Assembly: GCA_023665555.1 (NCBI GenBank)
Contig: JAMPDR010000001.1
Location: 1 to 64,000, forward strand
DNA: 64,000 nucleotides
Reading direction: 5' to 3'
DNA from: Ruminococcus sp.
GTDB lineage: Bacteria; Bacillota; Clostridia; Oscillospirales; Acutalibacteraceae
Shown: positions 1 through 64,000 of the stretch, piece by piece
Layout of the letters: each line of letters opens with the position of its first letter
Position numbering within the stretch: position 1 is the first letter of the stretch
Notes under the pieces: model-generated
What the model saw: the letters and a program-made list of their open reading frames with translations, nothing else
Databases searched by the model: none
Told to the model about the DNA's origin: nothing
Position numbers and translations under genes: made by a program

Positions 1-75
1 TGGCAGGGATGGCAGGATTTGAACCTACGAATGTCGCAGTCAAAGTGCGATGCCTTACCCCTTGGCTACACCCCT
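1..75 (-). tRNA. tRNA-Gln(TTG)
   Basis: A complete cloverleaf can be drawn on the minus strand. The acceptor stem pairs AGGGGTG with CATCCCT, the D stem is GCC/GGC, and the anticodon stem-loop TCGCA-CTTTGAC-TGCGA gives anticodon TTG. Discriminator G and an encoded CCA follow. It is the last of four tRNA genes on this strand and may continue into further genes beyond the window edge. Confidence 0.95.
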
Positions 76-117
76 ATAAAAATTTAAGTCCGCAAATGCA
101 GACAAAATCATGATAAA

Positions 118-195
118 TGGGGTGGATAATCGGATTCGAACCGATGGCCTCCAGGGCCACAACCTGGCGCTCTAACCAACTGAGCTATACCCACC
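118..195 (-). tRNA. tRNA-His(GTG)
   Basis: The minus-strand cloverleaf has acceptor GTGGGTA paired with TATCCAC, an extra 5' G at 195 opposite discriminator C (the G-1 hallmark of tRNA-His), anticodon loop TTGTGGC (GTG) on a CCAGG/CCTGG stem, and an encoded CCA. It is third in the tRNA transcript. Confidence 0.95.
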
Positions 196-201
196 ACCTA
201 A

Positions 202-278
<77 letters not shown>

Positions 279-292
279 ATATGGGAAAAATA

Positions 293-367
293 TGGAGCGG
301 GTGATGGGAATCGAACCCACACGACCAGCTTGGAAGGCTGGGATTCTAGCCATTGAACTACACCCGC
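293..367 (-). tRNA. tRNA-Gly(TCC)
   Basis: The minus-strand cloverleaf has acceptor GCGGGTG paired with CACCCGC, anticodon loop CTTCCAA (TCC) on a CCAGC/GCTGG stem, discriminator T and an encoded CCA. It is the first gene of the Gly-Arg-His-Gln transcript. Its 5' end lies about 22 bases downstream of a perfect -10 element. Confidence 0.95.
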
Positions 368-375
368 GTGTTGTC

Positions 376-418
376 ATGCAACGTTGAATATTATATACAA
401 TCAACGTTGCATTGTCAA
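376..418 (-). promoter_or_regulatory. tRNA operon promoter inside a 12-bp inverted repeat
   Basis: On the minus strand TTGACA (418-413) and TATAAT (395-390) are separated by exactly 17 bases. ATGCAACGTTGA (412-401) fills most of the spacer, and its perfect reverse complement (387-376) covers the start region. This leaves the -10 element in the 13-base loop. Each arm also contains the 8-base palindrome CAACGTTG, and the two palindromes are centred 23 bases apart. Confidence 0.9.
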
Positions 419-450
419 GCGTTTTTTGCAAAAAAATCTCAAAAATTTTA

Positions 451-2793
451 TTAAATTGCAGATAGCTTCAATTTGTCACCATCAACATCAATATGAATTG
501 CTCTCACCGGATTATCAATTGAGTCAATAATAATACTTGCAATTTTATCCTCAATCTCTTTTCTGATAATATTGCGCAAATCTCTTGCACCTCTGACTCC
601 ATTCTCGGCTTTTGCAGCAAGATAACCACAAACATCATTTGAATATGTCAGTGCAATTGATTTTTCCTCAAGCGAACCTTTTAGTTCATCAAGCATAAGA
701 ACTGAAATTTTACTATAGTTTTCAACATTAAGCGGATTGAAAACAGCAACTTCATCTACTCTGCCGATGAATTCCGGTCTGAGAAATTCCGACAGCGCTT
801 TCATAGTTTTTTCTTTTGTTTCGCTTGTCTTATCTTTACCAAATCCGATCGCATTGCCCTTTTGTTCACTTCCGGCATTAGAAGTCATAACAATAACTGT
901 ATTTTCAAAATTGACTGTTCTGCCTTGTGCATCTGTTATTCTGCCTTCATCAAGAATTTGCAGCAATATATTCATTACATCGGGATGTGCCTTTTCAATT
1001 TCATCAAACAAAACGACTGAATATGGCTTACGTCTAACTTTTTCAGTCAATTGCCCTGCTTCATCATACCCGACATATCCGGGAGGTGAGCCGATGATAC
1101 GCGAAACGCTGTGTTTTTCCATGAACTCAGACATATCAAGTCTGATAAGTGTTTCGGGTGTATCAAAAAGTTCAGCAGCAATCTGTTTTACAAGTTCGGT
1201 TTTTCCGACACCTGTAGGTCCTACAAAAATAAATGATGCAGGTATGCGTCTTGGACTGATCTGTACTCTGCTTCTTCTGATTGCAGCAGCAATAGCTTCA
1301 ACAGCTTCATCCTGACCTATTACTTTATTTTTCAGTGTAGTTTCAAGTGTGGCAAGACGTCTTAAATCACTTTCTATAATCTTATACGCAGGAACACCTG
1401 TCCAAAGTTCAATAACCTTGGCTATATCATCCTCAGTAACAGCGTTGTCTGCCGCTTTAGCGCCTAACTCCTCAACTCTGTTTTCACATTTGACAATTTC
1501 AGACTTAATGTTGGCAATAGCCTCATAATCCGCTTCGGTTTCAGACAGCAGATCCTCTTCATCGCTTCTAAGTTTATTTAATAATTGCTCATTAATTTCA
1601 TAATCACTGATTGCTTTATTACGAAGATTGGCACATGTACACGCTTCATCCAAAAGGTCGATGGCCTTATCTGGCAAAAATCTGTCCGTGATATATCTTT
1701 CTGATAAGACAACAGCTTTTTTTACAAGTTCATCAGAGATTCTTACACGATGAAAATTTTCATAATAGCTTCTGATACCAAGAAGTATTTCAGTTGCATC
1801 TTCGATTGACGGTTCATCAACCTTAACAGGCTGGAAACGTCTTTCGAGCGCTGCATCTTTTTCAATGTTTTTTCTGTATTCATTGAAAGTTGTAGCACCA
1901 ACAACCTGGATTTCACCTCTTGATAATGCAGGTTTGAGAATATTTGCCGCATTCATTGAACCCTCAGCATCACCTGTTCCAACAAGATTATGGACTTCGT
2001 CAATGAACAAAATGATGTTGCCATTATCCTTAACTTCATCAACCAAATTTTTGATTCTACTCTCAAATTGACCCCTGAATTGTGTACCCGCAACAAGAGC
2101 AGTTAAATCAAGCAGATGAATTTCCTTGCCGAAAAGTTTAGCAGGAACCGAACCACTTGCTATTTTCTGCGCGAGTCCCTCTGCGATAGCTGTTTTACCA
2201 ACACCGGGTTCACCGATAAGACACGGATTATTCTTGGTTCGACGGCACAATATCTGGATAACTCTTGCTATTTCTTTATCTCTGCCGATAACACTGTCAA
2301 TTTTACCTTCTGCGGCTTTACGCGTTAAGTCTGTGCAATACAAATTTAGAAATTTACGCTTCTTCTCTTTAGCTTTTTTGGGCTTTTTGCTGTTATGATT
2401 CGGTGATGTACTGCTTGCACTGCTATCATTTCGCTGTGGTTCGTTCGGCTGAGTCGATGGCATATTGAAATCAAATCCGAAGCTTTTTTGCAGATTTGCC
2501 AGCATGTTTTGATTGAACGGCATTGTCGGTGAGCCTCCAACTTCAAAACCGTCTTCCGATTCTTCATCATCAATGGCTTCACCGCCAAACATATCACCGA
2601 TTTGTTCAGAAAGAGCTTCTATATCATCCTCGGTTATGCCCATGCTATCCATCATTTGCTTTATCGGCCCTATATTCATATCCATTGCGCATTTGAAACA
2701 AAGTCCCTCAGGAACTGTTTTTCCATCCACGATTTTTGAAATGAATACAACAGCAGGACGTTCTTTGCATCTGCTACATATTACTTTTTTCAT
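451..2793 (-). CDS. clpE: ClpE/ClpC-type AAA+ unfoldase with N-terminal zinc finger
   Basis: This is a Hsp100/Clp ATPase that unfolds proteins, normally for the ClpP protease. Residues 6-35 hold a four-cysteine zinc finger (C6, C9, C32, C35), the feature that separates ClpE from ClpC, followed by a low-complexity linker. Two AAA+ modules follow, with Walker A GEPGVGKT at 194-201 and GPTGVGKTE at 525-533, and Walker B motifs LFIDEVHNL and VVLFDEIEKAH. The IGF tripeptide at 649-651 matches the ClpP-docking loop. The start has GGAG ten bases upstream. The gene lies 67 bases downstream of pgsA with no clear terminator. I see no CtsR-type operator. At 780 residues it is longer than ordinary ClpE because of the linker. 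Confidence 0.93.
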   Translation of the reverse strand: MKKVICSRCKERPAVVFISKIVDGKTVPEGLCFKCAMDMNIGPIKQMMDSMGITEDDIEALSEQIGDMFGGEAIDDEESEDGFEVGGSPTMPFNQNMLANLQKSFGFDFNMPSTQPNEPQRNDSSASSTSPNHNSKKPKKAKEKKRKFLNLYCTDLTRKAAEGKIDSVIGRDKEIARVIQILCRRTKNNPCLIGEPGVGKTAIAEGLAQKIASGSVPAKLFGKEIHLLDLTALVAGTQFRGQFESRIKNLVDEVKDNGNIILFIDEVHNLVGTGDAEGSMNAANILKPALSRGEIQVVGATTFNEYRKNIEKDAALERRFQPVKVDEPSIEDATEILLGIRSYYENFHRVRISDELVKKAVVLSERYITDRFLPDKAIDLLDEACTCANLRNKAISDYEINEQLLNKLRSDEEDLLSETEADYEAIANIKSEIVKCENRVEELGAKAADNAVTEDDIAKVIELWTGVPAYKIIESDLRRLATLETTLKNKVIGQDEAVEAIAAAIRRSRVQISPRRIPASFIFVGPTGVGKTELVKQIAAELFDTPETLIRLDMSEFMEKHSVSRIIGSPPGYVGYDEAGQLTEKVRRKPYSVVLFDEIEKAHPDVMNILLQILDEGRITDAQGRTVNFENTVIVMTSNAGSEQKGNAIGFGKDKTSETKEKTMKALSEFLRPEFIGRVDEVAVFNPLNVENYSKISVLMLDELKGSLEEKSIALTYSNDVCGYLAAKAENGVRGARDLRNIIRKEIEDKIASIIIDSIDNPVRAIHIDVDGDKLKLSAI

Positions 2794-2860
2794 TTATAAA
2801 TCTCCTAAGATATTTATTTAAAATCTTAATGAAAGTTCTGTTTAATACAGAATTTCTTCA

Positions 2861-3499
2861 TTAATCAGCTTTATTATTTTTGCTGAAGCGTTCTTTAAAT
2901 TGTCTGTAGGTTTCAGGCATATAACTACAAAATGCAACCAGACATAAAATAGCTGAGATAACAACAAGTATACCTGTAAGTACGTCAGGCATTGTGAACC
3001 ATGTTCTGAATGCACCAACCTCAGGTCCGAATCCGATAATAAGAATCATGATACCGTAAAATGCCGCGGTAGCAACCTTGCCGGGCATTTCAGCAGCGCC
3101 CGGACGAATATTAAGCAAAAGCATTACTAAGCCACCAACAATCATAACCAGTTCTTTAATGAGGAACACAAGAAATACCCATCCAAATGCGTTAATTACA
3201 GTGTTGTCTGCATTGCGGAACATTATGAACAAGATAATTGCAATTGTAATTTGCGTGATTTTATCAGCAACCGGATCGAGCAATTTACCCAAAGCACTTA
3301 CTTGATTAAAACGTCGTGCAATTTTCCCGTCGAACAAGTCCGTTAATCCTGAAACAGCCAAAATAACTAAAGCGATTATTTGATGATCGCCGAGAAAGAG
3401 AACTGCAAAAACAGGAACAAGCGCAATTCTGATAACTGAAAGTAAGTTTGGAATTGTTAAACAACCTTTAAATAAATCCTTAATCATATCGTATTCCAT
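2861..3499 (-). CDS. pgsA: CDP-diacylglycerol-glycerol-3-phosphate 3-phosphatidyltransferase
   Basis: PgsA makes phosphatidylglycerophosphate from CDP-diacylglycerol and glycerol-3-phosphate, the committed step to phosphatidylglycerol in the membrane. The CDP-alcohol phosphotransferase signature D-G-x2-A-R-x8-G-x3-D-x3-D is intact: DLFDGKIARRFN, then GKLLDPVADK. About six hydrophobic segments and the 212-residue length fit the family. The ATG at 3499 sits only a few bases from GGAAAGG. The in-frame ATG at 3487 (MIKDLFKG) is a serious alternative, because the sequence around 3499 is part of an RNA element also found upstream of glmM. Confidence 0.93.
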   Translation of the reverse strand: MEYDMIKDLFKGCLTIPNLLSVIRIALVPVFAVLFLGDHQIIALVILAVSGLTDLFDGKIARRFNQVSALGKLLDPVADKITQITIAIILFIMFRNADNTVINAFGWVFLVFLIKELVMIVGGLVMLLLNIRPGAAEMPGKVATAAFYGIMILIIGFGPEVGAFRTWFTMPDVLTGILVVISAILCLVAFCSYMPETYRQFKERFSKNNKAD

Positions 3500-3500
3500 A

Positions 3501-3571
3501 GCCTTTCCAACTACAAGTAAAATAATAATTTAAAATCACATAAAATCTTGCTGTAGTCGCACAAGATGTGA
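3501..3571 (-). promoter_or_regulatory. Structured 5' leader of pgsA (copy 1 of a pseudoknot element)
   Basis: On the minus strand, stem TCACA/TGTGA encloses stem TCTTG/CAAGA and loop TGCGACTACAG, with a five-base bulge on the 3' side. After a 21-base linker, GTAGTT (3514-3509) can pair with GACTAC in the loop. The same AGTT can instead pair with GGCT to form a hairpin closing GGAAA. A second copy with compensatory changes lies upstream of glmM (11,313-11,382). This looks like a cis-regulatory RNA. No known riboswitch class was recognised. Confidence 0.65.
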
Positions 3572-3625
3572 TATTTTTTTGATTCGTTTCAAGCGCTTTC
3601 AACTGCCGAATACATACTTATTTAA

Positions 3626-4333
3626 TCAAAACGTATATCCGCTTATCGAGGTTAGAAAACCTTTAATCGAATTAACAATCAGCGAATTATTTACGCAGTC
3701 AATGAATGACTGCGATGATGTTACACTTGCAATAACTCCAATCAAAAGAGCGATTACAATTACAAGTAAAACACCTTTTACAGCACCTAACACTGCTCCA
3801 AGACTGGAATTGACTTGCTTGATTGCGGGCAGCTTTTTAATAATACTATCAAGCAACCTTACAACTAACCTTAAAATAAGTGTGAGCGCAATTACCAAAA
3901 TGACAAAAATAATTGTTTGCAATAAGGCTACGCCTACCGGAGTCACCAATTTATCCATAACATTTTCAACAACATTTTTTCCTGACATATCCGATTGTGA
4001 TATACGTGTCAACAGACTTTCTTTATCTATGCCTATCATTTGCATAACACCGTCAAGTGACTCCGGAATGGAGTTGAGCGCAGACTCAATCTGAGCGGCA
4101 TAATCCTTGACTCCAACATCGCCTAAATTCGCAGATAGTCTTGCTTTTATACCTTCGCTGAAATATTGCTCAAAAACACCGGGCGCAAGGCTCGTTGAAA
4201 CAAGTTTCGCAAAAACCAATGACACGATATGAGCGGCAAGTTCGAAGAGAGTCACAAAAAAGCCCTTCTTGGCGGCGATAAAAATTGATAGAACAAAAAC
4301 CGCTGCCAAAACTATATCAATTATGTATTGCAT
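3626..4333 (-). CDS. CvpA family membrane protein
   Basis: The 235-residue protein opens with a hydrophobic helix and a KKGF motif, as in the CvpA/colicin V production family, and has further membrane segments around the middle (VALLQTIIFVILVIALTLILR) and C-terminus. CvpA proteins affect envelope integrity and colicin export in other bacteria; the biochemical role is unsettled. The ATG at 4333 was chosen because GGAGG stands eight bases upstream and it begins the family-like helix. A longer reading frame to 4390 has no ribosome-binding site. It follows the DUF5711-like gene in the same direction. Confidence 0.82.
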   Translation of the reverse strand: MQYIIDIVLAAVFVLSIFIAAKKGFFVTLFELAAHIVSLVFAKLVSTSLAPGVFEQYFSEGIKARLSANLGDVGVKDYAAQIESALNSIPESLDGVMQMIGIDKESLLTRISQSDMSGKNVVENVMDKLVTPVGVALLQTIIFVILVIALTLILRLVVRLLDSIIKKLPAIKQVNSSLGAVLGAVKGVLLVIVIALLIGVIASVTSSQSFIDCVNNSLIVNSIKGFLTSISGYTF

Positions 4334-4407
4334 ATTTGCCTCCGTTAAAAATATTTGCAACATTATATCATACAAATATTTGTTAAACAATATCTTTCAA
4401 ATAAAAA

Positions 4408-5625
4408 TTATACGGCACCGAATAAATATCCTTGTGAATAATGGTATAATTTTCCGTTTCCCAGAGTTATTCCTATTGATGCAGAGTCAATCTCAACAGT
4501 ATCGCTCAGTCCCCCTGAGGAGTTGTACATAAGAATTTTATTGCTTCCAAGGATATAAACTTTCTTTTTATCACAGGTAATATCAACAATATCATCATCA
4601 ACATCGCTTGTGTATACCAAAGCGTTTTTGCTGTCATAAACTGACAACTCATATTGATTAAATGAGTCTATCTTCTTGCTGACTACCGCTGTATTACCAT
4701 TTTGGTCGTTGGCTCTTGCCAGTATCGATGAATTGAAATCCACACTTATCGGTTTTGCATCGTTTGTTTTGCAGTCAACCAAAATGCGCTTATTATTGCA
4801 AACCGCGATAACATTGCTGTTTGACACAAAGAAAATATCCATTGCAACCGTAGATTTTATTTTAAAATTTTTATTATTTTCCGAAGAATTGATATCGAAA
4901 TAATATATTTTTGTATATATATCTCCCGACTGACTGTTAATCGCTGCACATGCAAGACTTTTTTTATTACTTGAAATCGCAAGTGCGATGATATGCTCAT
5001 TTGCGCAGGTCCACTGAAATAGCTTTTCACCGTTTTTGCTGTAATAAGTGAGCATACTTGTTGACCCGCTTCTTCTGGACGATATCATATAACTGCCGTC
5101 ATCTGCTATTTCAGCTGTTATTATCTGTGCCTTTTCCTCACTCTCGCCTGTTCTAACAAGCTTATTTTTGTTAAAAATCATATACTTACTGCTTTGGCGA
5201 TCAAAAACTAAACAATATTTGTTGCTGGTTTTCATTATCGGTTCAACAAAATTTAAGGCTTTATAATATTTGACCTCGCCTGATGCACTTATACATGAGA
5301 TAGTGTCACGGCTAATCACGAAAATCCTGGAATTAACAACTGCCGCGCGTTGAATATTATTGCTTGCAAAGGAAACCGGAAAACTCGTTTTCTTTCCTGT
5401 GGATGAATTCACATGGACCTCATCCTGAACAACTTGCTGTTCACTGTAATCAAAAATATTTTCTACAGTTTGTGAATCATTGGTATCTTCTTTGAGTGAA
5501 TCCAGGTTGGCCATAACAAATGCCATGGCAATTATAATTAAAGAAAATATAACAATCAGAATAATACTGCCCATTGAAGACTGTTTTTTATTCATTCTTT
5601 TCGTGCTTTGAGAATCACTTTTCAT
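4408..5625 (-). CDS. Membrane-anchored beta-propeller-like protein (DUF5711-like)
   Basis: The 405-residue protein has a short charged N-terminus, one transmembrane helix at about 20-41 and a long exported domain. That domain is made of repeated beta-strand units with hydrophobic-G-x-[VI] patterns (for example VFVISRDTISCISASG, KVYILGSNKILMYNSSG), suggesting a beta-propeller such as those of DUF5711 proteins. The function is unknown; an extracytoplasmic scaffold or sensor is an inference. It lies between truA and cvpA on the same strand. The start at 5625 has only a weak ribosome-binding site, so a start at the ATG ten codons later is possible. Confidence 0.65.
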   Translation of the reverse strand: MKSDSQSTKRMNKKQSSMGSIILIVIFSLIIIAMAFVMANLDSLKEDTNDSQTVENIFDYSEQQVVQDEVHVNSSTGKKTSFPVSFASNNIQRAAVVNSRIFVISRDTISCISASGEVKYYKALNFVEPIMKTSNKYCLVFDRQSSKYMIFNKNKLVRTGESEEKAQIITAEIADDGSYMISSRRSGSTSMLTYYSKNGEKLFQWTCANEHIIALAISSNKKSLACAAINSQSGDIYTKIYYFDINSSENNKNFKIKSTVAMDIFFVSNSNVIAVCNNKRILVDCKTNDAKPISVDFNSSILARANDQNGNTAVVSKKIDSFNQYELSVYDSKNALVYTSDVDDDIVDITCDKKKVYILGSNKILMYNSSGGLSDTVEIDSASIGITLGNGKLYHYSQGYLFGAV

Positions 5626-5679
5626 TGCTGTTACACTGACGCATAAATACTTATATATGTCCGCGCCATCCTTTCATTT

Positions 5680-6417
5680 TTAATAAAAAACCTTATTTAA
5701 ATACAATCCTTGCGGTTTGGCAGTTATACCTGCTTTTTCTCTTTTTTGCGAATCTATGATTTCACTGATCATATTAGGCTCTATTTTGCCGTCACTGATA
5801 TCAAGTATGGTTCCAACCATGATTCTCACCATATTATATAAAAAGCCATCACCGCGCACCGAGAAGGTAATCAATTCACCGTTTCGCTCAACTGAGCAAT
5901 CGTAAACAGTTCTGACATGATCTTTCACAGTACAGCCACTGGCACAAAATGCCGAAAAATCATGCGTGCCTATGAATTGCGATGCTTGACTATTAAGAAA
6001 ATTCTCGTCAAGGTATCGCGGAAAATGAAGTGCATAGTTATTATAAAATGGATTTCGTTGCTTGCCGTTCCATATTTTATATATGTATTCCTTACCTTTG
6101 CAGTCATATCTTGAATGGAAATCCACAGGAACATCATCGCAGCCATACACAGCTATGCTTTCGGGAAGTACAGCATTTAGACCGAGGATTATTTTGTAGT
6201 TGTCACGCAAGCAATCGGTATGAAAATTGCAACAAAACATATTGGCATGCACACCGGTATCAGTTCGACTGCATGAATGAAGTTTAACATCTTCACCTAA
6301 GATGCGCTTACAAGCCTGTTTTAACTCTTGTTCAACGCTAATACAATTAGGTTGAAACTGCCATCCGTGAAAGCCTGAGCCGTCATATCTTAAAGTTAGT
6401 TTTATATTTCTTGACAT
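5680..6417 (-). CDS. truA: tRNA pseudouridine(38-40) synthase TruA
   Basis: TruA converts uridines 38-40 in the tRNA anticodon stem to pseudouridine. The catalytic motif CSRTDTGVHA with its aspartate is present near residue 50. The N-terminal LTLRYDGSGFHGWQ and the C-terminal VRGDGFLYNMVRIMVGT blocks are typical, and the 245-residue length fits. The ATG at 6417 was chosen because TruA proteins begin just before this beta strand. An in-frame TTG at 6450 would add 11 residues, and neither start has a strong ribosome-binding site. It is the next gene after ecfT, an arrangement seen in many Firmicutes. Confidence 0.94.
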   Translation of the reverse strand: MSRNIKLTLRYDGSGFHGWQFQPNCISVEQELKQACKRILGEDVKLHSCSRTDTGVHANMFCCNFHTDCLRDNYKIILGLNAVLPESIAVYGCDDVPVDFHSRYDCKGKEYIYKIWNGKQRNPFYNNYALHFPRYLDENFLNSQASQFIGTHDFSAFCASGCTVKDHVRTVYDCSVERNGELITFSVRGDGFLYNMVRIMVGTILDISDGKIEPNMISEIIDSQKREKAGITAKPQGLYLNKVFY

Positions 6418-6519
6418 GTTGATCGCGATGTGATACAGATTATCGCTCAAAAAAGATTAAAAATTTTATTTGAGCACTTATATCACTAACTCCTTCTGAT
6501 TTTTTCACGTTTCATTCCT

Positions 6520-7335
6520 TTATATAACTCTGCCGAAAAAGTGATTAAGCAAAATAACACCTGCTGTTGATACTGCAAAAATGAGTAAAACAACATAATC
6601 TTTAAGCATCATTTTCATTTTTTTCATGCGAGTTCTGCCTTTACCGCCTTGATAACAACGGCAACTCATTGCAAAAGCAAGTTCATATGCTCGGCTAAAG
6701 GCGGAAACAAACAACGGAATCAAAATCGGAATCATTGCTTTGATTCGCTGTAAAAACTTACCGCTCTCAAAATCAGCACCCCTTGCTTTTTGAGCATTCG
6801 TAATTCGTTCAATTTCTTCAATTAAAGTCGGAATGAATCTTAACGCAAGAGTCATCATCATCGCAAGCGTGTGAACTTCGATATGAAACACCTTAAGCGG
6901 TGATAAGAGTCTTTCAATTGCGTCAGTAAGCATTGTGGGAACAGTAGTATAAGTCAAGATAGAACTGCACACAATCAAACAGATGATTCTTATCATCATG
7001 AACAATGCGGTTGCAATACCTTTTTCCGTGATTGAGATTTTCCAAAACGATAAAAGTACATCGCCGCCTTTTATGTAAAAAATATTAATAGCAGCAGTAA
7101 AAATTATAATCGGTATTATAGGTTTCAAACTCTTCAAAAACATCTTAACAGGAACTTTTGAAGCTAAAACCGAAATTACAATCAAGACAAACATCAATGC
7201 TAAAGAAAGAAAGTTTTTGCATAAGAATATAATTACTATAAAGAGTATAGTTGCAATAATTTTTACTCTCGCATCAAGTTTATGAACAACCGAATCCGCT
7301 CTGTAATATTGCCCTATTGTTATATCACTTAACAT
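6520..7335 (-). CDS. ecfT: ECF transporter transmembrane subunit EcfT
   Basis: EcfT is the shared membrane scaffold of group II energy-coupling-factor importers; it couples two ATPases to interchangeable vitamin-binding S subunits. The 271-residue protein has the expected hydrophobic segments and the two cytoplasmic coupling-helix motifs: ARGADFESG near residue 185 and a later SCRCYQGG. The start overlaps the end of ecfA2 by 11 bases and has GGGAGGGG upstream, consistent with translational coupling. No S-subunit gene is in the window. Confidence 0.93.
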   Translation of the reverse strand: MLSDITIGQYYRADSVVHKLDARVKIIATILFIVIIFLCKNFLSLALMFVLIVISVLASKVPVKMFLKSLKPIIPIIIFTAAINIFYIKGGDVLLSFWKISITEKGIATALFMMIRIICLIVCSSILTYTTVPTMLTDAIERLLSPLKVFHIEVHTLAMMMTLALRFIPTLIEEIERITNAQKARGADFESGKFLQRIKAMIPILIPLFVSAFSRAYELAFAMSCRCYQGGKGRTRMKKMKMMLKDYVVLLIFAVSTAGVILLNHFFGRVI

Positions 7336-8200
7336 TTTCGCCCCTCCCGGAAATCAATTTGAGAAGCTCATTTTTTGCGTCGTCCATGTTATATATGTTG
7401 GTTCTAACATCATAACCCAGACCTTTTAGTTTGATGAATAATTTAGTAAGTTCGGGAATATTAAGACCCATTGATACCAATTCATCCGCATGTCCGAAAA
7501 CATTTTCAACTGTATCATAAAATGCAAGTTTAGAATCATTCATAACAAGGATCTTACTTGCAATTTTTGAGATGTCCTCCATACTGTGAGAAACAACTAT
7601 AACAGTGCTCTGCGTTAAACGCTGATAATCTTTTATCAAACTGAGAACAACATTTCTGCCGTTAGGATCAAGACCGGCACATGGTTCATCCAGCACCAAA
7701 ACTTCTGGATTCATCGCCATAACACCTGCAATAGCGATTCTTCTTTTTTCACCGCCCGAAAGGTCAAACGGCGATTTCTCAAGATAGCTTTCATCAAGAC
7801 CGACATAGTTTATAACCTGTCTGACCTTTGCATCAATTTCTTTATCAGTAAGTCCCATATTTTTAGGGCCGAATGATATATCTTTATAAACGGTTTCTTC
7901 AAAAAGCTGATATTCAGGATATTGAAAGCATATACCAACCTTGAATCTCACATTGCGAATTTTAGATTTGTCCTCCCAAATATCCTTTCCATCAAGATAA
8001 ACAGTGCCGCTTGTAGGTTTCAATATTCCATTGAAATGTTGGATAAGTGTACTTTTACCGGAACCTGTATGTCCTATTACACCAACAAGTTCACCTTTTT
8101 CAATGGAGATATCTACATCCTTTATTGCTGCAACCTCATATCCTGTACCTTTTGAATAGATATATGTTAAATCTTTGGTTTCAAGCACATTTACACTCAA
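7325..8200 (-). CDS. ecfA2: ECF transporter ATPase EcfA2
   Basis: This ABC ATPase of the ECF vitamin/metal importer is 291 residues long. It has Walker A GHTGSGKST, Q-loop GICFQYPEYQLFEE, signature LSGGEKRR, Walker B EVLVLDEPCAGLD and H-loop VVSHSMED. The start is a TTG preceded by GGAGGAATAAAA, 3 bases after the ecfA1 stop. It is followed by the overlapping ecfT. The order ecfA1-ecfA2-ecfT is the common Firmicute arrangement. Confidence 0.94.
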   Translation of the reverse strand: MSVNVLETKDLTYIYSKGTGYEVAAIKDVDISIEKGELVGVIGHTGSGKSTLIQHFNGILKPTSGTVYLDGKDIWEDKSKIRNVRFKVGICFQYPEYQLFEETVYKDISFGPKNMGLTDKEIDAKVRQVINYVGLDESYLEKSPFDLSGGEKRRIAIAGVMAMNPEVLVLDEPCAGLDPNGRNVVLSLIKDYQRLTQSTVIVVSHSMEDISKIASKILVMNDSKLAFYDTVENVFGHADELVSMGLNIPELTKLFIKLKGLGYDVRTNIYNMDDAKNELLKLISGRGENVK

Positions 8201-8202
8201 TT

Positions 8203-9042
8203 TTATTCCTCCATGATGTTAACAACAGCATTACAAAGTTCATCAACATTAAGAATATCCTTTGGCAGTTTGATACCGTCTTTAATCAGCAAGTTGGCAA
8301 GTTCAGAAGCTTCGGGAACATCAAGACCAACACGCTTAAGAGTATCAACCTGTGTGAAAACATTCTTTGGCCTTCCGTCAAGAATAATTTCTCCATCATC
8401 CATAACAATAACACGATTAGCTTGAACAGCTTCATCCATGTAGTGTGTTATAAACAAAACCGTTATACCATCGTCCTTGTTCAGCATTTTAACCGTATCC
8501 ATAACCTCTTGTCTGCCGCGCGGATCAAGCATAGCTGTTGGTTCGTCAAGAACTATACATTCGGGTTTCATTGCTATGATTCCTGCAATAGCAACTCTTT
8601 GTTTTTGTCCGCCTGAAAGTTTATGAGGTTCAAAATTTCTGAATTCATACATGCTTACTCTTTTAAGCGCATCATCAACTCGTTTTCTGATTTCCGACGG
8701 TTCAATTCCGAGGTTCTCAGGACCAAAAGCCACATCATCTTCAACTATCGTTGCAACAATCTGGTTGTCGGGATTTTGAAAAACCATTCCTACTCGCTGC
8801 CTTATATCATAAAGCCTGTCATCGTCACTTGTGTCAATGCCGTCAATATATACCTTACCTTCGTTAGGAATCTCTATTGCATTACATAGTTTTGCAAGTG
8901 TTGACTTGCCGCATCCGTTATGTCCAAGGACAGCCACAAAGTCACCCTTATTTATTGTGAGATTTATTTTATTGATAATATTATCAGGCTGTTCAGAATC
9001 ATATTTAAAAGAAACATCCGAAAATTCAATATAATTATCCAT
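8203..9042 (-). CDS. ecfA1: ECF transporter ATPase EcfA1
   Basis: This is the first ABC ATPase of the ECF module (279 residues). It has Walker A GHNGCGKST, Q-loop GMVFQNPDNQIVA, signature LSGGQKQR, Walker B CIVLDEPTAMLDP and H-loop FITHYMDE. It would pair with EcfA2 to power substrate release from S subunits. The ATG at 9042 (MDNYIEF) begins the conserved first strand. Upstream extension to 9099 runs into the methyltransferase gene and is unlikely; an ATG at 9048 cannot be excluded. Confidence 0.93.
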   Translation of the reverse strand: MDNYIEFSDVSFKYDSEQPDNIINKINLTINKGDFVAVLGHNGCGKSTLAKLCNAIEIPNEGKVYIDGIDTSDDDRLYDIRQRVGMVFQNPDNQIVATIVEDDVAFGPENLGIEPSEIRKRVDDALKRVSMYEFRNFEPHKLSGGQKQRVAIAGIIAMKPECIVLDEPTAMLDPRGRQEVMDTVKMLNKDDGITVLFITHYMDEAVQANRVIVMDDGEIILDGRPKNVFTQVDTLKRVGLDVPEASELANLLIKDGIKLPKDILNVDELCNAVVNIMEE

Positions 9043-9065
9043 TACCATCACCAAAATAAGTTTAT

Positions 9066-9932
9066 TTAATCTTTCAGCCAAATGGCAGATGCACCACATG
9101 GCAAAATCATTTTAGTTTCAGTTACAGGCAGTCCAATTTCAGATGAAGAAACATTACCGCCGAATTTCGGTTTGATAAGTGAACCGAGAATATATTCCAT
9201 AACTGATGAAGACAGTCCGGTTGTGTATGAATTAATAAGCATCATTAACGAATCTTCATTGAGAAGCTGAGTGCAAAGTTCAACAAAGCTATAAACCTCA
9301 TCTTCAAGCTTCCAAATTTCACCGCCCGGTCCTCTTCCGTATGAAGGTGGATCCATGATTATAATATCATATTTATTACCGCGTCTAATCTCACGCTGAA
9401 CAAACTTTATGCAATCATCAACAATCCATCTCACGCTTCGGTCTGCAACACCTGAAGAAACAGCGTTTTCTTTTGCCCATGAAACCATGCCTTTTGATGC
9501 ATCAACGTGAACAACACTTGCGTTCTCAGCAAGACATGCGATTGTTGCACCACCTGTATAAGCAAAAAGATTTAACACTTTAACAGGACGATTTGCTTTG
9601 CAGATCACTTCACGTGTAAAATCCCAGTTAACTGCCTGTTCGGGAAAAAGTCCGGTATGTTTAAATCCCATTGTTTTGATATTAAAGGTCAGATCCTTGT
9701 AATCTATACTCCAAAATGCAGGCATTTTACCACGTATCTCCCATGAACCGCCGCCAGACTTTGAACGGTGATAATACCCGTTAGCCTTATACCATAAAGG
9801 ATTATTTTTCGGGGTATTCCAGATAACCTGCGGATCAGGTCTGACAAGTATAATATCTCCCCATCTCTCAAGTCTTTCGCCGCATGAGCAGTCAATTAGT
9901 TCATAATTTTTCCAATCGTTTGTATTTCTCAT
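9066..9932 (-). CDS. RlmI-like class I SAM-dependent methyltransferase
   Basis: The 288-residue protein matches the Methyltrans_SAM family that includes 23S rRNA (cytosine-C5) methyltransferase RlmI, but without the N-terminal PUA domain. The SAM-binding loop is LNLFAYTGGAT near residue 120, the acidic strand end is VVHVDAS, and the catalytic region carries MDPPSYGRG. The substrate, probably an RNA, is inferred only from the family. It sits between glmM and ecfA1 in one long run of minus-strand genes; AAGGAAG precedes the ATG. Confidence 0.8.
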   Translation of the reverse strand: MRNTNDWKNYELIDCSCGERLERWGDIILVRPDPQVIWNTPKNNPLWYKANGYYHRSKSGGGSWEIRGKMPAFWSIDYKDLTFNIKTMGFKHTGLFPEQAVNWDFTREVICKANRPVKVLNLFAYTGGATIACLAENASVVHVDASKGMVSWAKENAVSSGVADRSVRWIVDDCIKFVQREIRRGNKYDIIIMDPPSYGRGPGGEIWKLEDEVYSFVELCTQLLNEDSLMMLINSYTTGLSSSVMEYILGSLIKPKFGGNVSSSEIGLPVTETKMILPCGASAIWLKD

Positions 9933-9950
9933 CTTTTCTTCCTTTATTTA

Positions 9951-11300
9951 TCAGATAAGCCTTAATTTAACAACTTCAGCAATTTCCTTTGCAAGAATCT
10001 TAATTTGATTCTCATCTTCACCCTCAAGCATAATACGAACAAGCGGTTCCGTTCCGGAAAGTCTGACAAGTACACGGCCGGTATTTCCAAGCTGTTTTTC
10101 AGCCTGTGCAATTGCATTAGCAATTTCCTTATCGTCATTAAAGCGTGCTTTACCCATTTTTGAAACGCGAACATTTACCATTGTTTGAGGATACACTCTC
10201 ATACAGGACGCAAGTTCAGAAAGTTTTTTACCGGTTTTTTTCATGATTTGAAGTATCTGAAGGGCAGTTAACTGACCATCACCTGTTGTTGCATGTTCGA
10301 GAAAAATAACGTGTCCTGATTGTTCTCCTCCGATTGAATAACCGTCTTGCAGCATTTTTTCAAGAACGTATCTATCGCCCACTTTTGTTGCAACGTAATT
10401 TATTTTATTTTCATCGCAGAATTTATTAAAGCCCATATTGGTCATAACTGTCACAACGGCAGTATTCTTATTGAGTGTGCCATTATTCTTCATAAACGAT
10501 GCGCATATGGCTATGATTTTATCACCGTCAACGAGTTCACCGTTTTCATCAACTGCCAACATTCTGTCGGCATCACCGTCAAATGCAAATCCAGCCATAA
10601 GCTTATTCTCAACAACATATTGCTGCAATCTCTCTATGTGAGTTGAGCCGCAGTCAAGATTAATGTTTATGCCATCCGGTGAAGCGGAAAGCATATCACA
10701 ATCTGCTCCGAGATCAGTGAAAAGCTTCTCGGCAGAAACAGATGCAGAACCATTCGCACAATCAAGAGCAATATGAAGACCTGAAAAATCAACGTTAACT
10801 GTTGACTTTAAATGTTCAATATAATCTTCAACTGTATGCTGACTTTTGCTGATTCTTCCAACATCTTTTCCGATTTTCATCGGAGGTCTTTCAGTTTCGT
10901 CAAGAATAATTGATTCAATTCTCTCTTCAACCTCATCAGGCAGTTTATAGCCATCAGACTTAAAAATCTTAATACCGTTATATTCACATGGGTTGTGAGA
11001 TGCTGAAATCATAACAGCAGCATCATATCCATATTCCTTCACTAGATATGCAACCGCAGGAGTCGGTACAACACCGAGCGTCATTACATCCGCGCCGACT
11101 GAGCATAGTCCGCATGCAATTGCAGATTCAAGCATATCACCTGAAATTCTTGTGTCCATACCTATAAGAACACGCGGCTTTTTTTGTGCAGTTTCTGTTA
11201 AAACCATTGCTGCCGCTTTTCCTATATTCATGGCAAGCTCACATGTTATTTCTGAATTTGCGACACCTCTGGCGCCATCCGTTCCAAACAATCTTCCCAT
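9951..11300 (-). CDS. glmM: Phosphoglucosamine mutase
   Basis: GlmM interconverts glucosamine-6-phosphate and glucosamine-1-phosphate on the way to UDP-GlcNAc and cell wall. The phosphoserine loop ISASHN places the active serine at residue 101. The metal loop DGDADR and the C-terminal phosphate-binding RLSGTEPLVR are intact, and 449 residues is the normal length. The ATG at 11300 starts the family-typical MGRLFGTDGARG; longer frames lack support. A structured leader (11,313-11,382) separates it from ruvB, hinting at separate control inside the operon. Confidence 0.96.
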   Translation of the reverse strand: MGRLFGTDGARGVANSEITCELAMNIGKAAAMVLTETAQKKPRVLIGMDTRISGDMLESAIACGLCSVGADVMTLGVVPTPAVAYLVKEYGYDAAVMISASHNPCEYNGIKIFKSDGYKLPDEVEERIESIILDETERPPMKIGKDVGRISKSQHTVEDYIEHLKSTVNVDFSGLHIALDCANGSASVSAEKLFTDLGADCDMLSASPDGININLDCGSTHIERLQQYVVENKLMAGFAFDGDADRMLAVDENGELVDGDKIIAICASFMKNNGTLNKNTAVVTVMTNMGFNKFCDENKINYVATKVGDRYVLEKMLQDGYSIGGEQSGHVIFLEHATTGDGQLTALQILQIMKKTGKKLSELASCMRVYPQTMVNVRVSKMGKARFNDDKEIANAIAQAEKQLGNTGRVLVRLSGTEPLVRIMLEGEDENQIKILAKEIAEVVKLRLI

Positions 11301-11312
11301 AATAAAACCCAA

Positions 11313-11382
11313 GCCTTTCCGGCTACAAATAAATTCATTAACAAAATTTATACATACCTCGCGTAGCCGCACAAGGTGTATA
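11313..11382 (-). promoter_or_regulatory. Structured 5' leader of glmM (copy 2 of a pseudoknot element)
   Basis: On the minus strand, stem TATACA/TGTATA encloses stem CCTTG/CGAGG and loop TGCGGCTACG. After a 22-base linker, GTAGCC (11326-11321) is complementary to GGCTAC in the loop. AGCC can alternatively pair with GGCT around GGAAA. Compared with the pgsA leader the outer stem is entirely different but still paired, and the loop A-to-G change is matched by TT-to-CC in the partner. The element begins 8 bases after the ruvB stop and ends 12 bases before the glmM ATG. Confidence 0.65.
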
Positions 11383-11389
11383 GTGAAAA

Positions 11390-12418
11390 TTAAAATAGCT
11401 GTTGCTGATTAGGCATTGCAATACCTAGGTGGTTATATCCCGCAGGAGTAACCATTCTTCCTCGCGGTGTCCTGCTTAAAAAACCAATCTGCATCAGATA
11501 AGGCTCGTATACATCTTCAATTGTTACAGATTCTTCACCGATTGCAGCGGCAATTGTATCAAGTCCCACAGGGCCTCCATTATAATTTTTTATCATTGTT
11601 GTTAAAAGAAGGCGGTCAATAGAATCAAGTCCCAGATTATCAATTTCCATTCTGCCAAGCGCCATATTAGCGGCTTCTTCCGTAATGATTCCATCAGCCA
11701 TAACCTCAGCAAAATCTCTTGCACGTTTTAGCAGTCTGTTAGCAATTCTCGGTGTTCCTCTCGAACGGGCAGCAACTTCAAGTGCACCATATTTATCTAT
11801 GCCGATGCCTAAAATTCCTGCACTTCTTGTTACGATTTGTGAAAGTTCTTCCGGTGTGTAAAGTTCAAGTCTTAAAACAACCCCGAATCTATCACGAAGA
11901 GGAGCTGAAAGCTGGCCTGCTCTTGTTGTTGCGCCAACAAGTGTGAACTTCGGCAAATCAAGACGAATCGACCTTGCTGACGGACCTTTTCCGATTATAA
12001 TGTCGAGAGCATTATCCTCCATTGCGGGATATAAAACTTCTTCAACACTTCGATTAAGGCGATGTATCTCATCGATAAACAAAACATCGCCTTCGTTTAG
12101 GTTTGTAAGCAAGGCAGCAAGATCTCCTTGCTTTTCAATTGCAGGCCCAGATGTTACTCTCAGATTTACATTCATCTCATTGGCAATTATTCCTGCCAAC
12201 GTAGTTTTACCGAGTCCGGGAGGACCATACAGCAAAACATGGTCAAGAGTTTCGCCACGCTTTTTTGCAGCTTGAATATATATATCGAGATTCTCTTTAA
12301 CTTTTTCCTGGCCGATATAGTCTGTTAATACTTTTGGTCGAAGTGAAATCTCTATATCCGAATCAAGCGGTGTATATTCAGCTGTTATATATCTGTCATC
12401 ATAATCCATCTCTGCCAT
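11390..12418 (-). CDS. ruvB: Holliday junction branch migration ATPase RuvB
   Basis: RuvB is the AAA+ motor that drives Holliday junction branch migration with RuvA. It has Walker [10 protein letters not shown], Walker [10 protein letters not shown], sensor ATTRAG, and the C-terminal winged helix ending in [13 protein letters not shown]. 342 residues is standard. It starts 3 bases after ruvA with AGGTG upstream. Confidence 0.97.
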
Positions 12419-12421
12419 TCA

Positions 12422-13030
12422 TCACACCTGCCTTGAAAGTATTTTTAAGCCTTGCTTGATTATTTCTTCAACAGAAAGAGTCGGATCAACCTTACTTACT
12501 GCAACAGATGCTTCTGACTGAGTATACCCAAGCATTGTCAACGCGGCAATTGCTTCACTTGTGTTTGCAGAGTCATTTACTGTTGCAACTGAGTCAAGAA
12601 CATCGGCATCTTCGCCGAAAGATGAAACGGCAGACTTGGCTTTGCTTTTTAGTTCAAGTATAACTCTTTGTGCAATTTTCGGTCCAACTCCCTGGGCGCG
12701 TGTTATTGCTTTCACGTCACCTGCTGAGATACAAAGTGCAAGTTTTTCGGGAGTAAGCTCTGAAAGAATAGCCAGAGCAGCTTTCGGTCCGACTCCTGTC
12801 ACACCAATTAAAAGCTTAAACCATTCAAGTTCATATTCTGTTGAAAATCCAAATAAATCCAGTGCATCTTCGCGTACATTAAGATAAGTATAAAGAGTTA
12901 TTTTTTTTGTCTTATCAATATCTCTGAGAGTATTTGCCGATGTCAGACATCTGAAACCAACTCCTGAGCATTCTATTGCAACACTTGTTAAATCGCTGAA
13001 AATAACATTTCCCGTCAAACTATAAAACAC
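12422..13030 (-). CDS. ruvA: Holliday junction DNA-binding subunit RuvA
   Basis: RuvA forms the tetramer that holds the junction and docks RuvB. The 202-residue protein shows the N-terminal OB fold (FYSLTGNV), two helix-hairpin-helix motifs (ITGVGPKAALAILSEL-like and AQGVGPKIAQRVILEL) and the C-terminal RuvB-contact domain. The start codon is GTG, preceded by AAGGGGA. It lies 3 bases downstream of ruvC. Confidence 0.96.
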   Translation of the reverse strand: MFYSLTGNVIFSDLTSVAIECSGVGFRCLTSANTLRDIDKTKKITLYTYLNVREDALDLFGFSTEYELEWFKLLIGVTGVGPKAALAILSELTPEKLALCISAGDVKAITRAQGVGPKIAQRVILELKSKAKSAVSSFGEDADVLDSVATVNDSANTSEAIAALTMLGYTQSEASVAVSKVDPTLSVEEIIKQGLKILSRQV

Positions 13031-13033
13031 GGT

Positions 13034-13546
13034 TTAAATCCCCTTTTTTATTCTCATATTTCCCATTACCGCCGATGAGCCGCTTGTGTGAGCATGACAG
13101 ATCGCCATTGCAAGAGCATCAGCGGTATCATCAGGCTTTGGCACTTTTTCAAGCGATAAAATACGCTTTGTCATTTCCTGTATCTGCTTTTTTTCTGCTC
13201 TGCCATAGCCGACAACACTTTGCTTAACCTGAAGCGGTGTATATTCAAATACCGGAACCCTGTTTTTTTGAGCAGCAAGCATTATGACACCTCTTGCCTG
13301 ACTGACATCAATAACCGTTTTAGCATTGCTGTTGTAAAAAACCTTTTCCACAGACATAGCCACAGGTTTATGCTTTTCAATAATCGCAGTTAATTCATCA
13401 TAAATTATCTCAAGCCGCCTGTTAAACGGCATACCGCTCGGTGTTGTTATTGCTCCGAAATCAACAACATCGAAGTGGTTATTTCTGTAATCCAGAACTC
13501 CGAATCCAACAATTGCATATCCCGGATCAATTCCTAATATTATCAT
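13034..13546 (-). CDS. ruvC: Crossover junction endodeoxyribonuclease RuvC
   Basis: RuvC resolves Holliday junctions by paired nicks. The RNase-H-like fold is shown by ILGIDPGYAIVGFG (first catalytic Asp at residue 7), the glutamate in MSVEKVFY, and the C-terminal KPDDTADALAMAICHA with its metal-binding aspartates. The length of 170 residues is usual. GAGGTAG precedes the ATG. It is the first gene after a good promoter and heads the ruvCAB-glmM run. Confidence 0.96.
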   Translation of the reverse strand: MIILGIDPGYAIVGFGVLDYRNNHFDVVDFGAITTPSGMPFNRRLEIIYDELTAIIEKHKPVAMSVEKVFYNSNAKTVIDVSQARGVIMLAAQKNRVPVFEYTPLQVKQSVVGYGRAEKKQIQEMTKRILSLEKVPKPDDTADALAMAICHAHTSGSSAVMGNMRIKKGI

Positions 13547-13575
13547 TGCACACTACCTCATTATAATATTTACAT

Positions 13576-13604
13576 ATTATACCACAATTTATGCCAATGG
13601 GCAA
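13576..13604 (-). promoter_or_regulatory. Promoter of the ruvCAB operon
   Basis: Minus-strand TTGCCC (13604-13599) and TATAAT (13581-13576) are separated by 17 bases. The -10 region is part of an 8-bp inverted repeat (TATAATAT / ATATTATA) that spans 13,562-13,581. ruvC begins 30 bases downstream. Confidence 0.75.
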
Positions 13605-13628
13605 GATTTAAATACAAAATAACACAAA

Positions 13629-13674
13629 AAGCAAATTCAAAAAGATTCAACGCAAATAAAGCATTGAATCTTTT
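13629..13674 (-). terminator. Rho-independent terminator after der
   Basis: A perfect 11-bp stem (AAAAGATTCAA / TTGAATCTTTT) with a 13-base loop is followed by a T run on the minus strand, directly after the der stop codon. It separates the der transcript from the ruvC promoter. Confidence 0.88.
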
Positions 13675-13678
13675 ATTC

Positions 13679-15004
13679 TTATCTTTTATTTTCACGCTCT
13701 CTTATTACAAAGCGTGTAGGTGTACCTTCAAGACCGAAAACTTCTCTTATCTGATTATCAAGATAACGCTGATAGCTATAATGGAACAACTTAGCATCAT
13801 TCACGAAACAAACAAATGTCGGCGGTCTTGTTGATGCCTGTGTCATGTAGTATATTTTGAGGCGTTTACCCTTATCTGTAGGTGGCTGAACTCTGGTTGT
13901 TGCAGCGGCAAGAACATCATTAAGCTTACCTGTTGAAATTCGCATTGCGTTTTGTTCATCAACAAATTTAATAAGTTCAAACATCCTATCAAGACGCTGA
14001 CCTGTTTTTGCAGAAATAAAAATTATCGGTGCATATGACATGAACGAAAAATCATTCATCAATTTTTTGCGGTAGCTATCCATGGTTTTACCATCTTTTT
14101 CAATTGCATCCCATTTGTTAACAGCAATAACACATGCTTTGCCCATTTCATGCGCAATACCTGCAACTTTTGAATCCTGTTCGGTAAATCCTTCAACTGC
14201 ATCAATCATGATTACGCATACATTTGCACGCTCAACAGCCATCTTCGCCCTAATGATACTGTATTTTTCAATTTGATCATCAACTCTGCTTTTTCTACGC
14301 AAGCCTGCAGTATCAATAAATACAAAATCACCGAAACTGTTCGAAACGAAAGTATCCGTCGCGTCACGGGTCGTACCTGCAATATTCGATACAATCGCTC
14401 TCTCCTCACCTGAAATAGCATTAACAAGAGAGGATTTGCCAACATTGGGTTTTCCGATAACCGCAACTTTGATAATACCATCGTCCTCGTTATCATCTTC
14501 ACAATCGGGCAGATACTCAATTACCGCATCAAGTAGATCGCCTGTTCCGTGACCATGAATCGCCGAAACTTGAATAGGATCGCCAAGTCCGAGATTATAA
14601 AACTCATAAAACTCAGGCGGTGTTTCACCGATGGCATCACATTTGTTGACGCAAAGCACAATCGGCTTACCGCTTTTTTGAAGCATGGCAGCGACTTCTT
14701 GGTCAGTTGCCACAACACCTGCTCTTATATCCGTTACAAGAATAATAACCGATGCGCTGTCAATTGCAAGTTGAGCTTGTCTGCGCATTTGTTTTATAAT
14801 TATATCGTTTGAATACGGCTCAATACCGCCTGTATCAATAAGCAAAAAGTGCTTTGAGAGCCATTCACAATCACCGTATATTCTATCTCGTGTAACACCT
14901 GGGGTATCGTCAACAATTGAAAGACGCTGACCGACAAGTTTATTGAAAAGTGTTGATTTGCCTGTGTTTGGACGTCCTACAATTGCAACAATCGGTCTTG
15001 CCAT
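13679..15004 (-). CDS. der: Ribosome-assembly GTPase Der (EngA)
   Basis: Der is an essential double-GTPase for 50S subunit maturation. Two tandem G domains are visible: G1 GRPNTGKST and GKPNVGKSS, G3 DTGG and DTAG, G4 NKCD and NKWD, followed by the C-terminal KH-like domain ending in ERENKR. 441 residues from the ATG at 15004 matches the family. The alternative GTG at 15013 would add three residues, and GAAAGG is better spaced for 15004. It is 22 bases downstream of the DUF512 gene. Confidence 0.96.
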   Translation of the reverse strand: MARPIVAIVGRPNTGKSTLFNKLVGQRLSIVDDTPGVTRDRIYGDCEWLSKHFLLIDTGGIEPYSNDIIIKQMRRQAQLAIDSASVIILVTDIRAGVVATDQEVAAMLQKSGKPIVLCVNKCDAIGETPPEFYEFYNLGLGDPIQVSAIHGHGTGDLLDAVIEYLPDCEDDNEDDGIIKVAVIGKPNVGKSSLVNAISGEERAIVSNIAGTTRDATDTFVSNSFGDFVFIDTAGLRRKSRVDDQIEKYSIIRAKMAVERANVCVIMIDAVEGFTEQDSKVAGIAHEMGKACVIAVNKWDAIEKDGKTMDSYRKKLMNDFSFMSYAPIIFISAKTGQRLDRMFELIKFVDEQNAMRISTGKLNDVLAAATTRVQPPTDKGKRLKIYYMTQASTRPPTFVCFVNDAKLFHYSYQRYLDNQIREVFGLEGTPTRFVIRERENKR

Positions 15005-15026
15005 GTTAATCACCCTTTCTCTTTGT

Positions 15027-16331
15027 TTAATTCAATATAATATCCAAAAGTTCGTATCCGTCATTACCTACCGGCTCAATTCGAACACCTAATTCGCTTT
15101 GCGCTTGTTCAATAGACACATCATCAAGAAAAACATCCTGCTCACTGCGCAGCATTACTGACGGAATTATAAGTTTATCATTAAGGAACTTATCTTTAAG
15201 TTGATTTATCAAATCTCTTCCTGTAATAAGACCTGCTACTGTTATATTATGACCGAAAAAGTCGTTTTTGATTTCATATACATTAATATTTACATTTTGA
15301 AATCTTTCGCCAACAGCTTTGCAAAGCGTTTTCATCAGCGGATAAGCCGCTACACCTGTTGCAAGGCTAAGATTACGTTTAATTTTTTTATCTTCATCGG
15401 AAGTATTCAAAGCATCATAAAACTCACTTTCTAGGCTTTTCCAAAGTCCCACACCATTTTCAATCTGCGGATAGTCCTCATAGTATTCTTCCGATGGCAA
15501 GCGCATGTTCGCCATGAGATAAAATTCATCAGCACAAAATGCAAGTCGAGTTCCATGTTTCTCCTTAAACTTATCGCCGAAGCTATTCACTGAATCAATC
15601 ACTTGTTTTGCAGTGCACTCTGTGTAACAGGCGAGATCAGCTAATCCTTCTCTGAATTTTGTAAGACCGACAGGAACTGCGGCAATGCTTTGTATTGATG
15701 GATATAAACTTGAAAGTTCATTAAGACTGAATTCGAGTTCAGCACCGTCATTGATTCCCGGACACAAAACAAGCTGAGCATTAAGCTTAATTCCTGCCGC
15801 AGCAAATCTCTCAAGGTATTTAAGACTTTCACCGCCATTCTTGTTTTTCATCATTTTCACACGCAGTTCAGGATTCATCGTATGAACCGAAACATTAACA
15901 GGACTGATATGCATCTCAATAATTCGCTCAACATCGTGTTCAGTAAGATTCGTAAGCGTTATATAATTGCCGAATAAAAACGACATTCTTGAGTCATCAT
16001 CCTTAAAATAAAGCGATTCTCTCATACCGGACGGCAACTGGTCAATAAAGCAAAATATGCATTTATTTTTGCAGCGCATTTGCTTATCCATCAAATATGT
16101 TTCAAACTCAAGACCTATGTCTTCATCTTCTCTTTTATGAATCTTAGTTGTTTTTCTCTTTCCCTTATCGGTTGTATAAGCTACTTCAATAATGCTTTCT
16201 TTTGCATAAAACTGATAATCAAGAACATCATTAATTTCATGAGAGTTGATGCTGTTTAGGATATATCCGGCTTTAATACCTTTTTTGGCCGCAGGAGATT
16301 TTTTTTGAACCGAACTAATTGTTACAGACAC
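15027..16331 (-). CDS. DUF512 radical-SAM-like iron-sulfur protein
   Basis: The 434-residue protein has an N-terminal PDZ-like segment (PAAKKGIKAGYILNSINSHE), then a Cys-rich CKNKCIFCFIDQ motif resembling the radical SAM CxxxCxxC loop, and the C-terminal DUF512 domain. The molecular function is not established. Genes of this family commonly sit next to der in Clostridia, as here. The GTG at 16331 was preferred to the TTG at 16337 because GGAGG is seven bases upstream of the GTG. Confidence 0.88.
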   Translation of the reverse strand: MSVTISSVQKKSPAAKKGIKAGYILNSINSHEINDVLDYQFYAKESIIEVAYTTDKGKRKTTKIHKREDEDIGLEFETYLMDKQMRCKNKCIFCFIDQLPSGMRESLYFKDDDSRMSFLFGNYITLTNLTEHDVERIIEMHISPVNVSVHTMNPELRVKMMKNKNGGESLKYLERFAAAGIKLNAQLVLCPGINDGAELEFSLNELSSLYPSIQSIAAVPVGLTKFREGLADLACYTECTAKQVIDSVNSFGDKFKEKHGTRLAFCADEFYLMANMRLPSEEYYEDYPQIENGVGLWKSLESEFYDALNTSDEDKKIKRNLSLATGVAAYPLMKTLCKAVGERFQNVNINVYEIKNDFFGHNITVAGLITGRDLINQLKDKFLNDKLIIPSVMLRSEQDVFLDDVSIEQAQSELGVRIEPVGNDGYELLDIILN

Positions 16332-16361
16332 TTTCAACCCTCCAAAATTAAAGTTTCATAA

Positions 16362-16400
16362 AATTTAAAAGGCAGAGAAAGCCTGTTGCTCATCTCTACC
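16362..16400 (-). terminator. Terminator after rpmF
   Basis: The minus-strand stem GGTAGAGA / TCTCTGCC (one G-T wobble) with a 14-base loop is followed by TTTTAAATTTT. It lies between rpmF and the DUF512 gene and should end the DUF177-rpmF transcript wholly or partly. Confidence 0.75.
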
Positions 16401-16481
16401 TCTCAAAAATAAGTCCAAAGGCTTAGCCGCAAAATCAAATACTGCAAAATAATTATAAACAGCATCAGATTATTTTACGAC

Positions 16482-16667
16482 TTAATCTTCATCCATAGCT
16501 ACTACAAGCTTACCCTTGTAATGACCGCAATTTCCGCAAACTTTATGCGGAACAGTGAATTTGCCGCAATCTTTGCATCTTACAAGTGTCGGAGTTTCAA
16601 GCTTCCATACGTTTGAACGTCTTTTGTCCCTTCTTGCCTTTGATACTCTTCTCTTTGGTACTGCCAT
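16482..16667 (-). CDS. rpmF: 50S ribosomal protein L32
   Basis: The 61-residue protein begins MAVPKRRVSKARRDKRRS, the L32 signature, and carries the zinc-ribbon form with CKDCGK and CGNCGHYKG. The ATG at 16667 has AAGGAGG eight bases upstream; an in-frame start three codons earlier ignores that site. It is linked to the upstream DUF177 gene, the classic yceD-rpmF pair. Confidence 0.96.
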   Translation of the reverse strand: MAVPKRRVSKARRDKRRSNVWKLETPTLVRCKDCGKFTVPHKVCGNCGHYKGKLVVAMDED

Positions 16668-16703
16668 GACCAGCACCTCCTTATAAAAAATAATCAGTTA
16701 CAA

Positions 16704-17201
16704 TCAATCGTCCAGAAAGGAGAGCAAAGCCTCAAGTCGAGGATCAATCTCTTTCTTACATTCACAGGACGTTTCATTTAAATTTGTACCGCACATAGAA
16801 CAAATACCCTTGCAATCTTCTTTACAAAGAAACTTACTCGGCAGATACAAATAAATGTCTTCTAAGGTAAGCTGCGTTAAATTGAACTGCATATTCTCAA
16901 CAAGGATATAATCATCATTATCTTCATTGTTGAGTTCAGAAACAAGTCCATGTTCAATCGGCACATCAAAATGCTTTTTTACTTTGGCGGCGCATCTGTC
17001 GCAAGGAGCAGTAAAATCAAAACTTGCAACTGCCGAAATCGAAACGATTCCTGCTTTATTAACGATTTCTCCGCGAAGTGTCACAGGTGTTGTGAATGGA
17101 AACACACCGTTATATTCTTCACTGCTGAAATCAAAAGAACAGTTGTCAAGACTGATTTTTTCAATTCCGCCGTTAAATAAACTTTCAAGTGCTATAAACA
17201 T
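16704..17201 (-). CDS. DUF177/YceD family protein
   Basis: The 165-residue protein belongs to the YceD/DUF177 family, which is nearly always encoded before rpmF and is linked to 23S rRNA or large-subunit biogenesis. CDRCAAK at the centre and CKGICSMCGTNLNETSCEC near the C-terminus may bind zinc. GAGGTG precedes the ATG. A perfect sigma-A promoter lies 26 bases upstream. Confidence 0.88.
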   Translation of the reverse strand: MFIALESLFNGGIEKISLDNCSFDFSSEEYNGVFPFTTPVTLRGEIVNKAGIVSISAVASFDFTAPCDRCAAKVKKHFDVPIEHGLVSELNNEDNDDYILVENMQFNLTQLTLEDIYLYLPSKFLCKEDCKGICSMCGTNLNETSCECKKEIDPRLEALLSFLDD

Positions 17202-17226
17202 AACTCACCTCATAATAACGAATAAC

Positions 17227-17255
17227 ATTATATAGATTGTTAGAAGTTTTGTCAA
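17227..17255 (-). promoter_or_regulatory. Promoter of DUF177-rpmF
   Basis: Minus-strand TTGACA (17255-17250) and TATAAT (17232-17227) are separated by exactly 17 bases. This is a consensus vegetative promoter, as expected for a ribosomal protein operon. Confidence 0.9.
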
Positions 17256-17273
17256 TAACAAAAAACAAAAAAC

Positions 17274-17348
17274 TTGAAAAACTTACTGTATTTTGTGATA
17301 TAATCATTGACAACACACAAAAAAATCTATAATTCTCGTATTGCGAGA
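17274..17348 (+). promoter_or_regulatory. Promoter and possible operator of the XRE gene
   Basis: Plus-strand TTGAAA (17274) and TATAAT (17299-17304) are 19 bases apart, and a second TTGACA/TATAAT pair (17307/17328) has a short 15-base spacer. A hyphenated palindrome TCTCG-TATTG-CGAGA at 17334-17348 lies just after them and is a candidate autoregulatory site for the HTH protein. The boundary of the true promoter is uncertain. Confidence 0.5.
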
Positions 17349-17437
17349 GTAAATAATGATATGCGGTCTGTGATTCTCACTGCCGATAATGTAGAATTAT
17401 ATCATAAATATAAAAAATTCCAAGGAGGTTTTGGATT

Positions 17438-18730
17438 ATGTCAAAAAAATCTATCGGTCAGTTCATCGCCGCTTTAAGAAAAGCTAACGGTATGACACAA
17501 AAGCAACTGGGCGAAAAACTCAATGTATCAGATAAGGCTATAAGTCGTTGGGAAAGAGATGAATGTGCCCCTGACCTTTCACTGATTCCCGTTATTGCGG
17601 AAATCTTTTCCGTAACATCCGATGAAATACTAAGAGGCGAACGTATTATTATTAATAATGGTGATGGCGAAGAAACTAAAAATACAGGTAAAACCGAAAA
17701 GCAAATTGCACATCTGTTAAATGATACCGAAACCAAATTCAGCATACGTAGTGCCGTTTCAGTTACAATAAGTGTTGTAGGTATATTGTCTGCAATGATT
17801 GCAAATTTCGGTTTTAACAGAGCATATATCGGATTTTTTATCAGCTGCATTTTCTTCATAATTGCTCTGCTTTGTGAAAGTATAGTTGTAAAACTTACCT
17901 TCTCAGCCATTGATGGGATCAATTTAGAAATCAGCGACAATGCTAACTCTTTTAAGCGGAAAATATTCAAAAAGACGTGTAACACTTATGCAGTTATATG
18001 TATTATTTTCGCCACTACCCTACCGCTTGCATATATACCGTTTGATACATTTATGGGAATCACTGCATCAACCTGTTTACTGCATGGGTTGCTATGCGCA
18101 GTAATTACTTTCATCCTGAGCATTTTTGTTATATGGATAGCAAAGTGGATCGCATTCAAAAAGAAGATTTATATTTTATCTGATACAGAATCATTTGAAT
18201 ATGCAAAAATAAATAAGTTAAAAATACGTCAGTCAATTATTGCGCTTGTCATTCTTTTTATCACTTTTATTGCACAATGTACATTCAACAACTGTGTTTA
18301 TTCAAGCAATTTTTCACAAGGTACAGTCTTTGTGGATATGGATAAGTTTAAAGAATACATGGAAACTGATATACCTTATGGAAATATCAACACTGAAAGC
18401 ATGATTACAGAATATGCAACAGGTGAAAACGGTATTGATGGAAATATTTCAGCGATCAATGGAAATGATGAATATAAAGATATCGCCGAAGAAACCATTG
18501 AAGATCTGAACGGTAATATAATTTGCAGATTCAACAAAAAAAATGAGAGCGTTGTTCAATATGATTTAGATTTTAAAGACGGTAAGCCAATCATAACAGC
18601 ATATACAAACATAGATTTAGAATACGGAAATAAAATTATTGACAAAATCAACATTGTATGGCTCGTCGCTTACGGATTAGAGATCGTATGTTTTGTGGTA
18701 AGCTATATCAAAAAGAGAAATAAAGTATGA
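17438..18730 (+). CDS. XRE-family regulator with C-terminal membrane domain
   Basis: Residues about 8-62 form a Cro/C1-type helix-turn-helix (MTQKQLGEKLNVSDKAISRWE). They are followed by a linker and then hydrophobic segments near 105-150, 175-235 and 265-285. An exported loop rich in acidic residues and a last membrane helix near the C-terminus complete the 430 residues. Such membrane-tethered XRE regulators probably sense the envelope, but the signal is unknown. AAGGAGG precedes the ATG. It diverges from DUF177 and is followed by a terminator. Confidence 0.85.
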   Translation: MSKKSIGQFIAALRKANGMTQKQLGEKLNVSDKAISRWERDECAPDLSLIPVIAEIFSVTSDEILRGERIIINNGDGEETKNTGKTEKQIAHLLNDTETKFSIRSAVSVTISVVGILSAMIANFGFNRAYIGFFISCIFFIIALLCESIVVKLTFSAIDGINLEISDNANSFKRKIFKKTCNTYAVICIIFATTLPLAYIPFDTFMGITASTCLLHGLLCAVITFILSIFVIWIAKWIAFKKKIYILSDTESFEYAKINKLKIRQSIIALVILFITFIAQCTFNNCVYSSNFSQGTVFVDMDKFKEYMETDIPYGNINTESMITEYATGENGIDGNISAINGNDEYKDIAEETIEDLNGNIICRFNKKNESVVQYDLDFKDGKPIITAYTNIDLEYGNKIIDKINIVWLVAYGLEIVCFVVSYIKKRNKV

Positions 18731-18734
18731 ATAA

Positions 18735-18775
18735 AAATAAAGGTCTTGTGCTTATAGCATGTGACTTTTATTTAT
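18735..18775 (+). terminator. Terminator after the XRE gene
   Basis: The near-perfect stem AAATAAAGGTC / GACTTTTATTT (one wobble) starts four bases after the stop codon and has a T-rich 3' arm. The reverse strand could also terminate. Confidence 0.65.
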
Positions 18776-18788
18776 GCTTCTCGATGTG

Positions 18789-18817
18789 TTGACAATTACC
18801 ATACGACATGATAATAT
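18789..18817 (+). promoter_or_regulatory. Promoter of the anchored Cys-motif gene
   Basis: TTGACA (18789-18794) and TAATAT (18812-18817) are separated by 17 bases, 50 bases before the start codon. This shows that the gene is transcribed independently of the XRE gene. Confidence 0.85.
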
Positions 18818-18866
18818 AAAACTCAAATCAGATAGAATAATCATAAAAAATTAGAGGAGTAATTTT

Positions 18867-19871
18867 ATGAGTAAGAAAAACATCGGAAAGAAGCAAAAAA
18901 TAGCTATAGCAGCTGTATTGGTTTTATTCATTGCAATTATTGCCGCGGTAGCATCTGGAAACAGAAAAAGCAACGATTACAGCAAAACAATCGAACTGAT
19001 TTGCAGTGATGAGTACAGTTCTGCCGCTGAAATGATAACCGGATTTGATTCAGACTATAAAGAAATAGGCGGAATAAGTCAATTTATCAGCCTTCACGAT
19101 GAATACTATCAAGCCGACGAAGAAGACTATGAAAATATTTTGTCTAAAGCCAATCAGATGAATGATTTTCAGGACGAATCTCTTATGTCTGTTTATCAGG
19201 ATTTTGAAAAAGAACTATCATCAAATGTTTACAAATACAATAACAAACTCTTGAAAGCAGCTGAAATTGACGCTCTTATTGAAAAAATCGACCTAAAGAA
19301 GTTGACAATAAATGATAAAGATAAAGTTGCTAACATCAGAGAAGCATATGATTCGACTCCGTCTGAAGTCCAGCAATACGTCAAAAATCCCGAAATAATC
19401 GGTTACGCTGAAGACAAGTTAAAAGAAATACAAAACAATATTGATGAAGCCAAAAAGCTTGATGATATGATTTCCGACCTTGGAACAGTAACCCTTAAAA
19501 GTAAAGATGATTTAAAAAAGATTGAAGACACATATAAGGGTTTATCAGCAGAAGCAAAAACCTATGTTGAAAACTACTCTGATTTCACCTCAGCAAAGAA
19601 AGCATATAATAAGTTAGTTGAAGAAGAAAATGAAAAACGTACTGCATCAACAAGTGCTGCGAGAACATCAACCACCGCTTCAGCTAGTCACCATCAAGAA
19701 AGCCAGAACAACTATAATACGGGCGGTTCAACCGTCTATTGGGTTTCATCGGGAAAAGTATATCACAACTCTCCGAATTGCCCATCGTTGAGCAGATCAC
19801 GCAACATCATGAGCGGATCAATAAGCCAATCAGGAAAATCACGCGTATGCAAAAACTGCGCGGATTGGTAA
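18867..19871 (+). CDS. Membrane-anchored protein with C-terminal Ada-like Cys domain
   Basis: The 334-residue protein has an N-terminal basic stretch and transmembrane helix (about 12-30), then a long, mostly helical exported region. In that region a unit recurs: 'LDDMISDLG...TLKSKDDLKKIEDTYKGLS' resembles 'IDALIEKID...'. A Thr/Ser/Ala-rich linker leads to a C-terminal module YWVSSGKVYHNSPNC...SRVCKNCADW. That module matches the small Cys-rich domain often found at the ends of secreted Firmicute proteins; metal binding is likely but unproven. AGAGGAG precedes the ATG. No partner gene identifies its role. Confidence 0.72.
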   Translation: MSKKNIGKKQKIAIAAVLVLFIAIIAAVASGNRKSNDYSKTIELICSDEYSSAAEMITGFDSDYKEIGGISQFISLHDEYYQADEEDYENILSKANQMNDFQDESLMSVYQDFEKELSSNVYKYNNKLLKAAEIDALIEKIDLKKLTINDKDKVANIREAYDSTPSEVQQYVKNPEIIGYAEDKLKEIQNNIDEAKKLDDMISDLGTVTLKSKDDLKKIEDTYKGLSAEAKTYVENYSDFTSAKKAYNKLVEEENEKRTASTSAARTSTTASASHHQESQNNYNTGGSTVYWVSSGKVYHNSPNCPSLSRSRNIMSGSISQSGKSRVCKNCADW

Positions 19872-20002
19872 TGAAGTTCAAACAAAAGGTTTAATATAAG
19901 TTAAAAATCGCATTAAGCACATCAAAATATGTGTACAAATTAGCAATCAATTAACTTGTTCCTACATAATTTGACAACAAAATAAAAAAGTTTAAAAATC
20001 TC

Positions 20003-20047
20003 TTGACAATTTAAGCCACTATCGTTATAATATCGGAGTGGCTTAAA
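20003..20047 (+). promoter_or_regulatory. tRNA-Pro promoter inside an 11-bp inverted repeat
   Basis: TTGACA (20003-20008) and TATAAT (20026-20031) are 17 bases apart. TTTAAGCCACT (20010-20020) in the spacer and its exact reverse complement (20037-20047) over the start region place the -10 in a 16-base loop. The layout is the same as at the Gly-Arg-His-Gln promoter, but the sequence is unrelated. Confidence 0.9.
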
Positions 20048-20054
20048 GAGTTAT

Positions 20055-20131
20055 CCGGGTGTGGCTCAGTTTGGTAGAGCGCTTGACTGGGGGTCAAGAG
20101 GCCGTGGGTTCAAGTCCCGCCACTCGGACCA
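20055..20131 (+). tRNA. tRNA-Pro(GGG)
   Basis: The cloverleaf has acceptor CCGGGTG paired with CACTCGG (one wobble), anticodon stem CTTGA/TCAAG with loop CTGGGGG (anticodon GGG), T stem GTGGG/CCCGC, discriminator A and an encoded CCA. It is a single-gene transcript between its own promoter and terminator. Confidence 0.95.
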
Positions 20132-20133
20132 AA

Positions 20134-20177
20134 TCGAGTGTTCATAACGGATTGGTATGAACACTCGATTTTTGTTT
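20134..20177 (+). terminator. Terminator of tRNA-Pro
   Basis: A perfect 13-bp stem (TCGAGTGTTCATA and its complement, 20134-20146/20156-20168) with a 9-base loop is followed by TTTTTGTTT. It begins three bases after the tRNA CCA. Confidence 0.93.
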
Positions 20178-20202
20178 AGCTTAAATAATGTTTGTACATA
20201 CC

Positions 20203-20232
20203 GAGCAGGGAATCCCCTGCTCATTTTTGTTT
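20203..20232 (+). terminator. Second GC-rich terminator-like hairpin
   Basis: GAGCAGGG (20203-20210) pairs with CCCTGCTC (20215-20222) across a 4-base loop, followed by ATTTTTGTTT. It is either a backup terminator for tRNA-Pro or the end of a lost gene. From here to 20,514 the only coding potential seen is the 47-codon frame described separately. Confidence 0.75.
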
Positions 20233-20364
20233 AAGCGGTTTCGGATAAAGCCTTAGATATATAACACTCACCGAAACACCCTGCCTTGTGTCGCTTGTAA
20301 AAACTTCATCATCACAAATAGGAATTTCAATATACCCAACAAAACTATAATAAAGAACAATCAT
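20221..20364 (-). other. Short 47-codon reading frame, possible gene remnant
   Basis: A minus-strand frame reads MIVLYYSFVGYIEIPICDD... and ends YLRLYPKPLKQK. It has no clear ribosome-binding site, and the same frame is closed just upstream. I do not recognise it. It may be the C-terminal scrap of a deleted gene or not coding at all. It is noted because it is the only coding-like stretch in the 380 bases between tRNA-Pro and the GH43 gene. Confidence 0.2.
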
Positions 20365-20514
20365 TTGAGTTCTGTTATGCCCTTACCTTGAGTTTCGTAA
20401 ACATCAATATGATAAAAGCTGAGTTATTATTTAGTTTATATGATGAAACTTAGCTATATTATAAAATCCGGATATTTTTTTGATCATGTCCACTTACATA
20501 AGCTTTTATTTTAA

Positions 20515-21384
20515 TCAAGTTATTTTAATAGGAATAATTTTTTCATTCTCATCAAAATTCATCTTATCTATTGCAAGAATACGGCTGTGGCGGTCGGTTT
20601 CCTTAAGAGGTCTGCGGTGATATACAATATAAAATTGTCCGTCAGTATCTTCAAAATAACCGTTATGACCGGGCGCTTTTGCAACATCATAATCAGCCTT
20701 GATGATTGTATCTATCGGTTTGAACATCTCTATCGGTTTATCACTCATTCCATAACTGACATGGTATGTGTCATTTGTCCAGCTGCCTGATGACCACATA
20801 AAATAATATTTGCCGTTTCTCTTGAACATACAGGGTGCTTCGTGATAGCCGTTCGGTGTAATTTCTTTAAAGCATTCTCCGTTTTCAAATGGCACAAAGC
20901 CGTCCATAGCGTCATTCATTATCGCCACATTGCAGTGATCCCATCCTCCGTAAAACAGATATATTGTTCCATCATCATCCTTAAAGAAATGAGCATCAAT
21001 TGGCTGAGCACCGTTAATGAATTTATGTACAAGATGCGTGCCAAGATAATTCTCAAAAGGACCTTCAGGCTTATCTGAAACAGCAATTTCAAGTCCGCCG
21101 TCCTCGTCATTATTCTGGATATCATTAACAGCAAAAATGAGATAATACTTGCTATTCTTTTCAATGATTGACGGTGCCCATATGCAGTGAGTTGCATATG
21201 GAAATGTAGTCATATCAATAATATTTTTCTTTTCCTCCCAGCTTTCACCGTCCTCACTGACATAAAGGTCAATGTTCAGGCATTCATTGCCGAGCGCAGA
21301 CTGTGTTGCATAGATATAGTATTTACCATTATATATCCTTGCTTCTGCTTTCCTTGCACACACGCAGATATCCGGCAGTTTCAC
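20515..21384 (-). CDS. GH43-like glycoside hydrolase, N-terminally truncated
   Basis: This five-bladed beta-propeller family acts on arabinose- and xylose-containing glycans. Residues from AEARIYNGKYYIYATQS onward follow the GH43 pattern through IWAPSI, PIDAHFFKDDDGTIYLFYGG, YHEAPCMFKRNGKYYFMWSSG and GHNGYF. The start does not fit: family members normally have the catalytic-base aspartate just before this point (ADP-x-A-R), but here the upstream codons (KLPDICVCARK) are out-of-frame GH4 sequence. The GTG start overlaps the GH4 gene by 56 bases. It looks like the product of a deletion joining two genes and is probably inactive. The catalytic acid region (HEAP) is retained. Confidence 0.75.
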   Translation of the reverse strand: MKLPDICVCARKAEARIYNGKYYIYATQSALGNECLNIDLYVSEDGESWEEKKNIIDMTTFPYATHCIWAPSIIEKNSKYYLIFAVNDIQNNDEDGGLEIAVSDKPEGPFENYLGTHLVHKFINGAQPIDAHFFKDDDGTIYLFYGGWDHCNVAIMNDAMDGFVPFENGECFKEITPNGYHEAPCMFKRNGKYYFMWSSGSWTNDTYHVSYGMSDKPIEMFKPIDTIIKADYDVAKAPGHNGYFEDTDGQFYIVYHRRPLKETDRHSRILAIDKMNFDENEKIIPIKIT

Positions 21385-22216
21385 CCTGAATCCACTTGCT
21401 GTAGTTTATCCATTTTTCCATATCCTCAGGTCTTTTGCGATACCACATAAGATATTCTGAAAGATGTCCGTTTGACTCCGTGGAATAATATCCAAAGTTT
21501 TTCATAACGTCAAGTCTGATGTTTTCATCCTTTGCAAAATCAGCCTTACACATTAAATCATATAAATCAGCCGTTCTTTCAACACCGTCAGTTTTAACAC
21601 TGATATACCAGGTCTGATGATTAAGTCCGGCACAGATAATATCAACATCTTTTTTATCTCTGCCAAGTGCCTTGGCAATCTGCTCATGTCCGTGCTGAAC
21701 ACCATGGCAAAGTCCGTATGTAGGCACCTTACCATACTTATTACAAGCCCAAGTTACCATGGCGTTAGGGTTTGAATAATTAAGAAGAATACAGTCAGGC
21801 CTTGCTACCGCACGGATATCCTTACAAAAGTCGAGCATTGCGTTGATACCACGCTGACCATACATAATACCGCCTATGCATAGCGTATCTCCAACGCACT
21901 GGTCAACACCATATTTCAGCGGAATTTCAACATCTGTTGCAAATGCTTCAAGCATACCAATACGAACACAGTTTATAACATATTTTGCATCCTTGAATGC
22001 TTCTCTGCGGTCAAGCGTTGCGTGAATTTTAATATTAAGTCCATTTTCGTCAATGTCCCTTTGACAAAGCTTCGTAACCATTTCCAGATTATCAGGGTTA
22101 ATATCTGTAAATGCGATCTCAACATTACTGAACTCAGGCACTGTTAATAAATCCGCTAACAAGCCTCGTGTAAAGCCTATACTTCCTGCTCCTATAAATG
22201 CGACCTTAAATGACAT
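21329..22216 (-). CDS. GH4 alpha-galactosidase-like protein, C-terminally truncated
   Basis: GH4 enzymes are NAD+- and metal-dependent glycosidases. The N-terminal Rossmann motif FIGAGSIGFTRGL, the VINCVRIG strand, LLNYSNPNAM, the CHG metal-site cysteine (YGLCHGVQHG) and GLNHQTW are all present. The frame stops after GETAGYLRVCKESRSKDI at residue 295, whereas family members are about 430 or more residues long, so roughly the last third is lost. The ATG at 22216 has GAGGTG upstream. It diverges from an AraC regulator, which suggests a former substrate-inducible sugar locus. Confidence 0.82.
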   Translation of the reverse strand: MSFKVAFIGAGSIGFTRGLLADLLTVPEFSNVEIAFTDINPDNLEMVTKLCQRDIDENGLNIKIHATLDRREAFKDAKYVINCVRIGMLEAFATDVEIPLKYGVDQCVGDTLCIGGIMYGQRGINAMLDFCKDIRAVARPDCILLNYSNPNAMVTWACNKYGKVPTYGLCHGVQHGHEQIAKALGRDKKDVDIICAGLNHQTWYISVKTDGVERTADLYDLMCKADFAKDENIRLDVMKNFGYYSTESNGHLSEYLMWYRKRPEDMEKWINYSKWIQGETAGYLRVCKESRSKDI

Positions 22217-22363
22217 AATACACCTCATAGCAATATTTTGATATTTACAACAAGCATATATTCTGCTAAAATCAGATATATAAATCTTGATGTTAAGTTT
22301 ATATTAACCGACTAAACAAGATACTTCAATTGCAAGTATTTGATATTAAGGGGGAATTTTTTG

Positions 22364-23239
22364 ATGTATGATTTTAAAGAAATACAAAACGATTATGCTT
22401 TCCACTTTTTAAATGACATAAAAACACCGGTTATTCAAGTTACAGCTATAGGCAGACAAACAAGAATTAATAAGGATTATTATTGGAATAACAAAAACCG
22501 CCGTGAATGTTATCTGTTTCAATACACATTAAACGGCAGCGTTACTGTTGAAATTAATAATCAGAAATATATTGTTGATAAAGGCAAATGCTTTTTCATA
22601 AAAATGCCGAGTGATACCAAGTATTATTTTGATGAAGAAAAGAATGTTGCCCCGTATAAATTTATCTATGTAATATTTAATTGCAATATGGCAAAGGAAT
22701 ACTGTGATTATATTGAAAATCACTTAGGCAATGTTTTTTCTGTTCCGTTTTATAATTCTTCAATTCAGCTATTGTTTAACATTCACACTGAAGCTAGAAA
22801 CAATTCTATCAGTAGTCCATTTATGCTCAGCAGCAAAATTTTTGAATTTTTGTGCACACTTTGTACCTATAGTGTCAACCGAGAACAAAAAGAATTGAGT
22901 GTTGTCCATAAGGCCAAGGAATATTTTGATAAAAATTATAGCAATCATATTGGAATAAGCGATGCAACAATTTATCTGAAAATCAGTCAGAGCCATTTAT
23001 CAAGAGAGTTTTATAAGCAATTCGGTGAAAAGCCTGTTGAATATCTGACTAGACTCAGATTAAAAAATGCAATAGACTTATTGACATCTACCTCGCTGAC
23101 AATTGAGGATATAAGTACTCAAAGTGGTTTTTCTTCATCAAATTATTTCAACAAGGTTTTCAAAAAACATATGAATATGACACCGAATCAATTCAGAATT
23201 TATGTTAAGCAAGAAGGTTATTCAAGTGTGCAGATATAA
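22364..23239 (+). CDS. AraC-family transcriptional regulator
   Basis: The 291-residue protein has an N-terminal cupin-like sensing domain (about 40-120) and two C-terminal helix-turn-helix motifs: LKISQSHLSREFYKQFGEKP and IEDISTQSGFSSSNYFNKVF. This is the usual layout of AraC/XylS sugar regulators. The ATG at 22364 has AAGGGGG nine bases upstream. It is divergent from the GH4 gene with about 150 bases of shared intergenic DNA, so it likely controlled that locus before the deletion. Confidence 0.9.
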   Translation: MYDFKEIQNDYAFHFLNDIKTPVIQVTAIGRQTRINKDYYWNNKNRRECYLFQYTLNGSVTVEINNQKYIVDKGKCFFIKMPSDTKYYFDEEKNVAPYKFIYVIFNCNMAKEYCDYIENHLGNVFSVPFYNSSIQLLFNIHTEARNNSISSPFMLSSKIFEFLCTLCTYSVNREQKELSVVHKAKEYFDKNYSNHIGISDATIYLKISQSHLSREFYKQFGEKPVEYLTRLRLKNAIDLLTSTSLTIEDISTQSGFSSSNYFNKVFKKHMNMTPNQFRIYVKQEGYSSVQI

Positions 23240-23396
23240 TCTATAATATAAAAGCATAAAACGAACAATATTAAATGGGGTAATCAAATGAGAAAACATT
23301 ATACAATAAATATTAATTTAATTTTGATATGTTATAAGGCTTAATTTTATTTGTTGAAAATCAGGTTGGCATATTCAAGTGGATATTATCATCTTT

Positions 23397-23440
23397 TTTA
23401 ATAAAACGACTCGGCAATCATAAAAAGACCGCCGAGTTAG
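23397..23440 (-). terminator. Terminator between AraC and GDPD genes
   Basis: ACTCGGC (23409-23415) pairs with GCCGAGT (23431-23437). T-rich DNA follows on both strands, so it can end the GDPD transcript (minus) and possibly the AraC transcript (plus). The 150 bases before it, after the AraC stop, hold only an 18-codon frame with weak support. Confidence 0.75.
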
Positions 23441-23452
23441 CTTTTTCAATTT

Positions 23453-24313
23453 TTACGGTATAATTCGGTTTGTTGTGATAAGATCAACTCCTGCCATTCT
23501 CAAAACATCCATTGACAAAGTGTTGTCTATTGTCCATGCACCAAGTTCAAGACCTTTTTCCTTTGCATATTTAATTGCGCCTGTGCATGCAATCAAATTC
23601 GTTCCATAAAAGTCAATTCCCATGTTGCCATGCTCAACGCACATGTCAACGGTTTCTTTAGTTGGTGTTTTGATAAGATACATCATTCTGAGATCAGGAT
23701 TCAACTTTTGAAGTTCAGTTAAATAATCAAATGTAAAAGAAATTATGACCACCTTTTTAAGTAAATCATGTTCTTCCAGCGCTTTAATGAAACTTGGAAA
23801 ATACTTGACATCACATTTTTTCAGTTCGATAATCGGAATAATATCGTTGCCATCGCAAACAGAAAGCGTTTCCTCAAGAGTCGGCACTTTCAAATTTTCA
23901 TAATTTTTGATACCGTTTCCGTTGTCAATACTGAGCGCCCTTATCTCGTCAAATGTAAAGGATTCAACCTCACCTTCACCGTTTGTCATTGCATCAACTG
24001 TATCATTGTGTATAACGACCCATTCACCGTCCGATGTCGTATGGACGTCACATTCAAAAGCATAATACCCCGCTTCAACCGCAGCTTCAAATGCAGGGAT
24101 AGTATTTTGCGGATACAACGATGATAACCCTCTGTGAGCCGCATATAGTGGCTCATTTTTACAAATCTTTGCAATTGATAAATCACTGGTAACCGTTTTT
24201 GATATTCGTTGAGGAATCGCTACAACAGCGATTACGGCAATAATTACCAGAAAAGCTGTGAGTATTTTTTTGCTTTTCTTTTTTGTTTTCTTCTCTTTAG
24301 TTTCTTTTGACAT
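23453..24313 (-). CDS. Glycerophosphodiester phosphodiesterase, membrane-anchored
   Basis: GDPD hydrolyses glycerophosphodiesters from lipid turnover to glycerol-3-phosphate and an alcohol. A basic N-terminus and one transmembrane helix (about 16-34) precede a TIM-barrel domain with AAHRGLSSLYPQNT (first catalytic His-Arg), ECDVHTTSDG and VVIHND (second His). The C-terminal GAWTIDN and DLITTNR strands are also typical. The ATG at 24313 has GGAGAGG eight bases upstream and is preferred to a TTG at 24349. It is the last host-type gene before the prophage. Confidence 0.9.
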   Translation of the reverse strand: MSKETKEKKTKKKSKKILTAFLVIIAVIAVVAIPQRISKTVTSDLSIAKICKNEPLYAAHRGLSSLYPQNTIPAFEAAVEAGYYAFECDVHTTSDGEWVVIHNDTVDAMTNGEGEVESFTFDEIRALSIDNGNGIKNYENLKVPTLEETLSVCDGNDIIPIIELKKCDVKYFPSFIKALEEHDLLKKVVIISFTFDYLTELQKLNPDLRMMYLIKTPTKETVDMCVEHGNMGIDFYGTNLIACTGAIKYAKEKGLELGAWTIDNTLSMDVLRMAGVDLITTNRIIP

Positions 24314-24522
24314 AGTGTACCTCTCCGTATTTTCTGTATTTTCAGCCAAAGTCTATATGCTTTCGCCTACTTAGAGAATACTATAACACCTAATAAAAAG
24401 CAATATTTATATTGTAAATTTTTTTAGACCTTATTTTTAGCGGGTTATAAGAACAATATATAGAAGTACTATACGAATAAATCACTCTCAAGCACTATGT
24501 ATTTCTACGTTTTGCAATTTTC

Positions 24523-24954
24523 TTACAAAAACGAGGATTCGTCCCCACATTTTCGATATGTAAGTTTTATACGCTCGATTGCAAGATTTGCTATGTTGTT
24601 TTTATATTCCGGGTGCGTGTTGCAATATGTTTCGTACTTTGACACATCAATCAGAATATGATCAAAATGCTCTTTTGAATGGCTGACGTGATGAAGCAGC
24701 TCGTCGTTAAAGCGAAGTATTCTTGTCCTGCAAGAATCGGCTTCTCTCTCGTCGCACAAATCACGCAAATCTTTCAAATCAGATCCTAATTGCTCAACTT
24801 TTGTGATAACTTCACCGTTTACAGCTCGTCCAATCTTTTGAGCAATAAAGGACCACGGATTGAATTTAATCGGCGCAATTTGCACAAGCGTGAGCAGTAT
24901 CACTAATCCACATCCACCACCGGTTACACCAACTATCAAATCGGATAAATTCAT
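24523..24954 (-). CDS. Small phage membrane protein, possible lysis accessory
   Basis: The 143-residue protein has one N-terminal hydrophobic helix (about 4-25, GVTGGGCGLVILLTLVQI) and then a helical, charged region. GGAGG precedes the ATG. Its position directly after the holin at the end of the late operon suggests a role in lysis, for example as a second holin or spanin-like factor; that is inference. The family was not recognised. Confidence 0.6.
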   Translation of the reverse strand: MNLSDLIVGVTGGGCGLVILLTLVQIAPIKFNPWSFIAQKIGRAVNGEVITKVEQLGSDLKDLRDLCDEREADSCRTRILRFNDELLHHVSHSKEHFDHILIDVSKYETYCNTHPEYKNNIANLAIERIKLTYRKCGDESSFL

Positions 24955-24978
24955 GCTTTGCTACCTCCGTTTGCAGTG

Positions 24979-25257
24979 TCAGTTTCCGAATTTTTCTTTT
25001 CCGCTTTCTACAAACTGGGTAAAAGCTTGATGTAAACCGGTTGATGACAATCCCATCAATGCTCCGTATACAACGGTTTCCACTGAAAATCCTCCAACAA
25101 CCGCGTTCAACACTCCACCAATTACTGCAAGAATAATAGGAATATCATCGTTAGGGATCCATTTAAGAAAACTTGCGTGCTTGATAATATAACCTACTAT
25201 AAGACATGCAAGTAATACCACAAGAACAAAATGTTCAGTCAAAGTTGTAAAATCCAT
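24979..25257 (-). CDS. Phage holin, Dp-1 type
   Basis: The 92-residue protein has two or three hydrophobic segments (LVVLLACLIVGYIIKH, IPIILAVIGGVLNAVVGG, VVYGALMGLSSTGLHQ). It matches the pattern of the small holins related to pneumophage Dp-1. Holins permeabilise the membrane to release the endolysin. The ATG at 25257 has GAGGTG upstream; a frame opening at 25278 overlaps the previous gene and is less likely. The endolysin is not adjacent but lies 16 kb away. Confidence 0.75.
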   Translation of the reverse strand: MDFTTLTEHFVLVVLLACLIVGYIIKHASFLKWIPNDDIPIILAVIGGVLNAVVGGFSVETVVYGALMGLSSTGLHQAFTQFVESGKEKFGN

Positions 25258-25270
25258 GTTTTTCACCTCG

Positions 25271-25546
25271 TTATACATTCACTGCCCCTTCAAATTCGGG
25301 CAGTGTTTTTAAATATTCGTATGCTTTTTCAATAGTCATAGTTGGATCATACTCCGTTTCATATGTAATGCTTCTTTGATAAGGTTGAAGTATAGTGCAT
25401 TCTTTCTCCCCTATGCGAGAATCATCATCCACATATGAAACTACAGCTATTGAATTTTGTCTGTTTGTTGTACACATTAAAAACAGGATGCGATGATAGT
25501 TGGTAACTACTCCGTCATCCTGTCTTATTTTTTTATTAAGAGCCAT
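25271..25546 (-). CDS. Small conserved phage protein
   Basis: The 91-residue acidic protein has no membrane segment and no recognised domain. It follows the DUF859 gene, overlaps nothing, and has AAGGAG upstream. Its leader ATTCAAAATGG is shared with other gene starts in this prophage. Function unknown. Confidence 0.6.
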   Translation of the reverse strand: MALNKKIRQDDGVVTNYHRILFLMCTTNRQNSIAVVSYVDDDSRIGEKECTILQPYQRSITYETEYDPTMTIEKAYEYLKTLPEFEGAVNV

Positions 25547-25559
25547 TTTGAATTTCTCC

Positions 25560-27659
25560 TTATGAGAATGTTATTGTACCATGCCATCTGATACCGATCG
25601 GACTGTTATTCGTGGCATTCGTATTGTTATTAAATGTAGCTATAATTTTTATGCCTATTCCTGAAATGTATGATACCGTGTATGTAGCAGGACGAGCGTA
25701 AGTATTCATATCCGATGTATGGTTACTTCCATGCGTATATTTTTCATTTTGTCGTAGCAAAAATCCATCGCCCGTTGTAGCTACTACCTTAGGAGAGCCG
25801 ATAATTGGTTTGGCAATCGGAACGAAAAAATATACTTCTTTACCGCCTGTCGTTACGTAACCGGCAGTATGAATTTCGAATGTAACACTATCGCCAGCTC
25901 TGTAATATGGTCTAAAGGCATCATGTTTAACTATACTAACTTTATTTTTGTCATCTACAATATACGTCGAAATACCCAAATGAATATCAGCACCGTAAAT
26001 ATTAGTGTTTCCAACACCTCGTTCATAATTTCCATATCCTACAATAGTGTTGCCACTGCCGTTACACGGTAGAAGAACTTCAACATCTTCCAAATTATTG
26101 CTTATGACATTGCTGTTCTTATCCTTGTATTCAATAGTCTTCTTGGCGTATATACGTTTACTGCTATCGAAATAACTATGATCGCGATGCATGGTTTTTA
26201 TGCCGAAGTCAGCATAGTTTTCTAATTCAGCAGCTTTACCAAAAGCCATGCCATCCCCGCCATTTAAGATATCAATGATGAATTTAGAACTTGGCAACGT
26301 TTTCGAAACGGTTGTACTTCCCGATTCATCTGCTACTGTAACGGAGATCGTATATGTAACATCAGAACTAAGCGAACCGCCTATAACTGTATTAGATACC
26401 GTTCCACTGGTTCCTGATGCAGAAATAGTGGTACTACCCGTAAAACTTGTTCCTGTTTTCCATTCAACCTTAATGGATGGGTCTGTTTTATCACAAGCCC
26501 AATTAAAAGAGATTAATGCGTAAGTACCTGTTTCAGCTGAACTTCCATCACTATTGCAACGCTTGATAGTTAAACCCGTAATTCGAGGCTTCACATATGT
26601 GATTTCCCAAACTGCATATAATGTAATAGATGCATTAGCTGTGTAAGATGCTCCTGCTGCATATTTAACAGTTGTGGTAGTCGATGATGAAGCCCAACCT
26701 TTAAAGTTGTATCCTGATCTGGTGGGTTTACTAGACGACAGTGTCAACGTCTTGGTATAGTATTTTGTTTGTTTATTTGGTGCTCCGCTACCACCGTTTG
26801 CATTATACGAAACTGTGTATGTCAGTTCAATCCATACTGCATAAAGAGTGGTATTCGACGAAACAGTATAGCTATTTTCTCCCGAATATGTAGCTGTGGT
26901 CGCTGATTTAGAAGTGCTCCAACCTAAGAATGTGTATCCAGTTCGGGTAGGTTTAGTGGAAGAAACTGTAAACTTATAGCTCGTATTAGAGTTATATACA
27001 TATGCACTTTGTGACGAAGGTGCGCCGCTGCCGCCATTTGCATTATATGTAAGGGTGATTTTTTTCCTCCAGATAGCATATAACGTAATGCTTGCGTTTT
27101 TCGTGTAATTACCACCTGAACTATAATCAACTGAAGTGTCACCGGTCGACGTTCCCCAGCCCATAAAAGTATAGCCTGTTTTAGTAGGTTCGGTGGAAGA
27201 CAGTTTCAGTGTAGTACCATACCACTTAGTTTGAGATGCAGGTGTTCCGCTGCCGCCATTTGCATTATATGAAACTGTGTATGAAGTTTTTTTAGCTATA
27301 GTAAATGAACTGCTTGCCGATATTGTTCCTTTGTAGGTACCATTCCAAGTAATTTCAATATCCATGGAACAGCTAAATGAGACACTTCGAGAAGATGTAC
27401 CTTTACTAATTTTTATGCTACCGCTTTTGATTGTCGATGTGCCGGTTTTTCCACCTATGTTACAAGTGCCACTGGCAACTGATTTACCATCAATTTTAAC
27501 AGTATACGATTTAGCAACGCTGGAAGAAGCCGCATATTGAGCAATGTATTCCAGTTTCCAATCATATGTTACTGTGGTATCAGTGCTTGATGCTGTAGTA
27601 ACTGTTAATTTAATTTGTGGTGATCCGGTAGACCAACTGGCAGACGTGCATGATGCCAT
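25560..27659 (-). CDS. DUF859-like phage structural protein with InlB-type repeats
   Basis: The 699-residue protein has beta-rich N- and C-terminal parts resembling DUF859 minor structural proteins of Gram-positive siphoviruses. A block of three Listeria-Bacteroides (InlB B-type) repeats lies at about 132-350, with the signatures YNANGGSG, GYTFMGW/GYTFLGW/GYNFKGW and TLYA(I/V)W. A fibre-tip motif (DGMAFGKAAE) follows near residue 475. It is likely a surface-exposed tail tip or side fibre, with the repeats as a spacer or host-binding module. It lies between the main fibre gene and the lysis genes. Confidence 0.75.
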   Translation of the reverse strand: MASCTSASWSTGSPQIKLTVTTASSTDTTVTYDWKLEYIAQYAASSSVAKSYTVKIDGKSVASGTCNIGGKTGTSTIKSGSIKISKGTSSRSVSFSCSMDIEITWNGTYKGTISASSSFTIAKKTSYTVSYNANGGSGTPASQTKWYGTTLKLSSTEPTKTGYTFMGWGTSTGDTSVDYSSGGNYTKNASITLYAIWRKKITLTYNANGGSGAPSSQSAYVYNSNTSYKFTVSSTKPTRTGYTFLGWSTSKSATTATYSGENSYTVSSNTTLYAVWIELTYTVSYNANGGSGAPNKQTKYYTKTLTLSSSKPTRSGYNFKGWASSSTTTTVKYAAGASYTANASITLYAVWEITYVKPRITGLTIKRCNSDGSSAETGTYALISFNWACDKTDPSIKVEWKTGTSFTGSTTISASGTSGTVSNTVIGGSLSSDVTYTISVTVADESGSTTVSKTLPSSKFIIDILNGGDGMAFGKAAELENYADFGIKTMHRDHSYFDSSKRIYAKKTIEYKDKNSNVISNNLEDVEVLLPCNGSGNTIVGYGNYERGVGNTNIYGADIHLGISTYIVDDKNKVSIVKHDAFRPYYRAGDSVTFEIHTAGYVTTGGKEVYFFVPIAKPIIGSPKVVATTGDGFLLRQNEKYTHGSNHTSDMNTYARPATYTVSYISGIGIKIIATFNNNTNATNNSPIGIRWHGTITFS

Positions 27660-27666
27660 AATTATT

Positions 27667-29946
27667 TCATCCTTTCCATACCAAACCTATATTACCGTTA
27701 TTTCTTGTGCTCCATACAAGATTCCCTATTTTGAACTCGTCATCAATGATAGCAGTATCTATATTCAAGGCATCATCATTTATATAAGCCATCTTTGTAT
27801 TATCTTTCATGAAGCTTATTTCCTTGTTAGTAATCAGAACTTTAAATCGATTAGTTTCATCATTAAGGATTCCCAATTCAATGCGCGGAGATCGATCGTC
27901 ATCTGCTAGTTTGAATTGAATATACGGACGAATATTCCCATCATAGTCACTCATACTGGAGTTAAGCCTATCAATCTGTCCCTTAATATCGTCGATACTA
28001 CCGTTAGCTTCTTCTATTTTTGACAAAGCTTTGGTTAAATCAGCGATTGTATTATAGAAGTTAAAAGTCCATTCTGTACCAGTTTGATCCAGAATAGTTG
28101 CAGAGCCTTCTTCATCTACGACCAACATACTAATTGCTTCGGTCAACATCTCAATTTGAGTCTTTGCTTCAGATAATTTAGCGTTTAAAGCATCCATAGA
28201 AGTTCTGGATTCCGAAATATAGTCTGTAGAATCCTTGATATCAGAAGGAGTGATCACCGTTACATCTTTTATCAACGCTTGGCTGTTATCAGGTTTATTA
28301 TCAAGCACATTTTCGCTTTTCACGTATTCATTGTCATCTACTGTAACCTGATAATATACAGTTGTCTCTTCGCCGTCTTTATCTACGATACATTCGCAAA
28401 AATAATTTACGTCGTTGTCATCTTGATAATAATATACGATGTCGTCTGATACAGTCCTAACATATTCTTCAATATAATTGTTAAGACGGTCATCAATTTC
28501 TTTTTCCACATTTTTTCCGTTAGCGCCAAGTTTTAATGTGCGTGCCGAAATCTCCAACGTAGCAGCATCATCTGAATCCTTATGATATTTAATATAATTA
28601 CTCGAATCGCCGATGTTAACCTGACCGTCGCTATCCAGATATACACCTCTGGCAGCATTATGAACGGACTCTTTAAATCCTGAATAAATCGAATTATTAG
28701 TTATTTTGAATCCGCCAATAGTAGCGTCAAATGCTACAAGATCTCTCACATTGATTTGGGTTGCTGTAATGGACTTAGCTTGTATAACGCTTCCGTTAAG
28801 GCTGTTGTATTCGTTCTGATCAACCATTACATGACTATTATCAGGTTTATTATCAAGCACATTTTCAGTTTTTAGATATATTTTGCCATCTACTATGACC
28901 TGATAGTATGTAGTGGTTTCCTCACCATCTTCAACCACGATACACTCACAAAAATATTTTGTGTCGTCGCCATCCTGATAATAATATACGATGTCATCGG
29001 AAGTAGTCTTAACGTATTCTTCGATATCTTCAGATGTAATCTTGACACCGTCTGTATTAAGTTTGTAATAAAGGCCGTCCTCGCCCATAATGACAAGCTT
29101 GTCTGCTATAATTGTATTACCTTGGATCCGGTCACCACTGATAGTAACACCTACCAAATTTCCGGTAATGGTCGCATCGCCAATCTTAACATCTTTAATT
29201 AGTCCCGACTGTGCATATAGATATTCCATTGTAGCTTTACCGATAAATGAAAAATCGATATTTGCATATTTACTTTCAATATCTGTCGCTGATATTTTAT
29301 TAGATTGCAAATCCTCGATATAACCCTCAATAACGCCTAATTTGCCAGATGTCAAAACCACAAAATCGCCGTACGTTGATTTTAGTGTATCTATTTCGGC
29401 ATCGGTAGCTTTCAAGCTATCAATAGTGGCAAACGTAATATTTGCATCGTCTGCCGACAACTTATTAGCACTCAAATCATCAATTTCAGCCTTATTAGCA
29501 GTAACAGTTCCCTTGATTGCGACATTTTCAGCCTCCAACGCTTCAATTTTAGCAGCCTTGGCTTCAAGATCTTGATTCACCTTAATTGAATCAGCTTGTA
29601 ATTCACCAATAGTGGCTTTACTTGTTTCCAAATATTCTGTAGTAACCGATTTCAAAGATACAACTTCATCATTCAAGTCGTTTACTGTACCTATTCGGGC
29701 GGCAGGAGAAGATGTATTGCCTGTGACAATAGCAGAATGATTTTTGATAGTAACCAGAACACGCTCATTCGTCTTCACCTCGGCAGTGGTCATCACCGGG
29801 GTTAAAATATTCGATCCGTCAAGAATTACATAGTTAACCCCATTTTGAACGACTATTCTGCCATATACAGAAGATTCCTTGGATTTTTTTGTTGTATCCT
29901 TTGTGGTTTTGACAAATTGTGATATTAAATCATTTGATAAAGCCAT
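27667..29946 (-). CDS. Phage tail fibre/minor tail protein with internal duplication
   Basis: The 759-residue protein begins with a short beta domain (YGRIVVQNGVNYVILDG). A long segment (about 85-230) is rich in heptad-like Ala/Ile/Leu repeats typical of trimeric fibres. The centre has the ITATQINV and FDATIGGFKIT motifs common in tail-tip fibres. A unit of about 66 residues (EEYVKTTSDDIVYYYQD...NVLDNKPDNS) occurs twice, at about 309-374 and 493-559. It probably contacts the host surface. It is flanked by the hub protein and the DUF859 protein. Confidence 0.75.
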   Translation of the reverse strand: MALSNDLISQFVKTTKDTTKKSKESSVYGRIVVQNGVNYVILDGSNILTPVMTTAEVKTNERVLVTIKNHSAIVTGNTSSPAARIGTVNDLNDEVVSLKSVTTEYLETSKATIGELQADSIKVNQDLEAKAAKIEALEAENVAIKGTVTANKAEIDDLSANKLSADDANITFATIDSLKATDAEIDTLKSTYGDFVVLTSGKLGVIEGYIEDLQSNKISATDIESKYANIDFSFIGKATMEYLYAQSGLIKDVKIGDATITGNLVGVTISGDRIQGNTIIADKLVIMGEDGLYYKLNTDGVKITSEDIEEYVKTTSDDIVYYYQDGDDTKYFCECIVVEDGEETTTYYQVIVDGKIYLKTENVLDNKPDNSHVMVDQNEYNSLNGSVIQAKSITATQINVRDLVAFDATIGGFKITNNSIYSGFKESVHNAARGVYLDSDGQVNIGDSSNYIKYHKDSDDAATLEISARTLKLGANGKNVEKEIDDRLNNYIEEYVRTVSDDIVYYYQDDNDVNYFCECIVDKDGEETTVYYQVTVDDNEYVKSENVLDNKPDNSQALIKDVTVITPSDIKDSTDYISESRTSMDALNAKLSEAKTQIEMLTEAISMLVVDEEGSATILDQTGTEWTFNFYNTIADLTKALSKIEEANGSIDDIKGQIDRLNSSMSDYDGNIRPYIQFKLADDDRSPRIELGILNDETNRFKVLITNKEISFMKDNTKMAYINDDALNIDTAIIDDEFKIGNLVWSTRNNGNIGLVWKG
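28275..29022 (-). repeat. Duplicated 197-bp coding unit in the tail fibre gene
   Basis: Segments 28,826-29,022 and 28,275-28,470 both encode EEYV[KR]T-x-SDDIVYYYQD...YFCECIV...DGEETT-x-YYQV...NVLDNKPDNS. The protein identity is high over the whole unit, with scattered substitutions. The first copy follows ITSEDI and the second follows a predicted coiled segment (EKEIDDRLNNYI), so the unit appears to have been copied into a second site. Confidence 0.85.
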
Positions 29947-29952
29947 CGGTAA

Positions 29953-31011
29953 TCACCTCCAAAGTTTTGCTGTAAATACAGCCTTCTCCGTTACAGGACA
30001 TCCCGGAACACATTCGATATTCTGACTTACAACCTTTGCTTTTATGTCTGTAAGTCCGGCTCTCTCGTAATTCAATCGTACGCAATCACCCAATCGCACG
30101 GGACAATATCCGTGTTTATACGTAATGGTGTATTCCAGTGTTGATAATTCCTTGAGCAGCATCTCTGCATATTCGTCTATTTGTGCTTTTGACGGTACAC
30201 CAACCATATCAGGGTCTGTTATGCGATGAATAATTTCTCTGCCTCGGTTAACAGTAGATGTCGGACTGTTCGGGTCATCGTTAACAACTCTTGCATAATA
30301 GCTTTCGCTACCGTTGGAGTATATAACTTCAACAACATTTGGAACGCCGTACAAATCATGGTCCATACTTAGCGTAGGATATAATATTGAACTATTACTA
30401 TCGTCGTATGTCCAAACAGGCTGCAAAGAAGCCGTGTCCTGTTTCGGTGAGAAAAGAACACGACCCATTTCATCAATATCAAATACGTATTTAGCATTCG
30501 CTATCAAATCAGTAGTGAATGTCAGCTGCGTATCGCTGGTGTCAGCGACAAAATCGGTTAATAGTTTTTCACTGCACTTAGCTTCTACAACGGGAGCCCT
30601 GACATTTTCTCTGACAATCTTATATGCAGCATCCATGATGTTTTCGCCTTTTGCTATATAGTATCCTATCAGAGGTTGCTTTTCTTTAAGTTCAATCAGA
30701 GGTGTATACGCATCCATAGTAACATCACGAACTTTGCCATCAAAGCCGGATGAAGGTGTCTGCACCATTACCGTTCCTAGCGGAAACTTTTCTCGGATTC
30801 CATTTTGAATTGTTATCAGATAAATTCGTATGTAACATTCGCCAACCGCATCTGTTATGTTAATAGATGCCGACCCGAGTGTCTCAGCATCAACATCTCT
30901 GCTGACAGAGGAACTTTTTACATTATCAAGTTTCTTGACATCCTTCCATGTACCCGGATCGACGACATAATACTCGTACGTTTGCTGCATTGAAGCAGAC
31001 CAATCAGGCAT
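29953..31011 (-). CDS. Phage tail hub/baseplate-type protein
   Basis: The 352-residue protein starts with a beta-rich region (TYEYYVVDPGTWKDVKKLDNV) and includes VTMDAYTPLIELKEKQPLIGYYI and a C-terminal oligonucleotide-binding-like fold (GDCVRLNYERAGLTDIKAKV). Position after the tape measure and LysM protein, and the overall pattern, suggest a tail-tip hub analogous to Tal/gp27 proteins. The assignment rests on position and fold-like pattern, not on a named motif. Confidence 0.65.
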   Translation of the reverse strand: MPDWSASMQQTYEYYVVDPGTWKDVKKLDNVKSSSVSRDVDAETLGSASINITDAVGECYIRIYLITIQNGIREKFPLGTVMVQTPSSGFDGKVRDVTMDAYTPLIELKEKQPLIGYYIAKGENIMDAAYKIVRENVRAPVVEAKCSEKLLTDFVADTSDTQLTFTTDLIANAKYVFDIDEMGRVLFSPKQDTASLQPVWTYDDSNSSILYPTLSMDHDLYGVPNVVEVIYSNGSESYYARVVNDDPNSPTSTVNRGREIIHRITDPDMVGVPSKAQIDEYAEMLLKELSTLEYTITYKHGYCPVRLGDCVRLNYERAGLTDIKAKVVSQNIECVPGCPVTEKAVFTAKLWR

Positions 31012-31012
31012 A

Positions 31013-33718
31013 TTAAGCCCCTCCTTCCACTCGGGTTATATTAATAGTTACAGGTATGCTCATCTCACAATGTTTTTGACTAAACGAAACTGCTACATTT
31101 GCCCAATAACCACTTCCGGACGGTTCTCTGACGTAGACATCGCCCATCCACATTGCCAATCTTCGAAGCATATATAAAGTATCTTTATCGCTTTTTTCGA
31201 TTTCAACGTTCCATGTAGGTTTAATACCTAATTGTGTACCGTAATAACTGACGGGATTCTTACGACCTATGTATTCAACAAGTGATACATCTGGTTCATT
31301 GCTTTCCGAAACGTCGATATTATATGGAAGCCTCAGCATAGATCCAGCCCATGGCGGTTCTTCAAGCTCATCCTCTTCAGTCACGTTAAACGGCGTCCAA
31401 GCCTCGTCCCACTGAATAATTACAGCAGTTTCACCAACCGGATAACCCGGAATATCAGCGTAAGTTATTCGACCGGTTGTTTTAGATTTAGCAATGATGC
31501 GATATCGTGCCAAGTCCAAAGACGGATGCATATCAACAACTGTAACACCTCCGCCGTCAATATCTTTTTCTATTTCAGTAAAAGAACCATCGAACTCACG
31601 CCTATAAACAGAAAAGAGAATATCATTTATGACATCGTATCGAGCCTGTATGCAATAATACAATTCATTACCGTCACTATCTACACCTTTATACACAACC
31701 GAATTTCCGGATGAAACATTTGCAGTATTAGTGTAGGCTCCTTCAACCTCTTCGCCATATACACCATCGGCTTCTTCATCGGTAACTACATATCTATCAT
31801 TAGCATCATCATAGTTTACCTTAAGTATAACCGAAGTTTCTTCCTCACACTCCGGAGTGATAAAAGCTACTAAAGTATTTGGGTCAACAGCTATTTGAGC
31901 ACTTGGGGTATATGAAGTTTCGTCTAATGCCACATTAAACGTCACTGAATTTTCAGCAGTTAAACCCGAATCCATGGAAACGGTACAGTTAATTGTATAA
32001 GTTACACCATTTTCTAAAATTACATCACTCGGAGTAAAAGATACTAATAAATCAGCATCGTTAATGTCATAATACTTTGAATAGATTTCTTCGCCTTCGT
32101 TAACAAATTTATCGTTACCTAGTTCGTCTGTAGTTGGATAAGTAGACTCAGGTACAATTGACACATGATATCCTATCGCATTTTGAGTTCTCGGTCCCGG
32201 AATTGCTTGAATACCAAACGGATAACTTCTAACAGTAGAATCCTCTAATCCAATCAATTCATTGGTATTTTCATATATCACACCAAGTTCCAAAGATAAG
32301 GTTGGTGGAGCATATACGTTAATAACTCTCTGAACAGACCAATCGCTCCACTTGTCAATAATCCCTTTTGTGCGAACTCGCCACTTTATTGTAGTTCCTG
32401 AAGTATATTTAGACGTGTCAATAGGATACGAATGAGCTTTGTCAGCATCATCTTTTGATTTGTTTGGTACGGTGTCAACAACCGGTTTACTACTACCAAT
32501 AGTTATTTCCACTTCTGCTGTAGTTTCACTTGAACCGTCTTCAGAGTTATGAACCCAATATAAGTTCAATTTCTCACCTGTAATAGCAGTAGTTGTTGAA
32601 GCCCACGTAGTAGGCACACCCGGTTTTGTTCCTATTTTGATTGATTTGGCTTCGGTCCACGAAGAATTACCTTGATCATTGCAAGCTCTTACTCTGAAGA
32701 AATATTCCTTGCCGGATTCAAGCCCCGTAACTTCCGCATGATTAAAATTTGTATCTTCATTGACTGTAATGGACTGCACTTCACCCGAACTATCAAAGTA
32801 TCTTTTTTGTTCAGTATATTGAACCTCATATTTTTTAGCCCCGGTTGCTTTATCCCAATCAACATATACTGACGTTTCAGACAATGCCGTCAATTTCGTG
32901 ATTTTTTTAACAGCTTCGGGAATAGTGCCTTGATTACTTGAATAATCAGACCAACTGCTATATATTCCGCCTTTTACAGCACGGCAACGAACCTTGTATT
33001 CTCCGCCTGATGGAACGGTGCATGTAATCGAAGCGTAATTCTTCGAAATTGTCGCTGTTACGGTCTTGTAAATAGCCGTGTTATTCTTTACAACCTGAAA
33101 TTCAATAGACTTTGCGTCAATGTATAAGCTGTCCAATTTTGCTTTTAACTGATATCCGTCTATAGACACACTTGGAGTTGGTGGCGTTTCAACAGTTTTG
33201 GCGAAATCGTGCTGCTTCCACGCTGTCCATTCGGCTGTCCAATGCACTGTATCTTTATTATTAACTTTATGAGTTGTAGCAACAGGCTTAACTCGAAACT
33301 TGACCCGCTTAGCATTTGACGGTGCATTGTATACGCTTTGTTTAACAGTCTCAGTTTTTTCTTCACCGATAAACCACACATCATCTCCCGTACCATAGTA
33401 CCATTGAACTTTATATTCTTTTGTGTGAGTTTTAGTCCAATCCCACGCAGCATACATCGTCCTATCGGTATCAGACTGAACACCAAAATGTTTTATGCTT
33501 ACCATATTAGAGCTGGCTTTTTTCGTACTTGAGGTTTTCGTCAAATAAATCTTCTGACCAACAACAATGAGATTAGGATTTGATATACCATTGATAGCTG
33601 CAAGTTGTTGATATGTAGCACCATTGCTAATACTTTTTACATCGAGGTTAGAAGCAATACCGGATAAGGTGTCACCTTTTTCAACTATCACATATTTATC
33701 TTCTTTAAATATTTTCAA
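31013..33718 (-). CDS. LysM and fibronectin-III phage tail protein
   Basis: The 901-residue protein has an N-terminal LysM domain (about 8-60: VEKGDTLSGIASNL...NPNLIVVGQKIYL). At least two fibronectin type III-like domains follow in the middle (ATGAKKYEVQYTEQ...GLESGKEYFFRVRACNDQG). A C-terminal part (LYMLRRLAMWMGDVYVREP) resembles distal-tail-type proteins. LysM binds peptidoglycan N-acetylglucosamine, so the protein may dock the tail tip on the wall. It is the first gene after the tape measure, where a Dit-like protein is expected, with 2 bases between neighbours. Confidence 0.78.
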   Translation of the reverse strand: MKIFKEDKYVIVEKGDTLSGIASNLDVKSISNGATYQQLAAINGISNPNLIVVGQKIYLTKTSSTKKASSNMVSIKHFGVQSDTDRTMYAAWDWTKTHTKEYKVQWYYGTGDDVWFIGEEKTETVKQSVYNAPSNAKRVKFRVKPVATTHKVNNKDTVHWTAEWTAWKQHDFAKTVETPPTPSVSIDGYQLKAKLDSLYIDAKSIEFQVVKNNTAIYKTVTATISKNYASITCTVPSGGEYKVRCRAVKGGIYSSWSDYSSNQGTIPEAVKKITKLTALSETSVYVDWDKATGAKKYEVQYTEQKRYFDSSGEVQSITVNEDTNFNHAEVTGLESGKEYFFRVRACNDQGNSSWTEAKSIKIGTKPGVPTTWASTTTAITGEKLNLYWVHNSEDGSSETTAEVEITIGSSKPVVDTVPNKSKDDADKAHSYPIDTSKYTSGTTIKWRVRTKGIIDKWSDWSVQRVINVYAPPTLSLELGVIYENTNELIGLEDSTVRSYPFGIQAIPGPRTQNAIGYHVSIVPESTYPTTDELGNDKFVNEGEEIYSKYYDINDADLLVSFTPSDVILENGVTYTINCTVSMDSGLTAENSVTFNVALDETSYTPSAQIAVDPNTLVAFITPECEEETSVILKVNYDDANDRYVVTDEEADGVYGEEVEGAYTNTANVSSGNSVVYKGVDSDGNELYYCIQARYDVINDILFSVYRREFDGSFTEIEKDIDGGGVTVVDMHPSLDLARYRIIAKSKTTGRITYADIPGYPVGETAVIIQWDEAWTPFNVTEEDELEEPPWAGSMLRLPYNIDVSESNEPDVSLVEYIGRKNPVSYYGTQLGIKPTWNVEIEKSDKDTLYMLRRLAMWMGDVYVREPSGSGYWANVAVSFSQKHCEMSIPVTINITRVEGGA

Positions 33719-33720
33719 TG

Positions 33721-36700
33721 TTACCTTCTCCTTTCCATACGAGCCGCTTGCACTAGAGTTTGAATAGCCTCGCTGATATTGCTTCCGTCGTCATAAGTAA
33801 TGCCGTCAATGTAGTTTTGTACCGACGGTTGAATCTTACCTATGTCTTTACGCAATTTATCAATCGCCGAAACAACATCACCGTTTCCATTTTGATTTCT
33901 GCGGTTCATCATGGTACTGATGGATTTTGTATCTGCTGTGACACCAACCGAAGGATGTAAACTCAGCATATTACTCATAAGATTAGCACCTGAAGATACA
34001 TCACTTAGATCTAATACAGGACGAATAGTGGGATTAACTTCAATGTCGGTATTGAAAACTTCTCCCATTCTTCGTACCGCATTGCTTATTCCATTACGGG
34101 CATATTCAGCAATACCTGAACCCGCTGAATAAGAAATAGACTGATAATCATTCAACGCGTTTACAAAGCCCTGACCGGCATAACCACCAATACCATAGAA
34201 TACTTTTGATGGAGAATTAATGTCGAGTGCTTCTTTAGCAGCACGTGCCGCAGCGGATGCCATAGCAGCAGCTTTTGCCGATGCTATGTAAGTGTTTACT
34301 GTTATACCATTTGCAAAGCCGCTCACTAAATACGAGCCGCATTGGTAAAAATCGTCATGATATTCATTAATAGCTTCAACACTGGTGCTCATGCTACTTG
34401 TTATAGTTTTCTTAACTGATGTCTTTTTGGTCTCAATACCTTTTGACATTTCATTGAGTAAAGCAGAGCCAATTTTGTTAAAGTCATTTTGTTTGGCTTT
34501 GATCTGTTTTATTGCATTACCCAGTATAGATGAAAACGTCGCAAATATTGTAGACTGACTCGATCTTATACCGGAGTTAAGCGATGAAGTTATATTAGCT
34601 CCTGCCGCACTGATCTCAGAAAGTTTACTATTAACTGAGGCAGACAACCCGGCAGTATTTACATTGCCAAGAGCACTAATAGCGTCACTGAGCTTGTTAA
34701 CACCGCTGGTATCCACAGCAGAAAGTTCAACTACAAAATCTTTCAGTGACCTTGCTGTAGAAATAGAAGTTGTTATAGCACCTGTATTGAGGTTGGATAC
34801 TGAAGTGCTATAATCAATGAGCTTCTTACCGAAATTGTTAACTGTCTTACCAAAATCATCAAGAGTAGTTTTTCCGTCAAGCCAATTTTTCTCAGGCAAA
34901 GCTTTTTGTAAATCCGACATAAGCTTTCCCGAGTCAGCCGCCATTTTGATAGCCGATTGATTCAAGCCGTCGTTTGCGGTTAATGTTTGTGAAAATCCAA
35001 CTATAGCATTTCCGAAAGCTGCTATCTGACTGCCAAACATTGCCATATCTTGTTCACCGAGCAGTTTCTGTTTCAGTCCGCCCATTGCGGGTAATTCTTG
35101 ATTTAAACTGTTTAGTAACTTCCCGGCATTAACTGCTGATTTAATAGTTTCTTCACTAATATTTTTGCCGTTAATTGTATCCGCAAATCCCACAATAGCA
35201 ATTCCGAAAGCACTGATAGATGTTCCGAATGCAGTCATGTCTTTCTCGCCAAGTATCAACTGCTTCAGACCACCTGTGCCATACAAAGCCGATTGCATTT
35301 CGGCCATAATTTTGCCCGCACTAGCGACGGCAGTAACGGCATCTTCGTCAATCTTACCTGCCACAGATTCAGAAAATTTAGCCATTTGTTCTCCGAACGG
35401 AACAAGCTGTTTACCGAACTCTTCGAAAGTTGTTCCACCTGTCAACCATTTAGTAGCACTGCTGATAACATCAGCACCGGTTAAAATAAGCAAGGTCTGA
35501 GCCAATGCTTTTACGCCGTGCATAGCAGATTCATCAATACCTTTTACACCGTCTATAAATCTGGATGCATTCTCCATGAACGCAGATAAATTTTCACCAA
35601 ATTCAGGCAAACCTGCTGTTATCCCAGCCAAGGCTCCACCTATGATATTTCCACAGAACGCTCCCAAACCGTATCCAATCTTTTCAAGCAAAGGTAATCC
35701 CGTATCAAGAAATGTTTCCAATTGCGGAAAGCGTTCTGCTAATGCACCAATTCCAGCAATTAGGCCGCCAACGGCCGCAACCAATGTAATTAACGCACCG
35801 ATTCCGATAAATGCAGCCGGACCTGTTGCACCCACAACACTCAATATTGCACAAGAAGCCGAAAGAGATATTAACAGCAATGAAAGTGATGCCGCAATTT
35901 CAAGCGTAGACCCGACGTTCATATAAGCCAACACACCAAGAATAGCAGCTAAGCAGCCAACAACCAATGTCATAACAGCGACCGAAGCCATTGCGGTTGC
36001 TGACATCGAACCAAAATTACCTATTATAGCCATTGAGCTGGCAAGAGATAATAACAATATAGACAGTGCAGCAGCATTTCCCAGCGTCGATTCTATTGGT
36101 AATCCCGAAAGTAAATATAATATTCCGCCCAAAGCACCAACCGCAACAGTCATGACAATAAGCGAACCTACTGAAGCATTCATTGAGCCGGATGCTTTAT
36201 TCAGAATCGCAAACATTCCCATCAGAACCGACAATGCTGTTGTAGCACCTGCAAGTTTAGAACCGTCTATCAGTGAAAGTGCCGACACTGCCCCTGCCAT
36301 AACACCAATCGCAACAGACATAACTATCAAATTGCCCTTGCAATTTTGCGCATCTTTTGTGGATTTAATCATCAGTGACATTACTCCGCCTAAAGCGGCG
36401 ATAGCCGCAATGCCTTTAGCCAATCCTTTGCCATCAATAAGACTGAGTAACATTGCCACACCTGCCAGAATGCCGATTGATACAGACATGGCTATTAATG
36501 TTGTTGCCATTTTTGCAACAGATTGACCTTCTTCAAGCACTTTAACCATTTTGACCATGAGTGCCAAAACGCCAACCAAGGCCAAAATACCTGCTCCACC
36601 TTTGATAATTTCACCAACAGACATGCCCGCTATAAGTTTCATCGAAACAGTCATAAGCAAGATTGATGTAGACATCGCCAACAGCGTTTTACCCATTTCG

Positions 36701-39700
36701 GCTATCTTGTCGTCTTTACCTATAACTTTTACAGCTCTTGTCATCAATGCTATTATTCCAACGAAAGCTAAAATCCCAACTCCACCTTTAATCAAATCTT
36801 CGTCAGGAATCTTAGCTATAAGTTTTATTACAGCTATCATCAAAAGCATCGAAGTTGACATTTTAATAAGCATGTTGCCAAGATCTTTCAAACCATCTCC
36901 ACTTAACTTGGATACAGCAGTAAGTGCAGCGATAACTCCTGTAAAAGCAATAATAGTTCCACCGCCTTTAGCAATGTCTTTTGGATCCATACCGGAAATA
37001 AGCTTCATGACGACCACAAACGTAAGCATTGTAGAAGCCATTTTAGAAACTGCTTTTCCTGCTTTATCAATATTACCCGAAGCTTTTCCTATTCCGCCAT
37101 AAATGGCCAAAATACCTGCTATAGCAATAACTATAGCAGTGAGACCTTCAATACCCTGTCTGTATTTTTCAGGTTCCATTGAACCAATATTTTTCAAGGC
37201 TTTGGTTATAAGGAGAATCGACGTTGACATAGCTAACAAAGCAAGTGAAAACTTACCAAAATCGGTTGCTTTGTCAGATCCGAATTTTCCAATAACAACT
37301 GAAATAACACCTATAATCGCACCCAATGCGGCAATTGCACCAACTGCTCCCCATAGTTTCTTAGGCTCAATCAACGACAACACCGCAACAGAACCTGCTA
37401 ATATAGCAATCGCTACTGCAATATTCTTTATACCTTTAGTTTTTAACTCGAATGAAAAAGATTTTATAGCTTTAGCAGTATTTTTCAATATTTTATTGAT
37501 ATTCTTTGTAGAGATATTTATAACAGTGCTGGCACTTTTGAATATATCACTCAGGCTGTAAATCGGACTTGCAAATTTACCTATTGCATCGCCGAGTTTC
37601 TTCATGACAACAATTAGACCGACACCTATTCCGCCTGCAAGAACTGAGTTCCAATTAATGTTTCCAAGTATTTCCTTGAATTTGGAGCCGACACCCTTTA
37701 AAACTTCAGTAACTTTTGAAATTTTGCTCTTTACACCGTTAACCAAACCATCTATAGCATTTTCTCCGACTTCATGCATTTCTGTAGACGGAGAATGAAT
37801 ACCCAAAACATCTTTGATTGTTTGCAATATTTTCTTGCCAACATCGGCTATGACACTAAATAACGTCTTACTTCCGTCATTTAAGCCTTCTATAAAACCA
37901 TCTATGATGTTCTTACCGATTGCTTTGGTACCTGCAACAGAGTCGTTAAACGATTCCAACAATTCTGCAACCATAGGAATTTGTTTAATTGCATCAATAA
38001 ACTCCAGTATTTTTGCTTTAAACTTGTCCAGTTTATCGAGTATGTTATCCCATGTAAAAGCTTCTTTGAACTCTTTGATTGTATTAACAACAGCGGGAAA
38101 TTCTTTGAATTTTTTGAGAAACCCGGATGATGACTCAAGGATTTTATTGAATCCCTTTGCTATAGGATTGGTTTCCAATACGAAATTTCTGAACCAACCC
38201 AACAGATCACCAATTGAGGCGGTTATATCTAAAATGTCGATATCTACTAATCCTAAGATTTTACTAAGCGTTTTAAATGCAATTCTTAAAGCTCCGCCGG
38301 TAATGGTTCTGACCAAGTCAAGAATCGCAAATACGCCTTTAAATGTTCTCTTAAGTTTATCAGCTTTTTCGTCGGTAATCTCCAGATATGTAGTAAACTT
38401 ATGAAAAGCCGCTACAATATTATAGAGTTGGTCAGACGTCATCGGTTTAAAAAATTCTCGCCATGCCTTACCGATTGCCGATAAAGAAGTCGAAATACTC
38501 GTAAAAATATTACCAAAGGAACCTAATAATAATTCCTTACCACTAGGCTTAGCTAAACTTTCAATAAGTTCGTTAAGAGGCGTACCCGTCTTCTCTGCTT
38601 CCTCAGCTAGTTTTTTAAATTGTTTTATCTGCTCTTTGGTATAGCCGATATTCTTAAGTTCATCATCGGAAAGGCTTGCCATGGCTTTAGTAAGCTCTTC
38701 GGCACTTAAAGTACAATTATTCCATGTGTGACCGTTACGTTCCCAAATATAATTTACAAGGCCTTGCACCGTGGCATATTTATAGCCTGCTTCTGTAAGA
38801 GTTTTAACTCTGGCTTCACCGTTACCAAAATCGCCACGAATAACCTGTCGTACAACTTTGTTGAAATACTCTACCTTATCAGTAATAGTATCGGTAGCAT
38901 CTCCCGCTGACTTCGCAGACGTTGCAAATTTCTTGAGCGTTTGAACAATAAGACTTGTGGAAAGCTTGCCATTCTTAAAGGCGTCGGCAAGAGAGTCTTC
39001 TTTCTTGATAATTTTGTCAATTGCTATACCGCTTTCTTTTGCAACTTCCTTAAGTTTAGACTCAAAACTTGAAGTAGATATACCTGCTTTTTCAAGTTTC
39101 TTAGTAAATTCATCCCATTTTGCATTTTCTGCAAACGTTCCTTTTAATAGCTTATTGATTTTATCAATAGGAGTAACGAATATATCATATAATTCTTCAG
39201 CTACATTTGTCCACAAATCCTTCGACACTAAATAGTCACCAAATATAGTTTCAAAAATATTTGCCCATTTTGTACTGGCGGCATCTTTTACAGAGTCAAT
39301 AGCTTCTTGAAATGTTTTAGCTTCCTGACCGGCTCTAAACGATTTTTCACCAAATTCCATCGTTTTATCAGTTAACTCTTTAAACATTGATGTCAAATCT
39401 TTTACCGATACTCCTGTCTCATTAGAAAGCTCCTTCATATTAAGGGTGCCTTCTCTATAGCTATCCATTGCATCTAAAATTTGAGATGCTGACATTTCAG
39501 TTTCATCGCTAACTTTATAAAGCTTGTTTGTAAACTCTCCATACATATCTAGTGTTTTCATAAGAACATCGTTGGTAAACCAAGAATCTGACAAAGTAGT
39601 ATTGAATGTTGAAATTGATACAGCGTGTCCCTTTAAGGTTTTAAATGTTCCGTCAGACTGCTTTTTTAAGGTACCCATAGCAGCAGCCGTTTCCATAGCC

Positions 39701-40413
39701 GTTTGTTTAAATTCAGCTGTTGCCATATTAACATTTTCTATGCTTTTCCAATCTATCAACTTTACAGAACCAGCTGATAAAGCCTGAGCTATATTATACA
39801 TAGCTCTGCTCGCACTTTGTGCATTAGCACCAGAAATAGCAGCCCAGTTAGCAATACCTTGCATTGCTGTAACTGATTTATCTAAAGCTATGCCGTTCGA
39901 GGTGAATTTACCAATATTAGAAACCATATCAGTAAAATTGTATGATGTTTCATCTGTAAACCAATTTAACTTTTCGAGTTGGCTGTTGACGTATTCCATT
40001 TGCTCGCCGGTATCATTGAACTGACTTGAGGTCGCTGCCATAATAGTCTGAACAGCAGATGTTTTATCTGCGTATTTCTGCCATCCTGATGAAATTTGAT
40101 CCGTACTTAATGACTTCACCAAGTTCTTTCCGGCATCAACAATCGAGTTTGTAATATTTGCAAGAGCGGTTACTCCAACTACTTGCAATGATGAAATTTT
40201 CATTTGCACAGTATCAACGGCATTACTTATATTAGATAAGTCCACATTTTTAGCCGCTGCATTTATACTGTCAAATCCCTTTGCTGCACCTTCCAAGTTC
40301 AGACTTTTTTTCAGCTTGTCAAGTGTAGACATAGATGTTGCAACATTCTGTTCGAACTGCTTATTGTTAAATTGCATCGAAACTACTTTCTCGTCAATTT
40401 CTTTCTTACTCAT
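33721..40413 (-). CDS. Tail tape measure protein
   Basis: The 2,230-residue protein sets tail length and is threaded through the tail tube. The N-terminal tape-measure domain is clear (about 50-240: SGWQKYADKTSAVQTIMAATS, LNWFTDETSYNFTDMVSN, AMQGIANWAAISGANAQSASRAMYN). A central series of about nine repeats, each near 50-65 residues with two hydrophobic helices, covers roughly residues 1000-1560. Its C-terminus has a DINSPSKVFYGIGGYAGQG block. The ATG at 40413 was chosen for GGAGG twelve bases upstream. It is the largest gene in the window. Confidence 0.95.
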   Translation of the reverse strand: MSKKEIDEKVVSMQFNNKQFEQNVATSMSTLDKLKKSLNLEGAAKGFDSINAAAKNVDLSNISNAVDTVQMKISSLQVVGVTALANITNSIVDAGKNLVKSLSTDQISSGWQKYADKTSAVQTIMAATSSQFNDTGEQMEYVNSQLEKLNWFTDETSYNFTDMVSNIGKFTSNGIALDKSVTAMQGIANWAAISGANAQSASRAMYNIAQALSAGSVKLIDWKSIENVNMATAEFKQTAMETAAAMGTLKKQSDGTFKTLKGHAVSISTFNTTLSDSWFTNDVLMKTLDMYGEFTNKLYKVSDETEMSASQILDAMDSYREGTLNMKELSNETGVSVKDLTSMFKELTDKTMEFGEKSFRAGQEAKTFQEAIDSVKDAASTKWANIFETIFGDYLVSKDLWTNVAEELYDIFVTPIDKINKLLKGTFAENAKWDEFTKKLEKAGISTSSFESKLKEVAKESGIAIDKIIKKEDSLADAFKNGKLSTSLIVQTLKKFATSAKSAGDATDTITDKVEYFNKVVRQVIRGDFGNGEARVKTLTEAGYKYATVQGLVNYIWERNGHTWNNCTLSAEELTKAMASLSDDELKNIGYTKEQIKQFKKLAEEAEKTGTPLNELIESLAKPSGKELLLGSFGNIFTSISTSLSAIGKAWREFFKPMTSDQLYNIVAAFHKFTTYLEITDEKADKLKRTFKGVFAILDLVRTITGGALRIAFKTLSKILGLVDIDILDITASIGDLLGWFRNFVLETNPIAKGFNKILESSSGFLKKFKEFPAVVNTIKEFKEAFTWDNILDKLDKFKAKILEFIDAIKQIPMVAELLESFNDSVAGTKAIGKNIIDGFIEGLNDGSKTLFSVIADVGKKILQTIKDVLGIHSPSTEMHEVGENAIDGLVNGVKSKISKVTEVLKGVGSKFKEILGNINWNSVLAGGIGVGLIVVMKKLGDAIGKFASPIYSLSDIFKSASTVINISTKNINKILKNTAKAIKSFSFELKTKGIKNIAVAIAILAGSVAVLSLIEPKKLWGAVGAIAALGAIIGVISVVIGKFGSDKATDFGKFSLALLAMSTSILLITKALKNIGSMEPEKYRQGIEGLTAIVIAIAGILAIYGGIGKASGNIDKAGKAVSKMASTMLTFVVVMKLISGMDPKDIAKGGGTIIAFTGVIAALTAVSKLSGDGLKDLGNMLIKMSTSMLLMIAVIKLIAKIPDEDLIKGGVGILAFVGIIALMTRAVKVIGKDDKIAEMGKTLLAMSTSILLMTVSMKLIAGMSVGEIIKGGAGILALVGVLALMVKMVKVLEEGQSVAKMATTLIAMSVSIGILAGVAMLLSLIDGKGLAKGIAAIAALGGVMSLMIKSTKDAQNCKGNLIVMSVAIGVMAGAVSALSLIDGSKLAGATTALSVLMGMFAILNKASGSMNASVGSLIVMTVAVGALGGILYLLSGLPIESTLGNAAALSILLLSLASSMAIIGNFGSMSATAMASVAVMTLVVGCLAAILGVLAYMNVGSTLEIAASLSLLLISLSASCAILSVVGATGPAAFIGIGALITLVAAVGGLIAGIGALAERFPQLETFLDTGLPLLEKIGYGLGAFCGNIIGGALAGITAGLPEFGENLSAFMENASRFIDGVKGIDESAMHGVKALAQTLLILTGADVISSATKWLTGGTTFEEFGKQLVPFGEQMAKFSESVAGKIDEDAVTAVASAGKIMAEMQSALYGTGGLKQLILGEKDMTAFGTSISAFGIAIVGFADTINGKNISEETIKSAVNAGKLLNSLNQELPAMGGLKQKLLGEQDMAMFGSQIAAFGNAIVGFSQTLTANDGLNQSAIKMAADSGKLMSDLQKALPEKNWLDGKTTLDDFGKTVNNFGKKLIDYSTSVSNLNTGAITTSISTARSLKDFVVELSAVDTSGVNKLSDAISALGNVNTAGLSASVNSKLSEISAAGANITSSLNSGIRSSQSTIFATFSSILGNAIKQIKAKQNDFNKIGSALLNEMSKGIETKKTSVKKTITSSMSTSVEAINEYHDDFYQCGSYLVSGFANGITVNTYIASAKAAAMASAAARAAKEALDINSPSKVFYGIGGYAGQGFVNALNDYQSISYSAGSGIAEYARNGISNAVRRMGEVFNTDIEVNPTIRPVLDLSDVSSGANLMSNMLSLHPSVGVTADTKSISTMMNRRNQNGNGDVVSAIDKLRKDIGKIQPSVQNYIDGITYDDGSNISEAIQTLVQAARMERRR
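35700..37420 (-). repeat. Hydrophobic tandem repeats in the tape measure gene
   Basis: About nine copies of a unit such as TLLAMSTSILLMTVSMKLI, then G-x-x-I-x-K-G, then a second hydrophobic helix (ILALVGVLALMVKMVK), follow one another. Copies differ by many substitutions, so the DNA is not an exact repeat. The units have the length and hydrophobicity of membrane helices. Confidence 0.75.
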
Positions 40414-40787
40414 AGTTTGGTAACCTCCCTCCACGCTTCTTCAGCCAACTTATCAAAAATAGGTTGGATAGCAGGATTGATATAATCTCGTCCCTCTACC
40501 CAACCACCGGTGCCTGTTCCGTGTCCATACTGCAATATAATTGCAATAGGAACACCTTTATTAACATTTGAATTTTTAAAAGTTATTGAAACTGATCCAT
40601 TTTTACGTTCGATTTCGTAATACCAAGATCTTGCTGTAAGACCTGAATCCACAGGTGTAGCGGCGGCAAGAGCTTCCACACCTTCTTTACCATATCGATC
40701 AAGGTCGCCGATTTTCACTACTTCTTTTGCTCTTTCCAAAAAGCTGCTTAATTTGGAGAAATCTCCTTTTTGTTTGAACGTTATCAT
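40410..40787 (-). CDS. HK97 gp10-like phage protein
   Basis: The 125-residue protein has the gp10-family pattern: an N-terminal helix, ATPVDSGLTARSWYYEI with the conserved T-P-x-D-S-G-x-[LT]-x-x-S, and LQYGHGTGTGGWVEGRDYINPA. Family members act at the head-tail interface or in tail completion. It usually lies between the head-closure and major tail genes; here it sits directly before the tape measure, beside the endolysin. Its stop codon overlaps the tape measure start by 4 bases. Confidence 0.78.
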   Translation of the reverse strand: MITFKQKGDFSKLSSFLERAKEVVKIGDLDRYGKEGVEALAAATPVDSGLTARSWYYEIERKNGSVSITFKNSNVNKGVPIAIILQYGHGTGTGGWVEGRDYINPAIQPIFDKLAEEAWREVTKL

Positions 40788-40805
40788 TAAATCAGTCCCT
40801 TTTGT

Positions 40806-41579
40806 TTATTTCTTAAACCCGTGTTTTTCCAATGCTGCAAGAGTCAGCGGTCCGAAATAACCGTCAGCCTTTAAACCCGATCTATTTTGAAATTCTTTGA
40901 CCGCAGCTATGATATTGGGTCCATATGTATTACCAACAGCTTTCGCATTTGTGTAAGACGGAAACACCTTTCTCATGAATGTTGAAATCTTACCTACATT
41001 TGCTGAAACATCTCCCAGTTTGAAATAACCTCTTTCAGGGAAGAACTTGTCCGCAGTAGTTTTTGTAGTTGTTGTTTTAGCTTCATCGGCAACAGCCGGG
41101 TTATAAATAAAGCCGAGGAACTTATACGATGTTCCACAGCCCCAGTTACCGTTTGAACCTTGTTTTCTTGTCTGGTTCCAGAAAGGATTCTTGTTGCCGT
41201 ATCCACTTTCAGAAGTAATAACTTCGGTGGCACTGACAACTTTTTCAACAATTGCTACATGTCCAGCTCCGTCTGATCCGGTTTGAGTAGAGCCTTTAGA
41301 CCAAACCATGCAAGCACCGACTTTCGGAGTTTGTCCAGTATTGCATGAACCCTTATACTGCATAAACTTTTCAGCATTAACAGGTGCAAGATACTTACAA
41401 CATCCGTAACCGCCAATTTCATTAAAACGACCATATGCATATCCAACGCAGTTTGAAAGAACATCACAATCAGGATCTGCCGGATATCCTTTAATTGCAT
41501 TTGAATAGCCACCGTTTACTTTTCTTGTGTAATACTTATTGCCTTTTTTAGGCTTCGTGGTTCTCATAGTGAAAGCCAT
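40806..41579 (-). CDS. CHAP-domain endolysin with peptidoglycan-binding domain
   Basis: The 257-residue protein has an N-terminal CHAP amidase/peptidase domain with the catalytic pair C44 (LSNCVGYAYGRF) and H107 (GAGHVAIVE). After a Thr/Lys linker, a C-terminal PG_binding_1 domain (VKEFQNRSGLKADGYFGPLT) follows. It would cut peptide or amide bonds of host peptidoglycan. There is no signal peptide. It lies in the tail module between the chaperone and gp10-like genes, not beside the holin, so it may be a virion-associated lysin or simply an endolysin gene in an unusual place. GAGGAGG precedes the ATG. Confidence 0.88.
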   Translation of the reverse strand: MAFTMRTTKPKKGNKYYTRKVNGGYSNAIKGYPADPDCDVLSNCVGYAYGRFNEIGGYGCCKYLAPVNAEKFMQYKGSCNTGQTPKVGACMVWSKGSTQTGSDGAGHVAIVEKVVSATEVITSESGYGNKNPFWNQTRKQGSNGNWGCGTSYKFLGFIYNPAVADEAKTTTTKTTADKFFPERGYFKLGDVSANVGKISTFMRKVFPSYTNAKAVGNTYGPNIIAAVKEFQNRSGLKADGYFGPLTLAALEKHGFKK

Positions 41580-41581
41580 GT

Positions 41582-41674
41582 TTATTCCTCCTCATTACAG
41601 ATTTCGCTCATGTCATCTGTATTAAATGTATCCTGTTCGGGAAAATCGGTAATTTCTTCTTTAATATCAATCAT
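41582..41674 (-). CDS. 30-residue acidic phage peptide
   Basis: A short frame, MIDIKEEITDFPEQDTFNTD..., fills the gap between the second chaperone gene and the endolysin. AAAGGA lies nine bases upstream, and its last codons contain the GAGGAGG site of the endolysin gene, which suggests translational coupling. Strongly acidic; no known family. Confidence 0.5.
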   Translation of the reverse strand: MIDIKEEITDFPEQDTFNTDDMSEICNEEE

Positions 41675-41679
41675 TTGTA

Positions 41680-42222
41680 TCATCCTTTCGAATTAAATTT
41701 TCTTCTTCGTTCGGCATTCCAAGCCGCATTTCGGCTCATTATGCTTCGCTTACTTTGCTTCTTAGGCGGAGCGTTCTTTATGCTGCATACTCGGATCAAT
41801 GTGAGCAAACGCGTAAAATGCCATTTCTGACATTCAAGCGGTATGTTCAATGCTATCATCCAGTAATAAATCAGTTCCGCCGTAACTATTTCATGGTTAC
41901 TCTTATCGCTGCCATCTTCACGAAAAGTGGTAGCTGTCATAGAAGTACCCATATATTTGTCTATTTGATCTATGAGATTCGGCGAGAGCGAATAATACAC
42001 ATTCGGGTCGACATTCTGCGTTATGGTCATGCATTTGATATAGTCAATAGCCTCTTCATACGTTAGCTGTTTCTGTGATAAGAATGGCTTTTTCCACTTG
42101 GATTCCCATTTTGAAATCGAAACAAGTGAATGCTCTAACTGTATAGTTCGCTCTTTTACATAGACGAATTGTTCGTTAACTTCGTCCCATAATTCAGTAG
42201 CCGGTATTGTAATCGAGAGCAT
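41680..42222 (-). CDS. Putative tail assembly chaperone (second)
   Basis: The 180-residue helical protein (KWESKWKKPFLSQKQLTYEEAIDYIKCMTI) ends in a very basic tail (KKQSKRSIMSRNAAWNAERRRKF). It sits where the second chaperone gene (gpGT-like) of siphoviruses is found, between the major tail protein region and the tape measure. It has its own GGAGGAG site and is in the same frame as the upstream gene, so no programmed frameshift is needed. Confidence 0.65.
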   Translation of the reverse strand: MLSITIPATELWDEVNEQFVYVKERTIQLEHSLVSISKWESKWKKPFLSQKQLTYEEAIDYIKCMTITQNVDPNVYYSLSPNLIDQIDKYMGTSMTATTFREDGSDKSNHEIVTAELIYYWMIALNIPLECQKWHFTRLLTLIRVCSIKNAPPKKQSKRSIMSRNAAWNAERRRKFNSKG

Positions 42223-42249
42223 TATTCACTCCTCCGTGATCGTTCGGTT

Positions 42250-42654
42250 TTACACATTCGGTGCAGCAATTGACGCAATGGCCGCCTGCTTTGCTCGATC
42301 CTGTACCACCAAGCCGTTAATAAATTCAGCAGCTGCGTTTTCATCCGTTGCCAATTCCATAAACAGTTGAGAATATGCCGGGGTTTGCGAAAATGCGGTT
42401 CGAAGCTCATCGTTCTTGATAAATCTTTTGCCATCGGGGCTTTTTTCGCCGTAGGCTTCAAGAACAATCTTCTTAAATATCTTAACGATCTGCGGACCAT
42501 CAAGTCCTTCCGTGATCTTTTTAATGTTTTCAGTTAATCCGCCCGAAACACCAAGTTCAAGTTCCATGAGTTCAGCTTCTGTGAAATTAAACTGAAAATT
42601 CTCAGTACGTTTAGTACCGTTATAGTCGATATAAGTAATTGCTTTAGTAAACAT
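42250..42654 (-). CDS. Putative tail assembly chaperone (first)
   Basis: The 134-residue protein (AITYIDYNGTKRTENFQFNF, then ELMELELGVSGGLTENIKKI) follows the pattern of the gpG-type chaperones encoded right after the major tail protein. A terminator hairpin separates it from the major tail gene. It ends 27 bases before the second chaperone in the same frame. Confidence 0.7.
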   Translation of the reverse strand: MFTKAITYIDYNGTKRTENFQFNFTEAELMELELGVSGGLTENIKKITEGLDGPQIVKIFKKIVLEAYGEKSPDGKRFIKNDELRTAFSQTPAYSQLFMELATDENAAAEFINGLVVQDRAKQAAIASIAAPNV

Positions 42655-42683
42655 AATTAGTAATCTCCTTTCGATTTACGCAT

Positions 42684-42716
42684 AAAAAAGACCTCACCCT
42701 GTTAAAAGCGAGGTCT
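42684..42716 (-). terminator. Terminator after the major tail protein gene
   Basis: On the minus strand AGACCTC pairs with GAGGTCT across a 14-base loop and is followed by TTTTTT. It would lower expression of chaperone, endolysin and tape measure relative to the abundant tail tube protein. Confidence 0.85.
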
Positions 42717-42737
42717 GAAATATAATATTGTCGCTTA

Positions 42738-43415
42738 TTAATAATCTTCGCTCAGTGAATCAACAGTATCGCCAAAGAGCGCAAAGACTTCATCCGGAAG
42801 CGGCAAACGTGCTTCTTTTTCTTCTGTACCGTAAAGAATATCTTCGAGTTCGGCAAGCTTTACTTTATCCACTTTAGTAGAATCGAACACGATATGTGAA
42901 GTCGGCTTATAGTTCTTTACTGAAACAGGAGTGGTTTCACACTCCCATGACATTGTGGCAGCATTCGGGTTCTCATTGATAGTCTCATTCTCTTTCTCAG
43001 ACGGAGATGCTGTAGCACCATATACAAGATGAAGCTTGTAACCGTAATCCGTACTTTCTTCATCATTGCCGAGGATGGTTCTGTAAGAAAGTCCAAACGG
43101 CTTACGACCCTGCTGACCGATAGTAACGCCTGCGACAACTTCAACAGAGCCGTCACATTCAGCAAATTCATCGGGATAATAGAATGCTTCTAATGTAGCA
43201 CCAAAATCTTCTGCTGCTCTGATGGACAGATATTTAATATTATCAGCGTAAAAAGCTGTCGCCTCGGCACCTGAAGGTTTTTCGGTAATTTTTGAAATAC
43301 CGTTCCATGCAACGCCCTTAGGATATACTCCCTGTTTTTGCTGATAAAGTACGCATTGTTCAACACCGGTTTCAAAAAAACGCTTACCGACGTCATCCCA
43401 TGTAATTCTAGACAT
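42738..43415 (-). CDS. Major tail protein
   Basis: The 225-residue protein (MSRITWDDVGKRFFETGVEQ...) has the phage tail tube signature GKPFGLSYRT-like (RKPFGLSYRTILGN) followed by DYGYKLHLVYGATASPSE and NPNAATMSWECETTPV. It forms the tail tube around the tape measure. A strong AAGGAGG site and a terminator behind the gene suggest high expression. Confidence 0.9.
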   Translation of the reverse strand: MSRITWDDVGKRFFETGVEQCVLYQQKQGVYPKGVAWNGISKITEKPSGAEATAFYADNIKYLSIRAAEDFGATLEAFYYPDEFAECDGSVEVVAGVTIGQQGRKPFGLSYRTILGNDEESTDYGYKLHLVYGATASPSEKENETINENPNAATMSWECETTPVSVKNYKPTSHIVFDSTKVDKVKLAELEDILYGTEEKEARLPLPDEVFALFGDTVDSLSEDY

Positions 43416-43431
43416 TTAATTGTCCTCCTTT

Positions 43432-43734
43432 TTAGTATAATGTAAAAATGTAATGATTTAGATTATCTGATTTAAAGTGTCTTGCAAAACGACATTTAGG
43501 GAACGTTGACACTTTATCTATGATCTCACTGTCCGGATCATAAGTAATGACTGTCACTCTATAGACCTTGTCTTGCTTATAAACCAGATTGTCTGCGTGC
43601 ATGTTCTCAATTGTTTCAAGAGCATACACAATTGCCGGGTAGTTCATCTTTATGGTTGGCGGAGGTTGAAAATAGACATTTCGACTTCCGAGAATTTCTT
43701 CAAACAGTGCTTGAAGTTCAAGTCGTTTCGCCAT
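43432..43734 (-). CDS. Tail completion/terminator-like protein
   Basis: The 100-residue protein (MAKRLELQALFEEILGSRNVYFQPPP...YPAIVYALE) lies just before the major tail protein, where tail terminator proteins are normally encoded. GGGAGG precedes the ATG at 43734; a longer frame from 43785 has no such site. It overlaps the upstream head-closure gene by 17 bases. Confidence 0.7.
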   Translation of the reverse strand: MAKRLELQALFEEILGSRNVYFQPPPTIKMNYPAIVYALETIENMHADNLVYKQDKVYRVTVITYDPDSEIIDKVSTFPKCRFARHFKSDNLNHYIFTLY

Positions 43735-44041
43735 TGTAAATGCCTCCCAACGTAAGTATAAGTCGTGGAAATTGTACTTCCACATTTGTGACTTTCCAGT
43801 TCGTTCCCATAAAGTTCACATATTTGATTAAATGAAAATTATCCACTGCATACGGGTCTGCCAATATACTGATGTCATTTGAAATGTTGATATTATCATT
43901 CAAGTTTTCAGAAGTTTGTAATCTTCTGTTATGCTTGATAAGATCGCCGTAATACATTCTTTCAGTTACTCTATCAGTCCAAATACCCGGACTTGTTTCG
44001 ACCGATTCTGCATACCCAACAGCTCCATAAAATTTAGCCAT
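43718..44041 (-). CDS. Head closure/connector protein
   Basis: The 107-residue protein (MAKFYGAVGYAESVETSPGIW...VTERMYYGDLIKHNRRLQ...ISILADPYA...KVTNVEVQFPRLILTLGGIYNG) is a conserved Firmicute phage neck protein, probably a head-tail joining or head-closure knob. Its start shares the leader ATTTCAAAATG with other genes here. Confidence 0.72.
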   Translation of the reverse strand: MAKFYGAVGYAESVETSPGIWTDRVTERMYYGDLIKHNRRLQTSENLNDNINISNDISILADPYAVDNFHLIKYVNFMGTNWKVTNVEVQFPRLILTLGGIYNGETT

Positions 44042-44052
44042 TTTGAAATTCC

Positions 44053-45141
44053 TCAGCCGTAGATTTTGTTTGCAGCAGAATAAACTGCACTGGCTTCTGA
44101 CGAAGCTGAATAAACACGAGCGTTTTCGTTGTCTGCGTAAACGTTGTTTTTGGAAAATGTAAGCACAACGATTACGGCCGCATTCAATGTTCCGGTAAGA
44201 GTACCGCTATGAACTCCATCATACTTCCAACCCTTTTTAGCTTTGATATTCTTGATTTCGTATGTTGTGCCAACTTCATGCTGCACATAGTAATCTGTAG
44301 CATTTTCAGAAACCAGCGATCCATTAATATACACATCTGCCGTACCGACTTGCGAAATGTTACCTGACGAACCACCATTAATCCAGCCGTTCAGATCCAA
44401 ATAATACTTTGTTTTTTCCCATACAGCTGTATATGTAACATCGACTTCGCCCGCCTTTGGCAATGTTCCTGTGTATGTTGTAGAACCATTCGACCACCCC
44501 TTGAACGTATAGCCATCTCGTGTCGGAGTGCTACCGAATGAAACCGATACACCGTAATCATACATCGTAGTTTTTGTTGTAATACTCTCGCCTTTAAACG
44601 TAATGTAGCAAGCACGTGTACGTGTAATTTCAAGCTGCAAGTTTTGTGAGTAGCATCTCAAGTTGTTGATATTGTCATTGGTATAATCCAATCTTAAAGC
44701 TACATATCTTTGATTTGCAGTAAAAGCTTGTTCGAAGTCAACTTCAAAACTATTTTCTGTTTGCCAATCGCTGGAATGCGAAATGGTTATAGTTTTTTCA
44801 ACTGTTTTAGAACCGCCTTTAATACTCGACAGTTTTGTACCCGAAAGAGTTCCCTGCACTTCCAATAGTCTTAGACGTGCCTTACATTTTTGTGCTGTAA
44901 CTGTATTTGTGATGAGGCGAACTCTGAACTCAGCATTAGTCAGTTTAGCACTAACCAATTTGCATGCACTCGAAATATTATCCCCGAACCATCCACACCA
45001 AATCAAATAGTCGGCATAAAACCACGATGATGTAAACGCATCCACAGTTCGGTAATCTGTACCGCCGCCCACACAACCGGATAAGTTACCATCTGCCGCC
45101 GAATAACTTGCTGTTTCCGTCTTTGTGATTGTCACTGCCAT
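44053..45141 (-). CDS. Virion surface protein with an InlB-type repeat
   Basis: The 362-residue protein has a beta-rich N-terminal half (jelly-roll-like: LRLLEVQGTLSG...VALRLDYTNDN), one Listeria-Bacteroides repeat (VSFGSTPTRDGYTFKGWSNG...YTAVWEK) and a C-terminal beta module (YVQHEVGTTYEIKNIKAKKGW). It lies between capsid and neck genes, so a head decoration or fibre role is more likely than a tail role. The same repeat type occurs in the DUF859 protein at 25,560-27,659. Confidence 0.55.
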   Translation of the reverse strand: MAVTITKTETASYSAADGNLSGCVGGGTDYRTVDAFTSSWFYADYLIWCGWFGDNISSACKLVSAKLTNAEFRVRLITNTVTAQKCKARLRLLEVQGTLSGTKLSSIKGGSKTVEKTITISHSSDWQTENSFEVDFEQAFTANQRYVALRLDYTNDNINNLRCYSQNLQLEITRTRACYITFKGESITTKTTMYDYGVSVSFGSTPTRDGYTFKGWSNGSTTYTGTLPKAGEVDVTYTAVWEKTKYYLDLNGWINGGSSGNISQVGTADVYINGSLVSENATDYYVQHEVGTTYEIKNIKAKKGWKYDGVHSGTLTGTLNAAVIVVLTFSKNNVYADNENARVYSASSEASAVYSAANKIYG

Positions 45142-45153
45142 TAAATCACCGCC

Positions 45154-45405
45154 TTACGATACAAATGTAATATGCTTCGGATCTGTTTCATTTGTAGGAG
45201 CCTGATTTGACTGACTAAAGCTCAAACCGCCTAAAACGTCATTGAGAATCTCGTTCCTCAGTTTTTGAATTTCCTCATCAACATATGTTGTGTCTGATTT
45301 TTTGCTGATTAGTGATTTCAAATAGTTAACTTTATCTTCTATTAGTTCCATAAAACGTAATAAGCTTTCATCAGTAAAGCCTTTAAGACCTTTAATAATA
45401 TACAT
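45154..45405 (-). CDS. Small helical phage protein
   Basis: The 83-residue protein (MYIIKGLKGFTDESLLRFMELIEDKVNYLKSLIS...) has a predicted coiled region and no known domain. The ATG at 45405 is preferred to an upstream GTG because AAGG is about ten bases away. It belongs to the three-gene group of possible head-surface proteins. Confidence 0.55.
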   Translation of the reverse strand: MYIIKGLKGFTDESLLRFMELIEDKVNYLKSLISKKSDTTYVDEEIQKLRNEILNDVLGGLSFSQSNQAPTNETDPKHITFVS

Positions 45406-45416
45406 GGCTGACACCC

Positions 45417-46094
45417 TTAAGAACTGAATACATTAGTCCACATTGATTGGATTTCATCAGCAGTAAACTCGACAAGATCATCCTGCTTAACATAGCCGGA
45501 CAAATCAACATCAGTTGTTCCGATGCATTCAAATGTGCCGTTTAACCAAATGTATTCTTTATATGAATCATTCGCTTTGCTGCCAAACGGAACGAGATAA
45601 ATATAGTTGCTCTCGCCTGCAACGGTTGGCACAAGTGTGTCATGATTATACTCGGTTCCCTCAAGAATTTTAAATGAGATACTTGAAAATCCCGAAACCG
45701 CACTTGCAACATAGTCTGCTACCGCTTTAGCCGAAGCTGCTTTCATAGTAGAGCTCTTATCTGTTGCCAAATCCGTAGATAACAGCGGCACCGGTATATC
45801 TACTGCCTTACCTTCAACGACAAGTGTTGTACCATTAACTTTAACCAATTCAATAACATTTTCCTGCGCATTGGAAGGTGCGTGTGAAGTTTGACTGTGA
45901 GTATAGGCATTGTCATATTTAGATTTAAGTTCATCAGTTAAGTTGTTATCGGTCATGGTTCGATAATCTGATGTACTGCCCGTTTTAAGTTCCTTTTTTA
46001 CAAAGGAATTGAAAGCATCTTTAATCAACATAAGTAATACCGTAAAAGAACTTTCGCCAAATCTTCTCGGCTTACCGTCTTCAATAACTGGCAT
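45417..46094 (-). CDS. Putative head-fibre-like protein
   Basis: The 225-residue protein contains STDLATDKSSTMKAASAKAV, a pattern seen in short phage fibres, and SFKILEGTEYNHDTLVPTVAGES. It ends with LVEFTADEIQSMWTNVFSS. A head fibre is suggested by position beside the capsid gene and by those motifs. The start at 46094 (MPVIEDGKPRRFG) has GAGGTG eight bases upstream. Confidence 0.55.
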   Translation of the reverse strand: MPVIEDGKPRRFGESSFTVLLMLIKDAFNSFVKKELKTGSTSDYRTMTDNNLTDELKSKYDNAYTHSQTSHAPSNAQENVIELVKVNGTTLVVEGKAVDIPVPLLSTDLATDKSSTMKAASAKAVADYVASAVSGFSSISFKILEGTEYNHDTLVPTVAGESNYIYLVPFGSKANDSYKEYIWLNGTFECIGTTDVDLSGYVKQDDLVEFTADEIQSMWTNVFSS

Positions 46095-46108
46095 ATTTTT
46101 CACCTCTT

Positions 46109-46627
46109 TTAATTATTCATTGTTTTGTTCCACATTTCTATAATTTCAGCTGCTGACATTTCATCCATTTCGTTTTCAAGTCCTAAATCTTCGCCTTTCA
46201 TATCACCCAGCACAGTATTACCGTTGATGGACGGTAAGTCCGTCAATTTTTCATAACTACCTCCGTTATCAACGGTAATGTCGTTGAGTTTGTCCATAAT
46301 GGTGTTGTAATTAAGAACTTCTGTTTCAGTATAAACGTAATCAGCAGGCTTGGGTCTGCTCTTCACTTTAAACTTAAACAAATTATGCGTATGAAATTCT
46401 TCGTCATCGGATAAACACATAAAAGCGATTATCTTTTTCCCACTTTGCAAAAGAATGTTAGGAACATCGACCATTCTTCTGCCGTCTTTTTCATACACTT
46501 GCACAACAAGAGCGTTTTCATCACCCTCGTTGGCGAAATGGATGTAATTATGTGTGGTATCGCTGATATATAGTTTTTGGTTCAAGTCCCACTGATAAAA
46601 GGTGGGACGACCGTTAGATATTTGCAT
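46109..46627 (-). CDS. Phage protein with baseplate/fibre-like N-terminal domain
   Basis: The 172-residue protein starts with a beta-rich region (MQISNGRPTFYQWDLNQKL) that resembles N-terminal domains of upper baseplate or fibre proteins, binding to the virion. It ends with EMSAAEIIEMWNKTMNN, related to the end of the next gene. It is immediately downstream of the capsid gene. The ATG at 46627 is preferred to a TTG two codons upstream. Confidence 0.55.
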   Translation of the reverse strand: MQISNGRPTFYQWDLNQKLYISDTTHNYIHFANEGDENALVVQVYEKDGRRMVDVPNILLQSGKKIIAFMCLSDDEEFHTHNLFKFKVKSRPKPADYVYTETEVLNYNTIMDKLNDITVDNGGSYEKLTDLPSINGNTVLGDMKGEDLGLENEMDEMSAAEIIEMWNKTMNN

Positions 46628-46682
46628 AGACAATCCATCCTTTCATCTCATGTTTCGTGGAATCTGATTCCATTTTGAATTT

Positions 46683-47876
46683 TTATTCAGCGTCACCTGT
46701 ATTATTAGAAGCTGCGTTAGTCATCGGTTCCTCAATAGCGATTGCTGAATAAACTCTTGTAAGTGCGCCTGACTTTCTGGTTTCAATCAACGACTTTTCT
46801 TGATTGAAGTCGATGTCGAAATCGGTAAAGTGAGTAACTTCACCCTTCTTTGTAGCACCAAGAGTATAGTCAGTAAGATTTACAATAAGACCGAGAAGTT
46901 TCTTAACAGAACCGTCTTCTGTCTTTCTCGTCTTATCTGCGAACTTTTCAACTGTATGAATATCGCCTACATTGAGCGCCATAGCGATATCTGAAACTGT
47001 GTTGTAAATTCTTCTGCCGTTCATGTCACGAGCAAGAAGCATAACATTGAGCATATGCGGAGTGCAGAAGAAATCGGGTTTACCTGTACCACGATACTTC
47101 TCTCTTGCATGAAGAATGGTGTTAATCATTGACTCTGCATAAATGAAGTTCTTGCCGAAATGTGCACCGGTATCAGTACCCTGAAGCTCTGTCTTCATAG
47201 CATTAATGTCAACATCAACGTGAAGAGTATAAAGATCGTTATCAAGCCAAATCGGTCTGATATGATCTTCCGGAATTTTATCGTCTGAGCCATCCTCACG
47301 ACCGTCACTGATAAGAATTGCTGTTGCAAGTTCTTCTTTCAGCATCATAAGGTCAATTCCGTACATATACGCAACATAATCGAAGTCGATATCAACTATA
47401 TCGTCTCTGTTTAAAGCATTCTTGACGTAAATTGTATAAGGATCGGTGGTTCTGGAAACCAGCTTAAAGTTGCCCGTAAGCTGTTTTTCTTTACCTTTCT
47501 TATAACCCTTCGCTCTGAGTTCCTTAATTTCACGAATATCAGCCTGACGAGTTCTGATTCTTGACATCGGAGCTTTGTGAACTTTTCGCATAACAGCTTC
47601 AACCCAACCTTGGTCATCTGTAATGAGTTCAGGTGCACCGGGTCTCACGTCCTGATAATCAGGGAACAGATCGTGAACTGAACCCTCACCTGTCTGCGCA
47701 AAGCCACCGCTAAGAGCATCATGCTGGAGATTATTGTCTTCTGCATATTTCTCCATAGCTGCTCTCAGGCTGCCGCATGAAGATGACTTAGCCATGTTAA
47801 GAATCTGCATCTGAGCCGAATGGGTAAGTACATTTTTGTCTTTTGTATCATTCTTATCGAATACATTGTGTTTCAT
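46683..47876 (-). CDS. Major capsid protein from an internal start
   Basis: Within the fusion gene, AAGGAGG (47893-47887) stands exactly ten bases before ATG at 47876 (MKHNVFDKNDTKDKNV). Translation from there would give a 397-residue capsid protein containing the complete HK97 fold (for example DIVDIDFDYVAYMYGIDLM, SALTRVYSAIAIEEP-like end). A site of that quality inside a gene is unlikely by chance at the exact domain boundary. It offers a way to set the capsid-to-protease ratio. Confidence 0.7.
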   Translation of the reverse strand: MKHNVFDKNDTKDKNVLTHSAQMQILNMAKSSSCGSLRAAMEKYAEDNNLQHDALSGGFAQTGEGSVHDLFPDYQDVRPGAPELITDDQGWVEAVMRKVHKAPMSRIRTRQADIREIKELRAKGYKKGKEKQLTGNFKLVSRTTDPYTIYVKNALNRDDIVDIDFDYVAYMYGIDLMMLKEELATAILISDGREDGSDDKIPEDHIRPIWLDNDLYTLHVDVDINAMKTELQGTDTGAHFGKNFIYAESMINTILHAREKYRGTGKPDFFCTPHMLNVMLLARDMNGRRIYNTVSDIAMALNVGDIHTVEKFADKTRKTEDGSVKKLLGLIVNLTDYTLGATKKGEVTHFTDFDIDFNQEKSLIETRKSGALTRVYSAIAIEEPMTNAASNNTGDAE

Positions 47877-48518
47877 AGTTTTGTTTCCTCCTTCTGGATT
47901 ATCATCATTTGTTTCGTCGTCTTCATCTCCCTCAAGGGTCTGAGCGACAATTGCATAAACTGCTGTTTTCTGCTTTTCACTCAAAGAATTAAAAACTTCT
48001 CCGAGTGTTTCTTCACCATCGTCTTTTTCGGATTTGCTTCCTTCTTCATTGTCATCCTTATCCGAATGAGCCAACGAAAGGGTTTCTCCTGTATAGATGA
48101 TAGCTTCTCCGTCGTGGTCATCACTGTGCGCAATTACGGATTCAATAAACGCACCGGGGTTAGCTCCTGCATGAACCAGACTGAGTTCCCTGATGTTTCC
48201 GTATGTAACATTCGGACCTTGCTGTTTTAGCTGATTCGCATAAATTGAAAGCTGATTAAGGTCTCCATGCTGAACAAGAACCTTTGCCAGTTTTCCTGAT
48301 TCGGTGTCATTGAATGAGCAATATGCGTACACGCCTTCTTCACGGTTTTCAAGCAACGCATGCCCCAAAACGTCGTCAGGTGAATCATGCTGATGATTCC
48401 AAACCAACGGTACGGTTTGTCCGTTGTTGTTTTTAAAAGCATCTTTATTAATGATTCTTCCATCGGAGCATTTAATATTGGCTTTAGTTGCCCAACCGCT
48501 AAAATCAAAATTTTCCAT
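46683..48518 (-). CDS. Prohead protease-major capsid protein fusion
   Basis: The 611-residue polyprotein has an N-terminal HK97-type (U35) prohead protease domain (about 1-140; H42 in LVWNHQH, S113 in IRELSLVHAGANP) and a scaffold-like acidic linker (about 150-214). An HK97-fold capsid protein runs from about 215. Cleavage of the linker in the prohead is expected. The ATG at 48518 has AAGGAGG eleven bases upstream; longer frames overlap the portal gene. A strong internal start at residue 215 would also make capsid protein directly. Confidence 0.9.
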   Translation of the reverse strand: MENFDFSGWATKANIKCSDGRIINKDAFKNNNGQTVPLVWNHQHDSPDDVLGHALLENREEGVYAYCSFNDTESGKLAKVLVQHGDLNQLSIYANQLKQQGPNVTYGNIRELSLVHAGANPGAFIESVIAHSDDHDGEAIIYTGETLSLAHSDKDDNEEGSKSEKDDGEETLGEVFNSLSEKQKTAVYAIVAQTLEGDEDDETNDDNPEGGNKTMKHNVFDKNDTKDKNVLTHSAQMQILNMAKSSSCGSLRAAMEKYAEDNNLQHDALSGGFAQTGEGSVHDLFPDYQDVRPGAPELITDDQGWVEAVMRKVHKAPMSRIRTRQADIREIKELRAKGYKKGKEKQLTGNFKLVSRTTDPYTIYVKNALNRDDIVDIDFDYVAYMYGIDLMMLKEELATAILISDGREDGSDDKIPEDHIRPIWLDNDLYTLHVDVDINAMKTELQGTDTGAHFGKNFIYAESMINTILHAREKYRGTGKPDFFCTPHMLNVMLLARDMNGRRIYNTVSDIAMALNVGDIHTVEKFADKTRKTEDGSVKKLLGLIVNLTDYTLGATKKGEVTHFTDFDIDFNQEKSLIETRKSGALTRVYSAIAIEEPMTNAASNNTGDAE

Positions 48519-48525
48519 TTTGAAT

Positions 48526-49764
48526 TTATCCTCCTTCTTCTGTTGATTGTGTTTCAGTATTTTCGCCGACTTCAGCCAATCTTTCATTTGACTGATTGAT
48601 GTTACTATTTACCAACTGATCAGCTTTTGGATCGTCTGATGGTTTCATACCGATTACTTGTCGGATCTCATTCGACGTCATAATCTCATTTCGTGTGAAC
48701 TTGTCCGCAATTTCAGCCATGCTGTTAACCGGTACAAGCCTGAACGGATCTCTGAAGAACAAGATCGTGTTGTGTTGTGTTCTTGCTGTTTTTGTAAGAA
48801 ACTTTCGTCTCATTTCCTCGACTATCGCCAAAACAATTGGTTCGATAGTGCGATTCATATAGTTAAGCATCGTCTGCTCGTCAGCAGTACCATCTAATAT
48901 GCTTTGAGTGATTCCTAACTGGCTGTATAGCATACTCGTCAAATACTCAATCTGCTTCATTAGATTGTTGTCGACAGGACGATTTAACTGTGTGATACGT
49001 TCGGAAGCATCTATATAACCGATACCGTATTTAGAACCGTGTAATTGTTGATCCAAATCCCTGCGGCGTTCTTCTGCTTGCTTACGCCGAGCTTCGGTTT
49101 TAATCATGTAAGGCAGCTGAATAATCATATCCAATTTTCCCGATCCGCTTTGCTCATCAATGGCGTCAAGAATGTTCAGCTTTCTAATCAGACGCTGCAT
49201 AGTAGAGTTAGGTTCGTTAATAACTGTATAAAATGGATTTTCAATGATTCCCACAGACTTTTTCGGAAGTATAAGATCTTCTTTTAAACCCGTCCGATCG
49301 TTATATACCCGAACCTTCACATCTCTTGGATACCAGTCCAATATTCTGCCCGTTCGCATAGACTCAATATCATAGCTACCTGTAGTGATGTCCATGGTTG
49401 TATCTACCGGCACCATGGCAACATCTCCATCATCAAGCATAGATAGAACTACGTCATGAATAAAAGCTCTGCCCGTCTGATCGACATTCGCTTCAAGTGT
49501 CAGGCACTTGTTCAAGCCGGTATCACGAACTGATTCAAATCTACCATTCTCATCCAATTTGCAATGATTGAGATTTATCGCTGAAACATCCAATGCAATC
49601 TTGTTATATACAGATGTGACTATCGAACGTTCATTGCCTCTCGAAAATCTCGTGCGATCCGGTCGGTAAGAATAGCCCATTCCTATATCATGGGAATAGT
49701 TTGTCGGATCCTTGTTATTCACAAATGCATTCCAACCATGCTGAAGTCTGGTTCTTATACTCAT
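48526..49764 (-). CDS. Portal protein
   Basis: The 412-residue protein matches HK97-type portals: SIVTSVYNKIALDVSAINLNH near the N-terminus, NRPVDNNLMKQIEYLTSMLYSQLGITQSIL in the wing/crown part and LFFRDPFRLVP. The C-terminal tail is acidic and polar. It forms the dodecameric entry pore at one capsid vertex. It lies between TerL and the capsid gene. Confidence 0.9.
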   Translation of the reverse strand: MSIRTRLQHGWNAFVNNKDPTNYSHDIGMGYSYRPDRTRFSRGNERSIVTSVYNKIALDVSAINLNHCKLDENGRFESVRDTGLNKCLTLEANVDQTGRAFIHDVVLSMLDDGDVAMVPVDTTMDITTGSYDIESMRTGRILDWYPRDVKVRVYNDRTGLKEDLILPKKSVGIIENPFYTVINEPNSTMQRLIRKLNILDAIDEQSGSGKLDMIIQLPYMIKTEARRKQAEERRRDLDQQLHGSKYGIGYIDASERITQLNRPVDNNLMKQIEYLTSMLYSQLGITQSILDGTADEQTMLNYMNRTIEPIVLAIVEEMRRKFLTKTARTQHNTILFFRDPFRLVPVNSMAEIADKFTRNEIMTSNEIRQVIGMKPSDDPKADQLVNSNINQSNERLAEVGENTETQSTEEGG

Positions 49765-49782
49765 TTTGAATTTTTATCCTCC

Positions 49783-51528
49783 TTAATCAAATGCATCTCT
49801 ATTAACTTTAAAAGCGACATAAGCATCCATCAGTGCCGCAACGGCGTCGATTTTATGCTCATATCGCGCTTTTAACAGTTTTCTGTTTCCGTTTGTGTCT
49901 TCCATAACAATACAGTTACCCATGGTATATGTCATGAGTTCCTCATCGAATAAGAGCATTCTGTCCTCTGCAAGTTTCTTCAACTCACCCAGCGGAACTG
50001 ATTCAGTTTTCATACCTTGAATTATTTTTTCGATTCCGAACGGTCCGTTTTCAGTCGACCAACGTTCAACAAATTCCTTAGCGTTATATGGGTCGTATCC
50101 GAAGCATCTGACATCGTAATCTCTTTCAATAATATGGTTGTCTACATCTTCATACACCTGCATCATGTCAAGCACGGTTCCCTGCATAACAATTAGCGAG
50201 CCCTCATTGATAAACTCTTCGTATTTAACACGCATTGCCATCGGCAGTTTATTCAATGTACGTTCGGTTATATAGTTTCGTGTCTTTATACCGAAAGAAC
50301 CGTTTGACAACGGAAACAAGAACGTAAAGGCACAGAAGTCATCACCTTGAGAAAGGTCAGCTCCAAGCGCACAAGGCAATTGCCAATAATCACGTTTACG
50401 ATGTTTGAGAGTTTCCTCATATGTAAAGAAGTACGTGCAGCCTTCCATTGGCAAGCCGAAACGTTTCGCAAGTATGTCATTTCTTGCTGCGGGAACTTTC
50501 TCTGCTCTCTCGACTTCACGCTGATATGTTTCATAAGTTACCGTTTTGCCGAGATTCGGGTTAGCTTTCAGCCACATTTCAGGATTTGATACTTCGTCAA
50601 CAGAATCGAGCTTGTACCACCAAATAGAAACGTGCGGGTTGATGTATTCTCCTTTGAGAATACTCATAAGTTCCATCTTGATTGTGTCGCCAACACCGTT
50701 ACGAACAGTACCTTCCGAACTGGTAGCGATAATCAGATAGTCATCGACTTTCGAAGCACCCTGCTCTATAGCACCAATTACATCTTCCTTCGTATCGCCG
50801 GAAAGCCATTCATCAACCGTGGCATACTTAACTCGCAAGCCCTGAAGTTTATCAATAGCCATCGGTCTGACTTCGAGCAACGAATTTGTAAATAGGTTTT
50901 CAATTCCTTTTTTGGTTGAAGCAAGCTTTACCCTATTAATTTTCGAACCTGTGGTATTTTGAATTGAGCCGTATGTCAAGAACTTAAACAGAGGACCTCT
51001 CGAACGAGCGATTGCTGTACGAATCGGTGACATTACTTCATCAGCCAATTTCATGGTTGGTGCTGTGGTTATCTGATGTGTAGTAGAAGTATCTACATTT
51101 TCACCATATGCTTGCATCCAAGCATCATATAAAGATTTAGCAGCACCCCTTCCAACGATGAGGTACTGCTTATTAATCAATCTTCTTTTAATTTTTCTCA
51201 GAACATAGTGACCGCCATGTCCGTTTGCATTGGGTTCATAAACGCTTCTCTCTTCGAAGTAAAACCAACTCAAAGCTGCTTCTGCCCATAGTTTAAAACT
51301 ATCGAGAAGTTTTACATCAGAGCCATCGGTCAGTGTCATTTCGTCTTCACAAAACTTAACCCAACCGTCAATGGCTTCGTCGTCATAGTAAACACCGGGA
51401 TTGGCGATCAAGTCGTCAATTCGGTTCATCTCCATGGCAACTTCTTTGTTGACTGGAATTTCGCCTCGAATTACGGCATCTCTAAACCTGCCGTAATACT
51501 TTGGTGTGGCAGTATTAGATAATGACAT
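49783..51528 (-). CDS. terL: Terminase large subunit
   Basis: The 581-residue protein is the packaging motor. The ATPase part has the Walker A-like VGRGAAKS at 125-132 and TTAPTMKLADEV. The C-terminal nuclease part begins with ALGADLSQGDDFCAF and continues to FGYDPYNAKEFVE and AVAALMDAYVAF. Length and order fit HK97/phage large terminases. The 79-base gap upstream carries the promoter of an oppositely oriented gene pair. Confidence 0.93.
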   Translation of the reverse strand: MSLSNTATPKYYGRFRDAVIRGEIPVNKEVAMEMNRIDDLIANPGVYYDDEAIDGWVKFCEDEMTLTDGSDVKLLDSFKLWAEAALSWFYFEERSVYEPNANGHGGHYVLRKIKRRLINKQYLIVGRGAAKSLYDAWMQAYGENVDTSTTHQITTAPTMKLADEVMSPIRTAIARSRGPLFKFLTYGSIQNTTGSKINRVKLASTKKGIENLFTNSLLEVRPMAIDKLQGLRVKYATVDEWLSGDTKEDVIGAIEQGASKVDDYLIIATSSEGTVRNGVGDTIKMELMSILKGEYINPHVSIWWYKLDSVDEVSNPEMWLKANPNLGKTVTYETYQREVERAEKVPAARNDILAKRFGLPMEGCTYFFTYEETLKHRKRDYWQLPCALGADLSQGDDFCAFTFLFPLSNGSFGIKTRNYITERTLNKLPMAMRVKYEEFINEGSLIVMQGTVLDMMQVYEDVDNHIIERDYDVRCFGYDPYNAKEFVERWSTENGPFGIEKIIQGMKTESVPLGELKKLAEDRMLLFDEELMTYTMGNCIVMEDTNGNRKLLKARYEHKIDAVAALMDAYVAFKVNRDAFD

Positions 51529-51545
51529 TTTTTGCTCCTATATTA

Positions 51546-51574
51546 TTGATTTTATTGTTGATATATGTTATATT
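51546..51574 (+). promoter_or_regulatory. Promoter of the plus-strand membrane gene pair
   Basis: TTGATT (51546-51551) and TATATT (51569-51574) are 17 bases apart, with a TG at 51566-51567 that makes an extended -10. It points against the late phage transcript, so the pair could be expressed in the lysogen. Confidence 0.7.
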
Positions 51575-51607
51575 TTGGATAAATATAAATTGAGGTGATT
51601 ACATTAT

Positions 51608-51994
51608 ATGGAACGTAAATTGTCCACTAAAGAGCAAGAAGAATTTTTACATAATGGCGTGGAAATAATAAAAGATTCCGATAAACATGACAATGAGCTT
51701 AGTTTCAAAAGCATGGATTTAGATGAAACCGCAATACAAGCCATAGCTGACATCGCTACTTCTGATATACCGAAAGATGAAAAAGATACTGCCATTCAAG
51801 CTGTTAAAGAGATAGTACGTGACAAAAATGTGCAAGTTGCAGAACAAAAAACAAGTAATCGTGGATCCAAAAAAATCGGCAACGTCTTATCATTTTTCGG
51901 CATAGTGGGCGCAGTGGGCTTCACGTACGTATTCACGCATAATCCGCAATTAAAAACGGCGGCATCAAGTCTTGTCAAACGTCTGAATAAATAA
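51608..51994 (+). CDS. Prophage-encoded protein with C-terminal membrane anchor
   Basis: The 128-residue protein has an acidic, helical cytoplasmic part (ETAIQAIADIATSDIPKDEKDTAIQAVKEI) and one hydrophobic segment near the C-terminus (GNVLSFFGIVGAVGFTYVF), followed by a basic tail. GAGGTG lies ten bases upstream. It is the first gene of a two-gene cassette on the strand opposite to all neighbours, with its own promoter. This is the pattern of a lysogenic conversion or superinfection-exclusion moron. The function is not recognised. Confidence 0.65.
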   Translation: MERKLSTKEQEEFLHNGVEIIKDSDKHDNELSFKSMDLDETAIQAIADIATSDIPKDEKDTAIQAVKEIVRDKNVQVAEQKTSNRGSKKIGNVLSFFGIVGAVGFTYVFTHNPQLKTAASSLVKRLNK

Positions 51995-52022
51995 TTCTTA
52001 AAGCAAGGTGGTGTAAAGTACG

Positions 52023-52214
52023 TTGAAAAATAGTAACTTGGGCTGGTATCAAAAAATAGTAGTTTTGGCTAAAAAAGTTGGCGGGCCTATTGTACTTATA
52101 CTGCTTTTGCTGATTATAGGTGGTATGCTTCGCAGTCTTGTTCCGTCGATTACTTTGATTTTGATAATAGCAATTGTATTAATCAGAAGACACAATAAAA
52201 AAGCTAATAAGTAA
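52023..52214 (+). CDS. Small two-helix membrane protein
   Basis: The 63-residue protein starts at TTG with AAGGTGG eleven bases upstream. It has hydrophobic segments at about 17-33 (VGGPIVLILLLLIIGGM) and 37-54 (SLVPSITLILIIAIVLI) and a basic C-terminus. It follows the other plus-strand gene by 28 bases and ends exactly where the converging minus-strand gene ends. Probably a partner of the upstream protein at the membrane. Confidence 0.6.
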   Translation: MKNSNLGWYQKIVVLAKKVGGPIVLILLLLIIGGMLRSLVPSITLILIIAIVLIRRHNKKANK

Positions 52215-52640
52215 TCATTTATTCTTTGGTTTAGGTGCAATATAGCCTGCTGCTTCTTTACCGTTCCACTCTTTCGTTAAGCCGCCTTTAATCAGGTATA
52301 GCATAGCACCGGTGACAACAGTGGTCGCCACTTTTTTACCACTTTGAGATAAAACATCTGCAACAAACTTACTGCCCGGTTTTATCTCTTCTTTGGTCAT
52401 GTCCTTAAGCTGTTTTTCAAGTTTAATACGCTCGATTCTTTTCTTGATTTCCTCGTCGGACAGCGTTCGTCTGTTCTTCGAGGCTTTTTTCATCTCACGT
52501 TTTCTTTCTTTGCGAGCGTCTTTTTCGCTGCGTGCCTGAGATTGATTTTGATTTTGTGAACGGTCAATCGGATAAGGCGGTCCGTTCTGTTCGCCCCATT
52601 TCATGCCTTTGATGCCATGATGTTCAAGTGTATCGCTCAT
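52215..52640 (-). CDS. Phage head-module protein with HHGIKGMKWG motif
   Basis: The 141-residue protein begins MSDTLEHHGIKGMKWGEQNG, a motif found at the N-termini of varied proteins encoded near phage terminase and portal genes. It then has a highly basic helical region and a hydrophobic segment (KVATTVVTGAMLYLIKGGL). GAGGAGG precedes the ATG, which overlaps the upstream stop. The role is unknown; the motif may be a virion-targeting signal (inference). Confidence 0.68.
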   Translation of the reverse strand: MSDTLEHHGIKGMKWGEQNGPPYPIDRSQNQNQSQARSEKDARKERKREMKKASKNRRTLSDEEIKKRIERIKLEKQLKDMTKEEIKPGSKFVADVLSQSGKKVATTVVTGAMLYLIKGGLTKEWNGKEAAGYIAPKPKNK

Positions 52641-53014
52641 CAGCTTTCCTCCTCTTTTGATTGAGATGTTTCTGCTTGGTGGTTCAATCTCCATTCCAAC
52701 TCAGACACTGTTCTGGTCATAGCTTCCATAACTGCTGAGCTGGTAGGAGGATCAAATACGAGTTTAACTTTCATATAGATATAGGTTTTGATTGCACTGA
52801 AGTTTTTAGAATCTTCTTGGGGCAATGTCGAAAAGAAATTGTCCCAAGTCGGCACATCATCGTCTATACTAAACGGTGCGGAACTCCCGACTCCGATTTG
52901 AGCCAATGTCATAAAAACAGTGTTGATATGAACGAGTATATCTTCGTCGAAATATGTGTAATCTTCGGTAATGCCGAGGAGTTTTTTTATTGTTGCAAGT
53001 ATACTTTCTTCCAT
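52640..53014 (-). CDS. Head-tail connector, gp6-like
   Basis: The 124-residue helical protein (ILATIKKLLGITEDYTYFDEDILVHINTVFMTLAQIGVG...YIYMKVKLVFDPP...ELEWRLNH) shows the pattern of HK97 gp6/YqbG-type connector proteins that form a ring below the portal. Here it lies upstream of TerL rather than after the capsid gene. Confidence 0.75.
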   Translation of the reverse strand: MEESILATIKKLLGITEDYTYFDEDILVHINTVFMTLAQIGVGSSAPFSIDDDVPTWDNFFSTLPQEDSKNFSAIKTYIYMKVKLVFDPPTSSAVMEAMTRTVSELEWRLNHQAETSQSKEEES

Positions 53015-53041
53015 TTAAAATCTCCTTGTGCTATGTAGGCT

Positions 53042-53338
53042 TTATTCAAATTCGATAATGGGAATCTCATAATCCTCACAACACTGATGCTCAATTCGAC
53101 ATCCTCGTGCCTTTTCCCACCCGGGACCAAATACAGCAATGTCAGCCTCACTTAACATCTCAAGGGATTTACTGAGAAAATACAAAGCACTTCCAGTGTA
53201 ATCATCGAAGAAGCTATTTAAAACCTCAACTTCTTCGGTACACAATTTCTTTGCTTTTTCAATAATTGCTTCTCTTTCGGCAAGAATCTCCTCATCGGAT
53301 CTGCCTCTCATACATTGCGAAATAAATAGTTTTGTCAT
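53042..53338 (-). CDS. DUF4406-like nucleotide-processing protein
   Basis: The 98-residue protein (MTKLFISQCMRGRSDEEI...SLEMLSEADIAVFGPGWEKARGC...CEDYEIPIIEF) matches the DUF4406/nucleoside 2-deoxyribosyltransferase-like fold. A nucleotide or NAD-related role is possible. It overlaps the HNH gene by 4 bases. Confidence 0.72.
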   Translation of the reverse strand: MTKLFISQCMRGRSDEEILAEREAIIEKAKKLCTEEVEVLNSFFDDYTGSALYFLSKSLEMLSEADIAVFGPGWEKARGCRIEHQCCEDYEIPIIEFE

Positions 53339-53778
53339 AATTCAGTTTCCTTTCTCACTTGTCTCCATGGACAAGTGTCAAATTTTTGTCGTTCAATAGG
53401 CGAACTACTGATTAACAGCGATTCATCTCCGTAATGAATAGCGTCATGAGTATTCATCGAAGTGCAAATCAAGTATTCAGGATTCAACAAATATTCACTC
53501 ACATCAACAATATCACTTACAGTAATCGGATTCATATGATGAATTAATAGTCGTCCCTGAATCTCTCGATCACCAATCCCAAGGTCACATCCGCAATCTC
53601 TGATTATAATTTTATCCCTTACAGCACGCCACTCAGGCGATTTGTAAAACATTTGATTGATATATCGGTCATGTCCAAAAGTCGCTTTTCCAACCTGACC
53701 GCTTAAACGCAAATATCTATAGCGCTCCTCAAACGTGTCAAGCGTAATCAGTTCGGAATATGTTCTAATCTTCTTCAT
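53335..53778 (-). CDS. HNH-endonuclease-like phage protein
   Basis: The 147-residue protein contains FYKSPEWRAVRDKIIIRDCGCDLG, then GRLLIHHMNPITV, PEYLICTSMNTHDAIHYG. This is the pattern of HNH endonucleases encoded next to phage terminases, which are needed for cos cleavage in several phages. Fewer zinc-binding cysteines than usual are present. The ATG at 53778 overlaps the previous gene. Confidence 0.7.
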   Translation of the reverse strand: MKKIRTYSELITLDTFEERYRYLRLSGQVGKATFGHDRYINQMFYKSPEWRAVRDKIIIRDCGCDLGIGDREIQGRLLIHHMNPITVSDIVDVSEYLLNPEYLICTSMNTHDAIHYGDESLLISSSPIERQKFDTCPWRQVRKETEL

Positions 53779-54100
53779 CACTTTGACTTCTGTAGCTACT
53801 CATAGCTTTAACTGCATCCTTGTAAAGTGCTTTCAACTCATCTTCTGATTGAATAGACTTTGTCTTTGCGGTAACGAGTTCCTTCTGCTTTTCAAGAATC
53901 TCTTTTTCGAGCTTTTCTCTGGTAGTACCCAATTTCAGAAAATGAGTTATAACCTGTGAAGAAGCAGTACCGTCCATCAACTGCTGTTCTGCAAGGTCAA
54001 TAGCCAAAGCTATCATCTGGTTTTCCCTTGCTTCTGGAGTCATGGCGGGACGCCTTTTACGAGTTGTTCCTGTACTTGTAGTATTTTTAGGTTTTGGCAT
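53765..54100 (-). CDS. Putative terminase small subunit
   Basis: The 111-residue protein has a basic N-terminus (TRKRRPAMTPEARENQMIALAIDLAEQQL) and a coiled segment (GTTREKLEKEILEKQKELVTAKTKSI). It is encoded just downstream of a structured, partly GC-rich non-coding region, and the HNH gene follows it. Position and composition suggest TerS; there is no unmistakable motif. Confidence 0.6.
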   Translation of the reverse strand: MPKPKNTTSTGTTRKRRPAMTPEARENQMIALAIDLAEQQLMDGTASSQVITHFLKLGTTREKLEKEILEKQKELVTAKTKSIQSEDELKALYKDAVKAMSSYRSQSDEED

Positions 54101-54156
54101 TCTTTTCGTCTCCTTTAATATAATTTTCCACCACTTATGGTTAAGTTTTAATAGTA

Positions 54157-54367
54157 TTTAGCCAATATTTAAAAGGACTCGCAAAGCCATACAAAAATCT
54201 TGAAAGGAGAAAAATACGAAAAGAAAAAAGGACACGAAGTGAAAAAACTCTGACTTCACAAGTCCCTTTAAATATCGGCTAAAAACATTTTCAAAAAATA
54301 ACCTCCGGAGAATTTTTTAGGAGGCCGGCGATGCAGGGGGAGGGGTGTATTTTTCGTACCCCCTCCC
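54157..54367. other. Structured non-coding region, candidate cos site
   Basis: The 274-base gap upstream of the small terminase gene holds a 23-base inverted repeat (54157-54179/54261-54283, 21 of 23 matching) around an inner GTGAA/TTCAC hairpin. It is followed by a GC-rich stretch with GGGAGGGG (54338-54345) facing CCCCTCCC (54360-54367). The GC-rich part stands out in AT-rich DNA, and no gene is seen. Such features beside terS fit a packaging (cos) region. Confidence 0.5.
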
Positions 54368-54374
54368 TATGCCA

Positions 54375-54617
54375 TTATTGTTCTGTAGAGTATGCTTTCT
54401 GGTATATGTTCAACGGATCATACTTGATTATCTCATCAATCGCTCGCTCTATCTCCGCATCGTTCTCGGAATCAGAGAGTTGATCCGAAGTTCTTGCGAT
54501 TCTTCCAAGATATTCACAAGAATTGTAACCTTTTTCAACATCAAACAAAAACCAAGCATCAAATTGTTCAAATGGATCAAAAGGATTGTCAACTGTTGTC
54601 AACATAACTTTAGACAT
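54375..54617 (-). CDS. Small phage protein paired with the RNA-polymerase-like gene
   Basis: The 80-residue acidic protein (MSKVMLTTVDNPFDPFEQFDAWFLFDVEKGYNSCEYLGRIARTSDQL) belongs to a small family that I recall as usually directly following the 'HYG...RYPWGSG' protein, as here with 18 bases between. AAGGAG precedes the ATG. Its role is unknown. Confidence 0.68.
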   Translation of the reverse strand: MSKVMLTTVDNPFDPFEQFDAWFLFDVEKGYNSCEYLGRIARTSDQLSDSENDAEIERAIDEIIKYDPLNIYQKAYSTEQ

Positions 54618-54635
54618 TGATAGAATTACTCCTTT

Positions 54636-57335
54636 TTATTGGTTTAAATACTTTGTAACTGTACTAGAAGAAACACCAAGCGCGGCAGCAATTTCCGAAG
54701 TCGTATAGCCCGAAATTCTCATTGTTGAAATCTTGTTAATTTTAGCTTGACTCAGTTTTGTTGTTGCTCTTGGAGTAGCTCTTTGACGCAATTCATCAAG
54801 GTCAACATTATTAATAATGTCTTTAAGCTTATTTTCACTAATTGCGCCAGCTTGAATTGCTTCCCATTCTCTGTCAGTCAACTTAATAGATACTCGTTTA
54901 GCGCCAACAGCCAGTCTTGCTGCCGTTAATGCCTGTTGAGATACTTTCTTTTGCTCTTTTTTAGACATATCAGGGTTATCTTGTTTCTTTGCTTTCACTG
55001 TAGCATTAGCTATTAACTGAGCTTGTCTTTCTCTTGGCGCATTTTTTAATGCCAGATTCAACTTGGACTCCAGACAACTCACCTCATACTTGTAAGTTTC
55101 TTTAGCCGAAGCTGAAAGAGGTATTTTGCCGGTTACCATTATCTCTTTTCGTGCCTGATTGGCAAGAGACTTCATCTTATTGGCATAGTCGGCATATATC
55201 TCTTCTTTCTTGGTGCCTGACGAAAGGGTGTGTGCATCTCGGGTCTCCGCCATCTTAGTGCTAGCTTGAGTCCTGACCTTAACTTTTCCTGTTTTAGGAT
55301 CAGTATATTCTTCATAGACTTCTTTATATTGCAATTCGCCTGTTTCAGGATCTGGTTTTGGGGTACCCTTACGCTTCAACACCGATACCTCTGACTTGGC
55401 TCTGGACAGTAGTGTGGCGGCTCCCTCGTGATACTTGCCGTCACTATCAACCGTACCCTGATACTTTTTCTTTAAAGCCGCTATGCCGTTGTCAATCTCA
55501 CTCTGCTTGTAGTCTAACTTATGCTTCTCTGCATCTATGACTACCATACTGTGTCTAACTGCTCTGGCAAGTTCATCTGATGTAGCACCCTTCAGGGTCA
55601 TATCCGTAATCAAATTAGATATTTTACCCATCTCTGTCTGGGTATTTTTCATAATCTTCATGCCCTCACGCTGAGGATATGACATTTTAGGATCGAACCC
55701 TTTCAACCCCTCCAATGCCGGTGTAGAAGTTATCTTAACTTTTCCACCAGTAGGTATTACCATTACAGTGTCACCATCAAAATCAGCACCGGACAAACGT
55801 TCAGCAACCTTACTATTGATACCTACAGCGTCTATAGCATTGCCTAATATTCTTTTAGCATCCGCCTGCTTATTATTAACGGTAAGTATCGGTATCTCGA
55901 ACGTTCCGCCATGAGGATATCTTATAAGTGCTACTTGCTCGCCATTGTTATAATTAGGGGCATAGACTTCGTTATCTTTCATTGTCGTAATCGGTAAGAT
56001 TACCTGATACTTCTGTCTTGGTAATGCCGCTGCCTGCAAATGAACAGCTGCTGAATCGCAATCATCCGCAAATGACTTCAACAACGCTTTCTTTACAGTC
56101 GGATTAGTCAAAGAACAGATTTCATCATATTCAGCCTGTTTATCCGCTGACGCCAAATTAAGTTGTTTGGTTATCAACGACATACTCTGTTTCGCTAAGA
56201 ATTGAGATGGAAGATGGTCACTCCATTCTCCCCAGTCACCCTCTTCTGCTCGTTTATTGATAAGAGACAATGATTGCTTCTTACCGGTTATTGGATCGGT
56301 GTATTTGCCATTAGGATCATCATAATAGCTCTGACCACCATGCTCTTTAATCAATGAGCCAAATGGATTATCCGGGTCATCTTTAATCTTTTTGAGAACC
56401 TCTGTTGTTGGGGTTCCGACTTTTTTATTAGTGTTGAAACGCACATCAATGCCATCGGGCAAATCATCCGAATATATAGCCATGCCTTTGATATAATGAG
56501 TACCATCAACCATGATACGAACCTGAGCATAATGTGAATTGCCGAGCGATAGATCTTCAACACCTCTTCTGATTTCAACAACACCATCTTTATCAATTCC
56601 GCCTTCTTCGGCATAGCGAATCTTTAATCTGGATGAACTCATACTCTCAGGATATTCAAAAGCTTTTCGGAATGAATCGCCACCGTCATATGATATGTAA
56701 TCATGCACTGAATGAATATTCTGGAAATCATAAATATCTTTATACTCAGTTCCGGGTGGGCAGATAACTTTAATATTGGTTTGCTTACCGGGATTGGTTA
56801 CCTGCGGAACGCCTGCTCCGTAAACAGGATAACCTTCGGCTTCGAGAATAGACAGTGCTTGTGTGAGCTTTTCTCGTGATACATTAAGTTCACGCTCAAC
56901 TCCGGCACCAACGTCAATCATACCCTTTTCTTCAATCTGGGATTTAAGGAAATCGGCTGTTTTTCTTGCTTGCTTCATGCGAGCTTCAGAATCTTCGTTG
57001 AGAAGCGATCTTACAGACGAATCATTGTTGTAGCCCATCTTTGCAGCAATCTCATTGAGTGAGTATCCTTTATCTCTGAGACTTTTTGCAGTGTCAACAT
57101 CAATGGATCTTTGTTCTGCTTTAGCTAATGATTTTTGAGCTCTGAAATCAGTAGTTGTCAAGCCCATGCTTTTTGCAATTTCGGTATCACTCAAACCTTG
57201 CTTCTTCAATTCGCTTATGCGGCTGAGAAAATCGCCGCTATGTTGATAAGGATTATCTCCTGATCCCCACGGGTATCTGCCGGAACGTCTTTTTACACCA
57301 TAATGTATCAATATGTTTTCTGCTACAGGATTCAT
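54636..57335 (-). CDS. Phage protein with double-psi-beta-barrel RNA polymerase signature and HTH motifs
   Basis: The 899-residue protein starts MNPVAENILIHYGVKRRSGR-YPWGSG. Two HTH-like repeats follow at about 42-114 (LKKQGLSDTEIAKSMGL; LRDKGYSLNEIAAKMGY), and another ends the protein (ISGYTTSEIAAALGVSSSTV). In the centre IRYPHGG (R472, P474, H475) is followed 46 residues later by SGADFDGDTV with D518, D520 and D522. This is the spacing and sequence of the R-x-P and NADFDGD motifs of the RNA polymerase beta' subunit and of single-chain YonO/QDE-1-type polymerases. A phage-encoded DNA- or RNA-dependent RNA polymerase is therefore likely. GAGGAG precedes the ATG. Confidence 0.78.
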   Translation of the reverse strand: MNPVAENILIHYGVKRRSGRYPWGSGDNPYQHSGDFLSRISELKKQGLSDTEIAKSMGLTTTDFRAQKSLAKAEQRSIDVDTAKSLRDKGYSLNEIAAKMGYNNDSSVRSLLNEDSEARMKQARKTADFLKSQIEEKGMIDVGAGVERELNVSREKLTQALSILEAEGYPVYGAGVPQVTNPGKQTNIKVICPPGTEYKDIYDFQNIHSVHDYISYDGGDSFRKAFEYPESMSSSRLKIRYAEEGGIDKDGVVEIRRGVEDLSLGNSHYAQVRIMVDGTHYIKGMAIYSDDLPDGIDVRFNTNKKVGTPTTEVLKKIKDDPDNPFGSLIKEHGGQSYYDDPNGKYTDPITGKKQSLSLINKRAEEGDWGEWSDHLPSQFLAKQSMSLITKQLNLASADKQAEYDEICSLTNPTVKKALLKSFADDCDSAAVHLQAAALPRQKYQVILPITTMKDNEVYAPNYNNGEQVALIRYPHGGTFEIPILTVNNKQADAKRILGNAIDAVGINSKVAERLSGADFDGDTVMVIPTGGKVKITSTPALEGLKGFDPKMSYPQREGMKIMKNTQTEMGKISNLITDMTLKGATSDELARAVRHSMVVIDAEKHKLDYKQSEIDNGIAALKKKYQGTVDSDGKYHEGAATLLSRAKSEVSVLKRKGTPKPDPETGELQYKEVYEEYTDPKTGKVKVRTQASTKMAETRDAHTLSSGTKKEEIYADYANKMKSLANQARKEIMVTGKIPLSASAKETYKYEVSCLESKLNLALKNAPRERQAQLIANATVKAKKQDNPDMSKKEQKKVSQQALTAARLAVGAKRVSIKLTDREWEAIQAGAISENKLKDIINNVDLDELRQRATPRATTKLSQAKINKISTMRISGYTTSEIAAALGVSSSTVTKYLNQ

Positions 57336-57338
57336 AAC

Positions 57339-57896
57339 TTAGCACTCCTCTGATTTAATTTTTGAAATGATTTTGTCAAAAGTAATTATCTTGTCCATAA
57401 TTGGGGCAATATCTTCGGCCGTCGGTTTATGACAAAGAACTTCGTCAGACTGATAAAGTCTTAATTCCATATCAATGTTTCCCGGCTTGACGTGATATTC
57501 CAAACAAAATAAAGCAGCATATATCTCAAGCTGCTTTATATTAGCCGGTGATGTACCAGTTTTCAAATCATGGATTCTCAGAAGATTTTTTCTGAATGAG
57601 ATAGCATCTGCTGTACCGAAACAATTCTCTGAATAAAACAGAGGTTGTTCAGGTGTCATCTTATAGCCTATCGCATCATTGACATACATATTCAATGTCT
57701 TTTGTGAATTGCGCAATTTCTGACCCAGCTTGATACATTTTGCTGCGAACTCGTGAAGTTCGGTTCCTTTTCTGATTGCCATTTGCTTTAGGTAAGTTTC
57801 AGCGATTTTGTCTTCACTGTAATTAACCCAATGATACTTACTTGCGCCCAGAAAGGCGTGCTGTCCTTCGAGGTTGTAATGCTTGTTGAAGTTCAT
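57339..57896 (-). CDS. PD-(D/E)XK nuclease-like protein (RecB/Cas4-type)
   Basis: The 185-residue protein has the core GTADAISFRKNLLRIHDLKTG (Asp of strand 2, then D-x-K) followed by KQLEIYAALFCLEY, the Q-x3-Y helix of RecB-family nucleases. An N-terminal GTELHEFAAKCI helix supplies the first acidic residue. It probably processes DNA ends during replication or recombination. AAGGAGG precedes the ATG, which lies 59 bases inside the previous gene. Confidence 0.75.
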   Translation of the reverse strand: MNFNKHYNLEGQHAFLGASKYHWVNYSEDKIAETYLKQMAIRKGTELHEFAAKCIKLGQKLRNSQKTLNMYVNDAIGYKMTPEQPLFYSENCFGTADAISFRKNLLRIHDLKTGTSPANIKQLEIYAALFCLEYHVKPGNIDMELRLYQSDEVLCHKPTAEDIAPIMDKIITFDKIISKIKSEEC

Positions 57897-58158
57897 ATAA
57901 AACTTCCTCCTTGTTCTTTGGATAAATAAAAGCCGCGAATGACATCCTGTTAAGCAGTTCTACATAATAATCTTGATTAGGTCGGTATGGCGCATCTTCA
58001 TCTTGCTTACCTTCCAATGCTGCCCATTTATCTTTATATAGCATCAATAAATCGGGAAAACCTTGAATTTCATTTGGGTCAACATGTATTATGATGCAAC
58101 CCGGAAAAAGTTCATAAAGCTCATTAACAAGCTTTGTTTTAAATCTGTTTTCTAACAC
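57838..58158 (-). CDS. VRR-NUC-like endonuclease
   Basis: The 106-residue protein has the compact PD-(D/E)XK pattern QGFPDLLMLYKDKWAALEGK, followed by RPNQDYYVELLNRMSFAAFIYP, typical of phage VRR-NUC/Holliday-junction-type nucleases. A GTG at 58158 is favoured because AAAGGA lies nine bases upstream; a TTG three codons earlier is also possible. Its last 59 bases are shared with the next gene in another frame. Confidence 0.72.
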   Translation of the reverse strand: MLENRFKTKLVNELYELFPGCIIIHVDPNEIQGFPDLLMLYKDKWAALEGKQDEDAPYRPNQDYYVELLNRMSFAAFIYPKNKEEVLYELQQALQPRRTARLSGRK

Positions 58159-58188
58159 CTTTTCCAATCCTTTCGTTAAAAATAGAAC

Positions 58189-58239
58189 AAAACAAAAGAG
58201 AGTGTAATATTCATAAAAATGGATATTCTACTCTCTCTT
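58189..58239 (-). terminator. Terminator 2 after the secreted protein gene
   Basis: On the minus strand AGAGAGT...ATATCCAT pairs with ATGAATAT...ACTCTCT (outer arms 58230-58236 and 58197-58203), followed by TTTTGTTTTG. It is the second of two tandem hairpins after the PASTA-like gene and insulates the nuclease genes. Confidence 0.75.
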
Positions 58240-58269
58240 CATAAAAGGCTGTGTTTTTTTCGCGTGCAA

Positions 58270-58301
58270 AAATAAAACCCCATGTCGTTAAACACAGGGT
58301 T
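58270..58301 (-). terminator. Terminator 1 after the secreted protein gene
   Basis: Minus-strand AACCC...GGGTT stem (58301-58297/58280-58276), extended imperfectly through GTGT/ACAT, is followed by TTATTTTTG. It lies 22 bases after the stop codon of the PASTA-like gene. Confidence 0.7.
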
Positions 58302-58322
58302 AGTTAAAAATTTTAATATTCT

Positions 58323-59063
58323 TTAGTCTTGAACTCTAAAGTCGGTAACCATACCAGTTTTTGCATTATACATAGCAAAAACCATCGTATCCCTTTGAGA
58401 GTTATACTCGTTGGTTATGGTTACAGGAACTTGAACATACCATTCTCCGTTATCGCAATACTCTACAGACGAGTCCATCTTGGCAAAGTGGAAATCAATT
58501 CCATAAGGAAACTTTTGCTTGCCATAATCTTTAACTGCTTTGATAGCCCACATTTCGTTGTGTGCAGCTGCATATTCATCTTCAGTGGTAGGTTCTTCGT
58601 CCTCTTCCGGTTCTGTCGTGGTAGTCTTTTGAACCTTGGTAGTTTTTTCAGTAGTTGATTTCTCGGTAGTATCATCCGATGTATCAGACTCACCTGTTTC
58701 GGGATACGAGTGATAACTAACTACGATACGTATATCGGGATAAAACAATTCGCCTGCACTATATTCAATACTTCCGCCAACAGAAACTTCTTCAACTTCA
58801 TTTTCATTGGCGAAGAATGCTATTATCAAATCACCAAGCGGTTTTGTTTTTACGTTAGTGAACCCAAGAGCTTTGAGTTCGGAAACAACTTCCTCATAAT
58901 CAAGACCTTTGTAACCTTCAGAGGAAGACTGCATACGTATTCGTGTATCTACTGTCGTAACAGCAGTTGTAACGGTATCTGATTTATTGTCTTTGCATCT
59001 ATTGCAAACAACAATCAACAGCAATAAACAAATACATACGACTGCTATAATTTTGTTTTTCAT
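58323..59063 (-). CDS. Secreted PASTA-like prophage protein
   Basis: The 246-residue protein has an N-terminal transmembrane or signal segment (about 4-20, IIAVVCICLLLLIVVCN) and a PASTA-like module (about 50-120: GLDYEEVVSELKALGFTNVKTKPLGD). A Thr/Glu-rich linker (about 125-165) and a C-terminal domain that might be NTF2-like (EMWAIKAVKDYGKQKFPYG) follow. PASTA modules bind peptidoglycan. Two tandem terminators follow, so it is a self-contained unit and a candidate lysogenic conversion gene. Confidence 0.7.
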   Translation of the reverse strand: MKNKIIAVVCICLLLLIVVCNRCKDNKSDTVTTAVTTVDTRIRMQSSSEGYKGLDYEEVVSELKALGFTNVKTKPLGDLIIAFFANENEVEEVSVGGSIEYSAGELFYPDIRIVVSYHSYPETGESDTSDDTTEKSTTEKTTKVQKTTTTEPEEDEEPTTEDEYAAAHNEMWAIKAVKDYGKQKFPYGIDFHFAKMDSSVEYCDNGEWYVQVPVTITNEYNSQRDTMVFAMYNAKTGMVTDFRVQD

Positions 59064-59093
59064 TAACGTTTTTATCCTCCTTACCTTTTGTAA

Positions 59094-59462
59094 TCATTCA
59101 TCATCTTCAATGTATCCATGCGGACAGTCTGTGCATCCGGGATACAGATTTCCGCAAGTTTCGCATTTAGGACCGGGCGGTGTAGAACCGATGTACTCAA
59201 AAAATTCTCTTCTGCTCATAACACGGTCACATTCAGGACAAACATATTGACCGTCATGCCATGTCATCAGTCCGTCGCATCTGTCGCAATTAACAGAGTT
59301 GCCATCTTCATCAAAGACTTCTTCATATGACTTGTCGAGCTCATAACCATACACACGATCATATGAATCGCCGTATTCCGGTTCCGAATGTTTTGAACCT
59401 TGTTTGTTGCCATAGATAAAATCGTACTCATCATGTGGCTTCTTTGAATTAAACAATCCCAT
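59094..59462 (-). CDS. Zinc-ribbon phage protein
   Basis: The 122-residue acidic protein has paired motifs CDRCDGLMTW...YVCPECDR and CETCGNLYPGCTDC, enough ligands for two zinc sites. AAAGGAG precedes the ATG, and a promoter lies 27 bases further upstream. Function unknown; it is 30 bases before the PASTA-like gene and probably co-transcribed with it. Confidence 0.65.
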   Translation of the reverse strand: MGLFNSKKPHDEYDFIYGNKQGSKHSEPEYGDSYDRVYGYELDKSYEEVFDEDGNSVNCDRCDGLMTWHDGQYVCPECDRVMSRREFFEYIGSTPPGPKCETCGNLYPGCTDCPHGYIEDDE

Positions 59463-59488
59463 ATTTTTCTCCTTTCGGCATTTTTAAC

Positions 59489-59517
59489 ATCATATCACAT
59501 TTGTTAAACTATTGCAA
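59489..59517 (-). promoter_or_regulatory. Promoter of the zinc-ribbon/PASTA gene pair
   Basis: Minus-strand TTGCAA (59517-59512) and TATGAT (59494-59489) are separated by 17 bases. It lies directly behind a terminator hairpin, so it starts a new transcript. Confidence 0.7.
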
Positions 59518-59576
59518 GAAAATAATATTAAGGGATCATATTTTTTAATCCCTTAACTTGGTGGAAAAATCTGCAT
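59515..59576 (-). terminator. Terminator preceded by a seven-codon leader frame
   Basis: A perfect 9-bp stem (TTAAGGGAT / ATCCCTTAA, 59556-59548/59536-59528) is followed by an interrupted T run. Directly before it an ATG (59576) with AAAGGA ten bases upstream encodes MQIFPPS, and its stop codon is the first part of the stem. It ends the upstream transcript or attenuates it. Confidence 0.65.
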
Positions 59577-59618
59577 TTTAATCGCATCCTTTCATAAAAA
59601 ATTTGCTTATGGCCAAAT

Positions 59619-59836
59619 GCCCACTTATTTTTGCTTATTTATATAATTTAATAAACTTTTTATCACAATTAAATAGAAATAAAAGTGGGCAAGTGGGCAA
59701 AAACACAAAAATAAATAAAAATTTGCGCAAATCGCCAAAAATAGGGGTAAAAAGTGCCAAAAATGGCCGTTTTCAGAAAATTGAGCAAAAAATTTAAGCC
59801 CACTTTTATATCGCAAAAATGGGCTTTTGCCCACTT
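59619..59836. repeat. Five copies of the octamer GCCCACTT in a non-coding region
   Basis: The octamer occurs at 59619, 59798 and 59829 on the plus strand, and at 59683-59690 and 59691-59698 (tandem) on the minus strand. Extra partial copies (ATGGGC) lie near 59,818 and 59,841. The 340-base region 59,557-59,903 has no convincing gene. The iterated sites suggest protein binding, for example an origin or a regulator. Confidence 0.6.
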
Positions 59837-59903
59837 ATAAATGGGCATATCTTCAATTTTAGAATTATTTTCGGAACGAATTTCATTTCGTCCGTTTTTC
59901 CGG

Positions 59904-60092
59904 TCACTTTTCGTCCGCTTCATAACCGCAATTCGGGCACCATTTTCGGCATTCCGGGTAAGGTTCCATTCCACAAACAACGCATAACGGATCGTGCCTG
60001 CCCTCGGTTGCTGAAAAGTCCTGTTCTTCCTCATGCGATACAAATTTAACCTCGCCGTCTTTTTCGATTATTTCTGTTACCGTTACTTTCAT
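59904..60092 (-). CDS. Small zinc-finger phage protein
   Basis: The 62-residue protein has CVVCGMEPYPECRKWCPNCG near the C-terminus, a probable four-cysteine zinc site. The ATG at 60092 has AAGGGAG nine bases upstream; a TTG three codons earlier is less likely. Confidence 0.6.
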   Translation of the reverse strand: MKVTVTEIIEKDGEVKFVSHEEEQDFSATEGRHDPLCVVCGMEPYPECRKWCPNCGYEADEK

Positions 60093-60121
60093 GGTAGACA
60101 ACTCCCTTACGTTATTATTTC

Positions 60122-60163
60122 GAGAAAGACTAAAAGGCCATGTGTTTCAACAGCCTCTTAGCC
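60122..60163 (-). terminator. Hairpin between small phage genes, weak terminator
   Basis: On the minus strand GGCTAAGAGGC (60163-60153) pairs fully, with two wobbles, with GCCTTTTAGTC (60138-60128). Only a moderate T content follows, so termination may be partial. Confidence 0.5.
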
Positions 60164-60178
60164 GGATTGGCGTTAAGC

Positions 60179-60370
60179 TTATTGAGTCAAAATTCTGTAC
60201 TTTTCCTCAAGCTTTTGAAATGTTTCTGCATTTGCTTTTACATATATAGAATATACTATTTTACATTTTTCGTTTTCACAAACTTTAACAGTAAACTTTA
60301 TATTCTCTGCGTATAGCAAACGCAAGCACAAGTCTAATTGTTTAGGATTTTTAGCCAGTAATGCCCTCAT
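60179..60370 (-). CDS. Small phage protein
   Basis: The 63-residue protein (MRALLAKNPKQLDLCLRLLYAENIKFTVKVCEN...) looks like a small alpha-beta fold and resembles a common short phage protein of unknown role. AAAGGAGG stands nine bases before the ATG at 60370. Confidence 0.6.
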   Translation of the reverse strand: MRALLAKNPKQLDLCLRLLYAENIKFTVKVCENEKCKIVYSIYVKANAETFQKLEEKYRILTQ

Positions 60371-60429
60371 AAAGTTCAACCTCCTTTCCACAATAGGAGG
60401 TGTACTTTTTGCGCATTTTCTTGATTATA

Positions 60430-60735
60430 TCATATAGAAAACGTTTTTTCAATGATGTTACGGCATCTATTTAACTCTGCTGTAGTCTCAGCAAGTCGAA
60501 TTTTTAGGCTTTCAATAACTCCTATTTGCTCGTAATATTCACCACGCACTTCTGTAATTATTGTAGCTTGTTCCATAACTCTGTTACGATAATTATCAAG
60601 ATAACTAGCAGCTTCAAGCATCATATTCTCGATACAAGTAGTATGGTTAGTCCTAAACGGACATTCTTCACAATAAGGTATTTCATCATGCCCAGCACAA
60701 TTTCTCAATCGTTTGATAAGTTCGTTAGTTGTCAT
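60430..60735 (-). CDS. Coiled-coil small phage protein
   Basis: The 101-residue protein has a Cys-containing N-terminal part (CAGHDEIPYCEECPF) and a long helix at about 55-95 (ESLKIRLAETTAELNRCRN). GAGGAGG precedes the ATG, which overlaps the stop of the upstream gene (ATGA). Function unknown. Confidence 0.6.
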   Translation of the reverse strand: MTTNELIKRLRNCAGHDEIPYCEECPFRTNHTTCIENMMLEAASYLDNYRNRVMEQATIITEVRGEYYEQIGVIESLKIRLAETTAELNRCRNIIEKTFSI

Positions 60736-61181
60736 TTTCTTTTAGCCTCCTCTACTCCTCGCCACTGCCAAAAATCACTACGATTTACATTTGCCCAAAT
60801 CCAATCAGTGCTTCGTACGCAGCTGTGACAGACTTCTGTGTTTAAATTGCCACAATATTGGCACCCATTACCTTTGAACCTTGTGGCGTCCGATAAGTCA
60901 TTGACTGCCGCCCGGAGCACTTTTCTCGTGATGTTAAGTTTATATTCAAGAAACACACTTTCTAAAGTTTCGTCATCACATGAATTAAACTGTTTTCCAC
61001 AGAAAGGACAATTATCAATAGGTACTTCGGCAGCGTGATTACCATCAGTACAAATATAAGCTTCTACATAACTTTTGAATCGTTCAAGCCTTATTTTTAA
61101 GCCACTTTTCGAATCGAGAACTATTTCACTTTTGCCACCAATGGGGCAATACTTTAACGCATTACAAATTTTACAGTTCAT
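60732..61181 (-). CDS. Cys-rich phage protein with several zinc motifs
   Basis: The 149-residue protein has CKICNALKYC at the N-terminus, NCPFCGKQF in the centre and GCQYCGNLNTEVCHSC near the C-terminus. It is probably a multi-zinc protein. The ATG at 61181 overlaps the previous stop (ATGA), with GGGAG upstream. Confidence 0.6.
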   Translation of the reverse strand: MNCKICNALKYCPIGGKSEIVLDSKSGLKIRLERFKSYVEAYICTDGNHAAEVPIDNCPFCGKQFNSCDDETLESVFLEYKLNITRKVLRAAVNDLSDATRFKGNGCQYCGNLNTEVCHSCVRSTDWIWANVNRSDFWQWRGVEEAKRK

Positions 61182-61666
61182 TGTTGTTCTCCCATCATAT
61201 CTGCACCGCAATTCGGGCAGTAGTTATTCGGAATATTAAATCTTGTTATCCAGTCATCAATAACAAAATTCTGATGACAAACAGAACAATATATACGATT
61301 CGGTTTTGATTCGCTTGTTAACCATTTACCGTGTATTCGTCCGTCTATTTTTTTGAAGCTCGTACCCATAGCACAATTCCAAGCCTCGATTGCCCTTTGT
61401 CTACCATCCTCTGCTAAATACACACCGTTTTTATTTCGGACTATATTATCTACATAATATTCGGTTCCGGTGTTACACCTCGCACACTCTACTCGCCATT
61501 TGTATATGTTACGTATATTATCCGTGACGGGTGCGATTTCCCCGCATTTTTTATGAATGCTGTTATAGTCTGTAAACATACTACTTACTACGGTAAAAGG
61601 TAAATCAAGTTTTTTAACCACAAGTCTTGCTTTGCCGCCACATCCACATGGCAATAGTTCATCCAT
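61178..61666 (-). CDS. Lar-like restriction alleviation family protein
   Basis: The 162-residue protein starts MDELLPCGCGGKARLV and has WRVECARCNTGTEYY, then AIEAWNCAMG: the Lar-family pattern (C-x-x-C-G ... C-x-x-C ... A-W-N). A second C-terminal zinc ribbon (YCSVCHQNF...YCPNCGADMMG) is added. Lar of phage-like elements modulates host type I restriction, but the family is broad and that role is unproven here. Confidence 0.68.
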   Translation of the reverse strand: MDELLPCGCGGKARLVVKKLDLPFTVVSSMFTDYNSIHKKCGEIAPVTDNIRNIYKWRVECARCNTGTEYYVDNIVRNKNGVYLAEDGRQRAIEAWNCAMGTSFKKIDGRIHGKWLTSESKPNRIYCSVCHQNFVIDDWITRFNIPNNYCPNCGADMMGEQQ

Positions 61667-61795
61667 TCAAACCACCTCGCATTCTTCTTTGGGCAAATAT
61701 AATCTTAATCCTCCCAAAGTATCATCAATTACCACGTACGAGTCGTTTGTTATGTCATAAACGTTATAAATTTCGCTATTGTAAATTACTTTCAT
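61667..61795 (-). CDS. 42-residue phage peptide
   Basis: A short frame encodes MKVIYNSEIYNVYDITNDSY...LPKEECEVV. The ATG overlaps the stop of the upstream gene (ATGA), its own stop is directly followed by the next ATG, and AGGAG lies nine bases upstream. It looks like a small beta-barrel (SH3-like) protein. Tight packing between real genes argues that it is translated. Confidence 0.65.
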   Translation of the reverse strand: MKVIYNSEIYNVYDITNDSYVVIDDTLGGLRLYLPKEECEVV

Positions 61796-61998
61796 GTACT
61801 TTTGCTCCTGTTCTTTTCTTGATAATGTTTGCGCCAGACTTTTTGCACAGAATTGTCGTATTCAACTTCAAATTCAACAGTAACAAATGTATGACCGCAA
61901 GCTCCGCACTTTCTGCGTCTGTATACTTCGTTTTCAGGGGTGGTAACACTGTCCACCCCATACAACTTACCATTTCCGCATTCAGGACACTTCATCAT
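61792..61998 (-). CDS. NrdR-like zinc-ribbon protein
   Basis: The 68-residue protein (MMKCPECGNGKLYGVDSVTTPENEVYRRRKCGACGHTFVTVEFEVEY) matches the N-terminal zinc ribbon of NrdR, including the R-R-x-C-x-x-C-x-x-x-F-x-T-x-E core, but lacks the ATP-cone. It may bind DNA. GAGGATAAAGACC precedes the ATG. Confidence 0.68.
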   Translation of the reverse strand: MMKCPECGNGKLYGVDSVTTPENEVYRRRKCGACGHTFVTVEFEVEYDNSVQKVWRKHYQEKNRSKST

Positions 61999-62527
61999 GG
62001 TCTTTATCCTCTGAAGAATCCAGCTTCAGTTCAATCTTGTTTAAAATTAGATTGACCGTTTTTACCGTGTTCGGATGCATTTTAAATTTCTTTTTATTGG
62101 TGTCATACCATTCAAAAATTTCTCTCACATTACTTTTCGACCAACTGAACGACCACCAATCGCAAATCATTTCGATTATGTAGTTATACGGCATCTCGAT
62201 GACTGTTTCTTTGCCGCTGTCGTGATTCAAAACCCAGTGCTGCCAATGGTGAGGATTTCTGTGAATATGTATAAGCCATGCTCTGTCAAAATCTTCGCTT
62301 ACCTTAAACGAACGCTTATTCTTGTTACCATAGAACCAAGCATCGTAAGCTTTGTATTCGTCTTCGTTATACTTGGACATATCATGATCCTGACAGATTT
62401 GTTTTTCTAAACCGTTGACGTCATCGATTTCGTCAAAAAGTTCTGGGAGATTATCCTTAAGAAAATAAAAAGCCGCCATAACATACCTTTTATGATCGGA
62501 GAGGTACTTGTTATACTGAACACTCAT
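61982..62527 (-). CDS. DUF5662 family protein
   Basis: The 181-residue protein contains CQDHDMSKYNEDEYKAYDAW and WLIHIHRNPHHWQHW, the conserved His/Asp blocks of DUF5662, which look like a metal-dependent HD-type hydrolase. The substrate is unknown. AAGGAGG precedes the ATG. Confidence 0.78.
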   Translation of the reverse strand: MSVQYNKYLSDHKRYVMAAFYFLKDNLPELFDEIDDVNGLEKQICQDHDMSKYNEDEYKAYDAWFYGNKNKRSFKVSEDFDRAWLIHIHRNPHHWQHWVLNHDSGKETVIEMPYNYIIEMICDWWSFSWSKSNVREIFEWYDTNKKKFKMHPNTVKTVNLILNKIELKLDSSEDKDHDEVS

Positions 62528-62678
62528 TGGTTTTACCCTCCTTAATTTTCATAAACTCTTCCAATTCATGTTCACAACTTACACACAAATCGTATGTGCC
62601 CGGTTCAAGTTCTACTGTATAAGCTGTAGTCGGTTTAATTATTTTCTTACATCTATCGCATTGAACCACCTTAGCCAT
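62511..62678 (-). CDS. Small zinc-binding-type phage protein
   Basis: A 55-residue frame reads MAKVVQCDRCKKIIKPTTAY...YDLCVSCEHELEEFMK, with two C-x-x-C pairs. Its ATG overlaps the previous stop (TAATG), and its 3' end contains the AAGGAGG site of the DUF5662 gene, overlapping it by 17 bases. Confidence 0.65.
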   Translation of the reverse strand: MAKVVQCDRCKKIIKPTTAYTVELEPGTYDLCVSCEHELEEFMKIKEGKTNECSV

Positions 62679-62908
62679 TAGTCATCGCCCCTTTCGCTGA
62701 TTTCGTCTCTTATCTTTTTCTCAGCTTCAAACAAAAATTCTTGAATGATTTTGCTTGTCGTATGGTTATCTGATATTGATTCATTAAGGAGGTTTTTATT
62801 ATAAAAAGCCAATATTTCTACGGCTCTTGCGATTTTAATACATTCTTCTGCACTACAGTAGTCGACTATATCGCCTACAAGTGTTTTGATTCCCGATTCA
62901 TTAATCAT
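62678..62908 (-). CDS. Small helical phage protein
   Basis: The 76-residue protein (MINESGIKTLVGDIVDYCSAEECIKIARAVEILAFYN) appears all-helical, with an acidic C-terminus. GGGGAG precedes the ATG, and it overlaps the preceding gene by 4 bases. No family recognised. Confidence 0.55.
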   Translation of the reverse strand: MINESGIKTLVGDIVDYCSAEECIKIARAVEILAFYNKNLLNESISDNHTTSKIIQEFLFEAEKKIRDEISERGDD

Positions 62909-63279
62909 TCGTCATCTCCCCTTTCACGGAGTTCAATACGTCTATCAACATTCATTTGTCCAAGAGATACAAGCGTGTCTGTAATTTTCATAAGATGCTC
63001 GTCGATTTCACCCGCACATGCAGCATAACCTGCCAAATCAACAAAACTGTCAGGACTGTGTCCTGTAGCGATACGTGCAACTTTCAAAAGAGCCATCATC
63101 GCTGCGACATCTTTTGGAGTGATGTTAATCGGCATCTTCAAGTGTGGATTTGTTGCGGTAAGATATGCTTCCCAAAATCGGCTGATAGTTGTGAAGTTAT
63201 CTTCAGGACTGCCGTAATCCCGCTCTCGCTGACCGCAAACACACTTTTTTGCTTCGTCTAAAATTTCTGATCTGTTCAT
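62905..63279 (-). CDS. DUF6378-like phage protein
   Basis: The 124-residue protein (CVCGQRERDYGSPEDNFTTISRFWEAYL...ITPKDVAAMMALLKVARIATG...VDLAGYAACAGEI) matches a conserved phage family of MazG-like helical shape. A nucleotide-related function is possible. The ATG at 63279 has AAAGGA eleven bases upstream; longer frames overlap the neighbouring gene. Confidence 0.72.
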   Translation of the reverse strand: MNRSEILDEAKKCVCGQRERDYGSPEDNFTTISRFWEAYLTATNPHLKMPINITPKDVAAMMALLKVARIATGHSPDSFVDLAGYAACAGEIDEHLMKITDTLVSLGQMNVDRRIELRERGDDE

Positions 63280-63280
63280 A

Positions 63281-63652
63281 TTATTTTTCATCCTTTCTAA
63301 ATTCAAATCCGTACTCAACATCCAATTCATCGGAATAATTAACGTATTTACCCTCTGCCGGTAATGGAATTTCATCCCAACGTTCCAACAGATATTCTTT
63401 GATTGCTTCATCGCCCTGATTACAAATTTTCACCGGTACTAACCATTGTTGAAGACCGCTCATAGTCCACATCATGTTAAAAGTGACAAGTTTATTGGGC
63501 TTTTTGAACGAAGCACCGTTGGGCATGTATTTACAACGCATAGCTTCGATACCTTCTCCTAAAATATCCGCTTTAGATTTTCCGGTCGTATCGGCTAAAA
63601 GATCTAAGATATCTAGTTCGGTATCATCCAAGTGAACGTGAGGTATTTTCAT
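63281..63652 (-). CDS. Ribbon-helix-helix-like phage protein
   Basis: The 123-residue protein begins MKIPHVHLDDTELDILDLLADTTGKSKADILGEGIEAM, which resembles a ribbon-helix-helix DNA-binding N-terminus. The remaining part (VTFNMMWTMSGLQQWLVPVKIC) is not recognised. AAAGGA lies nine bases before the ATG at 63652. Confidence 0.55.
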   Translation of the reverse strand: MKIPHVHLDDTELDILDLLADTTGKSKADILGEGIEAMRCKYMPNGASFKKPNKLVTFNMMWTMSGLQQWLVPVKICNQGDEAIKEYLLERWDEIPLPAEGKYVNYSDELDVEYGFEFRKDEK

Positions 63653-63672
63653 ACTTTTCATCCTTTCATGAA

Positions 63673-64000
63673 TCACCATTTAATATAGCGTGATTCGTTA
63701 AATTTTTTCTTTTCGTTTAATGCTTTGTTGATAGCCAAATCTATACCTGATCTGGTTCTCAAATGATAGTAATATAGGTCTTTATACGGCGTATTCAGCC
63801 TGTCTATTCGACCCGCGGACTGCTGCATAATCTTATATGAGTAGTTCTGAGAGTAAAATATAATAGTGTCCGTCTTGATGCAGTTCCAGCCCTCAGCTCC
63901 GGCTGTGTATTGAACCAAGTAAACCCATTTTTCACTCTCGGGTATCGGCTGATGCTTGTGACCGTTCCACTCTGCAACTTCAATATCATCACTGTATTTG
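63673..64000 (-). CDS. DEAD/DEAH-type helicase, C-terminal part (gene runs off the window)
   Basis: The open frame continues to the window edge. Visible residues include [20 protein letters not shown], then [20 protein letters not shown] and [16 protein letters not shown]. These are motif V and the Q-x-x-G-R-x-x-R motif VI of superfamily 2 (SNF2-like) phage helicases. The start lies to the right of 64,000. Confidence 0.82.

Follow-up and report, generated by a model that had tools for sequence, protein, structure and literature searches.

Background

Just upstream of pgsA, in a Ruminococcus sp. window of 64,000 nucleotides (the whole stretch of DNA analysed here), lies a compact sequence whose hairpin loop can pair with the bases preceding a purine-rich motif, and the same layout in other letters recurs before glmM. 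The locus thus raises the question of what such an element is, where it comes from, and whether it takes part in the translation initiation of the genes that it precedes. We approached it by describing the two leaders, searching the genome and its relatives for further copies, examining the pairing across copies, and comparing sites with and without the element.

Results

The leaders of pgsA and glmM

The leader of pgsA, on the minus strand, runs ATCACA-TCTTG-TGCGACTACAG-CAAGA-TTTTA-TGTGAT-linker-GTAGTT-GGAAAGG-CTATGGAATACGAT-ATG, and all the features that the preliminary description had given to it are present, from 3572 to 3485. This whole unit from outer stem to start codon (3485..3572), called the 3' domain after its place in longer copies, was also matched by a covariance model at 3482-3583 (76.5 bits, E 5e-21). 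The outer stem is formed by ATCACA (3567..3572) and TGTGAT (3535..3540), the latter lying 3' of the bulge TTTTA, and the inner stem S1 by TCTTG (3562..3566) and CAAGA (3546..3550), which enclose the hairpin loop TGCGACTACAG (3551..3561). Within the loop, GACTAC (3553..3558) is the 5' strand of a pseudoknot whose 3' strand, GTAGTT (3509..3514), follows a 21-nt linker; both strands, like the arms of S1, are supported by the pairing in 98 copies treated below. Directly 3' of the pseudoknot comes GGAAAGG (3502..3508), the proposed Shine-Dalgarno (SD) sequence, 14 nt 5' of the pgsA ATG, and then CTATGG.

The second window copy, in the glmM leader (11298..11382, minus strand; model match 11295-11396, 70.8 bits, E 3e-19), has the same layout with different letters, namely TATACA/TGTATA, CCTTG/CGAGG and GGCTAC/GTAGCC, followed by GGAAAGG at 11314..11320. 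As had been proposed, the pseudoknot is preserved between the two, since GACTAC/GTAGTT in the pgsA copy makes six pairs, one of them G-U, where glmM has GGCTAC/GTAGCC. Both window copies are among the 19 training copies of the covariance model, whose structure consists of the inner stem only, without the pseudoknot, and the E-values of such a custom model are rough; the next-best matches in the window have E 0.19.

The start codons needed attention. The suspicion that pgsA begins at 3487 and not at the predicted 3499 is borne out, because it is at that codon that PgsA orthologues start, with M(I/K)KDLFKG, and we place this CDP-alcohol phosphatidyltransferase gene at 2864..3487 on the minus strand (its TIGR00560 match is below the cut-off). 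For glmM (9954..11300, minus strand; TIGR01455, 570 bits) the N-terminus MGRLFGTDG starts at the ATG at 11300, and the TTG upstream is not the start. The conserved CTATGG (pgsA) and CTTGGG (glmM) are then sequence of the element, not start codons. Two types of glmM occur in the genus, with 65-83% and 44-48% identity to the window GlmM, which suggests that some members of the genus have had their glmM replaced.

Copies in the genome and in relatives

The genome contains numerous instances of the tail GTAGYYGGAAAGG, most of them preceded by a matching hairpin, and the covariance-model search found 41 copies at E<=5.2e-4, the first reverse-strand artefact appearing at E 0.005. What had been taken as an element of two copies therefore has about 41 in this genome, while both window copies are genuine. 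At 42 of 46 loci inspected in the genome an ATG at the expected place opens an ORF of at least 60 aa. The target genes share no common pathway: they include purB, dtd, glyS, def, rapZ, an ispD-like gene, glmM, pgsA, rpe, cinA, trmL and spoIIAB, together with an ArsR regulator, a queuosine transporter and others. Most copies of the genome are of the 3'-only kind seen at pgsA and glmM. Two nested copies stand before a VirD4/CD1115-like conjugal transfer gene (L038, G000:C67:1188-1445), which makes a conjugative element one of its carriers.

The expectation that the element would be a conserved leader of pgsA and glmM orthologues failed. All 17 readable pgsA leaders and 28 readable glmM leaders of orthologues are without it and have ordinary SD sites; lack of the loop-downstream complementarity in such leaders was one half of what the preliminary description had named as evidence against itself. 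The spread within the genus is patchy (13 copies in G041, 9 in G039, 0-3 in the others), and a species of another family (G033) carries 5. In that genome, from another family of the order, a compact variant also occurs (L067, L083), with a 7-bp pseudoknot GACTCAC/GTGAGTC or a 6-bp one GCTCAC/GTGAGC. Scanning 84,980 species for GYAGYCGGAAAGGCTATGG gave 93 stretches; most of them, bearing the pseudoknot, lie in metagenome-assembled genomes (MAGs) named Oscillospiraceae, Eubacterium or Clostridia and in Eubacterium coprostanoligenes ATCC 51222, and a few chance matches (Erwinia and others) have no pseudoknot. Fifteen of the genomes with GYAGYCGGAAAGGCTATGG hold 5-32 copies each, and about 200 further copies were found in related gut Clostridia, including E. 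coprostanoligenes; most genomes compared are MAGs. Among matches in viral contigs, one of two has the pseudoknot (L253, 4414-4432 on the minus strand of IMGVR_UViG_3300010163_000450).

Covariation and the fold

The claim of a conserved RNA structure, as opposed to a plain DNA repeat, is supported by covariation across 98 copies, drawn from paralogous copies at many unrelated genes and not from orthologous leaders. The pseudoknot helix, to which the model was blind, is 97.3% paired with changes on both sides in four of its six pairs, and S1 is 94.7% paired with such changes in all five. For S1 and the pseudoknot together there are 120 double-change cells against 32 +/- 4 after shuffling, which ignores the relatedness of copies; a control that allows for relatedness, sliding the partner by 1-3 columns, abolishes the signal. 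Among 27 3'-only copies of this genome the pseudoknot, in versions with CTGC/GCAG, CTAC/GTAG or CCAC/GTGG, is 97.5% paired (90.7 +/- 1.0 when shuffled), and all six pairs can form in 25.

S1 and the helix between loop and tail are geometrically compatible, whereas the fold program favours a nested alternative for pgsA: GACTAC/GTAGTT can also form a plain long-range hairpin without S1, and ViennaRNA prefers it there. Nor do the folding energies stand out (z -0.6 and -1.1), and both points tell against the reading favoured below. The alternative AGTT/GGCT hairpin, said to be preserved as well, can indeed form, but compensatory change is missing: in the AGYC/GGCT alignment there is G-U variation only, pairing is no higher than with shuffled letters, and the letters are conserved because of the pseudoknot strand and GGAAAGG.

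A compact pseudoknot beside an SD-like sequence is what translational riboswitches have, and second-messenger riboswitches do occur in many copies per genome, so that an ordinary ligand-sensing class, or a protein-binding leader with a defined regulon, deserves consideration. We nevertheless regard it as improbable, as the target genes have no function in common and vary from species to species, no association with a regulon was found and the pgsA and glmM orthologues do without the element. In addition, the unpaired bases of loop and linker are hardly conserved, and Rfam 15 gave no family match at the gathering score and nothing relevant at E<=5.

Full-length copies and their insertion site

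Many of the copies in the relatives extend beyond the 3' domain. A full-length copy has about 165 nt, in the order AGYGTGAAAAATCACRCT (a perfect hairpin), a second hairpin, AATTNCCAT, the 3' domain, ATGGNAATT and, mostly 3 nt on, the ATG. The closing helix AATTNCCAT/ATGGNAATT, which was also shuffle-tested, covaries in five versions: CCC/GGG, TCC/GGA, ACC/GGT, CAC/GTG and ATCACCAT/ATGGTGAT. A longer variant (L303 in G060, L316 in G071) carries an extra hairpin module of about 95 nt between the first and second hairpins. Matches to the first hairpin (28, in six genomes) nearly all precede a 3' domain, which speaks against a larger, autonomous element sharing this 5' end; the exceptions are L300, without a 3' domain, and one match at a contig end, and all that two of the matches carry in addition is the ~95-nt hairpin module.

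Of 56 full-length copies, 44 have an SD-like motif in the 16 nt that precede the first hairpin, as against 9.5% of random control windows. The first hairpin itself contains GTGAAA in 45 of the 56, mostly after the SD-like motif, which would suit leader-peptide attenuation, where the old SD drives a small ORF from this GTG and its translation controls the gene. Such an ORF, however, runs for 5 to 63 or more codons with varied ends and in all three frames, 11 full-length copies have no GTGAAA start, and the window copies have no such ORF start. With the small ORF not conserved across the 56 copies, a conserved leader peptide is unlikely, and attenuation of this sort can hardly be credited. In one copy (L006, G000:C40:18422-18527) the reading frame beginning at the first-hairpin GTG meets no stop codon all the way across the element and on into the gene; an N-terminal fusion is therefore possible there.

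The site of insertion is clearest at gpmI. The filled site reads GGAGGAT|AGTGTG...GGAAATT|AATATG, and orthologues in relatives have the empty site AGGAGATTAATATG and similar, so the element entered the spacer between SD and start codon. In this one insertion, set against its empty sites, any target duplication would measure 0-2 nt (T or AT), and no clear one was seen. Two tandem pairs repeat the same choice of site, the second copy lying between GGAAAGG and ATG of the first with the junction GGAAATT|AGTGTG. In these tandem junctions and at gpmI no terminal inverted repeats were seen, the ends AGTGTG... and ...GGRAATT being non-complementary. The right arm of the first hairpin is, copy by copy, complementary to the flank adjoining the SD (a mean of 3.80 pairs, against 2.42 +/- 0.16 with partners shuffled), which either the process of insertion or selection acting on the RNA may have produced.

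So clean an insertion between SD and ATG, together with a 5' end G(T/C)GTG and a first hairpin that pairs with the 5' flank like an intron guide, recalls a small intron-like element whose removal from the mRNA would restore the original SD-ATG spacing. Against this, no group I or II Rfam match was found even at E<=5, full-length copies included, and the 3' domain is kept in copies that have lost the 5' end and the old SD. The persistence of 3'-only copies and the failure to find an intron core make splicing unlikely, and the whole reading appears to us very improbable.

More weight is due to a purely selfish repeat of MITE or REP kind, whose hairpins would serve mobility, whose position before ATG would express a target preference, and which would have no role in translation. 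The many near-identical dispersed copies and the empty sites are indeed what defines a MITE or small interspersed repeat; tandem nested copies with the junction given above, the patchy spread in the genus, unrelated target genes and the flank-complementary first hairpin all agree with it. Its difficulty is in the worn copies. The window copies are without the first hairpins and the closing helix (4 of 9 closing pairs remain at pgsA, 5 of 9 at glmM), and keep the stem, the pseudoknot and GGAAAGG; retention of the 3' domain while the rest is lost suggests a function for the gene. The pseudoknot and RGAAAGG are kept with compensatory changes after loss of the 5' half and closing helix, and several copies, those of glmM and pgsA among them, have no other clear SD. 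We consider the purely selfish reading unlikely on these grounds.

RGAAAGG as a proposed start signal

GGAAAGG is near-invariant in the 98 copies. The 16S 3' end of E. coprostanoligenes, CACCTCCTTTCT, contains CCUUUCU, complementary to RGAAAGG; the anti-SD was read from this relative because the own assembly has no 16S gene. Moreover, glmM of several relatives has GAAAGG as apparent SD 10-15 nt from the ATG (L107, L111, L118). RGAAAGG is thus a putative SD site, as far as complementarity to the 16S 3' end can indicate. In 73 of 131 copies GG and ATG are 14 nt apart, which is long for an SD and counts against this reading. The pseudoknot ends at the first base of RGAAAGG, and in full-length copies it can extend into the site (TCCGGCTAC/GTAGCCGGA); a limiting or gating effect on initiation is therefore probable.

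Discussion

Putting together the pairing, the position and the decay of the copies, we think it fairly probable, on the comparison of sequences, that this is a mobile RNA element specific to the lineage, that its 3' domain turns into the ribosome binding site (RBS) of the gene, probably gated by the pseudoknot, and that the pgsA and glmM copies are worn members. Full-length copies would enter a gene always the same way round, between its SD and its start codon. The hairpin loop of the 3' domain would pair with the bases that immediately precede RGAAAGG, giving an H-type pseudoknot, and from RGAAAGG a nearly constant stretch of 14 nt leads to the ATG; RGAAAGG would act as the new SD of the target gene, and the pseudoknot, adjoining or overlapping it, would set or gate initiation, its open or closed state being determined by folding, by some factor or by upstream translation. 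Over time the 5' half and the old SD would decay, and the stem, pseudoknot and RGAAAGG would be retained because the gene now depends on them.

A bolder proposal, which we put forward tentatively and would not yet rate as probable, is that the element represents a new category of mobile element. It would be a repeat with RNA structure that, always the same way round, targets the interval from SD to start codon, silences or splits the old RBS (the first hairpin pairing with what lies beside the old SD) and supplies a pseudoknot-gated RBS, thereby bringing dozens of unrelated genes under one translational signal which is later domesticated. If this is true, many core genes of gut Clostridia owe their present translation start signals to a mobile RNA element; that would be a new route for the spread of post-transcriptional regulation and would account for misplaced start predictions such as pgsA at 3499 instead of 3487. 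Natural pairs with and without the element (gpmI, glmM, pgsA) allow the effect of gaining such an RNA element to be measured.

In a literature search that left many journals uncovered, and is weak evidence of novelty, no description of such an element was found, nor did we find an earlier account of a repeat that sits in the SD-ATG spacer and retains a pseudoknot. Several known systems share some of its properties. In the preQ1-I, preQ1-II and SAM-II riboswitches a hairpin loop pairs at or next to the SD, and the H-type pseudoknot could gate initiation. The element resembles them in this loop pairing and pseudoknot, and differs in that it is mobile, lacks an Rfam match, and shows neither a conserved ligand-binding core nor a conserved regulon. 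REP elements, associated with RAYT/Y1 transposases, are hairpin repeats as well, and the GTAG/CTAC and TTATCCGGC motifs are similar; the loop and tail letters CGCCTTATCCGGCTAC / GTAGCCGGAAAGG resemble the E. coli REP sequence. The test for a Y1 transposase gave no support, as the Y1 HUH domain (PF01797) is absent from the copy-rich genomes G041, G039, G061, G071 and G072, which argues against Y1/RAYT as mobiliser. No mobilising enzyme came to light, which, like the want of terminal inverted repeats or of a clear target duplication, counts against the favoured reading. Position at the start codon and orientation also differ from REP.

BOX, RUP and SPRITE are small interspersed repeats of Streptococcus pneumoniae (PMC3049150). 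Terminal inverted repeats, together with target duplications, are features of BOX and RUP, whereas the element here has no terminal inverted repeats, and in the portions of that source drawn on here none of the three is described as a one-orientation insertion between SD and start codon, or as preserving a covarying pseudoknot next to an SD-like sequence (PMC3049150). The nearest class is nonetheless that of small interspersed repeats such as the pneumococcal BOX (PMC3049150).

Follow-up and report, generated by a model that had tools for sequence, protein, structure and literature searches.

The window analysed here, a 64-kb stretch of one Ruminococcus sp. contig, contains part of a prophage that is bounded at about 24.5 kb on one side and by an integrase gene at contig positions 81474-82712 on the other. 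At 54636-57335 on the minus strand, an open reading frame starting with ATG at 57335 and ending at 54636 encodes a protein of 899 amino acids, hereafter RNAP. The features of this gene and its surroundings are listed below in the direction of transcription.

60384-60414, minus strand: second promoter-like element, GCGCAAAAAGTACACCTCCTATTGTGGAAAG, closely upstream of the start of a small gene (position weight matrix, PWM)
58276-58301, minus strand: terminator-like hairpin ending the upstream unit, just ahead of the following element (sequence prediction)
58235-58265, minus strand: promoter-like element ACGCGAAAAAAACACAGCCTTTTATGAAGAG, ahead of the VRR-Nuc/exonuclease/RNAP operon (PWM, 18.3 bits; same place in most Clostridia relatives)
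57838-58167, minus strand: VRR-Nuc-type endonuclease, first gene of the RNAP operon (phrog_93; VRR-Nuc name from actinophage orthologues)
57339-57896, minus strand: Cas4-like exonuclease, PHROG_3953, ending 3 bases ahead of the RNAP start (profile match)
54636-57335, minus strand: predicted single-chain two-barrel RNA polymerase gene, PHROG_4291 (open reading frame, profile match, fold comparison)
57246-57317, minus strand: N-terminal tag-like peptide of RNAP, residues 7-30, predicted disordered (conservation, pLDDT, HMM retrieval)
57003-57239, minus strand: N-terminal helical HTH-like units of RNAP, residues 33-111 (predicted secondary structure; weak family matches)
56421-56651, minus strand: predicted lysine barrel (beta-like double-psi barrel), residues 229-305, with Q271, R273, K283-G284 and K304 (structural alignment, invariance)
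55746-56036, minus strand: predicted aspartate barrel (beta'-like double-psi barrel), residues 434-530, with R472 and P474 (structural alignment, invariance)
55770-55784, minus strand: predicted metal-binding loop D518-F-D520-G-D522 (motif, invariance)
54642-54761, minus strand: C-terminal HTH of RNAP, residues 859-898 (Pfam)
54375-54617, minus strand: small conserved gene behind RNAP, PHROG_4303, the last before cos in relatives (profile match, relatives)
54101-54374, no strand: non-coding gap, presumed cos (inferred for the window from the cos position in relatives)
52640-53014, minus strand: connector gene, Phage_connect_2 / PHROG_4247, a lineage marker (profile match)
52215-52694, minus strand: head-module protein with DUF7211 tag LEHHGIKGMKWGEQNGPPYP (profile match)
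49783-51528, minus strand: terminase large subunit (profile match)
48526-49764, minus strand: portal (profile match)
46683-48587, minus strand: S78 prohead protease, fused to the capsid protein in the lineage (profile match; fusion per annotation of relatives)

The first-pass annotation had placed the gene in the head/packaging region of a temperate siphovirus. The temperate siphovirus setting was borne out by the integrase, tape measure, terminase and portal genes. The regional assignment is amended: RNAP is the last large gene of the replication/recombination module and adjoins the head module across the presumed cos gap. Read along the minus strand, the VRR-Nuc, Cas4-like exonuclease, RNAP and PHROG_4303 genes are followed by the 274-bp gap and then by HNH, connector, DUF7211-tagged protein, terminase large subunit, portal and protease/capsid genes. 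The nuclease-RNAP-small gene order is kept in Gordonia phage Secretariat, Streptomyces phage Bilo, Arthrobacter phage Arcadia, Microbacterium phage Count, Curtobacterium phage Eevee, Rhodococcus phage ReqiPoco6 and Faecalibacterium phage FP_oengus, while in Lactococcus phages P078 and 1706 an endolysin and a few small genes separate the nucleases from RNAP. In linear phages the right end has RNAP as its final large gene, and in ReqiPoco6 a 3' cos overhang is located just behind it. Beyond the window, contig positions 66632-70681 encode a 1349-residue DNA polymerase (PHROG_4210) that resembles the helicase-primase-polymerase GP55 of phage 1706 (PMC12205980).

RNAP matched the PHROG_4291 profile over its full length (E 0, 1356 bits, residues 5-898 on profile positions 8-906 of 909), a family named 'RNA-dependent RNA polymerase' both in the catalogue and in RefSeq. 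According to tblastn, the family is present in 250 of 50,697 phage records, with Arthrobacter (95), Gordonia (55), Streptomyces (54), Lactococcus (13) and others as hosts, and most of these records annotate it as 'helix-turn-helix DNA-binding protein' or 'hypothetical'. Further copies came from IMG/VR (at least 111 stretches) and from genome contigs (35), most of them of Clostridia; a plasmid search gave no match. The 113.7-kb record of Arthrobacter phage Paella (MT771347) has two separate places matching RNAP, possibly two polymerases. In same-genus genomes (G003, G005, G006 and G031), ORFs of about 270-1060 residues match PHROG_4291 only around positions 448-578, and these are probably other two-barrel polymerases on other elements. 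The HTH-like units first read at both ends of the protein are supported by strong C-terminal and weaker N-terminal Pfam matches. Residues 859-898 matched HTH_38 (E 3e-9) as well as HTH_7 and Sigma70_r4_2, and 41 of 42 relatives have a match to HTH_23, HTH_38 or Sigma70_r4_2 there; at the N-terminal side, weak matches were obtained to BcepMu_gp16 (85-125) and HTH_11 (149-173).

The motifs originally read as signatures of a two-barrel RNA polymerase are located as described: IRYPHGG begins at residue 471, making its arginine R472, SGADFDGDTV begins at residue 515 with its aspartates at D518, D520 and D522, and R472 and D518 lie 46 residues apart. DFDGD occurs a single time in the six-frame translation of the whole window. 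In an alignment of 46 sequences with identity down to about 40%, taking in the Lactococcus and Gordonia homologues, R472, P474, G477, D518, D520 and D522 of the aspartate barrel are invariant, and by this alignment DFDGD with its upstream R-x-P is no chance motif. Q271, R273, K283, G284 and K304 of the lysine barrel are invariant in the same set. Judged by the KG motif and by where they fall when the structures are aligned, K283 and K304 would be the two catalytic lysines, equivalent to those of QDE-1.

A full-length AlphaFold2 model built on 42 sequences reached a mean pLDDT of 81.6 and a pTM of 0.66, with residues 1-28 predicted to be disordered (pLDDT under 50); the model of the core (residues 222-738) was better (pLDDT 89.2, pTM 0.78). 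Searched against the PDB with Foldseek, significant matches were exclusively to two-barrel polymerases, ranked as QDE-1, RDR2, the P74/P32 phage enzymes and then the crAss virion RNAP at E 1e-3. With VIA-align, the core aligned to QDE-1 (2j7n) with a Z of 18.4 over 378 residues at 4.9 A, and the alignment spans both barrels (model residues 228-733 on QDE-1 681-1186). Z was 18.2 for RDR2, 13.8 for P74 gp62 and about 12 for multisubunit RNAPs. The structure test set beforehand for the two-barrel call thus gave alignment over both barrels with QDE-1, RDR2 and the P74/P23-45-type nvRNAPs. A sequence search of the PDB with RNAP returned no polymerase; polymerases surfaced by fold comparison only. 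Because the QDE-1 alignment covers both barrels and the signature residues of both are invariant, it is near certain that RNAP has the fold of a single-chain two-double-psi-barrel polymerase. Both QDE-1 and YonO had been named as relatives, and the fold match to QDE-1 held, whereas the sequence link to YonO proved weak. YonO of SPbeta is likewise a phage-encoded single chain of about 100 kDa with two barrels and DxDGD (PMC5467207), yet there is no full-length sequence similarity; hhalign gave 131 columns around the aspartate loop with a probability of 1.7% and an E of 0.03. The shared stretch pairs R472 with YonO R492, followed by the DxDGD loop and then G-x-I-S-N-x-I-T.

All the RNAP-bearing phages examined, from Lactococcus to Streptomyces, share a 31-bp element with the consensus TCGCAnGAATTACAnGnCCTATAATGGAA. 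It precedes early genes, and in most cases the polymerase operon too, and is oriented with the coding strand. In phage 1706, the repeated intergenic sequences contained 670 similar 16-mer pairs versus 5-17 in shuffles, and they resolve to TTTTACAyaynCTATAGTAGA ahead of early genes, with no conserved -35 hexamer. Phage P078, 45% identical to 1706 at the nucleotide level (PMC4110766), has TTTTACATACCCTATAATG at the corresponding positions, and the form in Actinomycetota phages is TCGCAnGAATTACAnnnnCTATAATG. A host-type -35 hexamer was not conserved at the element across the aligned phages, and Sigma-70-type promoter matches in the window were at shuffle level (42 versus 38). Using a PWM with each tested genome excluded from training, we found 96 sites over 12 genomes or stretches of RNAP phages; every one of them was on the coding strand, and Markov controls gave 0-0.5 per genome. 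The element was missing from the two late modules tested (Secretariat 1-20 kb and ReqiPoco6 1-30 kb) and from SPbeta 40-80 kb. In the window's contig, left out of training altogether, the PWM located 12 sites; each is on the minus strand, and ten lie at 75.4-80.3 kb.

Among long Clostridia loci with RNAP, 24 of 26 have at least one site according to a PWM that included sites from the window's contig, and in most of them a copy resembling nCGCGAAAAAAACATnCCCTTTTATGAAGAG precedes RNAP by about 0.9-1.0 kb. FP_oengus has one site ahead of the RNAP operon in addition to five within the first 8.8 kb of its sequence. We also scanned IMG/VR with an exact, degenerate form of the element and took contigs of at least 40 kb regardless of gene content; PHROG_4291 was encoded in 29 of the 33 contigs picked in this way. 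In MT835495 a seed scan showed no excess of the element and the PWM gave just 2 sites. A repeat finder at a strict threshold yielded nothing useful in Bilo or the window's contig, where the PWM located sites. A role as a ribosome-binding element was considered and dropped, since the ReqiPoco6 copy abuts a tRNA-Ala gene; the element would therefore act on transcription rather than translation. At FP_oengus 2909-2939 (locus L457), a promoter-like element is likewise followed directly by a tRNA-like sequence; for the 1706 site near 31.1 kb, ARAGORN gave no confirmation of a tRNA. As the element is so constant across two bacterial phyla, it is most simply read by a factor that the phage supplies, and the HTH-bearing polymerase appears to be the best candidate reader. 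On these sequence comparisons the link of element to polymerase is strong, though all the associations fall within one phage lineage and co-inheritance would thus explain the co-occurrence without direct interaction.

The first-pass annotation had also suggested that the polymerase might be packaged. The N-terminus of RNAP, LMHYGMPRRSGRYPWGSGDNPY, is almost invariant though predicted disordered, and a short tag akin to it, L-x-H-[HY]-G-[VI]-x-G-[MQ]-[KR]-W-G, which corresponds to Pfam DUF7211, is present on head-module proteins that these phages encode. Matched directly to DUF7211 (PF23847), the RNAP N-terminus stayed below the gathering cut-off (13.2 versus 27 bits, E 0.061). An HMM built from RNAP residues 1-30 alone retrieved tag proteins as 43 of its 50 top non-RNAP hits, against a background of 342 in 12,269 ORFs that is itself enriched because some ORFs came from loci chosen by the tag; HMMs from control windows elsewhere in RNAP retrieved 0-13. 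In one RNAP relative (locus L098) the tag is degraded. The tag and RNAP also co-occur: 209 phage records are tagged and 250 have RNAP with a nearly identical host make-up, and among 245 class genomes both occur in the same 3. No mention of the tag sequence turned up in the literature searched.

The tag usually lies near the N-terminus of the proteins that bear it, and 84 of 90 diverse tagged proteins match DUF7211. A minority of the 90 have papain-fold deamidase (7), 2'-5' RNA ligase-like (4), GNAT, Ntox50 or ADP-ribosyltransferase domains; examples of such effector-domain head-module proteins in relatives, which look as if they were injected cargo, are L120:9829-11379, L154:1486-4569 and L245:14111-15724. 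At L136:1295-2629, a 445-residue protein combines an N-terminal DUF7211 tag with an HTH very like the C-terminal HTH of RNAP, and GVVRRSGRYPWGTGD, which forms the second half of the N-terminal motif of RNAP, recurs away from any polymerase in an early-region ORF of 331 residues (L013:1901-2893).

Two orthologues in the databases bear on packaging as well. Lactococcus phage 1706 gp75 and Rhodococcus phage ReqiPoco6 gp106 belong to PHROG_4291, are about 40-51% identical to RNAP and share its operon order, tag position and cos-adjacent gene, and both were deposited as structural protein, ReqiPoco6 gp106 by similarity. In the 1706 deposit, the two-tag protein orf7 has the same label as the RNAP orthologue orf75. 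The label is the depositors' word; we take that of orf75 to derive from virion mass spectrometry because homology would never suggest it. Two small early-region proteins of 1706, orf62 (L243:45052-45330) and orf71 (L246:1659-2012), neither of which matches Pfam, were also deposited as 'structural protein', so the structural list of 1706 may include contaminants. The shared tag and the label of the 1706 orthologue support the packaging suggestion, and RNAP is probably packaged in the virion.

We consider the best explanation, and on balance a probable one, to be that RNAP is a virion-carried DNA-dependent RNA polymerase, packaged by means of its tag, which transcribes early genes from its own 31-bp promoter. 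The disordered N-terminal tag would take the enzyme into the new head, like other head-module proteins of the lineage; RNAP would then be injected together with the phage DNA and start early-gene transcription at copies of the promoter. The copy ahead of the VRR-Nuc/exonuclease/RNAP operon would let the enzyme drive its own gene. This model draws on what was computed here, namely the fold with its conserved catalytic residues, the presence and position of the element, how it associates with the polymerase, and the similarity of the tags; catalytic activity, reading of the element by the polymerase and packaging we infer. The conserved early-gene element supports the earlier suggestion that the enzyme may transcribe phage genes, and its placement lends no support to late-gene transcription as in YonO. 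More speculatively, it is possible, if somewhat short of probable, that one phage lineage, present in both Bacillota and Actinomycetota, employs the DUF7211-type tag as a general head-loading signal, by which a single particle delivers an RNAP that initiates early transcription at a lineage-wide promoter together with variable effector-like enzymes (papain-fold deamidases, 2'-5' RNA ligase-like, GNAT and toxin-like domains).

Parts of this model have counterparts in known systems. YonO serves late genes (PMC5467207) and is without a tag, whereas the element linked to RNAP marks early genes. The P23-45 virion RNAP gp96 and nvRNAP gp64 are also single-chain two-barrel phage enzymes (PMC10770324), and gp64-type enzymes are close structural matches to RNAP (Z 13.5-13.8). 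In P23-45, gp96 is the virion RNAP for the first genes, a tape-measure fusion without a clamp (PMC10770324); RNAP, in contrast, is a free protein with HTHs and a short tag. In crAss-like phage phi14:2, gp66 (6vr4) is a virion-packaged two-barrel RNAP of one chain, but it is much larger (2166 residues) and belongs to another phage lineage. The proposed behaviour resembles that of the N4 virion RNAP, which is injected and transcribes early genes from its own promoters; that enzyme has a T7-type fold unrelated to RNAP. T4 capsid-targeting peptides, MuF toxins (PMC5576092) and polyvalent proteins (PMC5512222) similarly place a short or modular head-targeting part on varied enzymatic cargo, although the DUF7211-type tag differs from these in sequence and its head-targeting role is putative.

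The same enzyme and promoter could instead function without packaging, the polymerase being made in the infected cell by host RNAP and then transcribing early/middle genes, while the tag has some other use. YonO, the best studied phage relative, works intracellularly after induction (PMC5467207). RNAP follows directly behind the exonuclease in a replication/recombination operon with the element in front, and an early-made enzyme with its own copy of the element would look the same. Nevertheless, the 1706 deposit label and the tag in common with head-module proteins count against this reading, as does the position of RNAP in 1706 and P078, between the endolysin and, across cos, the holin and head genes. 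Moreover, if the first early promoters need RNAP, some of it must enter with the DNA. We regard this reading as the less likely of the two.

It is also rather unlikely, and somewhat less plausible still, that the element is read by host RNAP with another conserved phage factor, or is the operator of a regulator, with the polymerase merely co-inherited. The 3' half of the element, CTATAAT, resembles a host -10 hexamer, small HTH proteins are encoded in the lineage, and the association of element and polymerase is confined to that one lineage. Yet the lack of a conserved -35 hexamer and the near constancy of the element in hosts of two phyla do not fit this account; the copy at the RNAP operon has TTTTAT instead of TATAAT, and conserved HTHs are present in RNAP itself.

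An RNA-dependent RNA polymerase, as the names in PHROG_4291 and RefSeq imply, is highly improbable. Its closest folds are indeed QDE-1 and RDR2, but the Pfam RdRP family (PF05183) matched RNAP below its gathering cut-off (18.2 versus 23.8 bits), QDE-1 structures have also been solved with DNA templates (PDB titles), YonO strictly prefers DNA (PMC5467207), and the HTH modules and the DNA element suit a DNA template. Least probable of all is a catalytically dead two-barrel protein serving as a DNA-binding structural part, for, although actinophage annotations read 'helix-turn-helix DNA-binding protein' and the protein may be a virion component, the catalytic residues of both barrels are all invariant.

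We therefore return to the virion-carried, promoter-reading polymerase as the preferred reading. Single-chain two-barrel phage RNAPs, virion RNAPs and the PHROG_4291 family itself are already known; in the literature searched we found no description of a lineage-wide promoter, a tag link or a virion-RNAP reading for PHROG_4291, and 1706 gp75 and ReqiPoco6 gp106 were not named there as promoter-reading virion RNAPs. Hundreds of sequenced phages whose hosts are Streptomyces, Gordonia, Arthrobacter, Lactococcus and gut Clostridia have RNAP under names that hide its role. If the proposal is true, they would provide a large collection of single-chain two-barrel RNAPs together with a predicted promoter, an in vitro system for sigma-free initiation by two-barrel enzymes, a candidate orthogonal polymerase/promoter pair that could serve in actinobacteria and clostridia, and, for siphoviruses, a proposed head-loading tag. 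A family labelled just 'DNA-binding protein' or 'RNA-dependent RNA polymerase' thereby becomes directly testable.
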